Assembly: GCA_903861575.1 (NCBI GenBank) | Contig: CAIOUR010000183.1 | Span: 1-43,317 of the forward strand | DNA: 43,317 bases | From: an uncultured beta proteobacterium | GTDB lineage: Bacteria > Pseudomonadota > Gammaproteobacteria > Burkholderiales > Burkholderiaceae_C | Reading direction: 5' to 3' | Part shown: positions 1 through 43,317 of the stretch, piece after piece | Position numbering within the stretch: position 1 is the stretch's first letter | Layout: the number at the start of each line of letters is the position of its first letter | Position numbers and translations under genes: made by a program | The notes under the pieces: model-generated | The model's input: the letters and a program-made list of their open reading frames with translations, nothing else | The model's database searches: none | Told to the model about the DNA's origin: nothing

Positions 1-1282
1 GCTCTGCATACAAGTATTGGTCACCAATCGGTAAAAAATCCGAATTTGTCTTGCGAAAGGTAGAGCCAAGGCTCATCATCGGCAGCTGAGCATCGAAATC
101 ATCATTTTTAAGCGGCGAATTTATTGGTAGAAAGTGAATATTTGGAAACGATCGCTCAAATAAGGGGATTAATCTGGGATCCAACAATACCGTTAATTCC
201 GGTATTTTGCGCTTCGCATCATTCAGCATAGTTGCGAACAGCACCTGATCTCCGACGCCTTGCTCAGCCCATATCAACACACGCCTATGACCAATATTCT
301 CAGAATCCCACATCTCTAAAGAGGTATGGAGCATTGCCTGAGGCTCCTTCGGCCGAACAAATCTCCACCTATACAGCTCCCACCCTTTCTGAAAATTCTT
401 TTGCGATAAATATACGAGCGATTTATTAAACTGAGCTTCAGCGTTATTTGGATCTAGGATGATCGCCGACTCATAACTTTCCAACGCTCCGGAAATATCC
501 CCATTTTGAAAAAGTAGAGAGCCTCGATTGAAAAATAAATTAGAGTTTTGGGGTTCCAGTTCAATGCATCGATTGAAGTCATCCAAACTTTGCTGATATT
601 TGTACAGTCGCTGGAAGGCAATACCCCTATTGCACAGGGCTTGAACGAGAACTGGATTTAATTTCAGCGCGCGATCAAAAGCCTGAATAGCGTCGTTAAG
701 TTTTCCTAAGGATAAAAGGGATATACCTTTAAGGCAATGGGCGTCAGCAAACTCCGGATTAACCTGAAGTGCGAGATCACAGGTCGAAATTGCCATCCCA
801 GGTTCGCCGGTTTTTTCCAACATCACGGCCTTATTCAAATATGCATGTATTGACTGCGGGTCGAATTGAATCGCCGAATCGTAGCTAGCAATAGCTTCTT
901 GGTGTTGGCCAAGTGCATCAAGCGCGTTCCCACGGTTGACATAAGCCGGAGCGAATCGAGGATTCAAGGTTAACGCTTGTGCATAACTTTCAACTGCTTT
1001 CTGGTTTTCGTGAAGGGCATAAAACGCAAGACCGCGATGATTAAAGAACAGTGCGTTATCTGGTTTTATCGCTATGGCCTTGTCAATTAGCGCAATCGCG
1101 GCACCATGATTGCCAATTTGATGAGCCATAAGTCCCAACAAATGCAGGGCATCCGCATGCCAAGGATGCACCTGCAGAATATGTTCGTAAATTGACTTGG
1201 CTTTCTGGAGTTCGCCCGCCTGATGTAACTGCACAGCAGTGGACAATTGAGCACCGATATCGAACTCTCGCGACACTGCCAT
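1..1282 (-). CDS. TPR-repeat protein with glycosyltransferase-like C-terminal part (O-GlcNAc-transferase/SPINDLY style); 3' end truncated by the window edge
   Basis: Reverse-strand reading from ATG at 1282 (MAVSREFDIGAQLSTAVQLHQAGELQKAKSIYEHILQVHPWHADALHLLGLMAHQ...) gives many TPR units, then KGWELYRWRF...VLIWAEQGVGDQVLFATML, with no stop noticed through to position 1. It is absent from the ORF track because it runs off the window. Confidence 0.85.
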   Translation of the reverse strand, partial: MAVSREFDIGAQLSTAVQLHQAGELQKAKSIYEHILQVHPWHADALHLLGLMAHQIGNHGAAIALIDKAIAIKPDNALFFNHRGLAFYALHENQKAVESYAQALTLNPRFAPAYVNRGNALDALGQHQEAIASYDSAIQFDPQSIHAYLNKAVMLEKTGEPGMAISTCDLALQVNPEFADAHCLKGISLLSLGKLNDAIQAFDRALKLNPVLVQALCNRGIAFQRLYKYQQSLDDFNRCIELEPQNSNLFFNRGSLLFQNGDISGALESYESAIILDPNNAEAQFNKSLVYLSQKNFQKGWELYRWRFVRPKEPQAMLHTSLEMWDSENIGHRRVLIWAEQGVGDQVLFATMLNDAKRKIPELTVLLDPRLIPLFERSFPNIHFLPINSPLKNDDFDAQLPMMSLGSTFRKTNSDFLPIGDQYLYAE

Positions 1283-1434
1283 TCGACGTCCTCCATTGGG
1301 AGATGCGGTACCGATTGGGCGGGTAGTATTGTTAGGAGTCCTGGCCATAAAATTGGTAGTAAGTGCAGCGCGGTACGGCGAATCTACAAAGCACTTTATC
1401 ACCCCAAACATGAGCGCCCAAGCGGAGAACCAAT

Positions 1435-2115
1435 TTGATACCTAGCCTCACGCTGGTGGTCGGCTTTGACCAACGAGAAGCCATCAGCTACCACACGTTT
1501 TGTCAGAGCGTCTTGGAGAAGGCATCTATTCCGGTGCGCTTTATACCGCTGGCTGAAAATACGCTGCGCTTTTACCGGGAGTGCCACGAAAACATCAGCA
1601 ACAGGTTCATTTTCAGCCGCTTTTTGACTCCCTACCTAACTGATTACCAAGGTATGGCCGTATATGCGGATGGCGATATGGTGTGTCAAACTGACATCGC
1701 AGAACTCGCCGCTATGTTTGACCCTGCCAAAGCCGTTCAGTTGGTACAACACCATTACCAGACCAAGGCCACCACAAAGTACTTAAATAACCGCAACGTC
1801 AACTATCCGCGTAAGAATTGGTCTAGCTTGGTGATGTTCAACTGTGCGCACCCAGCTAACCGCGTGCTCACCCCGGCTTACATCGAAGAAAAAGACGGCT
1901 CGCACTTGCACCGCTTCGGATGGTTGCACGACGAAGACATTGGCGCACTGCCACTGGAGTGGAATTGGCTCGCTACCGAGTACGAAGACAACCCCAGCGC
2001 CAAAATCGTCCACTACACCCTTGGCACGCCCTGCTTTCAAGATTACAGAGGTGCTGCCATGGCGGAACATTGGTGGCAGGCCAACGCCCGTGCAAATGAA
2101 GGACTGGATCGCTAA
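1435..2115 (+). CDS. Glycosyltransferase (GT8-like)
   Basis: 226 aa; SLTLVVGFDQREAISYHTFCQSVL...RFIFSRFLTPYL...AVYADGDMVCQTDI (DxD-like motif). TTG start preceded by GGAGAA. Confidence 0.75.
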   Translation: MIPSLTLVVGFDQREAISYHTFCQSVLEKASIPVRFIPLAENTLRFYRECHENISNRFIFSRFLTPYLTDYQGMAVYADGDMVCQTDIAELAAMFDPAKAVQLVQHHYQTKATTKYLNNRNVNYPRKNWSSLVMFNCAHPANRVLTPAYIEEKDGSHLHRFGWLHDEDIGALPLEWNWLATEYEDNPSAKIVHYTLGTPCFQDYRGAAMAEHWWQANARANEGLDR

Positions 2116-2130
2116 ACGCTTCAACACATA

Positions 2131-2166
2131 AAAAACCCCCACCATGTCTCCATGGTGGGGGTTTTA
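2131..2166. terminator. Bidirectional rho-independent terminator between convergent glycosyltransferase and porin genes
   Basis: AAAAA-CCCCCACCATG-TCTC-CATGGTGGGGG-TTTT: perfect 11-bp stem, 4-nt loop, A-tract and T-tract flanks. Confidence 0.93.
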
Positions 2167-2205
2167 GTTTCTAAGAACCTCAACTGGCACTAGGCCAGCG
2201 GAAGA

Positions 2206-3213
2206 TTAGAAAGAGTGGTTCAAAGCAATCACGAGCGCGTTGGGGTTGGAAGTGCCTGCGTCCTGGGTGGTTGCGTACGTACCAGAGATATTGGTACGGT
2301 TGGACAGCTTGTACACAGCGTTGTAGATCGAACCAGAGTACGTTGTATCGCTGCTAGCAGAAGCGTTACCCGACTTGGCACGTGTACCCCATTGCGCGCT
2401 CAGGGTGAGCGGGCTGTTGGCCAGAGGAATGCTGATACCGACCAATGTGTCCGTACGGGTATTGCCGTAGGTGTAGGTCTGCTGTTGGTAACCAGCGCCG
2501 ATCTTTGCAACACCCATGTCGTACGCAAAAGATGCGCGGTGACGGTAGTTGGCATTGGACGTGGCATTGTTAGCCATGTCAAAGGTGCGATAACCCACGT
2601 TCAAAGTCAGAGCACCAGCTGCGTAGTCGGCAGAGTAGGTGTTGTAACGCTGGTAGTCAGCAGTGTTGCCGTAACCAGCAGCACCCGCGCCTTCACCGCT
2701 TGCACCGCTGTTGGGAGCGGACTCAGTGTGCGCCACGCTCAACGCGATTTGGTCGGTCAGCTTGAACTTGTAGACCAGGTCTTCGTTGTAGGTCGGTGTG
2801 CTGAAGGTGTTGATAACGGAAGAGATCGAACCAGAGCCCAAGGAACCGTATACGCAAGAACCAGCAGAGGCGATACCGCAAGACAGGTAATCGTCAGAGT
2901 AGATCGAATCCACTTTCAGGGAACCGGCGGAGCCCATGTCCAAAACCATAGACAGGTCACGACCAACGGAGGCTTTGTCGGTGGTATTCAGCTTGACACC
3001 CATCTTGCTGGTCAACTTGCCCAGGCCTTCGATGTCTTCAGTCATCGTGAAGTTAAGGCTGGCGTCGTCTTTACCCATACCGCTGGCCGTTGCGCCTGCG
3101 CTGGTCTGGGTTTGGAAGTAAGCGTAGCCGATCGAGCCGGTCATAACGGCCTGAGCGAATGCACCGCCGGTAACTGCAACAGCAGCCAATGCAACTAGTG
3201 TCTTTTTCATCAT
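2206..3213 (-). CDS. Gram-negative outer membrane porin (Burkholderiales type)
   Basis: MMKKTLVALAAVAVTGGAFAQ signal peptide, beta-barrel alternation, terminal Phe (ALVIALNHSF). Confidence 0.9.
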   Translation of the reverse strand: MMKKTLVALAAVAVTGGAFAQAVMTGSIGYAYFQTQTSAGATASGMGKDDASLNFTMTEDIEGLGKLTSKMGVKLNTTDKASVGRDLSMVLDMGSAGSLKVDSIYSDDYLSCGIASAGSCVYGSLGSGSISSVINTFSTPTYNEDLVYKFKLTDQIALSVAHTESAPNSGASGEGAGAAGYGNTADYQRYNTYSADYAAGALTLNVGYRTFDMANNATSNANYRHRASFAYDMGVAKIGAGYQQQTYTYGNTRTDTLVGISIPLANSPLTLSAQWGTRAKSGNASASSDTTYSGSIYNAVYKLSNRTNISGTYATTQDAGTSNPNALVIALNHSF

Positions 3214-3446
3214 GAAAATCTCCAAAGTTAAAACAAATTAACCAGGACCGGCATAGCTACCAATCCCAGCGAACTACCCATCTAAGAGCAGTTACGGTGT
3301 ATTCCAACAGATGTCCGGCCCTCGGGAGCCATGACGAGCGGTAAATGGCCTTAAAAACTGCTGGAGTGTTGCGGCTCGACAACATCACAGGCAATTTCAG
3401 GAGCATTGCCCCCCCACCTGGCTGCTAGGCGTATTGGCTGGCGACC

Positions 3447-4121
3447 ATGGACAATCGGCTCATGCACTCGCCCCAAAGCCACACCACCCCCGTCGACATC
3501 CTGATTAACACCTTGGACAACGCGCTGCGCACCCTGTTCGCCGCACCGCACGCCAGCAGCGCGTGCGCCACGCTGCCAGAAGCCCCGACGCAGCTCGCCG
3601 AGGCGGAGCGCGCCCAGGCCGCCGGGCTGATGCGGGTCAACCACGTGGGTGAGATTTGTGCGCAGGCGCTCTACACGGCGCAGGCAGTGGCCACCCGCAA
3701 CCCCGGCTTGCGCGCCCAGTACGAGGCGGCCTGCGCCGAAGAAGTGGACCACCTGGCCTGGACCGCGCAGCGGCTGGACGAGCTGGGCGCAGGGCCTTCG
3801 CTGCTGAACCCGCTGTGGTACGCGGGCGCATTCGGCCTGGGGCTGCTGGCCGGGCGCTTGGGTGATGCCGTCAGCCTGGGCTTTGTGGTGGAAACCGAGC
3901 GCCAGGTGGGCGCGCACTTGGAAAGCCATTTGGGCAGCGGGCCTGACGCCCTCCCTCCCGCCGACCACGCGTCACGCGCCATCGTGGCGCACATGCACCG
4001 CGACGAACTCGCCCACGCCCGTGCTGCCGAAGACGCCGGAGCGGCTCAGCTGCCACCGGCTGTGCAAGAGCTGATGCGCAGTGCCGCCAAGGTCATGACG
4101 ACGGTGGCACGACGCGTCTGA
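3447..4121 (+). CDS. coq7: Demethoxyubiquinone hydroxylase (Coq7 family)
   Basis: LMRVNHVGEICAQALYTAQA, EEVDHLAWTAQRLDELG, VVETERQVGAHLESHL, MHRDELAHARAAEDAGA: di-iron Coq7 motifs. Confidence 0.93.
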   Translation: MDNRLMHSPQSHTTPVDILINTLDNALRTLFAAPHASSACATLPEAPTQLAEAERAQAAGLMRVNHVGEICAQALYTAQAVATRNPGLRAQYEAACAEEVDHLAWTAQRLDELGAGPSLLNPLWYAGAFGLGLLAGRLGDAVSLGFVVETERQVGAHLESHLGSGPDALPPADHASRAIVAHMHRDELAHARAAEDAGAAQLPPAVQELMRSAAKVMTTVARRV

Positions 4122-4137
4122 GGTGAGAAGCGCGTCC

Positions 4138-4821
4138 TCAGCCCGACAGCCGGTACGGCTCCTCGAAATCCAAAAACTCGTTTTCGCCCAGCGCCCCGTC
4201 AATCCAGGCGCGTACGCCAGCCAAAGCCAATACCCGGTCCACATACGCCTCCACCTGCGGCTGCATGGGCAGCGCGTAGGTGCGCAGGCGGGTGCACACC
4301 GGGGCAAAGTAAGCGTCAGCCACGGTGAAATGATCAAACAACAGGGGGCCGCCGTGCTGCGCCAGGACCTCGCTCCACATGGCGGTCAGGCGCGCCACGT
4401 CGGCGCGCACGCCGGGCTGGTCGCGCCAGATCAAGGCGCCCTGAGACGCCAAATCAGCCTCGATATTCATGGGGCAGTGGCTGCGCAGGGCGCTAAAACC
4501 CGCGTGCATTTCAGCGCAGATGCTGCGCGCTCGGGCACGGTCTGCGACCGCGCGCGGCCACAGCTGCTTGTCGGGGAACTGTTCAGCCAGGTATTCGGCA
4601 ATCGCCAGCGTGTCCCAGACTGCCAGCTCGCCGTCTAGCAGCAGCGGGACTTTGCCTGCGGGGCTGAGCGTGCGCAGCGTCGTCTTGAACTGCGAATCGG
4701 ACGCGAAGGAGTCAAAGCGCACCATGACTTCTTCAAACGGGATGCCGGCCTGCGTCATCAACACCCAGGGGCGCATGGACCAGGACGAGTAGTTTTTATT
4801 GCCGATAAAGAGTTTCAGCAT
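4138..4821 (-). CDS. Glutathione S-transferase family protein
   Basis: MLKLFIGNKNYSSWSMRPWVLMTQAGIPFEEV...SPAGKVPLLLDGELAVWDTLAIAEYLAEQFP thioredoxin-fold GST N-domain. Confidence 0.9.
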   Translation of the reverse strand: MLKLFIGNKNYSSWSMRPWVLMTQAGIPFEEVMVRFDSFASDSQFKTTLRTLSPAGKVPLLLDGELAVWDTLAIAEYLAEQFPDKQLWPRAVADRARARSICAEMHAGFSALRSHCPMNIEADLASQGALIWRDQPGVRADVARLTAMWSEVLAQHGGPLLFDHFTVADAYFAPVCTRLRTYALPMQPQVEAYVDRVLALAGVRAWIDGALGENEFLDFEEPYRLSG

Positions 4822-4840
4822 GGCGATCTCAGCGGTTGCT

Positions 4841-6871
4841 TCAGGGAAGGTCGGCCCCAGGGTCGGGCTGCGCCGCCTCGGCTTCGCTGGGCGGGCCGAT
4901 GCGGCCTAAGCGTGCCTTGATGGATTGCGGTTGGCCGCTGAGCATGGCAGCATATAGCGTGGTGTTGGCCAGCACTTTTTTGACGTAGTCCCGGGTTTCA
5001 GGGAAAGGCACGTTCTCGGCCCAGATCGCACCCTCCACGGCTAAGGGTCCGCTGCGCCAGAGGCGCGCGCGCCCCGGGCCGGCGTTGTACGCGGCGGCGG
5101 CCAGCGGCATCGAACCGCCAAAGCTGTCCAGGGCCAGCTTGAGGTAGCCGGTGCCGATGGCGATATTGGTGTCGCGGTCGTTGAGTTTGTGCGGGGCGAA
5201 GTCCGTCATGCCCAGCTTTTTGGCGGTCCATTTGGCGGTAGCGGGCATGACCTGCATCAAGCCGGAGGCACCCACGCCGGAACGGGCGTCCATGATAAAG
5301 CGGCTTTCCTGGCGGATCAGGCCGTACACATAGGCTGCGTCCAACCCGACGGCGGTACTGCGCGCTACGACGCTTTGTCGGAAGGGTGTGGGGAAGCGCT
5401 GTTCAATGTCCACCAGGTTGCGGGTCCGGTCGCTGGCATTGATGCAGCGGTCCCAGACTTCGGCGCGGCAGGCCATGTCGGCCGCAGCCAACAGCGCGCG
5501 GTCGTCCATGCCGCCGTTATGGTGCAGGTTGGTGGTGTAGTTCCACTCGCGCACGCCCTCGGCGCGCAGGCCGATCTGGATGGCGTAGAGGCCGCGCTGC
5601 AGGCCGGGGTTCTGGCGAGCAGCGTCACGCTCGGCTGCGGTAAGCGGCGCAGGACGGGGGGGAGCGCTGATACGGCCACCCGTCTCCTCCAGCGCCAGCA
5701 TTTCATAGAACCCACGGGTACCGGCCAGTGCCTGCAAAGCGTTCAAAGCCGCCACGCGCGCAGGGTCGTTCGCACCAGGGCTGAGTTCAAGCTGCGCGCG
5801 CGCATGCCAGTACGCCCAGGCCGAATCTGCGCGCAAACCGGGTGGCATGGCGTTGATAAAGGCCTGCGCCCGCGCCCACTGCCCGGCGCGCAGAGCGGCC
5901 CGCGCACCCCAGGCCAGGTGGTCTTCGTGCATCTGCGCCAGATTGCCTTTAGCGAAGTAACCCAGCGCGTCGGGGTCCTGCTTTTGCGCCGCCCGCTTGC
6001 CGATCACGCCCCATATCCAGCTGCGCTCTTCCGCGCTCAGCTGGGCGCGCCAGCGCAATTTATCCACCTGCTGCGCGGCCTTTTGGTAGTCGGAATCAGC
6101 GAGGCGAATCATCGCCAACGACACCAGTTCACGCGTTTTGGGGCGCATGGCGGTAAGTTTGTCGTCCAGGTATTTGGCCGGGCGTTGGTAGACGATGTCA
6201 AAGCCCTTGACCCAGGACGGATCTAGGATGCCGATGGCCTGCGCCGCCACCTGCGGGCGGTCATTTTCCATGGCCAGACGGGCGCGCAGCCACGCCACCT
6301 GGGCAGGCAGCTTGTGGGCCTTATAGAGCGCGTCAAATGCGCTGGAGCAACCCTCTTCGGACTCGCGCAACGCCAACCAGTTGGTTTGTACGGTTGCGGC
6401 CACATCAGCGCGGTTGGTCACGAAGTCCGCAAGCGCGGCGAAGCATTGGATGGAGCGGTCATCGCCCATGCGGTAGAGCGGGTACTGGGTGTTGAACGTC
6501 TGCCAATCGGCAGAGCGGCCCAGCTGCAAAAGCCAGTCAGCGCGCAAGCGGTCTTCCTGGTAGGTGCCCGCGTAGGTGCTCAGAAACGTCTGGATGTCGG
6601 TTTTGCTGGCCGTGTCCAGGCGATTGGACATTTCCCAGTACGCGGCCCAGGGCTCGAGCATGTAGCCCTTGAATTGGGGCAAAGCGGCAGCCAAGGCGCG
6701 GCTGTCACGCCGCCGGTAGGCCTGTGCCATGTCCAACAAGGCAGCGTCCAGTCGGGGGTTATCCGCAGAGGCTGCCGGGGCCGCCTGCGCTTGCAGTGGC
6801 GCAGCGAAAAACGATGCGCCCCAAAGCAAGGCGGCAGCGGCAAAAAGAGTCCAACGGGGTAATGCTGTCAA
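4841..6871 (-). CDS. Soluble lytic murein transglycosylase (Slt70-like)
   Basis: 676 aa; signal peptide; C-terminal AYVYGLIRQESRFIMDARSGVGASGLMQVMPATAKWTAKKLG...AAAYNAGPGRARLWR SLT domain. Confidence 0.93.
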   Translation of the reverse strand: MTALPRWTLFAAAALLWGASFFAAPLQAQAAPAASADNPRLDAALLDMAQAYRRRDSRALAAALPQFKGYMLEPWAAYWEMSNRLDTASKTDIQTFLSTYAGTYQEDRLRADWLLQLGRSADWQTFNTQYPLYRMGDDRSIQCFAALADFVTNRADVAATVQTNWLALRESEEGCSSAFDALYKAHKLPAQVAWLRARLAMENDRPQVAAQAIGILDPSWVKGFDIVYQRPAKYLDDKLTAMRPKTRELVSLAMIRLADSDYQKAAQQVDKLRWRAQLSAEERSWIWGVIGKRAAQKQDPDALGYFAKGNLAQMHEDHLAWGARAALRAGQWARAQAFINAMPPGLRADSAWAYWHARAQLELSPGANDPARVAALNALQALAGTRGFYEMLALEETGGRISAPPRPAPLTAAERDAARQNPGLQRGLYAIQIGLRAEGVREWNYTTNLHHNGGMDDRALLAAADMACRAEVWDRCINASDRTRNLVDIEQRFPTPFRQSVVARSTAVGLDAAYVYGLIRQESRFIMDARSGVGASGLMQVMPATAKWTAKKLGMTDFAPHKLNDRDTNIAIGTGYLKLALDSFGGSMPLAAAAYNAGPGRARLWRSGPLAVEGAIWAENVPFPETRDYVKKVLANTTLYAAMLSGQPQSIKARLGRIGPPSEAEAAQPDPGADLP

Positions 6872-6901
6872 AATGGTTCTACTTCACTCAATTCACCGAT
6901 T

Positions 6902-7525
6902 ATGGACAAGTCCTCCGAATCCGCCGGCGAGGCCAAAAAGGCCCTGCGTAAAGAGTTGCTGGCCTTGCGCAATGCGCTACCCGACCGGCAACATCGCAGT
7001 GAATTGCTGCAGCAGGTCATGCGGATCTGGCTGCTGCGGCGCGAAGACACGGTGATCGGGGCGTACTGGCCCATCAAAGGCGAATTTGACCCTCTGCCCG
7101 CGCTGCACCGCTGGAAAGAAGACGGCGAGTTGTTGGACCAGCCGCAGCCCCGGCGCATCGCCCTGCCCGTCATCAACAAAGCCCATAAAACCATGACCTT
7201 CCACATCTGGTACCCGGGCTGCGAAATGGAGGAAGACGCCTATGGCATTCCCAAACCCAAAGACACCGAGATGGTCTCCCCTACGCTGCTGTTTGTGCCC
7301 TGCGTGGGCTATAGCGCCGGGGGTTACCGTCTAGGCTATGGCGGCGGCTTTTACGACCGCATGCTGGGCAGCCTGGAGCCGCGGCCGTTCACCGTGGGGC
7401 TGGGCTTTGGCGTGGGCTATGTCAGCGACTTTTCACCCGAGCCGCACGATGTGCCGCTGGACGCCATCCTCACCGACTTTGGCGAAGCGTGGCCGGTGGC
7501 CGACATCTCTCGCCCGCAGCGCTGA
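6902..7525 (+). CDS. 5-formyltetrahydrofolate cyclo-ligase
   Basis: ALRKELLALRNALPDRQHRSELL...GAYWPIKGEFDP...LLFVPCVGYSAGGYRLGYGGGFYDRML. Confidence 0.92.
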   Translation: MDKSSESAGEAKKALRKELLALRNALPDRQHRSELLQQVMRIWLLRREDTVIGAYWPIKGEFDPLPALHRWKEDGELLDQPQPRRIALPVINKAHKTMTFHIWYPGCEMEEDAYGIPKPKDTEMVSPTLLFVPCVGYSAGGYRLGYGGGFYDRMLGSLEPRPFTVGLGFGVGYVSDFSPEPHDVPLDAILTDFGEAWPVADISRPQR

Positions 7526-7550
7526 CCCCCCGGCCAATGACAGGCAAGCG

Positions 7551-8450
7551 CTAGGGCGTTTGCGCCGCCAGCTTTTGCAAATCCCGGGCGTAAGAGGCCA
7601 GTTTGTCGGCCATGTGGCGGCGCTGACTGGGGCTTGTGGTTGCGTGGAACTCGGTAACGTGGACACAGTCCGCCGCGATGATGCGATCCAGATATACCCG
7701 GTACATCGGGTCAGGCGACACCAGACTGCGCTCCAACAGGGCCTCGATGGCGGGCTGGGCGCGTTCGGGCGGCTGCCCGCGCAGCGCTTCAATCGTGTCC
7801 AGGATGTCGGCATGGCGGCGTTGTAGTTCCTTCCAACCCGATGCCGAGTCATACGGCGTCAATTCCAACTGGCTGCGCAACAAGGCGGTTTGCGCCGGGC
7901 TGGCTGAGCCGTACCAATTTTTCACGTTGTCCAAGGCCTTGTCCAGCCGCTCATCTATTTGCTCGGAAGGACGTGCGTCCAGCCACTTGCCGCGCCAGGT
8001 CTTGGCCGATTTGGCGAGCTCTCGGCGCACACGCTCGGCTTGCGCGGGCTTGAGCGTGGGCGCGGTGGCTGCAATCAACGGGGCGCTGCGGTGGGCGAAG
8101 CCGCGCACATAGTCCAGGCCTTCGCCGTACCAGGCGCAGACCTGTCCGGCGTTTAACTCACCCGGCGCAGCCGCCTGCACGGTTTGCAGCATCTGCGCGA
8201 TGCGGGGCAGGTCTTCTTTGCGGTGCCAGGCGTGCAATTGCGCCAGATCAGCCTTTACGCGGGCGCTTTGGGCAGCGTCAAAGTCGGCATAGGAATCCAG
8301 CCACCAATGAATTGCAAAGGGCGCGTTGTTGTAGGCCGGAACGACAGCACTGCAGCCACCCAGAATCAGCAAACAGGCTGCGCCGATAATCCGGCAGATG
8401 ACGGCAAAGCCGCCTCCCCCCACGCGCAAAGGTGTGCATAAAAAAGGCAT
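7551..8450 (-). CDS. DUF6279-type lipoprotein
   Basis: From ATG at 8450: lipobox [35 protein letters not shown]...; the ORF-track extension to 8720 overlaps glmU and is unlikely. Confidence 0.7.
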
Positions 8451-8454
8451 AGTT

Positions 8455-9858
8455 GTGGCAACTGACAATTTGGCTAGCCCCCCGCCCCCCGTGGACGTGG
8501 TCATTATGGCGGCGGGTAAGGGCACCCGCATGATGAGCAGCCTACCCAAGGTCCTGCACCGCCTGGCCGGACTCCCCTTGATTTCCCATGTGCTGCACAC
8601 CGCGCGCAGCTTGCAGGCCCGCAACACGGTTGTGATCACAGGCCACGGTGCGGACGCGGTAGAGGCTGCAATCGGCGGCTCCGGTTTGCAGTTCGCACGG
8701 CAAATGCCCCAATTGGGCACCGGTCATGCCGTGCAACAGGCAGTACCGCTGTTGGCAGGTGATGGCGTGGTGCTCGTACTGTCAGGCGATGTACCCCTGA
8801 TTCACGCAGACACGCTGCGCGCATTGGTGGCGGCCTGCGCCGGGCAGCGGCTGGCTTTGCTCACCATCCAGCTCAACGACCCGACCGGTTACGGGCGTGT
8901 TGTACGCCAGAGCGACGCGGTACGGGCCATCGTGGAACACAAAGACGCCAGCGATGCGCAGCGCACTATTACCGAGGTTTACAGCGGCATCATGGCGGCC
9001 CCGGCGCACGCGCTCAAAGGCTGGCTGGCGCGGCTGCACAGCCGCAATGCGCAAGGCGAGTTCTACCTGACCGATGTGGTGGGCATGGCCGTGGCCGACG
9101 GCATGGACGTTGTGGCGCACACCATCGCCGACGCGCTGCAAGTGGCCGGCGTCAACAGCCCTGCGCAACTGGCCGAGCTGGAGCGCGCGCACCAGTTGCG
9201 CACCGCGCAGGCGCTCATGGAACGCGGCGTGCGGCTGCAAGACCCGGCGCGGCTGGATGTGCGCGGCACGCTGGAATGCGGCAGCGACGTGGAAATTGAT
9301 GTGAACTGTGTCTTTGAGGGCCGGGTGCAACTGGGCGATGGGGTGAAGATCGGCCCCAACTGCGTCATTGCCGATTGCGCCATTGAACGCGGCGCGGTGA
9401 TCCAAGCCTTTACCCACATTGACGGCGAAAAGGCGGGCGTCACGGTCGGCGAGAACGCGCGGGTCGGTCCGTTTGCGCGGCTGCGACCGGGGGCGCGGCT
9501 TGGGCCTGAGGTGCACATCGGCAATTTTGTGGAAGTAAAAAACGCCACGCTGGCGGCTGGCTCAAAAGCCAACCACCTGGCGTATGTGGGCGACGCGAGC
9601 GTGGGCGAACGCGTCAACTTCGGCGCAGGCAGCATCACCGCCAATTACGACGGCGTCAACAAGCACCGCACCGTGATTGAGGCCGACGTGCAAGTCGGCA
9701 GCAACTGCGTGCTGGTCGCCCCCGTCACCCTGGGCGCGGGCAGCACCATTGGCGGCGGCTCCACGATCACCAAAGACACGCCTGCAGGCGCGCTGACGGT
9801 GGCGCGCGGCAAACAAGTCAGCGTGGCGGGGTGGAAGCGGCCAGCAAAACAGTCGTAG
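8455..9858 (+). CDS. glmU: Bifunctional N-acetylglucosamine-1-phosphate uridyltransferase / glucosamine-1-phosphate acetyltransferase
   Basis: [27 protein letters not shown] plus C-terminal left-handed beta-helix hexapeptides ([27 protein letters not shown]...[18 protein letters not shown]). Start placed at GTG 8455; the track start is 8398. Confidence 0.95.
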
Positions 9859-9862
9859 CCCT

Positions 9863-9894
9863 CAAACGAGCGAATCGTTCGATTAGCGCGTTTG
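9863..9894. promoter_or_regulatory. 32-bp imperfect dyad (13/15 bp arms, TT centre) upstream of the TA operon; candidate autoregulatory operator or hairpin
   Basis: CAAACGAGCGAATCG-TT-CGATTAGCGCGTTTG, located 5 nt after the glmU stop and 28 nt before the antitoxin ATG. Confidence 0.6.
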
Positions 9895-9921
9895 GCACGG
9901 TGTGCATGGTACATTCTTACC

Positions 9922-10173
9922 ATGCAAACCTTTTCCGCCAACGAAGCCAAAACCCAGTTCGGCCAATTTATTGATCTGGCCCAGCGCGAGCCGGTACGGG
10001 TCATGCGGCGCGACCGGGTGGTGGGCGTGATGGTCTCGGCGCGCGACTACGAAGCCATGCGCGCGTTTTACGCCAACCGCCTGCAACACACGCTGGCCCA
10101 GACCGCGCAAACAGCCCAAGACGCCGGCTTGACGCCCGAATTGCTCGACGAACTGCTGCGTGACGAATCTTGA
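9922..10173 (+). CDS. Phd/YefM-type antitoxin
   Basis: MQTFSANEAKTQFGQFIDLAQREPVRVMRRDRVVGVMVSARDYEAM: typical Phd N-terminal fold signature. Confidence 0.88.
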   Translation: MQTFSANEAKTQFGQFIDLAQREPVRVMRRDRVVGVMVSARDYEAMRAFYANRLQHTLAQTAQTAQDAGLTPELLDELLRDES

Positions 10174-10576
10174 ATGGGTAATTGACACCAACGTGTTGAT
10201 CAGCGCCGCGCTGACGGCGCGCGGTGCGCCCGCCCGACTGGTGCAGCGGGTGTTGGAACACGGCATGCTGGTTTTTTCACAGCCGACATTTGACGAGCTG
10301 AAAACCCGGCTCTACCGCCCCAAATTCGATCGCTACATCAGCCTGGAATTACGCGAAGCCGTGTTACACGACCTGAGCGCCGCCGCACGCTGGGTCGAGA
10401 TTGGCGAGCCCGCCCGCTACTGCCGGGACCGCAGCGACGATATGTTCATCGAAACTGCGCTGGCGGCGCGGGCGGGTATCGTGGTTAGCGGAGATCAGGA
10501 TTTGCTGCAAGCCCCACCGGTAGAGGGCTTGCGTATCTTGAACCCGGAGCAGGCGCTGGCGGAGCTGCTGGCCTGA
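10160..10576 (+). CDS. PIN-domain toxin (putative toxin-antitoxin component, PIN family)
   Basis: WVIDTNVLISAAL...FDELKTRLYRPKF...CRDRSDDMFIETALAARAGIVVSGDQDLL; overlaps the antitoxin by 14 nt. Confidence 0.88.
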   Translation: MTNLEWVIDTNVLISAALTARGAPARLVQRVLEHGMLVFSQPTFDELKTRLYRPKFDRYISLELREAVLHDLSAAARWVEIGEPARYCRDRSDDMFIETALAARAGIVVSGDQDLLQAPPVEGLRILNPEQALAELLA

Positions 10577-10589
10577 GGCGCGACAAGCA

Positions 10590-11075
10590 TCAAGCCCGCA
10601 GTGGAACCGTGGTGCTGAACTTGGCCCGCTTCAGGCTGAAAAATGCCTTCACGTTGCGCACATTGGCGTTCTGGGTCAGCAGGCGCTGGGTGGTGGCCAA
10701 GTAGTCTGGCATGTCCCGGGCCTGGATCACCAAGACGAAGTCCGGGCCGGGCGATACACGCCAGCATTGCTGAACCGGGTCCTCGGCAACAGCGCGTGCC
10801 TCAAACGCATCCAGATGCTCCGCGCCTTGCGCATCCATCGTGACTTCGACCAGGGCCGTGAGGCCATGGCCGAAGGCTGCGGACAGACGGTCCACAGAGA
10901 GGTGCGCCACTTGCCGCTCAATCCACCCGGCATCGACCAGACGCTTGACCCTGCGCAAGCAGGTGGGGGGCGAAATGTGAACCAACTCAGCCAAGGCCAG
11001 GTTGCTGCGTGATGCGTCGCGCTGCAAGGCGTCCAGCAATTGGATATCGATTAAGTCGAGTTCAATTTGTTCCAT
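10590..11075 (-). CDS. Lrp/AsnC family transcriptional regulator
   Basis: LDLIDIQLLDALQRDASRSNLALAELVHISPPTCLRRVKRLVDAGWI HTH followed by RAM-type ligand domain. Confidence 0.92.
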   Translation of the reverse strand: MEQIELDLIDIQLLDALQRDASRSNLALAELVHISPPTCLRRVKRLVDAGWIERQVAHLSVDRLSAAFGHGLTALVEVTMDAQGAEHLDAFEARAVAEDPVQQCWRVSPGPDFVLVIQARDMPDYLATTQRLLTQNANVRNVKAFFSLKRAKFSTTVPLRA

Positions 11076-11208
11076 AAAAATCAGATAATCGTTATTTAAT
11101 TTCTTAAATGATATTAATTGAAATTATATTTCTTATATATCGTAATATTATTCATTAATTTTTCATCAAAGCTTTTAGCATCTCCTCCATCTGATCCAAG
11201 GAGAAGCT

Positions 11209-13077
11209 ATGTGCGGCATCGTAGGCGGGGTTTCCACCCGCAACATCGTCCCTGTGCTGGTGCAGGGTTTGCAGCGGCTGGAGTACCGGGGCTATGACTC
11301 CTGCGGCGTGGCGGTCCACACCGGCAGCCTGGGTACGCAGGGCGGTGGTTTGCAACGCGCCCGCAGCACGGCCCGCGTCGCGGAGCTGATGGAGCAGGTC
11401 CACAGCGGGCACATGCAGGGCGGCACGGGCATTGCCCACACGCGCTGGGCCACGCACGGCGCGCCGGTGGTGCACAACGCCCACCCGCATTTCAGCCACG
11501 GCACGGGCGCTCCCGGCAACACACCGGGGCGGGTCGCGTTGGTGCACAACGGCATCATCGAAAACCACGACGAACTGCGCACCGCACTCCAGACGCGCGG
11601 CTATGTGTTCCAAAGCCAGACCGACACCGAGGTCATCGCGCACCTGATTGACAGCCTGTACAACGGCGACCTGTTTGATGCCCTCAAGCAAGCCACCGAG
11701 CAGCTGCGCGGCGCCTATGCGCTTGCGGTGTTCCACAGAGACGAGCCGCACCGCGTGGTGGGCGCACGTGCCGGTTCGCCGCTGATTCTGGGCGTGGGCG
11801 TGTCGGACAGCGAAAACTTCCTGGCCAGCGACGCCATGGCCTTGGCGGGCGTGACCGACCAGATCGTCTACCTCGAAGAAGGCGACCACGTCGACCTGCA
11901 ACTGGGCAAATACTGGATTGAAGACGCGCAGCACAAACCAGTGAACCGCGCTGTCAAAACCGTGCAAGCGCACAGCGGCGCGGCCGAGTTGGGGCCGTAC
12001 CGCCACTACATGCAAAAAGAAATTTTTGAGCAGCCGCGCGCGATTGCCGACACCTTAGAGGGCATTGTGGGCATCACGCCCGAGCTATTTGGTGACGGCG
12101 CGTACAGCGTATTCAAGGGCGTGGAGCGCGTGCTGATTCTGGCCTGCGGCACCAGCTACCTGAGCGGCAGCGTGGCGCAATATTGGATTGAGGCCATCGC
12201 CAAACTGCCCTGCACGGTTGAGATCGCCAGCGAATACCGCTACCGCGAATCCGTGCCCGACCCAAAGACACTGGTGGTGGCCATCAGCCAGTCGGGCGAA
12301 ACCGCCGATACCCTGGCCGCCCTGCGCCACGCGCGCAGCCTGGGTATGGCGCACACGCTGGCGATTTGCAACGTCGCCACCTCGGCCATGGTGCGCGAAT
12401 GCGCGCTGGCTTATGTGACGCGGGCGGGCGTGGAAATCGGCGTCGCTTCCACCAAAGCCTTCACCACACAACTCGCAGCCCTGTTTTTGCTCACGCTGGC
12501 GCTGGCGCAAACCAAAGGACGCCTTAGCGACGCTGAAGAATCAGAGCACCTGCACGCGATGCGCCACTTACCGGCGGCGCTGCAAGCGGTGCTTGCGCTG
12601 GAGCCGCAGCTCATCGCCTGGGCGCAGGACTTTGCTTCCAAGGAAAACGCGCTGTTTCTGGGGCGCGGCGCGCATTACCCGATTGCCCAGGAAGGCGCGC
12701 TCAAACTCAAAGAGATCAGCTACATCCACGCCGAAGCCTATGCCGCAGGCGAACTCAAGCACGGGCCGCTCGCACTGGTGACCAGCGCCATGCCGGTGGT
12801 TACGGTGGCACCCCACGATGCGCTGCTGGAGAAGCTCAAGAGCAATATGCACGAAGTGCGTGCGCGTGGCGGCGTCTTGTACGTGCTGGCCGATGCGGAC
12901 ACCCAAATCCAAAGCAGCGAAGGCGTGCACGTGATCCGCATGCCCGAGCACTACGGCGTGCTATCGCCCATCCTGCACGTGGTGCCGCTGCAGTTACTGG
13001 CTTATCACACGGCCTGCGCACGGGGCACGGATGTGGACAAGCCGCGCAACTTAGCGAAATCGGTCACGGTGGAGTAG
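11209..13077 (+). CDS. glmS: Glutamine--fructose-6-phosphate aminotransferase (isomerizing)
   Basis: [36 protein letters not shown], tandem SIS domains, C-terminal [10 protein letters not shown]. Confidence 0.97.
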
Positions 13078-13127
13078 CGCAGCGCGGAGGTAACTGGCGC
13101 GCCAACTGAGCCCCCTAGAATGGACCA

Positions 13128-13505
13128 ATGCCAACCAGTACCACGCAAAAATTCGCCCTAGGCTTGGGCCTTGCCATCGCCGCTCTCACCACTGCATTCG
13201 CTCTGTATGTCTACATCGCCATGACATGGAGCTACTCGGAAGGCGAGCGCGCTGGTTTTTTACAAAAGATTTCCAAAAAAGGCTGGATTTGTAAAACCTG
13301 GGAGGGTGAACTGTCACTGGTTGCCATGCCCGGGGCTGCGCCCGAAAAGTTCTTGTTCACGGTTCGGGATGAAACCGTGGCAGCCCAAATCAACGCCGCA
13401 GCAGGCAAACGCGTGACGCTGGCGTATGAGCAGCACAAGGGCTTGCCCACCTCGTGCTTAGGCGACACCGATTATTTTGTAGTGGGCGTGCGAGAGATCG
13501 AGTGA
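13128..13505 (+). CDS. Hypothetical membrane-anchored protein
   Basis: 125 aa, one N-terminal hydrophobic segment, ordered C-terminal domain (GWICKTWEGELSLVAMPG...). Confidence 0.65.
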   Translation: MPTSTTQKFALGLGLAIAALTTAFALYVYIAMTWSYSEGERAGFLQKISKKGWICKTWEGELSLVAMPGAAPEKFLFTVRDETVAAQINAAAGKRVTLAYEQHKGLPTSCLGDTDYFVVGVREIE

Positions 13506-13526
13506 GGCGCGCGCCGGGTAACGTAG

Positions 13527-15077
13527 TCAATTGATCTTCTTCTCGCGCCCCTGCCAGTAGGGCTCGCGCAATTTGAATTTCTGTAGTTTGCCGGTGGCAG
13601 TACGGGCCAAGCTGCTGCGAAACTCCACCCGTTTGGGACACTTGTACCCCGCCAGCTTCGTGCGGGTGTAAGCAATCACATCGGCTTCAGTCAGCGTGGC
13701 ACCAGGTGCCAATACCACCAACGCCATGACCAGCTCGCCCCATTTTTCGTCCGGCACACCAATCACCGCCACCTCGTCGATCTGCGGGTGACTGAAGATC
13801 GCGTCCTCAACTTCAATAGAAGAGACGTTCTCTCCGCCGGTGATGATCACGTCCTTCTTGCGGTCGGCAATCGTCAGGCAGGACTGTGCGTCCAGCGTGC
13901 CACCGTCGCCGGTGTGGAACCAGGTGCGCTGATCTGCACCGGTGCGAATCGCGGCGGCGCTCTCATCGGGCTGTTCCCAGTAACCATGCATCACCACATT
14001 GCCGCGCACCAGAACCTCCTGGTCGTGCGCCGTGGTGATCTCCACGCCGATGGCGGGAACGCCGGCACGACCCAGGCGCTGCGCTCGCTCGGTGGGTGTC
14101 AGGGCGTCGTATTCGAGGCTGGCGCGGTTCACCGTGAGCAGCGGCGCGGTTTCGGTGAGGCCGTAAATCTGGATGAACTCCCACCCCAGCTCAGACTCCA
14201 CCCGCTCGATCGTGCGTGTCGGCGGCGGCGCACCGGCCACCACCACCCGCAGCTGTCCGTTACCCGGAATGGGGCCATCCCAGGACTGCGCAGCTTCCAG
14301 CACCATATTGAGAACCGCTGGTGCGCCCGCCATCAGGGTCACACCATGCTCAGCGATACGGCGCAGGATTTCCGCGCCATCAATTTTGCGCACGATGATG
14401 TGCTTGCCGCCCATGCCCGTCACCGCATAGGTCAGGCCCCAGCCGTTGCAATGGAACTGCGGCAGCGTGTGCAGATACACATCGCGGTCGCTCACGCCCA
14501 GATGCCAGCCCATGGTGGCTGCGTTGATCCATAAATTGCGGTGGGTCAGCTGCACCCCCTTGGGCCGCGCCGTGGTGCCGCTGGTGTAGTTGATGGTGGC
14601 CGTGGCGTCCTCGTCCGGCTCCCAGGGCTGTGGCTGAAGGTCATAGCGCAAAAGCTGCGCGTCGGACTGCGCGCCGATAAGGAATTTATGTTCGCAGCGC
14701 ACACCGGATAGCGCCGCCTCGAGCTCCGGATCAATCAGCAAGACACGCGCACCGCAGTGGTCCACGATGTACTGCACCTCTTCAGCCACCAGCCGGAAAT
14801 TGATGGGCACCAGAATGCGACCCCAACCGCTGACACCAAAAAATGCGGTCAACAGGCGCGCTGCGTTGTGGCTGACCATGGCCACGCGCTCACCCACCCC
14901 GATTCCCAGCGCATCCAGGCCCGCCGCCTGCGCGGTGGCGCGTACCATCATGTCGCCGTACGTTAGCGTGCCCCAACTGGCTGCCGGCTGCAGCGGCTCA
15001 TCCACGCAAGCGGTGCGCTGCGGATAGACCTGGCTGGCGCGGCGCAAATGGTCCGCGATGGTGAGCGCTACTTTCAT
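13527..15077 (-). CDS. AMP-dependent acyl-CoA synthetase (fatty-acyl-CoA ligase-like)
   Basis: INYTSGTTARPKGVQLTHRN, YGLTETAP, TGDGGTLDAQSCLTIADRKKDVIITGGENVSSIEVE, TATGKLQKFKLR. Confidence 0.93.
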   Translation of the reverse strand: MKVALTIADHLRRASQVYPQRTACVDEPLQPAASWGTLTYGDMMVRATAQAAGLDALGIGVGERVAMVSHNAARLLTAFFGVSGWGRILVPINFRLVAEEVQYIVDHCGARVLLIDPELEAALSGVRCEHKFLIGAQSDAQLLRYDLQPQPWEPDEDATATINYTSGTTARPKGVQLTHRNLWINAATMGWHLGVSDRDVYLHTLPQFHCNGWGLTYAVTGMGGKHIIVRKIDGAEILRRIAEHGVTLMAGAPAVLNMVLEAAQSWDGPIPGNGQLRVVVAGAPPPTRTIERVESELGWEFIQIYGLTETAPLLTVNRASLEYDALTPTERAQRLGRAGVPAIGVEITTAHDQEVLVRGNVVMHGYWEQPDESAAAIRTGADQRTWFHTGDGGTLDAQSCLTIADRKKDVIITGGENVSSIEVEDAIFSHPQIDEVAVIGVPDEKWGELVMALVVLAPGATLTEADVIAYTRTKLAGYKCPKRVEFRSSLARTATGKLQKFKLREPYWQGREKKIN

Positions 15078-15119
15078 GCGAAATCTCCGTCTTGTTAAGC
15101 GTGGCTGAAGCCGCCTCTT

Positions 15120-16304
15120 CTATGAAATTGTAGGCCTGCCCTGGTCTGGCAATCCGCTGCGCCATAGAACCCACAGGCCCAGTAATGCAACCGCAAGCAG
15201 GACACCCGGGAACAACAGCGAAGGCGACCAATCCAATAAAGCCCCCGCGCATGACGATGCGACCAAGGCACCTAAGGTGTAGGTCAGTACCAATACCGAG
15301 GTGCTGTTCACCAGGGTGATGCCCCGCTCGCGGCTGCCAATGTCGAGCATGGTCAGCGTATAGAGCGTCCCTCCCGCTGCGCCCCACACCAGAGCAATAG
15401 GCCACAACAACGCCGGCCAAGTCGGTACAACAAAGCCGGCCGCTGCCGCAACAGCCAACATGGCTACCAGGCACAACATAAAGCGGCGCCGTCCGCGCGC
15501 GGGGTCGACAAAGCGATCGGCCACCATGCCCGCTGGGATGGCACACACCGTGCCGCCAGCGCCGCTGACTGATAGCAGCAAGGCTGCAGCACCGGTCGCC
15601 AGGCCCAGGCTTAATCCGTACAGGGGCAAAACCGAGCCCAGCCCCAACTCAAAAAAACCCGCGACAAAGCCGGCCAACATCACCACAGGATGCGCTGCAA
15701 TGGCATGCCACAAACCGTGCAAGCCGACGCGCGCGCTTTCAACGTCATGCGCCACCGGTGTCCGCGGGATCAGAAAAGTCCAGCAGAATCCGAGAATCAA
15801 CATTACCAACACAGCCCACAAACCATGCGGGCTGTCTACCCCCATCCAAGCGACCAGCGCAGGGCCGATCACCATGGTCAGCCCGATCAGGGTGGCGTAC
15901 GCACCGATGAGTCGCCCGCGTTGTTGCGCAGGTGCAAATTCTGCAATGAACGATTCCGCGAGCACCCAGCGCAAACCCCCGGCCATGCTGGCTAGCAGCT
16001 CCAACACAAACCAGACCGCCAGGCTGCGGGTGACCAAAAATCCGCATACCGTGAACAAGGGGAGTCCGGAGGCCAGCCACAATGCGCGCCGCCGCCCGAG
16101 CCAGCGCACCAAGCCGGAAGCAAAAGGGGTGATGATGAAAATACCCAGCCAGGTGGTTGCTGCAAACAGACCGGCCACGGTGTTGGACACACCGGCTTGC
16201 TTGAGCATCAAAAGCAGCAGCGGTGAGAGCATAAAAATGCCCACCAACTGGAACAAGGTGGAGCCGAATACCGCCAGCAAGCCCCGTTGTGACGGCTGTC
16301 CCAC
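15120..16304 (-). CDS. MFS transporter
   Basis: 12-TM-like hydrophobic protein with VRWLGRRRALW and VADRFVDPARGRRRF loop motifs. Confidence 0.85.
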   Translation of the reverse strand: MGQPSQRGLLAVFGSTLFQLVGIFMLSPLLLLMLKQAGVSNTVAGLFAATTWLGIFIITPFASGLVRWLGRRRALWLASGLPLFTVCGFLVTRSLAVWFVLELLASMAGGLRWVLAESFIAEFAPAQQRGRLIGAYATLIGLTMVIGPALVAWMGVDSPHGLWAVLVMLILGFCWTFLIPRTPVAHDVESARVGLHGLWHAIAAHPVVMLAGFVAGFFELGLGSVLPLYGLSLGLATGAAALLLSVSGAGGTVCAIPAGMVADRFVDPARGRRRFMLCLVAMLAVAAAAGFVVPTWPALLWPIALVWGAAGGTLYTLTMLDIGSRERGITLVNSTSVLVLTYTLGALVASSCAGALLDWSPSLLFPGVLLAVALLGLWVLWRSGLPDQGRPTIS

Positions 16305-16307
16305 CGC

Positions 16308-17939
16308 CTAGCCCGCGCTGCCCAGACTCAAACCCGCGTGCTCGCGCAGCGGGTGGAAGTGGATTTTGGGGAAACGTTCCTGTGCCAGCCGTACGTCATA
16401 GGGGCTGGTGCACAAAAATGCCAGCGTGTCGGCCGCGTCTTTGGCCATGCGCTGGGGGTAGGCGTTGACGAAATCACGCAACTCGGCTGGCGTATCGGCG
16501 GTGATCCAGCGCGCGCCGGTGTACTGGCTGCCCTCCAGTCGGATGTCGGCGTCGTACTCGCCTTTCAGGCGGTGTTGCACCACTTCAAACTGCAACTGCC
16601 CCACGGCGCCGAGCAGCATGTTGCCGCCGACCTCGGGTTTGAAGACCTGGATCGCGCCCTCCTCGCCCAGTTGCGCCAGGCCTTGCTGCAACTGCTTGGT
16701 GCGCAAGGGGTTTTTCAGCACCACGGTCATGAACAGCTCGGGCGCAAAAAACGGCAAGCCGGTGTATTGCAAGTTGATACTGCCGTCGGTAATCGTGTCA
16801 CCCAATTGCACGCCGCCGTGGGTGGTAAAGCCCACAATGTCACCGGCATAAGCCTCTTCCACAGCCTCTCGGCGCTGGCTCATGAAAGTAACCACGCTGG
16901 TAGGGCGCAGCTCCTTGGCCGTGCGCATAACCTTGAGCTTCATACCCGGCGTGTACTTGCCGGAGGCCATGCGCACAAAGGCAATGCGGTCGCGGTGGTT
17001 GGCGTCCATATTGGCCTGCACCTTGAAGACCACGCCGCTGAATGGCGTGTCGTCGGGTTGCATCACCTGCGTATGCGGCTGGCGGTTGACCAGTGTGGTG
17101 CTGGTGCGGCTTTGCGGCGCGGGGGCCAGATCAACCAGCGCGTCGAGTACCTCCATCACGCCGAAATTGTTCACGCCGGAGCCGAAGAAAACCGGGGTTT
17201 GCTTGCCCGCCAGAAAGGCCGCGTGGTCCCAGGCGGGTGATGCGCCGGTGGCTAGTTCCATGCTCTCAACAGCGGTGGTCCATTCATGGCCGAAGCGCTG
17301 CTGCAGGGCATCAGGATCCGTCAAGGGCATCGCGTCGAAATCCTGCGGCAACCGCTCGCTGCCGGACTCGAACACCGTCATGGTCTGGGTGCGCAAATTC
17401 ACGATGCCGCCAAATTGCTTGCCTTGTCCAACCGGCCAGGTCATGGGCACGCAGGGCATACCCAACTCGCGCTCGATCTCGTCCAGAATGTCCAGCGGCT
17501 CGCGCACCTCCCGGTCCATTTTGTTGACGAAAGTGATGATGGGCGTGTCGCGCTGGCGGCAAACCTCAATCAAGCGGCGCGTCTGCGCCTCCACGCCGTT
17601 GGCCGCGTCAATCACCATCAACGCCGAATCCACAGCCGTGAGCACGCGGTAGGTATCCTCCGAAAAGTCCTTGTGGCCGGGCGTGTCCAGGAGGTTGATT
17701 ACATGGTCGCGGTAGACCATTTGCATGACCGAGCTGGCCACCGAAATGCCGCGCTGCTTTTCAATCTCCATCCAATCGCTGGTGGCATGGCGACTGGCCT
17801 TGCGGGCCTTCACCGAGCCCGCGATTTGAATCGCGCCGGAAAACAAAAGCAGCTTCTCGGTCAGCGTGGTCTTACCGGCGTCGGGGTGGGAAATGATGGC
17901 AAACGTACGGCGCCGCCGCGTCTCGGCAAGAAAGGTCAT
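16308..17939 (-). CDS. prfC: Peptide chain release factor 3
   Basis: RRRTFAIISHPDAGKTTLTEKLLLFSGAIQIAGSVKARK...LLDTPGHKDFSEDTYRVLTAVDSALMVIDAANGVE. Confidence 0.96.
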   Translation of the reverse strand: MTFLAETRRRRTFAIISHPDAGKTTLTEKLLLFSGAIQIAGSVKARKASRHATSDWMEIEKQRGISVASSVMQMVYRDHVINLLDTPGHKDFSEDTYRVLTAVDSALMVIDAANGVEAQTRRLIEVCRQRDTPIITFVNKMDREVREPLDILDEIERELGMPCVPMTWPVGQGKQFGGIVNLRTQTMTVFESGSERLPQDFDAMPLTDPDALQQRFGHEWTTAVESMELATGASPAWDHAAFLAGKQTPVFFGSGVNNFGVMEVLDALVDLAPAPQSRTSTTLVNRQPHTQVMQPDDTPFSGVVFKVQANMDANHRDRIAFVRMASGKYTPGMKLKVMRTAKELRPTSVVTFMSQRREAVEEAYAGDIVGFTTHGGVQLGDTITDGSINLQYTGLPFFAPELFMTVVLKNPLRTKQLQQGLAQLGEEGAIQVFKPEVGGNMLLGAVGQLQFEVVQHRLKGEYDADIRLEGSQYTGARWITADTPAELRDFVNAYPQRMAKDAADTLAFLCTSPYDVRLAQERFPKIHFHPLREHAGLSLGSAG

Positions 17940-17987
17940 GGATGGGGGTGGAGACTAAAGAGAGGGATTTTAGAGAGCGCGGGTCAT

Positions 17988-18752
17988 TCAGATTCGGCCA
18001 CTCAGCCGGTAAGCCAGGATGCCCAGGTATTCATGCAAAGCCACATTCCACTTACCAGAGATACCCAGGGAATAGCTGGTCCAAGGGGTTTCAAGTCCTG
18101 CATTGAAATCAACACTGTAGGGCGTCACGTTCCAGCCCTGCTTGCGGAAAACCGCGATAGCTCTGGGCATGTGGCTTGCCGATGTAATCAATATCCAAGG
18201 CTGTTGCGGATCAATGCCACTCAAACGGGCAGTGAACACCGCGTTTTCGTAGGTGTTACGCGATTGGCTTTCGAAGCGGATGCGCTCGGGATCCAAGCCC
18301 ATTTGCACGAAAAAGCGACGGGCGCGATCAGCTTCACTGGGGCCACTGCCAAAATATTCACCCTCACCGCCAGTGAAGACTACCGCCAGATCGGGCGCCT
18401 GGCGCAACAGCGGAAGCACGGTTGTCATGCGTTCAACCGCGCCGTTAACCTGCGGTTCTGCCGTTCCTTCACTGACATAGCCGCTCTCCGTAGCTCCACC
18501 GAGAACCACAACCCCTGCGTACCGTTGGGCAGGCAGCGAGGGCGGGTCGGGGTACTGGCGTTCCAAGTGTCGCAACAAAGCGTCTGGTAACGGCGCCCAG
18601 CCAGCCAATAGCAGCGAGGCAGTGGCTGCCAGCACCCACCGCTGCGCAGCCTGTGGACGGCGCGGCAGCCGCACCAATGCGATGAGGAGGAGCAGCAAAA
18701 TCCAGAAGGCTGGCTCTGTCGCTAACCCGAGCAACTTAGACAAAAGAAACAT
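17988..18752 (-). CDS. YdcF family (DUF218/ElyC-like) membrane protein
   Basis: YAGVVVLGG...VVFTGGEGEYFGSGPSEADRARRFFVQMGLDPERIRFESQSRNTYENAVFT. Confidence 0.88.
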   Translation of the reverse strand: MFLLSKLLGLATEPAFWILLLLLIALVRLPRRPQAAQRWVLAATASLLLAGWAPLPDALLRHLERQYPDPPSLPAQRYAGVVVLGGATESGYVSEGTAEPQVNGAVERMTTVLPLLRQAPDLAVVFTGGEGEYFGSGPSEADRARRFFVQMGLDPERIRFESQSRNTYENAVFTARLSGIDPQQPWILITSASHMPRAIAVFRKQGWNVTPYSVDFNAGLETPWTSYSLGISGKWNVALHEYLGILAYRLSGRI

Positions 18753-18796
18753 ACCCGGCCATGATAGGGCGCGCAGCGGGCGCGCCGGTCAGGGAC

Positions 18797-19339
18797 TCAC
18801 AACGGCGCGGTCGTCAAGCCACCGCAAAACCCTTTAAGAATATGCCGGGTTTTATCGCCTTTGAATGTGAGGGTCTGGACAAAGCTGCCATCAGCGCGGT
18901 CGATGGTGAAGTCTTCCTGGATGATCATCATGCCAAAGCGCTCAAACATCGCCGGACGGCTGACCAGAATTTTGGTGCCATTGACTTTGAGCGAGCCCTT
19001 GTGGCCCTCCGAGATCGCAAAATCCCCTTGGTACCAACCGGTCTTCTGGTCGTAATCCACGCCTGCAATCAGCATGTCGTTGTACACCTTAGGCTCCGCC
19101 TCGAGGGTGCGCTGCGGCATAGAAATGGTGACCTCACAGATGAACTTGGCTTCACCCGTCGTTTTTTCCATAGCGTCCGCCTGTTTAGTGCCAACGACTT
19201 TGCCGGCCGGCGATCCAAGGTGGATCCAGCCTGCGTAGAGACCGAAGGCACCTAAGCCCAACACGAGCAACAGCACAACGGTGGCTGAAATCAGCACGGC
19301 CACCAAGGTTTGGCCGCCTACAGCGCGGGGGCTTTTCAT
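18797..19339 (-). CDS. Hypothetical single-TM protein, 4-nt overlap with the upstream carbonic anhydrase gene
   Basis: 180 aa with N-terminal TM; its ATG overlaps the TGA of the carbonic anhydrase ORF (ATGA). Confidence 0.65.
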   Translation of the reverse strand: MKSPRAVGGQTLVAVLISATVVLLLVLGLGAFGLYAGWIHLGSPAGKVVGTKQADAMEKTTGEAKFICEVTISMPQRTLEAEPKVYNDMLIAGVDYDQKTGWYQGDFAISEGHKGSLKVNGTKILVSRPAMFERFGMMIIQEDFTIDRADGSFVQTLTFKGDKTRHILKGFCGGLTTAPL

Positions 19340-20814
19340 AGCGCCTCTACAGCTTCCACCGCCGCACGCGCATGCGCCGGCATAGCCTGGGCCAGAACAT
19401 CGCCCAGCCAGTTCACGTCTGCCGGCGCGAGACCGATGGTGATTTCGCGGTTATTTTGCGGTTGGACCGGGCGGGCGTTGAGCTTGAAGGGGAAAGCATT
19501 GACCTGCTCCTTGGAGATGTTGACGGGCGTACGCAGGATGAAAAAGCGAACGCCTTCCGTGCATGGCGGCGTGGTCAGCGAGCCCTCATAGCTCCAGAAG
19601 TCCAACTCCTTAGGCAGCAAACTGGCGGGGTTAAATGTCACGTCAGGTACATCCACCGGAGGGCCCTCACCAGCCGGGAGGTTGGCCCACAGGGTCTTGA
19701 TATTCGGGTTTTCATTGCCTTCCTTCAAGAGCACGCCAATGACAGCCAGCTTGCCATCGGCACTTTTGTGCACAAAGTGCGCCACCATGGCCATGGGCTT
19801 TCCGTCGATTTGTTCTTCGCTGGGACGGTGAAAATGGAATTGCAGCAGGTCATATGCGATGCCATCAATGCGCAACTTGCTACCAGCCGGAATATTGACC
19901 TGTATCGTGTGGCCGTTGTTCAGCATGGTCAAGGGCCCTGGCTTGTACGACGGCGCCAAATCCACGCGCTGCTTAACGAACGGGCCTTTGATGTTCAGCG
20001 GCGACTGCTTTTGGCCCTTGCCGCAAGTCGGAAACTCTTTCACCCAGCGCGCCGGGCCCATATCACCCTCGTAGTCCCAATGCGGAGTAGCATGTTTTTC
20101 AGCGGGTTTCTCCGCTGTTTTTTCGCCATCTTTGGCATGCTCATCTGCTGCATGTTCGTCTTTCTTGGCGTGGGCATCTTCTTTTTTCCCGTGGCCGTTG
20201 TCTTTGGCAGCCGGATCACCCTTTCCTTTGGCTTCCTCTTTGGAGTGGTCTGCGTGACCGTCGTCCTTGCTATGACCCTCTGCCATTTTGGGGCTTCCCT
20301 TGGGCAGGCAGTCCGCCATCACGTCCACTTTTTCACCCGTAGCGGCCAGGCCAATCTGGGCGGCGCAAATGGTATTTTTACGGTTACTCCAGTCAGCCAG
20401 CGCAAGCGCTTTTTTATAAGCTTCAATCGTTCCGGGGTCTTCCGCGCCTTTGGTCAACATGCGCAAAGTAGCCAACCCAATCAAACGCTCAGGACTCAGA
20501 TTTTTTTCTTTTTTGTAGGCCGCCTCCAAATCGGCCAGAGTGGCCCCGCTTGCCAGTCCGGCCTTCACTGCGTCAAATTGACTGGCCTTGGCAGCAGCAG
20601 CTTCTGACTCTTTGCTCATGGTTTCGAGTTCTTCGGACGCCGCCTTGGCAGACTTCTCGGCCTCCTCAATCTTGGCCGTGGCTTCTTCGGAGGCCTTGGT
20701 CAGCTCTTCAATGGCAAGCTTGCTGCCTTGTGACTGTTTCCACGACATATAGCCAAAAGCCGCAGCGCCGACCATAGCCAGCGCCAAGACGATTTCCAAC
20801 ACGGTGCGTTTCAT
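19336..20814 (-). CDS. Alpha-class carbonic anhydrase with N-terminal TM, coiled-coil region and His/Lys/Asp-rich linker
   Basis: HWDYEGDMGPARWVKEFPTCGKGQKQSPLNI...LLQFHFHRPSEEQIDGKPMAMVAHFVHK...SYEGSLTTPPCTEGVRFFIL. Confidence 0.92.
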   Translation of the reverse strand: MKRTVLEIVLALAMVGAAAFGYMSWKQSQGSKLAIEELTKASEEATAKIEEAEKSAKAASEELETMSKESEAAAAKASQFDAVKAGLASGATLADLEAAYKKEKNLSPERLIGLATLRMLTKGAEDPGTIEAYKKALALADWSNRKNTICAAQIGLAATGEKVDVMADCLPKGSPKMAEGHSKDDGHADHSKEEAKGKGDPAAKDNGHGKKEDAHAKKDEHAADEHAKDGEKTAEKPAEKHATPHWDYEGDMGPARWVKEFPTCGKGQKQSPLNIKGPFVKQRVDLAPSYKPGPLTMLNNGHTIQVNIPAGSKLRIDGIAYDLLQFHFHRPSEEQIDGKPMAMVAHFVHKSADGKLAVIGVLLKEGNENPNIKTLWANLPAGEGPPVDVPDVTFNPASLLPKELDFWSYEGSLTTPPCTEGVRFFILRTPVNISKEQVNAFPFKLNARPVQPQNNREITIGLAPADVNWLGDVLAQAMPAHARAAVEAVEAL

Positions 20815-20940
20815 AGTATTTCTTTCACTTCGGGAACAAGGGGACCGCTGCGCTTATCCCACTAATTTAAACGATATCAGTGAGCATCGACACTTTGAAC
20901 GCCAACTTGAAGCTGGGCGCGAAAATTGGTTGCCAACCGA

Positions 20941-21729
20941 TCATGGCCGTACCCAAGCGGCCTGCAGCCAGTGCCGGCGCTCGCGGCTGAAAGGCCACGC
21001 CATATGCTGAATCGGCGTACCCGCCGGGAAGATACCTGCCGTGAGGTGATCCAACCAGGCACCCTTAACACCCATTTGCGCGCACCATTGACGCTCTGCG
21101 CTAGAGAACTGCGGCAACGCCCCGGCAACAGATCGTTGCCGCACGGTCTGCAAAGGTCCCAACAGCAGTTGGACCTGCGCATCTGCGGTGTCCGAACCAA
21201 CCCGTCCGGAATAGGCATCGTGCACACTGGCCCATTCCCGACCACGCAGCATACGGGTAATGGCGTGCAACTGCGCCTCCGCCGCGTCCAGCCGCTCGTG
21301 GACAAAGCGCAGCTGCCCCAACACGTTGTCAAACAACACAAAGGCATCGGGGTAGGTGCGTAATAACTGCGGCAGGTAACGCAAAGCATCCAACTGCTGG
21401 TAGATCAGCGTGGTGCGGGACTGCTGTAACGCCGCGCCATGGCGGTAACGAAACACCGGGGCGCTCCAGCGGTCGACGTCAAACGCCCTGACGCAACGGA
21501 AGCGCTGCAGCCAGGCGCTGCTCATCATCCAGCCCCCACTTGCACCAATCAGCAGCAACTCGCTGCTGCCAGGTGACACACCGCCAAGCCAACGTGCGAT
21601 CTGCTGCGTCGTCGCAGACCACGGAACCTGCGCCTTCATGGCCCGCCAATGCCATAGCCAACCACCCGATGCGCCCGCACCAGACGCCGAGGGCAACACC
21701 AGGTCGGAGACTTGCGCGGTTTGTCCCAT
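20941..21729 (-). CDS. Uncharacterised protein coupled to fliJ; possible Rossmann/methyltransferase-like fold
   Basis: 262 aa; its ATG overlaps the fliJ stop (TGATG). Motifs ELLLIGASGGWMMSSAWLQRFRCVRAFDVDRW and FVLFDNVLGQLRF. Confidence 0.6.
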   Translation of the reverse strand: MGQTAQVSDLVLPSASGAGASGGWLWHWRAMKAQVPWSATTQQIARWLGGVSPGSSELLLIGASGGWMMSSAWLQRFRCVRAFDVDRWSAPVFRYRHGAALQQSRTTLIYQQLDALRYLPQLLRTYPDAFVLFDNVLGQLRFVHERLDAAEAQLHAITRMLRGREWASVHDAYSGRVGSDTADAQVQLLLGPLQTVRQRSVAGALPQFSSAERQWCAQMGVKGAWLDHLTAGIFPAGTPIQHMAWPFSRERRHWLQAAWVRP

Positions 21730-22172
21730 CAGGCAGCCTTTCGGTTGTACTGCTGAACACCCAGCACGTCCATAGCCCGCTGCTCCAGCCGCGCAACCTC
21801 TTTATTGTGCAAAGTCTGGGCGTTCTCACGCAGGGTCTTCATCTTCAGGCGCTCGGTATCGGCTTCGCGCAGCGCAGTTTGCAAAGCCGCGCGGTGTGCT
21901 GTCGTGCGCTCCATGTCTGCCTCAACCCGGTTGTGCAAAGTCTGTAGCTGGGACATGAACTGACGCTGGTTCATGGCTTCTTGCATACCCAACTGCTCGG
22001 TCCGCTTCTGTAACTGGTCACGGTATTCGTGATAAAGCGTCAGCAAACGGGTGCGGCTGGCGTGCAGCGTATCCAGCAACTGGCCGGCCTGTGCAATTTC
22101 GCCCTGTAGTGCATCGATACGCCGTTGCGCCTTGTCTTCCAAAGCAGCCCAGCAGGAACGGGGGCCTTCCAT
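21729..22172 (-). CDS. fliJ: Flagellar export protein FliJ
   Basis: Coiled-coil protein of about 147 aa immediately downstream of fliI. Confidence 0.82.
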   Translation of the reverse strand: MEGPRSCWAALEDKAQRRIDALQGEIAQAGQLLDTLHASRTRLLTLYHEYRDQLQKRTEQLGMQEAMNQRQFMSQLQTLHNRVEADMERTTAHRAALQTALREADTERLKMKTLRENAQTLHNKEVARLEQRAMDVLGVQQYNRKAA

Positions 22173-22174
22173 GG

Positions 22175-23506
22175 TCAGCCCTCCATCAACGCACGCAAGC
22201 TTTCGCGCGTGGGCTGCTCATCGAATCCGGTGTGCATATCCTGTTGCAGGAATGCCTCCATTTGCGGGCGCAAAGCAATTGCCTGGTCGATCTCCGCGTT
22301 GGAGCCGCTTTGGTAGGCACCGACTTGAATCAGGTCCACGTTCTGCTGATAAAGCGACCACAAGCGGCGGAAGCGGTTGGCCATCTTGAGCTCGGCAGGC
22401 GCTAGGAGCACCTGCATCACGCGCGAGATGGAACCGTTCAAATCAATCGCAGGGTAGTGGGCCGCATCGGCGAGTTTGCGCGAGAGCATCACTTGCCCAT
22501 CCAACGACGCTCGTGCAATGTCCACAATAGGGTCATTACCGTCATCGCCTTCGGCCAGGACGGTGTAAATCGCGGTGATCGATCCATGTCCGTTACGTCC
22601 CACCCCGGCACGTTCAATCAAATTAGGCAACAAGGCGAAAACGGAGGGTGGATAGCCTTTGCTGGTGGGGGGTTCACCAATCGCCAGTCCGATCTCCCGC
22701 TGCGCATGGGCAACGCGGGTCAAACTGTCGACCAGCATCAAGACGTCTTTGCCCTGATCCCGAAAATATTCAGCAATCACGTGGGTCAGGTGCGCCGCTT
22801 TGAGGCGCAGCACGGGTGAAATATTGGCCGGTGCGGCAATCACCACGGACTTGGCCAACCCTTCAGGCCCCAGCGATTCATGGATGAAGGCCTGAACCTC
22901 ACGACCGCGCTCGCCAATCAGGCCAATGACCACGACGTCAGCCTTGGTGAAACGGGTCATCATGCCCAAAAGCACGCTTTTGCCCACGCCGGATCCAGCC
23001 ACCAAGCCCAGGCGTTGACCGCGTCCTAGCGTCAACAAACCATTGATCGCCTTGACGCCCACATCCAGCACGCGGTCAATCGTGCCGCGCTCCATGGGGT
23101 TGAGTGGCAGGCCAAAAAGGCTGAGTTGGTCCTTGCAAACAGGTCTGGGCATACCGTCTAGCGGCGCACCCTGCGCATCAATCACCCGACCCAGCAGGGC
23201 CTCGCCCAGATCGGCGTTTCCGCTTTCACTGAGGACGCGTACAGAAGCACCAGGACCAATGCCGACCGGTTCGGAAAAAGGCATTAAATACAAGGTCTTG
23301 TCGGCAAACCCCACGACCTCCGCTTCGATGCGGTGGCCGCTGGCACCCTCCACGGCGCAGCAAGCACCAATCGGTGCCATCAAACCGCGGGCCTCCATGC
23401 GCAACCCAACCAGACGCACGACAGTTCCACTGCGTACGGGCACGCTCTGGGCTTTTTTCTGCAAAAGCGAAATGCTCCGATCAACCTCCGCAGCAAAATC
23501 AAACAT
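22175..23506 (-). CDS. fliI: Flagellum-specific ATPase FliI
   Basis: GLVAGSGVGKSVLLGMMTRFTKADVVVIGLIGERGREVQAF; start taken at MFDFAAEVDRSISLL (23506), overlapping fliH by 8 nt. Confidence 0.95.
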   Translation of the reverse strand: MFDFAAEVDRSISLLQKKAQSVPVRSGTVVRLVGLRMEARGLMAPIGACCAVEGASGHRIEAEVVGFADKTLYLMPFSEPVGIGPGASVRVLSESGNADLGEALLGRVIDAQGAPLDGMPRPVCKDQLSLFGLPLNPMERGTIDRVLDVGVKAINGLLTLGRGQRLGLVAGSGVGKSVLLGMMTRFTKADVVVIGLIGERGREVQAFIHESLGPEGLAKSVVIAAPANISPVLRLKAAHLTHVIAEYFRDQGKDVLMLVDSLTRVAHAQREIGLAIGEPPTSKGYPPSVFALLPNLIERAGVGRNGHGSITAIYTVLAEGDDGNDPIVDIARASLDGQVMLSRKLADAAHYPAIDLNGSISRVMQVLLAPAELKMANRFRRLWSLYQQNVDLIQVGAYQSGSNAEIDQAIALRPQMEAFLQQDMHTGFDEQPTRESLRALMEG

Positions 23507-24581
23507 CGCCGATCTCCACATCCAGCGCATCAGCATGGACTTCGGGCGCGCTCTGACTCATGCGCGCAGGCACATCTTGAACCGCCATGCTGCCCATGCG
23601 CTCAGCCGCCAAACGCTCAGGACTGAACGCCGATTGGGTGCGCAACCGGTCTTCATCGATGAGCAAAGTCCGGGCAATTGCGGCGAGACGGTGGGTGATC
23701 AAATCCTCGACTACCGCATCGTTGGCGCTGGCGCGCACGCTACCGGGAGGCAAGGCTTCATTGGCCATCAGTTGGGGAAGATGTTTCTCAACCAGCCCGG
23801 CTCGCTTGCGCAAATCGTGCAGGGCATGTAAGTCATCAGGGTGCAACTCGAGCACCACGGCCGATAACTCATTGGCCGCCAGATCATCCACGCAGCGTTG
23901 TACCAAGCGGTCGATGACCGTACCGTCCAGACGCAACTCGCCCAGTACCAGCTGTTCAGCGATATGCACCGCCAAGCGCTTCACGGGCTCCAAAAACTCC
24001 TGCGGGTCCTGGCGCATAGTTTGCGCGGCAGCTTCCAATGCATCGACCAGGGCCTGGTCAACGACCGCTTGCGCTTGGGAGCTAATTTGCTGCTTGGCTT
24101 GCACGTCGGCAAGTATCTGTCCATATAGCTGCGCTCGGGCATCTTCCATGCCGGCCGAATATGCCTCCGCTCGAGCCTCGTCGAGCGCGCGCTCAAGGTC
24201 GCCCGCTAAGGGCTCGTCCAATTTACTATCTGGTGCATTACCGGATAAACCTTCTTCCCCAACAGGGGTCGGCACTTCATCCTCAAATGCAGCATCAGAA
24301 GCTGCATTCGCCTCTGGCGCTTTGCTGCGCGGCCCGATCAGAAACAGCGAATCAACATCCTGTATGGCAAAGCTTTTGACAGAAATCGCGGAACCCGGCT
24401 GCGATACAAAGCCACCGGCTGGTGCCTTGCTACCAAATAAGTCCGTGGGTTGCCAAACCCGCGCAAATTTCACCTCGCTTCGACGAACATCGCTCGCCGT
24501 CGGTTCATGCCCTTGGGGCGCGTCCGATAGCAACGGCACATCGGCGGAACCCGCTTGAATTAATTCGTGGGGTTTGAACAT
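23499..24581 (-). CDS. fliH: Flagellar assembly protein FliH
   Basis: MFKPHELIQAGSADVPLL...; C-terminal AVHIAEQLVLGELRLDGTVIDRLVQRCVDDL; position between fliG and fliI. Confidence 0.88.
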   Translation of the reverse strand: MFKPHELIQAGSADVPLLSDAPQGHEPTASDVRRSEVKFARVWQPTDLFGSKAPAGGFVSQPGSAISVKSFAIQDVDSLFLIGPRSKAPEANAASDAAFEDEVPTPVGEEGLSGNAPDSKLDEPLAGDLERALDEARAEAYSAGMEDARAQLYGQILADVQAKQQISSQAQAVVDQALVDALEAAAQTMRQDPQEFLEPVKRLAVHIAEQLVLGELRLDGTVIDRLVQRCVDDLAANELSAVVLELHPDDLHALHDLRKRAGLVEKHLPQLMANEALPPGSVRASANDAVVEDLITHRLAAIARTLLIDEDRLRTQSAFSPERLAAERMGSMAVQDVPARMSQSAPEVHADALDVEIGDV

Positions 24582-24627
24582 GGTGTGCGCGAGTACTCAA
24601 TGGCGGGCCAGCGTGGCCCGGGGCTGC

Positions 24628-25677
24628 TTACACATAATCCGCTCCGCCGCCCAGAACCAGATCACCGGCATCCGCCAATTTGCGCGCAGCGCGCATGATC
24701 ATTTTCTGTGCCTCTTCGACATCGGCCAGACGCATGGGGCCCAGGGCCTCCATATCATCTTTGAACATTCCGCGGGCACGCTCTGACATATTGCCAAGGA
24801 ACTTGTCCTTCACCGCATCGCTGGCACCTTTGAGTGCCTTCATCATGAGGTCTGGCTCGACATTGCGCATGATGGTCTGGATACCCTTGTTATCCACGCC
24901 CGTGAGGTTCTCAAATGTGAACATGTTGTCCTGGATCTTTTGCATCATGTCCGGGTCCAAGTCCTTGAGTCCCCCCATCACTGCTGCTTCCAACGCAGTC
25001 TTCGTTAAATTCATAATGCTCGCGGCAGCTTTAACACCCCCAAAACTCGACGATTTGGCCGAGCTGTTGGAAGAAAACTGCTTCTTCATAATGGCTTCGA
25101 GTTCCACCATGGCCGAGGGCTGAACCGTCTCCAGGCTGGCGACGCGCTGAATCACTTCGGCACGGCTGTCACCAGGCAGGAACGACAAAACGTCCGCTGC
25201 AACGACGGGCTCGAGTACCGACAAAATAATCGCGACCACTTGGGGGTGTTCGGCCTGGATCATGTCGGCGATTGAGCGCGCGTCCATCCACGACAGAATT
25301 TCCAGGCCTTTGCTACCAGCTCCCGGGGATATACGGCCCAGCACGGATGCGGCCTTGTCATCCCCCAAAGCCCGCTTGAATACCTTTTCCACGTAGTCTG
25401 CCGTACCCAGGGCCAGGCTGGTTTGCTTTTTGATCGTCGCAACAAATTCGTCGAGTACGACGTTGATGGCCTCTTGCGACAAGTCTTGCACCTGCACCAT
25501 CGCAGCTCCCAGCGCCTGCACTTCTTTCGGGTTGAGAAACCGGATGATGTCGGAGGCCTGCTCTTCACCCAGCAACAACATCAGCACCGCCGCGCGCTGC
25601 GTGCTCGTCATGTTGGCCATTTCCTGGCGTAAAGCCTCGGTGGCGTAGCCGTCGGCGCTGGTATCTGGATCTGCCAT
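24628..25677 (-). CDS. fliG: Flagellar motor switch protein FliG
   Basis: QRAAVLMLLLGEEQASDIIRFLNPKEVQALGAAM...MFTFENLTGVDNKGIQTIMRNVEPDLMMKALKGA. Confidence 0.95.
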   Translation of the reverse strand: MADPDTSADGYATEALRQEMANMTSTQRAAVLMLLLGEEQASDIIRFLNPKEVQALGAAMVQVQDLSQEAINVVLDEFVATIKKQTSLALGTADYVEKVFKRALGDDKAASVLGRISPGAGSKGLEILSWMDARSIADMIQAEHPQVVAIILSVLEPVVAADVLSFLPGDSRAEVIQRVASLETVQPSAMVELEAIMKKQFSSNSSAKSSSFGGVKAAASIMNLTKTALEAAVMGGLKDLDPDMMQKIQDNMFTFENLTGVDNKGIQTIMRNVEPDLMMKALKGASDAVKDKFLGNMSERARGMFKDDMEALGPMRLADVEEAQKMIMRAARKLADAGDLVLGGGADYV

Positions 25678-25720
25678 GGTGAGAATCGTTCGCTAAAAGA
25701 ATGGGACGCGCTGGCGCCGC

Positions 25721-27721
25721 TTAGCCAATCTTGATCATGTTCTTCAAGACGCTGGCAACGCGACCTTGGTCTTCTGCAACCACCATACGGATCAGCGCCA
25801 CCTTGTCATCATAGGTGTTAGCGGTGTCGAGCATCTCTGCAGAGATATTGGATTTCTTGGGCTTCATCTTGGCTTTGATTTCTTCCAAAGTCTCAGCGGC
25901 GTTGCCCTCTTCTTCCGCGGCGGCGGGGTTCTCCAGCGCCAGGGCTTCGCGTTTAGCTGCTTCTTCCGCCGCGATAACAGCCTGTGCAGCGGCTGCAATG
26001 GCTTCTTGCTCAGCCTGAATCGCTTTGGCAGCGGCTGCGGCTGCCTCTTTTTCTTTGTTCAATGTATGCATCACATACGGACGCACGATGATCAATAAAA
26101 ACCCGATGAACGCGACCCCCAGGGTTGCCACTTTGATGCTGTTCATGATCGATTCATCCTTGTACCAGGGAACGCTCAGGTCCATGGGTGTTTCCGGCTC
26201 AAACTTGGCTTGCACCACGCTGACCACGTCTTTGCGGGCTTCATCAAAACCCACCACCCCACGCACCAACTGTGTCATACGCTCAATTTCCTCAGGCGTA
26301 TAAGGGTTTGGCACGGGTGGCACATCTTCGCCTTTGTCATTCTTTGGTTGGGGCGTAGGCGCACGTTCGTTAATAACCACCGCGACACTCAAGCGCTGGA
26401 TTTCACCAGTGGCGCTCTTGGTGTGGCGCACGGAGCGGTCGATTTCGTAATTGCGGGTGCTGCGCGAAGCGATCGTATTGCGCTCATCCGTTGCACTGGG
26501 GGTTACAGACTGGGTGTTGGCGCTGGTGGATGGCGTCGGGGGTGCGGTATTGGACAAGGTGCCGGGAACGCCACCCGCTTCTTTGGAGCTGTTCCGGTCC
26601 TCGCTCAAAATCTCGGAGCGGGTTTTGGGCCCCTTTCCAGCGGTGTCGTAGTCTTCAACCGTGGTTTCGGTCTGGCTGAAATCCAGCGCCAGGTTGACCT
26701 GCGAACGCACATTGGCCTCACCCACAATCGGCGAAAGAATTTGCAGCACGCGCTGGCGGTAAAGGTCTTCCTGGCTTTGCTTGTGTTTTGTCTGACCCGC
26801 GTTCAACCCCATGGCCTGGTCGGTGGCGCTGTCCGTCATCAATTTACCGAAGTTGTCAACGATCACCACATTGTCTGGCGTGAGAAGTGGAACGCTCGAA
26901 GCAATGAGGTGCACCATGGCTTGAACTTGCAGCGGGCTAACCGTGCGTCCGGACTGCGGGGTGACTACCACTGAAGCCTTGGGCGGCGTGCGGTCGCGCA
27001 CAAATACCGATGGCTTGGTGATAGCCAAATGCACACGGGCGGCCTGGATCGTCTCAATTTGCAAAATGGTGCGCGCCAGTTCCTGCTCCATGGCCGCGTT
27101 GTAGCGGGCTTGTTCCATGAATTGGCTTGTCGTCAAAGCCGACTGCTCTTTCAGGGCATCCAAGCCTGTTGGCATCGTCTTTGGCAATCCTTTGGAGGCC
27201 AAAAATATGCGCGCCGCGTGGTAGCGGTCGGTCGGTACGGTGACCTGACCGTTGGAGCTGTCAATGATCGGCTTGTAGTCTGCGGCTTTCAGAGCCTCGA
27301 ACACCGCTTGCTGATCCCCTTCGGTCACGCCGGTCATCACGGGACGGTAGGCGGGCTGGTTCATGGCGACAAAAATGATCGCGAACAACAGGCATACCAG
27401 CGCAATCACCAACACCGGCAAAGCCCGCTTGACAGCGGGTTGCGCCAGGGTGCGCTGCAGGGGTCCAAACAAACCGCTGTAGTCTTCCGGCGCCACCATA
27501 GCGCCGTTGTTGTAACCATTGGCAACCATGCCGCCGCCATTGTTCATACCGTTATTCATGCTGTTGGCGTTTGCCATGGTGCCGCCGTTGCCCGGGTTAT
27601 TGGTCGCCAGACTACCGCCTTGGCCTCCGGCGCGGCGATCATTGCCGCTGCGGGTCGTCAGCGGCTGCTCTTCAACCGAAGCGGGTACAAAAGTGCCGGT
27701 GTTTGCAAGTGCGGTGGCCAT
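25721..27721 (-). CDS. fliF: Flagellar M-ring protein FliF with Asn/Gly/Met-rich N-terminal extension
   Basis: QAVFEALKAADYKPIIDSSNGQVTVPTDRYHAARIFLASKGLP...ELARTILQIETIQAARVHLAITKPSVFVRDRTPPKASVVV. Confidence 0.95.
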   Translation of the reverse strand: MATALANTGTFVPASVEEQPLTTRSGNDRRAGGQGGSLATNNPGNGGTMANANSMNNGMNNGGGMVANGYNNGAMVAPEDYSGLFGPLQRTLAQPAVKRALPVLVIALVCLLFAIIFVAMNQPAYRPVMTGVTEGDQQAVFEALKAADYKPIIDSSNGQVTVPTDRYHAARIFLASKGLPKTMPTGLDALKEQSALTTSQFMEQARYNAAMEQELARTILQIETIQAARVHLAITKPSVFVRDRTPPKASVVVTPQSGRTVSPLQVQAMVHLIASSVPLLTPDNVVIVDNFGKLMTDSATDQAMGLNAGQTKHKQSQEDLYRQRVLQILSPIVGEANVRSQVNLALDFSQTETTVEDYDTAGKGPKTRSEILSEDRNSSKEAGGVPGTLSNTAPPTPSTSANTQSVTPSATDERNTIASRSTRNYEIDRSVRHTKSATGEIQRLSVAVVINERAPTPQPKNDKGEDVPPVPNPYTPEEIERMTQLVRGVVGFDEARKDVVSVVQAKFEPETPMDLSVPWYKDESIMNSIKVATLGVAFIGFLLIIVRPYVMHTLNKEKEAAAAAAKAIQAEQEAIAAAAQAVIAAEEAAKREALALENPAAAEEEGNAAETLEEIKAKMKPKKSNISAEMLDTANTYDDKVALIRMVVAEDQGRVASVLKNMIKIG

Positions 27722-27765
27722 ATAACAAGTCTTTCAGCGCGGTATGTGTCGAACGGAGTGCTGGC

Positions 27766-28104
27766 TTAAACCGGCATGTTCATGATGTCTTCGTAGGCTT
27801 TTAGTACCTTGTTGCGTACCTGCAGCGTAGCTTCGAAGGACAGTGATGCCTTTTGCATCTTCAAGACCACATCCGTCAGTGGCACTTGTTCACCGCGCTC
27901 GAAAGCGCTGTTGGTTTCCTGCGAGTCCAGCTGCAGGCTGTTGGTCTCTTTCACTGCCTGTCGGACCATGTCCGAAAAGTCAGATTTGGCAACTGTCTGC
28001 CCGCCCAAACCATCCACGCCCACACCACTGGCCTGCTCGGCGTGGCTCTTCAAGGTCTGCAACATCGAGGCGATGCTGGATGCGGAGGTGGCTTTTTCAA
28101 TCAT
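27766..28104 (-). CDS. fliE: Flagellar hook-basal body complex protein FliE
   Basis: DFSDMVRQAVKETNSLQLDSQETNSAFERGEQVPLTDVVLKMQKASLSFEATLQVRNKVLKAYEDIMNMPV. Confidence 0.93.
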   Translation of the reverse strand: MIEKATSASSIASMLQTLKSHAEQASGVGVDGLGGQTVAKSDFSDMVRQAVKETNSLQLDSQETNSAFERGEQVPLTDVVLKMQKASLSFEATLQVRNKVLKAYEDIMNMPV

Positions 28105-28133
28105 GGCGTATGTCCTTGTAGGTGCGGCGCAGG

Positions 28134-29609
28134 TCAGGCCGTAGAGCCCACGGCGTCAGGCGTTTCGCGCAAGCGCGCGAGCTTGTAGCGCAGAGTGCGA
28201 GGGCTGATACCCAGCTTCTGGGCAGCTTCCTCACGGCTTTTGCTCTCCATGAGCGCTGCCTGGATCACTGCAAACTCGCTGTGCTTGACTGTGGCGTGCA
28301 AGCTCTGTGGCATGGCCTGAGCGGGATGCACTGCAGGCTTATCAAAGGACATGGGGTTGTAAGCAGCATTGCCTGGAGCAGCCAAATCCATACCGCGCAT
28401 AAAGTCCAAGGGATTGATTGAGTCGTCGAACATCAGATGCGCCAAATCAATCACGTGGTCACCTGAAATCACCATGGCCCGCTGCACGACGTTTTCAAGC
28501 TCACGCACATTGCCGGGCCAGCTGTAGTCCAGCAGGGCATGCTGTGCTTCAGGGGTCAGCTCCCAAGGCTGGGTTTGGGTGTTCGCGCAATTGCGCGCCA
28601 GCATGCGCACCACCATCGGGAGGATGTCGCCCTTGCGCTCACGCAGAGGCGGAATACGCAGCTTAAAAGTGCTCAGGCGGAAATACAGGTCTTCGCGGAA
28701 TTCACGCTGGGCGATCGCATCGCGCAGATTTTTGTTAGTCGCGGCGACGATTTTCACGTTCAACGCAACCGGGCGCTCGGAACCCAGGCGGGTCAGCATG
28801 CGCTCTTGCAGCACCCGCAGCAACTTGGACTGCAAGTGCATGGGCAGCTCGCCGATTTCATCGAGGAACAGGGTACCCCCCTGTGCTTGTTCAAACAAGC
28901 CGCGGTGGTCTTTCACCGCACCAGTAAACGCACCCTTCTCATGACCGAAGAGCAGGTCCTCCATCATGTGCTCGGGCAGCGCTGCGCAGTTCAGGCCGAC
29001 AAAAGGGCCGCGTGCGACGACGGATGATTCATGCAGAACGCGCGCCAAGACCTCTTTACCTGCACCAGTCGGGCCTTCGATCAACACATTGACATTGGCT
29101 AACGCCACACGCTGGGCCAAGGCCAGCAGATTGCGGCTTACCGGATCCACGTAAATGACGTCGCGCACCGCTGGCACCGCAGAGGCTTTCGAAGCAGGCG
29201 TCTCAGAACCCTTTTCCAGCTCAGGCTGCTGTACCGGTTGCAGGGCAGCCTCCCAAGTGGCGACAGCCCAGTCATCGGTGGCGATCACATGCAGGGCGCC
29301 TGTGCGCATGGCAGCCACAGTGACTTCCAAATTGCGCCGCTCCACGCGGCAGAGAATGGACGGGCGTTTGAAATCGCTTGGGCATGCATCAATCAGGTCT
29401 TTGACGGCATGCAAAAGTTCACAGTCTTGGCCCAATCCCACGACGACCAGATCAACCATGCCAGCCCGTATCGGCGCGCCCAGCTCATCAAGGGTGCGGA
29501 CAACCTGCACGTCCATGCCCAGATCGGTCAAGGCAGACTGATCCTGCGGCCGCAGCGCCCGGAAGGGGTCCAGCCACAAAGCATGGAGAGGATGGGTCGT
29601 ATTGGACAT
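28134..29609 (-). CDS. Sigma-54-dependent flagellar transcriptional activator (FleQ/FlrC/FlbD-like)
   Basis: Degenerate receiver-like N-terminus; AAA+ motifs GPTGAGKEVLARVLHESS, LLFGHEKGAFTGAVKDHRGLFEQAQGGTLFLDEIGELP; C-terminal Fis-type HTH (SREEAAQKLGISPRTLRYKLARLRE). Confidence 0.92.
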   Translation of the reverse strand: MSNTTHPLHALWLDPFRALRPQDQSALTDLGMDVQVVRTLDELGAPIRAGMVDLVVVGLGQDCELLHAVKDLIDACPSDFKRPSILCRVERRNLEVTVAAMRTGALHVIATDDWAVATWEAALQPVQQPELEKGSETPASKASAVPAVRDVIYVDPVSRNLLALAQRVALANVNVLIEGPTGAGKEVLARVLHESSVVARGPFVGLNCAALPEHMMEDLLFGHEKGAFTGAVKDHRGLFEQAQGGTLFLDEIGELPMHLQSKLLRVLQERMLTRLGSERPVALNVKIVAATNKNLRDAIAQREFREDLYFRLSTFKLRIPPLRERKGDILPMVVRMLARNCANTQTQPWELTPEAQHALLDYSWPGNVRELENVVQRAMVISGDHVIDLAHLMFDDSINPLDFMRGMDLAAPGNAAYNPMSFDKPAVHPAQAMPQSLHATVKHSEFAVIQAALMESKSREEAAQKLGISPRTLRYKLARLRETPDAVGSTA

Positions 29610-29646
29610 CGGTAAACGTGTTTATAGGGTTCGGAAACCCTGATAA

Positions 29647-29661
29647 GCAGGAGCCGTGCCA
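29647..29661 (-). promoter_or_regulatory. Sigma-54 (-24/-12) promoter upstream of the flagellar activator
   Basis: Minus strand TGGCACGGCTCCTGC, GG-N10-GC spacing; nearly matches TGGCACG-N4-TTGC, about 38 nt from the start codon at 29609. Confidence 0.75.
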
Positions 29662-29697
29662 CCAAATTTTGTCGGTTTGTCGACGCCTTCCCGACCT

Positions 29698-29715
29698 GCG
29701 GCAAGTGCTTGCCGC
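29698..29715. promoter_or_regulatory. 18-bp perfect palindrome-type inverted repeat; candidate activator (UAS) site
   Basis: GCGGCAAG-TG-CTTGCCGC, 36 bp upstream of the -24/-12 element. Confidence 0.5.
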
Positions 29716-29749
29716 TATGGGGCCCAGAGAGCCCCTCGCCTGCCGCGCC

Positions 29750-29989
29750 TCAGCGTTGCATGGCAAACCCAGCTCTTGCGGGCGCGGGCTTGGGCACTTG
29801 GGGCTTGGCGTCAAAGCCTTGGCAGGGTCGCCCGTCCAAAGCCAAGACTTGTTGGGCCGGCATCATGCGTGACTTGAAACCCAACAGGCGGCAGCTATAC
29901 GGAAGCTTGGGATCCCAACTGGTGGCGAAAAATCGGCACTTCCAGCAGTTCACTGGGACCGTGCTATCCAAAGTGGGTAAGTTAGGCAT
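29750..29989 (-). CDS. Small Cys-rich conserved-looking protein (79 aa, four-Cys motif)
   Basis: MPNLPTLDSTVPVNCWKCRFFATSWDPKLPYSCRLLGFKSRMMPAQQVLALDGRPCQGFDAKPQVPK...: CxxC-Xn-C-Xn-C arrangement. Start chosen at the internal Met of track ORF 29750..30052. Confidence 0.6.
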   Translation of the reverse strand: MPNLPTLDSTVPVNCWKCRFFATSWDPKLPYSCRLLGFKSRMMPAQQVLALDGRPCQGFDAKPQVPKPAPARAGFAMQR

Positions 29990-30105
29990 ATGCCGTGACG
30001 AGCAATAACCGGGCCAGCCAAGATATTGCCGCCGTGTTGCCCCACCGGCCACCCGGGCGCTACAGTCCAGCGACTAGCAACAATACCCTTCGCGCCGTCG
30101 CCGCC

Positions 30106-31134
30106 ATGAAAGCCAGCCCTGACATACCGCACCGTCGTGCTTCCGCACAGCCGCGCCAATCGCTGGTCTTCGGCCTGGTAGTAGTCCCGAATTTTTCGCT
30201 GATTGCGCTGCGTGCCTGTGTCGATCCGCTGCGGCTGGCCAACCAGGTCTTGGGGCACACCGCCTACCGTTCGGTATTGCTCTCGGTGGACGGCGGGCTG
30301 GTGCCTTCGAGCGACGGTATTCAGGTGATGACCCAGCACAGCCTGGCGGGGGCACCTGCGCTGGACGTGGTTTTTGTGATCGGACCCAACCCGATCCCCA
30401 AGCGGGGCTTGCGCCCGCTCACGCTATGGCTGAAAAAAATGGCAGCCAGCGGCATTCCGCTGGGCGGCATCGATACCGGCGCCTACCTGATGGCGCAGGC
30501 CGGCTTGCTGGACGGCTACCGCAGCACCATCCACTGGGAGGACCATGAGGCCTTAGCTGAACAGTTCCCCAAAATCATCGTGACCCAGCATTTTTTTGAA
30601 GTCGACCGCGACCGCTATACCTGCAGCGGCGGCGTGGCGCCGCTGGACTTGATGACCTATCTGCTCACGCAAGCGCCCGGCAGCCGCCAACTGGCCAACG
30701 AGGTTGCGAACCTGCTGGTGGTCGAACGGCGTAGCCTGACGGATGTGCAAACCGTGTCCATCATCCACCAGAGCCGGGTCACCCACCCGAAGGCGGTCGA
30801 GGCGCTGCGCTTGATGGAAGCCAATGTGGCCGAACCGCTGACCATGGCCGAGGTCGCGCAGTTCACCGGCATGGCCTTGCGCAGCTTGCAACGTTTATTC
30901 AAAACCAAATTTGGCAAAACGCCGGAGCGTGTGTATTTGGACATCCGCCTGGCACAGGCGCGCTTGTTGGTGCAACGCAGCGACAAAAGCATCCGAGAGA
31001 TCGCCGCGGCAACTGGTTTTGCATCCCCATCGCACCTGACCGCCCGGTACACGCCCCGTTACGGCGCTTCGCCCCAAAAAGAACGGGAGAAGCGGGATGT
31101 AGGATTGGCATTTAAGGAAAGAATGTTGTCGTAA
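30106..31134 (+). CDS. GlxA/GATR-type AraC-family transcriptional regulator (DJ-1/PfpI domain plus AraC HTH), CahR/GbdR-like
   Basis: FGLVVVPNFSLIALRACVDPLRLANQVLG...GGIDTGAYLMAQAGLLDGYRSTIHWEDHEAL...CSGGVAPLDLM; C-terminal LTMAEVAQFTGMALRSLQRLFKTKFGKTPERVYLDIRLAQARLL. Start placed at ATG 30106 (track start 29995). Confidence 0.9.
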   Translation: MKASPDIPHRRASAQPRQSLVFGLVVVPNFSLIALRACVDPLRLANQVLGHTAYRSVLLSVDGGLVPSSDGIQVMTQHSLAGAPALDVVFVIGPNPIPKRGLRPLTLWLKKMAASGIPLGGIDTGAYLMAQAGLLDGYRSTIHWEDHEALAEQFPKIIVTQHFFEVDRDRYTCSGGVAPLDLMTYLLTQAPGSRQLANEVANLLVVERRSLTDVQTVSIIHQSRVTHPKAVEALRLMEANVAEPLTMAEVAQFTGMALRSLQRLFKTKFGKTPERVYLDIRLAQARLLVQRSDKSIREIAAATGFASPSHLTARYTPRYGASPQKEREKRDVGLAFKERMLS

Positions 31135-31206
31135 TAGAGAAACCATCGACCGGCGCTTGCCGCAATACTGAACGACTTTCGACCCGTCCATTAGGAGTTT
31201 TCCGCC

Positions 31207-32418
31207 ATGACCATGCCCGACCTGATTTACATCGACAACGGCGAGCGCGTTCGCCACAGCTTCTCAGACGCCGAGTACGCCAACCGCATCGGCAAGCTGC
31301 GCGCCATGATGGCCAAAAAAGGGGTGGACACGGTGCTGTTCACCAGCTACCACAACATCAATTACTACAGCGACTTTTTGTACTGCTCCTTCGGCCGCTT
31401 CTACGGCCTGGTGGTGACGCAGGACAAGACCGTGATCATTGCGGCCAACATCGACGGTGGCCAACCCTGGCGCAAGGGTGTTTGCGACCGCGCAGTGATC
31501 TACACCGACTGGCAGCAAGGCAATTACTTCCGTGCGCTGGCGCAAGAGATTCCCAACAAGGGCCGCGTGGGCCTGGAATTTGACCACCTGCCGCTGGAGC
31601 GCATGGACAAGATCAAAGCCGCCCTGCCCGGCGTGGAGTTCGTGAACATTGCGGCGGACTGCATGCGGATGCGCATGGTCAAGTCCGCCGAAGAAATCGA
31701 ATTCATCAAAAACGGCGCACAGGTGTGCGACGTGGGCGGCGCCGCTTTGGTAGCCGCCGTGCACGCGGGCGTGCCCGAACACGAAGTGGCCTTGGCCTCG
31801 ACCCAAGCCATGGTGCGCGAGATTGCCAAGCGCTACCCGCACACCGAGCTGATGGACACCTGGACCTGGTTCCAGTCCGGCATCAACACCGACGGCGCGC
31901 ACAACCCGGTGACCACCCGCAAAGTGCAGCACGGCGACATCCTGAGCCTGAACTGCTTCTCGATGATTTCGGGCTACTACACCGCGCTGGAGCGCACGCT
32001 GTTCTTCGGCGATGTGGATCCGGCGTCACTGCGGCTGTGGGAAATCAATGTGCGCGTGCACGAAGAGGGGCAAAAGCTGGTCAAGCCCGGCGTGCGCTGC
32101 TGCGATGTGGCCCATGCGCTGAACAGGATTTATGAAGAGTACGATGTGCTGAAGTACCGCACCTTCGGTTACGGGCACTCTTTTGGTGTGCTCTCGCACT
32201 ATTACGGGCGCGAAGCGGGCCTGGAATTCCGCGAAGACATCGATACGGTGCTCGAACCGGGCATGGTGGTGTCGATAGAACCGATGATCATGTTGCCCGA
32301 AGGCATGCCCGGCGCGGGTGGTTACCGAGAGCACGACATCCTCGTCGTCACGGATACAGGCCATGTGAACATTACGGGTTTCCCCTATGGTCCCAAGCAC
32401 AACGTTATCCCCGCGTAG
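31207..32418 (+). CDS. Creatinase (creatine amidinohydrolase, M24-fold)
   Basis: 403 aa closely resembling remembered Pseudomonas creatinase: LFTSYHNINYYSDFLYCSFGRFYGLVVT, IDGGQPWR, ELMDTWTWFQSGINTDGAHNPVTTRKVQHGDILSLNCF, YYTALERTLF, YRTFGYGHSFGVLSHYYGREAGLE, MIMLPEGMPGAGGYREHDIL. Confidence 0.93.
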   Translation: MTMPDLIYIDNGERVRHSFSDAEYANRIGKLRAMMAKKGVDTVLFTSYHNINYYSDFLYCSFGRFYGLVVTQDKTVIIAANIDGGQPWRKGVCDRAVIYTDWQQGNYFRALAQEIPNKGRVGLEFDHLPLERMDKIKAALPGVEFVNIAADCMRMRMVKSAEEIEFIKNGAQVCDVGGAALVAAVHAGVPEHEVALASTQAMVREIAKRYPHTELMDTWTWFQSGINTDGAHNPVTTRKVQHGDILSLNCFSMISGYYTALERTLFFGDVDPASLRLWEINVRVHEEGQKLVKPGVRCCDVAHALNRIYEEYDVLKYRTFGYGHSFGVLSHYYGREAGLEFREDIDTVLEPGMVVSIEPMIMLPEGMPGAGGYREHDILVVTDTGHVNITGFPYGPKHNVIPA

Positions 32419-32472
32419 GCACATAGTTTGCTAACCTTGAGAGCTTGACCTGAAACAAAAGAATTCGTACCC

Positions 32473-33558
32473 ATGCAAAAGCCTTTCGTCCGATTCGACC
32501 ACGTTGAGAAAAGCTACGACGGCAAGAACCTGGTGGTACAGGATCTGACACTGGATATTGCGCAAGGCGAGTTTCTGACCCTGCTGGGGCCTTCGGGCTC
32601 CGGCAAGACCACCACGCTGATGATGCTGGCCGGTTTTGAGACGGCAACCGCCGGCGAGATTTATCTGGATGGCAAGCCCATCAACCGCATCGCGCCCGAA
32701 CACCGCAACATCGGCATGGTGTTCCAGAGCTACGCGCTATTTCCCCACATGACCGTGGCCGAGAACGTGGGGTTTCCTTTGAGTGTGCGCGGTGTGACAG
32801 GCGAGGCCGCGCGTAGCCGCGTGATGGCGGCGCTGGACAAAGTGGGCTTGAAGGGCCTGGAGTCGCGGCGCCCAGCGCAAATGTCCGGCGGGCAGCAGCA
32901 GCGGGTGGCGGTTGCCCGCGCCCTGGTGTTTGAGCCGCAGCTGGTGCTCATGGACGAGCCGCTCTCCGCATTGGACAAGCAGCTGCGCGAGCAACTGCAA
33001 TACGAGATCAAACGCCTGCACCACGATCTGGGCATCACCATCGTCTACGTCACGCATGACCAGACCGAGGCGCTGGCCATGTCGGACCGGGTTGCGGTGT
33101 TCCACCAGGGCCGCATTCAGCAAATTGATACGCCCACGCAGCTCTACGAGCGCCCGGCCAATGCATTTGTGGCCCAGTTCATCGGCGAGAACAACACCTT
33201 GCACGGCAAGGTCAGCGCCATGCACGGCAACACCTGCGAAGTCACATTGACCGACGGCACGCGCCTGCCCGCGCAGGCGGTGGCTGTCAAGGCCATCGGA
33301 CAGGCCACGCGCCTGTCCGTGCGGCCGGAACGTATTCACCTCAACCCGGTTGCGGGTTCGACGGACACACTGGTACACGGCACGGTGGTCGATCTGACCT
33401 ACCTGGGCCGCTACGCCCGCTTGCGCATGAACGCGTGCGGGCTGGACGATTTCATCGTGACGCTTCCCAACGATGGACGCGACCTCAGTCTGCAAGCCGG
33501 CAGCGCCGCCACCCTGGGGTGGAACGCTGCCGATTGCCGGGCTTTGGACGGCGAGTGA
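32473..33558 (+). CDS. ABC transporter ATP-binding protein (PotA/PotG-type)
   Basis: LLGPSGSGKTTTLMMLAGFE, GMVFQSYALFPHMTVAENV, MSGGQQQRVAVARALVFEPQLVLMDEPLSALD, C-terminal TOBE-like region. Confidence 0.95.
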   Translation: MQKPFVRFDHVEKSYDGKNLVVQDLTLDIAQGEFLTLLGPSGSGKTTTLMMLAGFETATAGEIYLDGKPINRIAPEHRNIGMVFQSYALFPHMTVAENVGFPLSVRGVTGEAARSRVMAALDKVGLKGLESRRPAQMSGGQQQRVAVARALVFEPQLVLMDEPLSALDKQLREQLQYEIKRLHHDLGITIVYVTHDQTEALAMSDRVAVFHQGRIQQIDTPTQLYERPANAFVAQFIGENNTLHGKVSAMHGNTCEVTLTDGTRLPAQAVAVKAIGQATRLSVRPERIHLNPVAGSTDTLVHGTVVDLTYLGRYARLRMNACGLDDFIVTLPNDGRDLSLQAGSAATLGWNAADCRALDGE

Positions 33559-33588
33559 GGGCGGCATTTTTTTCAACAGGAAACCAGC

Positions 33589-34671
33589 ATGTTCAACAAG
33601 ATTCACCTTAGTGCACTCACGGTCGTTGGCGCCGCCGTTATTGCCATCCTGCCTACAACCGGCGCTGCCCAGCAAGCTTTGACCGTTGCATCCTGGGGTG
33701 GTGCGTACACCAACAGCCAGGTTGAGGCCTATCACAAGCCCTTCACCGCAAAGACCGGCATCAAAATCACCTCGGCTGACTGGGGCGGAACCCTGGGCGA
33801 AATCAGCGCACAGGTGAAATCCGGCAACGTCAAGTGGGACGTCGTCGACCTGGAAGCCGCTGAAGCCCTCAAAGGCTGCGAAGAAGGTCTGCTCGAGCGC
33901 ATTGACCCCGCCAAGCTGCCGGCCGGTGCGGACGGCACGCCTGCTGCCAAAGACTTCATCCCCGGCATGATCCTGCCCTGCGCCATTGGCGTGATCGTGT
34001 ATTCCAACGTGGTGGCCTACGACAAAGCCAAATACGGCGCAAACGGCCCCAAGACGCTGGAAGACTTCTTCAACGTCACCAAATTCCCCGGCAAGCGCGG
34101 CCTGAAAAAAGACCCCAGCGTGACCCTGGAGTGGGCGTTGATGGCTGACGGCGTGCCCGTTGCCGATGTTTATAAAGTGCTGGCTACACCGGCCGGTGTG
34201 GAGCGCGCATTCAAAAAGCTCGACACCATCAAGAGCAGCATCGTCTGGTGGACCGCCGGCGCACAGCCGCCCCAGCTGCTGGCTTCGGGTGAAGTCGTGA
34301 TGACCCACTCCTGGCACGGCCGTATCGTTGACGCCAACGTGAAAGAGAAAAAAGACTTCGCGCTGGTGTGGGATGGCCAAATCCAGATCCCCGATCTGTA
34401 CGCCATTATCAAAGGCACCAAAAATCTGGACGCTGCCCAGGAGTTTGTGCGCTTCGCCAGCAGCAGCCAACCCTTGGCTGACCAAGCGAAGTACATCCCC
34501 TATGCACCTACGCGTAACTCGTCGTTGGCTTTGATCCCGGCATCCAACCCGAACAAAGCCTACCTGCCGAACGCCGGTCATCCTGGCCGCTCCATGTCCA
34601 CGAACTCGCAGTTCTGGATGGAGAACCAAGACGACCTGAACAAGAAGTTCGCCGCCTGGTTGGCCAAGTAA
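33589..34671 (+). CDS. ABC transporter periplasmic substrate-binding protein (PotD-like)
   Basis: Signal peptide ending TTGAAQQ; LTVASWGGAYTNSQVEAYHKPFTAKTGIKI...KWDVVDLEAAEALKGCEEGLLERID. Confidence 0.92.
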   Translation: MFNKIHLSALTVVGAAVIAILPTTGAAQQALTVASWGGAYTNSQVEAYHKPFTAKTGIKITSADWGGTLGEISAQVKSGNVKWDVVDLEAAEALKGCEEGLLERIDPAKLPAGADGTPAAKDFIPGMILPCAIGVIVYSNVVAYDKAKYGANGPKTLEDFFNVTKFPGKRGLKKDPSVTLEWALMADGVPVADVYKVLATPAGVERAFKKLDTIKSSIVWWTAGAQPPQLLASGEVVMTHSWHGRIVDANVKEKKDFALVWDGQIQIPDLYAIIKGTKNLDAAQEFVRFASSSQPLADQAKYIPYAPTRNSSLALIPASNPNKAYLPNAGHPGRSMSTNSQFWMENQDDLNKKFAAWLAK

Positions 34672-34675
34672 GAAC

Positions 34676-35908
34676 ATGGTCGCCGACAGCACAACCGCCC
34701 TGGGGCAGCGCCTGCGCAAAGCAGAGCGGCGCGGCCACTTCTGGGCCTATGTGCTGATCGCGCCCCTGTTCCTGTTTGTCGCGCTGAGCTTTATCGTGCC
34801 CTTGGGCACGGTATTGCTCAACAGCGTATATGACCCGATCATTCCGGACAACCTGCCGCGTACCGTGCGCGCGCTGGATGCCTGGAATGGTCCCCGTGAC
34901 CAAATTCCCCCTGAGCCCGTATTTGCGGCTTTGGCGCAAGACCTCAAAGTCGCTGTGCAAGATCAAAAAGCCGGCGCCATTGCCAACCGGCTGAATATCG
35001 AGGAATCCGGCCTGCGCACGATTTTTATGCGCGCCGCACGCCGCGTCGCCGCCCAGGAAGAAGGCCCCTGGACCTCGTTTTTTGAAGCCGCCGACCCCGC
35101 CTGGGTCCAGCCGCTGATCTGGGGCAATATCCGTAACCTTGCCGCCCCCACCCATTCCCTGTTTTTCCTCTCCGCCCTCGATTCGCGGCGTCTGGCCGAC
35201 GCCAGCGTTGCCCAGCAACCCGAAGACCAGCGCATCCACATCACGATTTACCTGCGCACGCTGGGCGTGGCGCTCACCGTCACGCTGGCGTGTTTGGCAC
35301 TGGGCTTTCCCCTGGCATACCTGTTGGCACACTTGCGCGACAAGACGGCCAATCTGCTGCTGATCTTGGTGCTGCTGCCGTTCTGGACTTCGCTGCTGGT
35401 GCGCACCACCGCATGGATGGTAGTGCTGCAAAAAGAAGGTGTCATCAACTCCCTGCTGCAAGCGCTGGGGCTGATCGCTGAGCCACTGCCGCTGGTGTTC
35501 AACCGTTTTGGCGTGGTGACGGCGATGACGCACATCCTGCTGCCCTTCATGATCCTGCCGATGTACTCGGTCATGCGGCAAATCCCCGCCTCGTATGTGC
35601 GGGCAGCCCGCTCGCTGGGGGCCAGCCCTACTACCGCATTCCTGCGCGTGTATTTGCCCCAGTGCATTCCGGGCATCGGTGCCGGTGGATTGCTGGTGTT
35701 CATCCTGGCGCTGGGCTACTACATCACGCCCGCTTTGCTGGGCGGCTCGACTGACCAGATGATCAGCTACTTTGTGGCCGACAACATGGGCCGCTCGCTG
35801 AACTGGGGCTTGGCCTCGGCCTTGGCGGCGATTTTGCTGGCAGCAGTCCTGGCGCTGTATGCCATCTACGACCGCATTGCCGGTCCCGGAAACCTGAAAC
35901 TCGGATGA
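34676..35908 (+). CDS. ABC transporter permease (PotB/H-like) with large periplasmic loop after TM1
   Basis: FIVPLGTVLLNSVYDPIIPDN... then ITIYLRTLGVALTVTLACLALGFPLAYLLAH...RTTAWMVVLQKEGVINSLL...RAARSLGASPTTAFLRVYLPQCIPGI. Confidence 0.92.
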   Translation: MVADSTTALGQRLRKAERRGHFWAYVLIAPLFLFVALSFIVPLGTVLLNSVYDPIIPDNLPRTVRALDAWNGPRDQIPPEPVFAALAQDLKVAVQDQKAGAIANRLNIEESGLRTIFMRAARRVAAQEEGPWTSFFEAADPAWVQPLIWGNIRNLAAPTHSLFFLSALDSRRLADASVAQQPEDQRIHITIYLRTLGVALTVTLACLALGFPLAYLLAHLRDKTANLLLILVLLPFWTSLLVRTTAWMVVLQKEGVINSLLQALGLIAEPLPLVFNRFGVVTAMTHILLPFMILPMYSVMRQIPASYVRAARSLGASPTTAFLRVYLPQCIPGIGAGGLLVFILALGYYITPALLGGSTDQMISYFVADNMGRSLNWGLASALAAILLAAVLALYAIYDRIAGPGNLKLG

Positions 35909-36738
35909 GCGCCGCCCTACCCCTCTACACCACCCCGCTGCAACGCATTGGGCATTGGATTTTGTGGATTTTTTGTGCCGCTGTTTTGATTTTTTTGATT
36001 GCTCCCGTGTTGGTCGTCGCGCCGCTGGCGTTCAACAACGAGCCGTATTTTCATTTCCCGGTCAAGGAATACAGCCTGCGCTGGTTCCATGAACTTTTCA
36101 CCAACCCGGCCTGGCTGCACGCGATTTACAACAGCGTCGTCACCGCTGTGCTGGCCACCTTGCTGGCAACCACACTGGGAACGCTGGCCGCCGTGGGCCT
36201 GAACCACCACAACCTGCCCGGCAAGCGCTTGCTGATGGCCGTGCTGGTCTCGCCGATGATCGTGCCGGTGGTCGTGTTGGCGGTGGGCTCGTACTTCTTT
36301 TTCTCCAAGCTCGGCATCGCCAACAGCCTACTGGGCATCGTGCTGGTCCACGCTGTGCTGGGTATGCCTTTTGTGGTCATTACGGTCACAGCCACGCTCG
36401 GTGGATTTGACATGAATCTGATGCGCGCCGCGCGCGGCCTCGGTGCTTCGCAGATCGCCGCATTTCGGCGCGTCATGCTGCCCATCGTCTGGCCCGGCGT
36501 GCTCTCCGGGGCGCTCTTTGCATTTGCCACCTCATTTGACGAAGTGGTCGTCGTACTCTTCCTGGGAGGGCCAGAGCAAACCACACTACCACGCCAGATG
36601 TGGACCGGCCTGCGCGAACAACTCTCCCCCACCATTTTGTCCGCGGCCTTCATGTTGATCTTGTTTGCCATCAGCATGCTGCTTTTGCTGGAGCTACTAC
36701 GCAGGCGCAGCGTGGCATTGCGTGGCGTGGTGGAATAG
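35905..36738 (+). CDS. ABC transporter permease (PotC/I-like)
   Basis: FPVKEYSLRWFHELFTNPAWLHAIYNSVVTAVLATLLATTLGTLAAVGL...MRAARGLGASQIAAFRRVMLPIVWPGVLSG; 4-nt overlap with the upstream permease. Confidence 0.93.
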   Translation: MSAALPLYTTPLQRIGHWILWIFCAAVLIFLIAPVLVVAPLAFNNEPYFHFPVKEYSLRWFHELFTNPAWLHAIYNSVVTAVLATLLATTLGTLAAVGLNHHNLPGKRLLMAVLVSPMIVPVVVLAVGSYFFFSKLGIANSLLGIVLVHAVLGMPFVVITVTATLGGFDMNLMRAARGLGASQIAAFRRVMLPIVWPGVLSGALFAFATSFDEVVVVLFLGGPEQTTLPRQMWTGLREQLSPTILSAAFMLILFAISMLLLLELLRRRSVALRGVVE

Positions 36739-36777
36739 TCGCTGCAACGCTTTGATAAACTTCCCGCCCGTTTATTG

Positions 36778-36854
36778 CGGGGTGTAGCTTAGTCTGGTAA
36801 AGCGCTACGTTCGGGACGTAGAGACCGGAGGTTCGAATCCTCTCACCCCGACCA
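36778..36854 (+). tRNA. tRNA-Pro(CGG), CCA encoded
   Basis: CGGGGTG...CACCCCG acceptor, anticodon arm CTACG-TTCGGGA-CGTAG (anticodon CGG), T-arm GGTTCGAATCC, ACCA end; C1:G72 typical of bacterial tRNA-Pro. Confidence 0.97.
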
Positions 36855-36986
36855 AAGCTCACTCCGCTTAACCATCGCTGGCACTGAAATGTGGCGACTC
36901 TTTCGGCTACTTGCAGAGCCTAGTCACTGGCTGTAGAGGCCGCATGACCGCCGGCAACGGGACCGGGCGCTGTGTCAATATAAATT

Positions 36987-37994
36987 ATGCAAAATCTACT
37001 CGACCCAGCCATCCTGTTTTTTATCTTCGGCGTGCTCGCCGGATTTGCCAAGTCCAACCTAGAAATTCCCCAGGCTATCTCCCGGTTTTTGTCTCTATAC
37101 CTGTTGATGGCCCTGGGACTTAAAGGCGGTTTTGCCTTGGCGCATTCCGGTTTCAATAGCCAGATCGTGTTGAGCCTCGGCGCGGCCCTATGCATGGCCG
37201 TCATCGTTCCATTGGTGGGGTACTGGGTACTGCGCACATTTGTCGGTGGCTTTGATGCCGCTGCGATTGCAGCGACCTATGGATCCGTTAGTGCCGTTAC
37301 TTTTTTGACTGCAAAGCAGTATTTGGAAAACCAACATATCGCTTATGGTGGGCATATGGCGGCAGCCATGGCGCTGATGGAATCCCCTGCAATCATCATG
37401 GCGGTTGTGTTTGCCAATAAGCTGCGCCAGCGAGAACTTGGGAGGGAAACGAGTGTGAGCGACAGCACAGCAGCACGCGTTACTACAGCAACGAAACCGC
37501 AAGCCTCGCTAGGGAACATACTGCACGAATCTTTTACCGATGGTGCGCAGATGCTTTTACTCGGTGCTATGGTGATCGGCCTCATCACTGGTGATTCTGG
37601 TAAGGCTGCCATGCAGCCTTTTTCCGGAGATCTATTCAAAGGCATGCTGTCATTTTTCCTGTTAGACATGGGTCTGACAGCAGCTCGAAATATGCCCCAA
37701 CTCAAAGACAAGTCATGGTTGCTGTTAGCTTATGCGTTGGTAGGGCCCATAGTCCACGCCAGCTTGGCCTTGGGTTTGGCCTGGATGCTGGACTTACCTC
37801 CAGGCGAGGCAGCACTGTTAATGGTTTTGGCGGCTAGCGCTTCCTATATTGCAGTTCCAGCGGTCTTACGCTATGCCATGCCCGAAGCCAATCCCACGCT
37901 GTACTTTGGCTTGAGTTTGGGACTGACCTTTCCTCTGAACATTTTGATAGGTATACCGGTCTATACCCATATTGCAACCAAAGCTCTATCTTGA
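36987..37994 (+). CDS. Sodium-dependent bicarbonate transporter family permease (SbtA-like)
   Basis: LLDPAILFFIFGVLAGFAKSNLEIPQAISRFLSLYLLMALGLKGGFALA...AATYGSVSAVTFLTAKQYLE...GHMAAAMALMESPAIIMAV. Confidence 0.88.
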   Translation: MQNLLDPAILFFIFGVLAGFAKSNLEIPQAISRFLSLYLLMALGLKGGFALAHSGFNSQIVLSLGAALCMAVIVPLVGYWVLRTFVGGFDAAAIAATYGSVSAVTFLTAKQYLENQHIAYGGHMAAAMALMESPAIIMAVVFANKLRQRELGRETSVSDSTAARVTTATKPQASLGNILHESFTDGAQMLLLGAMVIGLITGDSGKAAMQPFSGDLFKGMLSFFLLDMGLTAARNMPQLKDKSWLLLAYALVGPIVHASLALGLAWMLDLPPGEAALLMVLAASASYIAVPAVLRYAMPEANPTLYFGLSLGLTFPLNILIGIPVYTHIATKALS

Positions 37995-38143
37995 GTTTGT
38001 CGATTTTCACAATCCCTTGACCAGCCCAAGAATGACTGCGGTGGCCACCAACAAACCAGCCCCTTGCGCGTGTTGCGGGGATTGCCAAATATGGAAAAAT
38101 GCGGGCGATTTTTTAAAAACGGCATTTTGTTGAGGAGTGCAGC

Positions 38144-38527
38144 ATGAGCCCCCTGCCTAACCCCGTTGGCTGGTTTGAAATTCACGTACAAGACCTTCAC
38201 CGCGCACGTATTTTTTACGAGGCGGTGTTCAAACGCACCCTGGCCCCTTTGCCCTCGGGCGATCCTTCCATCGAGATACTGATGTTTTCGGGCGACCCCC
38301 AGGGCGCGGGCATCAATGGCGCATTGGTCAAACATCCGATGAAGCAGCCCAGTACGGAGGGCGCTTTGGTGTATTTTTCCTGCGCTGATTGTGCTGTGGA
38401 GTGCGAGTTGGCAGTCAACGCCGGAGGGCGGGTCTATAAACCCAAACAGGGCATCGGAGCCAATGGCTTCGTTGCGATCATCGGCGACAGCGAAGGCAAC
38501 GCAATCGGTCTGCATTCTTTTGCCTAG
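38144..38527 (+). CDS. VOC family (glyoxalase-like) protein
   Basis: PVGWFEIHVQDLHRARIFYEAVFKRTL...FSCADCAVECELAVNAGGRVYKPKQGIGANGFVAIIGDSEGNAIGLHS. Confidence 0.9.
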   Translation: MSPLPNPVGWFEIHVQDLHRARIFYEAVFKRTLAPLPSGDPSIEILMFSGDPQGAGINGALVKHPMKQPSTEGALVYFSCADCAVECELAVNAGGRVYKPKQGIGANGFVAIIGDSEGNAIGLHSFA

Positions 38528-38678
38528 GCTTCGCTTTTTGGAATATCGCTACAAACACCTCTGCCAGATTGGCTACATGCCTCGGCGTTGAGCCATGTCG
38601 ATTTCAAGATCCAATTTTTGCTACGGATGTAGGGAAATGACGATCTGTATTTTTTACTAATTTGGGATCTCCATCACC

Positions 38679-39095
38679 ATGCTTCCCGTTACCTCTGTCA
38701 TTGCATCGCTGCTGGCCGCAATTTTTTTAAGACTCTCATTTGCGGTCATCAAACTCAGACGCGCCAACAAGATCAGCCTGGGAAGCGGCGGCAATGATGA
38801 GCTCGAAAGAGCTATCCGCGCACAGGGCAACTTTGCTGAATACGTCCCACTGGCTTTGATTTTGTTGGCTTGCTTAGAGATCAACGGTGCGCCATGGTGG
38901 TTGGTTGCGCTGCCTGGGGCCTCATTAATTGCAGGGCGGTTGGCCCATGCAAAAGGCATCCATGAATTGCCTCCCAACTTTAGAAAACGGGTGTTTGGCA
39001 TGGTCTTGACGATCAACACGCTCATTGCCTTGGGTAGCTTGAACATAGGCTGGTCGCTGTATTTGCTTCTCAACCATCTGGGTTACCTGGCTTAG
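38679..39095 (+). CDS. MAPEG family membrane protein
   Basis: RRANKISLGSGGNDELERAIRAQGNFAEYVPLALILLACLE...GRLAHAKGI. Confidence 0.9.
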   Translation: MLPVTSVIASLLAAIFLRLSFAVIKLRRANKISLGSGGNDELERAIRAQGNFAEYVPLALILLACLEINGAPWWLVALPGASLIAGRLAHAKGIHELPPNFRKRVFGMVLTINTLIALGSLNIGWSLYLLLNHLGYLA

Positions 39096-39111
39096 ACGCG
39101 TGTCCAGCCAA

Positions 39112-39972
39112 TCAATGGCTATGCTTCGATGCCACAGTGATGTGACCCACCATGCCGGCTTCAAAATGGCCCGGCTCAAAACACGCCATACCCCAAATTC
39201 CGGGGGTTGTAAAAGTCCAACCTAAAACAGCGGCCTGCCCGGGCTCGACCGATACGGCGCTATCGTTGTGGTGGTGATCTTGAGACCCCTCGCGCATGCG
39301 CTTGGCATGCTCAGTTAGTTCGTTTTCCTGCCCGATCACCAATTCATGGCGCACTTTGCCCGAATTGATGACAACCAGACGCAAGGCTTCGCCCTCTGTG
39401 GCCTCCCAATGTGCAGGGACAAAACGAAGGCTGTCGTCCATCTCTATCACCACGGTCCGCGCCCCAGCATCTTCGTCTAGAACGTGATGATGGGCACCAC
39501 CGTCCTCATGCCGGTCGCCATGCGGCGCTGAGGCGCTAAAAAAACCTACGGCGGCCACGCAGGCAGCGACCAACAGCGCTCCGCCGCCCAGAGCGTAAAG
39601 AATCACGCCTCTGGCACTCGCACGCGGACTGCTATTGCCAAAATACAGAGAAACCAAACTGAGAAAAAAACCGAATGGCACCACCCAGACGCTGCGCTGA
39701 GGCGTGTCGGGAAAATGCTGCAAACCGCCGGTAAAAAATCCCAACCCGATTGAGGACAAGATACCAAAGCCAAGTACATCGCCCCAGGACACCGTCTCGC
39801 CCCCTGTTGAACGGTTCTCAAGGTAGGCACCAATCAAAAAGAAGATAACGCCCAACGCGGCGGTGATGACAGAACGCTGCTCGCTGAACATGCCATGGTT
39901 CACAGCGCCAGCGATAAAGCCGATACCGGCATATTTGCTGAGGGTGGCGAGGTGCCGGATTTGAAAACACAT
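39112..39972 (-). CDS. Multi-TM protein fused to a C-terminal cupredoxin-like domain
   Basis: N-terminal half hydrophobic, His-rich linker (HGDRHEDGGAHHH), C-terminal cupredoxin-like HELVIGQ...GWTFTTPGIWGMACFEPGHFEAGMVGHITV. Confidence 0.75.
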   Translation of the reverse strand: MCFQIRHLATLSKYAGIGFIAGAVNHGMFSEQRSVITAALGVIFFLIGAYLENRSTGGETVSWGDVLGFGILSSIGLGFFTGGLQHFPDTPQRSVWVVPFGFFLSLVSLYFGNSSPRASARGVILYALGGGALLVAACVAAVGFFSASAPHGDRHEDGGAHHHVLDEDAGARTVVIEMDDSLRFVPAHWEATEGEALRLVVINSGKVRHELVIGQENELTEHAKRMREGSQDHHHNDSAVSVEPGQAAVLGWTFTTPGIWGMACFEPGHFEAGMVGHITVASKHSH

Positions 39973-40116
39973 GGTGATTTTTTAGTCGAGTCAATCGATT
40001 TTCCGCACCCATGATAAGCGTCGCGAGGCTACAAATCGAAGTGCGAGTCGTCCGATGCAGCAAATCCGAGTGCCAACAAATTTCAATGCGCGTGTTGAGT
40101 TCGCCTGACTCGTGGA

Positions 40117-40136
40117 TACTGTATATAATTACAGCA
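40117..40136. promoter_or_regulatory. LexA (SOS)-type box
   Basis: TACTGTATATAATTACAGCA: CTGT-N8-ACAG with AT-rich core, the classical proteobacterial LexA pattern. Confidence 0.55.
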
Positions 40137-40415
40137 TAGATACATGAAGGCAGACAAATACCATGTCCTTTATGCCCATTTTTGGAAAATTGGAAGCGGG
40201 TAACACAAATGAGCACAGTTGCAAAAACATTGGCATCCGTACCTGACGCAACCGCGCAGTACTGGAGCGTCGTCAAACCGACCATTACCCATTGTGCGTT
40301 ACTGGTTTGGCGCTGGCTTTAAGTGTCGGGCACCCGTATCGTGGCCGTTGAATAGGTGGAACCATTACTCACCTGGCACCTAAAATTCTGGCATCGCTTT
40401 TACTAAGGCAACTTT

Positions 40416-40802
40416 TTGATGCACACAGCCTCTCAACACCTGGACGCACTGGAATGGGAAAGCTGGCCCTCCGATCAAATAACCTCTCGCGGAAAGGCGC
40501 AGTGGAAGGAGCTACTGGGCAGTGGTTCAGGATGTCAGAACGACATGACCATGGGTGTGGTTCGCCTCAAACAGGGCGAGTCGTTAGAACCGCATCGCCA
40601 TGCACAACCGGAGACCTATTTCACCCTATCGGGGCGCGGGACGGTAACGATTGACGGAGTGCAACATCACGTCGACCCAGGTCGGATGTTGTTTATTCCA
40701 GGCAATGCCCAACACCAAATCAACAACGCAAACGCAGAAGATTTGCTCATTCTTTACGCGTTTGCGATCAGCGATTTCAGCAAGATTCAGTACCACTTCT
40801 GA
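40416..40802 (+). CDS. Cupin-domain protein
   Basis: SLEPHRHAQPETYFTLSGRGTVTIDGVQHHVDPGRMLFIPGNAQHQINN. Confidence 0.88.
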   Translation: MMHTASQHLDALEWESWPSDQITSRGKAQWKELLGSGSGCQNDMTMGVVRLKQGESLEPHRHAQPETYFTLSGRGTVTIDGVQHHVDPGRMLFIPGNAQHQINNANAEDLLILYAFAISDFSKIQYHF

Positions 40803-40819
40803 TCACATCTGCCGACAGT

Positions 40820-43317
40820 TTAAGACCGCGGCTTGGTATTTTCTGGGTCGTACAAAGCGCCGTAACCCACGGCCTCTACCTTGACCGGATAGACATCGTC
40901 AAAGTACTGGATCTGCAGCTCGCGCCCGACTTGGCAGTACGCATACGGCAGGTAAGCCAGCGCAATGTTCTTGCCGATGGTAGGGCCAAACGCAATACTG
41001 GTGGTGTAGGACCGGCGACCTTCTGAATCGATCAGGGTTTGGCCAGTCGCGGGGTCCATCACCGGCAGGTTACCCAGCGGGTAGCGGGCCACTCCGGTGC
41101 TGTCAATGTTGTGCGTCATGGTCAGTGTGCACAGGTAAGCTGGTTGATGTTCGCGTTCGCGGAACTTCAGATGCGCGGCTTTTCCGTGGAAATCGGCGGC
41201 CTTAACCTTGGGACGCGCTAAATCGCATTCCATCAGGTTGTATTCCGTCAACAAGTCAGCGTTTTGCAAACGCAGGCTCTTCTCCATGCGGCGGCTGTTG
41301 GCGTAGGTTTCCACACCCACGGGCGTCACGCCCAGCGCAAACAAGGCGTCCCACAAGGCCAGGCCGTCCTCGTATTTGAAATGCAACTCCCAGCCCTGCT
41401 CGCCCACATAGGAAATGCGGAAGGCCAGCACCGGCACGCCCGCAATCTTCAGGTTGCGGAACGCGGCGAACGGAAAGTTTTCATGCGTCCAGGCATCCGG
41501 CTCGTCGGCGATTTTTTGGATGGTGGCGCGGGCATTCGGCCCCCACACGCCCAGGCATCCAAAAGCCGTCGTGGTGTCGGTAACCTTGACGTTCGCACCC
41601 CGGTCCTGCGCCATGCGCTCAATCCACACCAGGTCGCGGTGCCCGGCATCGGCACCATCAATCACACGATAGTGGTCTTGGGCTAAACGCAGCACCGTCA
41701 GGTCGGCACGCACGCCGCCTTTACCGTCCAAAAAGTGGGTGTACACGCCCTTGCCTACAGGCGTGTCACCGCCCACTTTGGCCACACAGATGTATTCCAG
41801 CAGGTCGGCAGCATCGGGGCCTTCCACATCGATTTCGGCGAAGTGGGAGATGTTGATCATCCCCACATCCTCGGCCATCTTGAGGTGCTCGGCGTTGGAT
41901 ACACGCCAGAAGTGGCGGTTGTCCCACTCATTGGCGCGGACCGGCACTTTGTCACCGTACACGGCCAGCAAATGCTCGTTACTGGCGTAGCCGTGCGCAC
42001 GTTCCCAGCCCGAGAGCTCCATAAAGTAAGCGCCCAGCGCTTTTTCACGCTCGTAAAACGGGCTCTTGAAGATGCCACGCCCGGCGCTGTAGGGCTCGCG
42101 GTTGTGCACCGGCGGGTTGTAGATCTTGAACGCGCCCTCGTAACAGCGATCGTGAATGTATTGCTCATCCTGCTGGTACGGATAAATACGGGCTACGTCG
42201 ATGCGGGCGTGGTCGATGTGGGTGTAGCCATCGGTCATCCAGTCCGCCACAATTTTGCCCACACCCGGGCCGTCTTTGACCCATACCGCTTCGGCGTACC
42301 ACAGGCCGCGCACTTTAGACGATTCGCCGATCGACGGGTTGCCGTCGGTCGTCACCTGCAACAAGCCATTGAAGGAGTATTTGTCGTCATAGCCCAGCTC
42401 GGCCAGGATGGGCGTGAGTTCAATCGCGCGCTCCAGCGGTGCCATGATTTGGTCCAGCTCCAAATCGCGCTGCGAAGGCGACAGGCGGGCCTGCTCTTTT
42501 TCCAGCAAGTCGCGCGGGTGGCACATGCGCGGGTTTTTCTCTTCGTAGTAGCCCCATTCGATCTGGCCACCCTCGGGGGTTTTGGGGTCACCCGTGTCGC
42601 GCAGGTAGGCAGAGTTGCCTTGGTCGCGCAATAGCGGATAACCGATGTCTTTGCCCGTGCCCGCAAATTCCAGATAGGGTTTGAAGAAGGTCAGCGGATG
42701 GTCCACCGGCATGATGGGCAGATCCTCGCCAGCCATGTTGGCAATCAGGCGCCCCCACAGTCCGGCGCAGACCACGACGTATTCGGCGGCAATAAAGCCC
42801 TTGGTGGTTTGCACGCCCCGGATACGACCTTTCTCTATGCGCAAACCGGTGCAGGCTGTGTTGGCAAACGACTGCAGCTTCCCCGAGGCCACCGCCGCAT
42901 CCACCAGTTCGCCCGCCACCATTTGGGAGCGGGGCTTGACCAGGCCCGCGTCCGGGTCCCACAGCGCGCCCTGGATCATGCTCTCCTCCAGCAGCGGCAT
43001 TTTGGCTTTTGCCTCGGCGGCGCTGATGAGCTCTACGCGGTTGCCAAAAGCCTTGCCCGAGGCCACGCGGCGCTTGAGCTCCTGCATGCGCTCGTCGTCG
43101 CCGACCCGCGCGACCTCAATACCGCCAATGCGGTCATAACGGCCCATCTTCTCGTAGAAGTCGATGCTGTACTTGGTGGTGAAGATCGTCATCTGATCGT
43201 GCATCGTGTTGAAGCAAAAATCAGACGCGTGCGCGGTAGAGCCCACATCGGTCGGGATCGCGGACTTGTCGATACCGACGATGTTGTCCCAGCCCCGCTC
43301 AATCAGGTGGTGCGCCA
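40820..43317 (-). CDS. FAD-dependent oxidoreductase fused to GcvT domain (sarcosine/dimethylglycine dehydrogenase family); N-terminus truncated by window end
   Basis: VVVCAGLWGRLIANMAG, LLQVTTDGNPSIGESSKVRGLWYAEAVWVKDGPGVGKIVADWM, then GcvT part (WRVSNAEHLKMAEDVGMINISHFAEIDVEGPDAADLLEYI...ISYVGEQGWELHF). The frame continues upstream of the track Met (HHLIERGWDNIVGIDKSAIPTDVGSTAHASDFCFN) to the window edge, so the true start lies outside. Confidence 0.9.
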   Translation of the reverse strand, partial: AHHLIERGWDNIVGIDKSAIPTDVGSTAHASDFCFNTMHDQMTIFTTKYSIDFYEKMGRYDRIGGIEVARVGDDERMQELKRRVASGKAFGNRVELISAAEAKAKMPLLEESMIQGALWDPDAGLVKPRSQMVAGELVDAAVASGKLQSFANTACTGLRIEKGRIRGVQTTKGFIAAEYVVVCAGLWGRLIANMAGEDLPIMPVDHPLTFFKPYLEFAGTGKDIGYPLLRDQGNSAYLRDTGDPKTPEGGQIEWGYYEEKNPRMCHPRDLLEKEQARLSPSQRDLELDQIMAPLERAIELTPILAELGYDDKYSFNGLLQVTTDGNPSIGESSKVRGLWYAEAVWVKDGPGVGKIVADWMTDGYTHIDHARIDVARIYPYQQDEQYIHDRCYEGAFKIYNPPVHNREPYSAGRGIFKSPFYEREKALGAYFMELSGWERAHGYASNEHLLAVYGDKVPVRANEWDNRHFWRVSNAEHLKMAEDVGMINISHFAEIDVEGPDAADLLEYICVAKVGGDTPVGKGVYTHFLDGKGGVRADLTVLRLAQDHYRVIDGADAGHRDLVWIERMAQDRGANVKVTDTTTAFGCLGVWGPNARATIQKIADEPDAWTHENFPFAAFRNLKIAGVPVLAFRISYVGEQGWELHFKYEDGLALWDALFALGVTPVGVETYANSRRMEKSLRLQNADLLTEYNLMECDLARPKVKAADFHGKAAHLKFREREHQPAYLCTLTMTHNIDSTGVARYPLGNLPVMDPATGQTLIDSEGRRSYTTSIAFGPTIGKNIALAYLPYAYCQVGRELQIQYFDDVYPVKVEAVGYGALYDPENTKPRS

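Follow-up and report, generated by a model that had tools for sequence, protein, structure and literature searches.

The window analysed here, a stretch of 43,317 nucleotides, derives from contig C183 of the draft genome of a freshwater bacterium (2.46 Mb in 293 contigs, 99% complete), and contains six open reading frames that form one directional block on the forward strand. A sequence-only reading of this DNA had described six co-directional genes with short gaps and a 4-nt overlap, and our check of the reading frames reproduces both the arrangement and the coordinates; the intergenic spacings in block order are 72, 54, 30 and 4 nt, and the two permease genes overlap by 4 nt. The features are as follows.

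30106..31134, + strand: GATR-type regulator, GbdR/CahR relative (DJ-1/PfpI-like domain plus AraC HTH), kept upstream of creatinase
31207..32418, + strand: creatinase (creatine amidinohydrolase), 403 aa
32473..33558, + strand: ABC ATPase, PotA-like with TOBE_2 (TIGR01187, 354.7 bits against a cut-off of 355.6)
33589..34671, + strand: periplasmic solute-binding protein (SBP) of GABA/opine type by fold, pocket and tree; predicted creatine receptor
34321..34323, + strand: codon of SBP R245, the carboxylate-clamp position (Pf622 R205; PotF D247) in the pocket list of PMC12999171
34393..34395, + strand: codon of SBP D269, the cation-contacting position (Pf622 D228; PotF D278) from the pocket comparison and PMC12999171
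34676..35908, + strand: ABC permease 1, PotB/PotH-like (the PotH/PotB models match residues 184-398 of 410 only)
35905..36738, + strand: ABC permease 2, PotC-like by profile matches
36778-36854: tRNA-Pro, after the block

The regulator is taken to start at the ATG at 30106, the longest reading frame beginning at a GTG at 29995. Pfam assigns Creatinase_N and Peptidase_M24 to the creatinase, ABC_tran and TOBE_2 to the ATPase, SBP_bac_8 to the binding protein and BPD_transp_1 to each permease, which is the make-up of a PotABCD-type importer, and the best NCBIfam matches are PotA for the ATPase and PotH/PotB and PotC for the permeases. Permease 1 has about 130 extra amino acids in its N-terminal half that are absent from E. 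coli PotB/PotH, and its subfamily relatives are similarly long. Just after the tRNA-Pro gene lies a member of the SbtA-like Na+-dependent bicarbonate transporter family (36987-37994; PF05982, E 7e-112).

The putative creatinase matches three solved creatinases over its full length, including P. putida 1chm (E 3e-185) and 7yto (E 1e-172), and the next family scores only about 1e-22. All seven of the residues F62, R64, H232, Y258, E262, R335 and E358, which we take to be the catalytic and binding residues of 1chm, are present, so that the earlier assignment of this gene is borne out and the enzyme is predicted to be a genuine creatinase. The same reading had proposed a GATR-type regulator with DJ-1 and AraC domains, and we find a DJ-1/PfpI-like domain (barely above the Pfam cut-off) followed by an AraC HTH; because the NCBIfam GbdR model gives 277.8 bits against an equivalog cut-off of 480, the protein is predicted to be a relative of GbdR and not GbdR itself. 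Among 420 matching plasmid records, 407 carry creatinase genes 60-80% identical to that of the window, and Klebsiella (264/420) and Acinetobacter (103/420) are the main genera. Other contigs of the same genome encode a creatininase, urease alpha and two sarcosine oxidase beta subunits (SoxB), all scoring above cut-offs, and the creatine pathway as predicted from these genes is complete. A dimethylglycine oxidase-like FAD/GcvT protein is encoded on the minus strand near the contig end (40820-43246); we considered and rejected it as the sarcosine step, as it is 4 kb away on the opposite strand at the contig end, and there are two SoxB genes elsewhere.

To describe the locus counts we refer to the window-type Pot ABC as ABC-A, and to a different Pot-type ABC as ABC-B. 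A scan of GTDB genomes yielded 79 creatinase loci, and it was accompanied by a phylum-wide sample of 398 genomes and a sample of 301 genomes from the window's own family; genes at high-GC loci were called with a codon-usage caller. The order GATR-CreA-ATP-SBP-P1-P2 is found again in freshwater Comamonadaceae and their relatives, at several loci with other flanking genes; as it recurs in other freshwater betaproteobacteria, the block is not a matter of chance. Of 110 distinct creatinase loci, 27 have ABC-A next to creatinase. Creatinase is also paired with an ABC-A type transporter, or with its SBP, at eight loci in four families of another class of the phylum, taken to be the Alphaproteobacteria, in varied order and orientation and with SBPs of 37-53% identity; the neighbours of the linked genes differ greatly, and ABC-A is absent beside many creatinases of that class among the 110 loci. 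Two Limnohabitans loci are more elaborate: L030 has GATR-CreA-SoxB-SoxD-SoxA-SoxG-ATP-SBP-P1-P2 on one strand with short gaps, and L023 has GATR-CreA-GlyA-Sda-SoxB-SoxA plus a SoxG-sized reading frame, followed by ATP-SBP up to the contig end.

Creatinase was detected in 32 of the 398 genomes of the phylum-wide sample, and the SBP family is present in 30 of these as compared with 47 of the 366 others (p 7e-22, uncorrected for shared ancestry), at a distance of no more than about 6 kb from creatinase in nine cases. Within the 301-genome family sample, SBPs of at least 62% identity are confined to the window genome, which has a single SBP of this family, and to the Piscinibacter-like genome G268, whose locus is the same as L021; both have creatinase nearby. 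A clear gap in identity separates these from 57 other genomes of the family, which have only paralogues of 40-47%. Conservation of the transporter beside creatinase had been named in the sequence-only reading as a test of creatine import, and the linkage, being kept in betaproteobacteria and in another class, does not refute it.

The binding pocket provides a second line of evidence. The GABA site of Pf622 is formed by W9, T13, F100, Y102, W202, R205, D228 and Y264, with D228 hydrogen-bonding the GABA amino group (PMC12999171). The matching positions in the window SBP are W36, Y40, I136, Y138, W242, R245, D269 and Y305, six of the eight agreeing with Pf622 or Atu4243; the Arg/Asp clamp and aromatic box of the GABA type are thus retained (W36, W242, R245, D269 and Y305), and the positions of T13 and F100 are changed, being Tyr and Ile in all of the creatinase-linked SBPs compared. 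R245 is invariant across all family groups compared, and D269 is replaced by Asn in some creatinase-linked SBPs. The equivalents in PotF are W37, W244, D247, D278 and Y314, so that the substitution of D247 by R245 is the sole change of charge, and would convert a cation anchor into a carboxylate clamp. An AlphaFold model of the SBP (pLDDT 88, pTM 0.85; residues 1-26, of low pLDDT, are a likely signal peptide) finds its best fold matches in SAR11 PotD with GABA (8jv1, E 1e-32), Atu4243 with GABA, and opine receptors, the first spermidine receptor ranking at only 5e-19. With Pf622/iGABASnFR (6dgv, 9d57), Atu4243 (4euo) and SAR11 PotD the window SBP shares the fold, the Arg/Asp zwitterion clamp and the aromatic box; it differs from Pf622 in having Y40 and I136, and in an operon context with creatinase and without GABA genes.

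The model and the alignment therefore predict a receptor of GABA/opine type with a zwitterion pocket and not one of polyamine type. Creatine, a small zwitterion, carries both a carboxylate and a guanidinium group, and counted in bonds its terminal nitrogen is as far from the carboxyl carbon as that of GABA; the pocket by itself does not separate creatine from GABA or guanidinoacetate. The earlier placement of this ABC in the spermidine/putrescine family holds for its PotABCD build but not for its binding protein. E. coli PotFGHI and PotABCD (L153, L194) share the subunit make-up and the ATPase and permease families with the window ABC, but differ at the R245 position and in the N-terminal stretch of permease 1, and PotF and PotD are distant from the window SBP in the tree.

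A third line of evidence comes from the transporters within 7 kb of creatinase at the 110 distinct loci. The MFS carrier CreT of C. glutamicum ATCC 14067 is required for growth on creatine, and a homologue adjoins the P. putida creatinase (PMC8864220); in the literature searched we found no other bacterial creatine transporter with knock-out evidence (PMC8864220). CreT resembles ABC-A in predicted task and in its place at creatinase loci, but is a single secondary carrier whereas ABC-A is a four-gene importer; the MFS proteins at creatinase loci score as metabolite/H+ symporters. ABC-A is present at 27 loci and a CreT-type MFS at 31, and the two occur together only once, in Piscinibacter. They are thus nearly mutually exclusive (Fisher p 8e-4 for loci with full flanks, uncorrected for shared ancestry), and a search of the window genome with the MFS proteins of other creatinase loci found no CreT-grade carrier, the best match being 34%. 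No ABC importer for creatine was found in the open-access literature searched; to this extent the earlier remark that none was known stands, with the amendment that an MFS carrier, CreT, had already been studied (PMC8864220).

Of 15 NCS1 permeases, 14 have a creatininase nearby, as do eight of nine ABC-B transporters, against only one of the 27 ABC-A transporters; this distribution sets the predicted creatine carriers (ABC-A and MFS) apart from the predicted creatinine carriers (ABC-B and NCS1). ABC-B is found beside creatininase and creatinase at L006:2458-7209, L019, L027, L028, L032, L035, L042, L044 and L072, and is a candidate creatinine importer. The sole ABC-A locus with a creatininase is L006, where a module of creatininase and ABC-B separates creatinase from the ABC-A ATPase inside the creatine operon, and after the module comes an 86-aa second copy of the creatinase C-terminus (L006:1127-8574); assembly permitting, this looks like a creatinine module inserted into a creatine operon. 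At five loci of the other class, Rhodobacteraceae-like (L163, L169, L170, L177 and L178), creatinase is accompanied by a conserved Dpp/Opp-type ABC with an aldehyde dehydrogenase near, and this is possibly another route for creatine or a relative; we rejected a Liv-type assignment for ATPase pairs beside some creatinases, as the permeases are of Dpp/Opp type in Pfam.

These counts bear on whether the window ABC imports a different compound of the pathway, such as creatinine, guanidinoacetate, sarcosine or a methylated glycine. The window genome does encode a creatininase, sarcosine oxidase genes join the run at the Limnohabitans loci, and GATR relatives also control the use of glycine betaine. 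However, the one creatininase near an ABC-A has its own ABC-B, the window block and most linked loci lack sarcosine oxidase, and a GABA-type pocket would fit a zwitterion longer than an alpha-amino acid; we consider such a substrate very unlikely.

A second alternative arises from the SBP paralogues of 40-47% identity in Comamonadaceae, which are encoded in operons with a class III aminotransferase, an ABC, an arginase-family enzyme and an aldehyde dehydrogenase. The aminotransferase and dehydrogenase score above cut-offs as GABA transaminase and succinate-semialdehyde dehydrogenase (SSADH), and the ureohydrolase matches guanidinobutyrase 3nio (E 7e-149), so that this sister ABC of the same subfamily is likewise associated with an enzyme that cleaves urea off a guanidino acid, although the enzyme is an arginase-fold guanidinobutyrase and the window creatinase has the M24 fold. 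The GABA transaminase-ABC-guanidinobutyrase-SSADH operon is conserved in Comamonadaceae (L188-L193, L224-L243), and its ABC is a predicted 4-guanidinobutyrate/GABA importer. In a tree of 76 SBPs, the creatinase-linked proteins all fall in one clade of 42 rows (support 99/98) except for that of Caballeronia L047, and the main guanidinobutyrase-linked clade is separate (100/100); all 14 betaproteobacterial creatinase SBPs fall in one subclade and five from the other class form another. The 42-row clade also includes DHDPS/OCD/FAD oxidase, Rieske/PhyH and solitary contexts, and is thus not restricted to creatine, so that we deduce the substrate from the operon and not from clade membership; the neighbourhoods of non-linked SBPs of 50-56% identity are mostly uninformative. 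At one locus (L258:6199-9614, genome G473) three tandem SBP genes of the ABC-A family precede one ABC set.

That the window ABC transports GABA or 4-guanidinobutyrate, as its sister probably does, would agree with SAR11 PotD-GABA as the nearest solved relative and with the six pocket positions held in common with Pf622 or Atu4243. The block has neither a guanidinobutyrase nor a GABA transaminase, however, the tree split is supported, and the Tyr and Ile replacements are common to all creatinase-linked SBPs compared, which together make this very improbable. A true spermidine/putrescine importer lying beside creatinase by chance, to which the NCBIfam matches of the ATPase and permeases would point, is the most improbable of all, and we rejected it on the receptor site with R245 in place of PotF D247, with the PotF model barely matching the SBP (28 bits against a cut-off of 636), polyamine binders ranking far below GABA/opine binders by fold, and the creatinase linkage spanning classes.

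We conclude that the block is very probably a creatine-use operon and its ABC a dedicated creatine importer; ABC-A is best read as a predicted creatine importer that belongs to a subfamily for guanidino and omega-amino acids. The inference of creatine import in the sequence-only reading is thus supported by the linkage, the transporter exchange and the pocket type. The gene identities, the conserved linkage, the pocket type and the exchange with a known type of carrier are computed observations, and from them we infer the substrate, direction of transport and regulation of the window ABC. Periplasmic creatine would be caught by the 33589-34671 protein, with R245 gripping the carboxylate, D269 the guanidinium, and W36, Y40, Y138, W242 and Y305 forming an aromatic box around it. 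The two permeases, powered by the ATPase, would carry creatine inward, where creatinase would cleave it to sarcosine and urea, and the urease and sarcosine oxidase encoded elsewhere in the genome would yield ammonia and glycine from these. The GATR regulator probably activates the block upon sensing creatine or a product.

If this is correct, creatine is a new predicted substrate for the known Pot-type ABC family. We lean towards the broader view that an ABC subfamily labelled as spermidine/putrescine transporters consists of guanidino/omega-amino acid importers (for creatine with creatinase, and for 4-guanidinobutyrate/GABA with guanidinobutyrase) that take the place of the MFS carrier beside creatinase, and that some of what is read as 'polyamine uptake' in metagenomes from fresh and marine waters is creatine uptake. 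The window SBP might also serve as a scaffold for a creatine sensor, much as GABA sensors were built from Pf622. Roseobacter denitrificans grows on creatine without CreT, its uptake route having been left open (PMC8864220), and ABC-A is a candidate uptake class for such creatine users. It would also explain the 'polyamine' transporters of some creatine users such as Ca. Indicimonas, for which creatine genes and prominent polyamine transporters have been described (PMC11366302).
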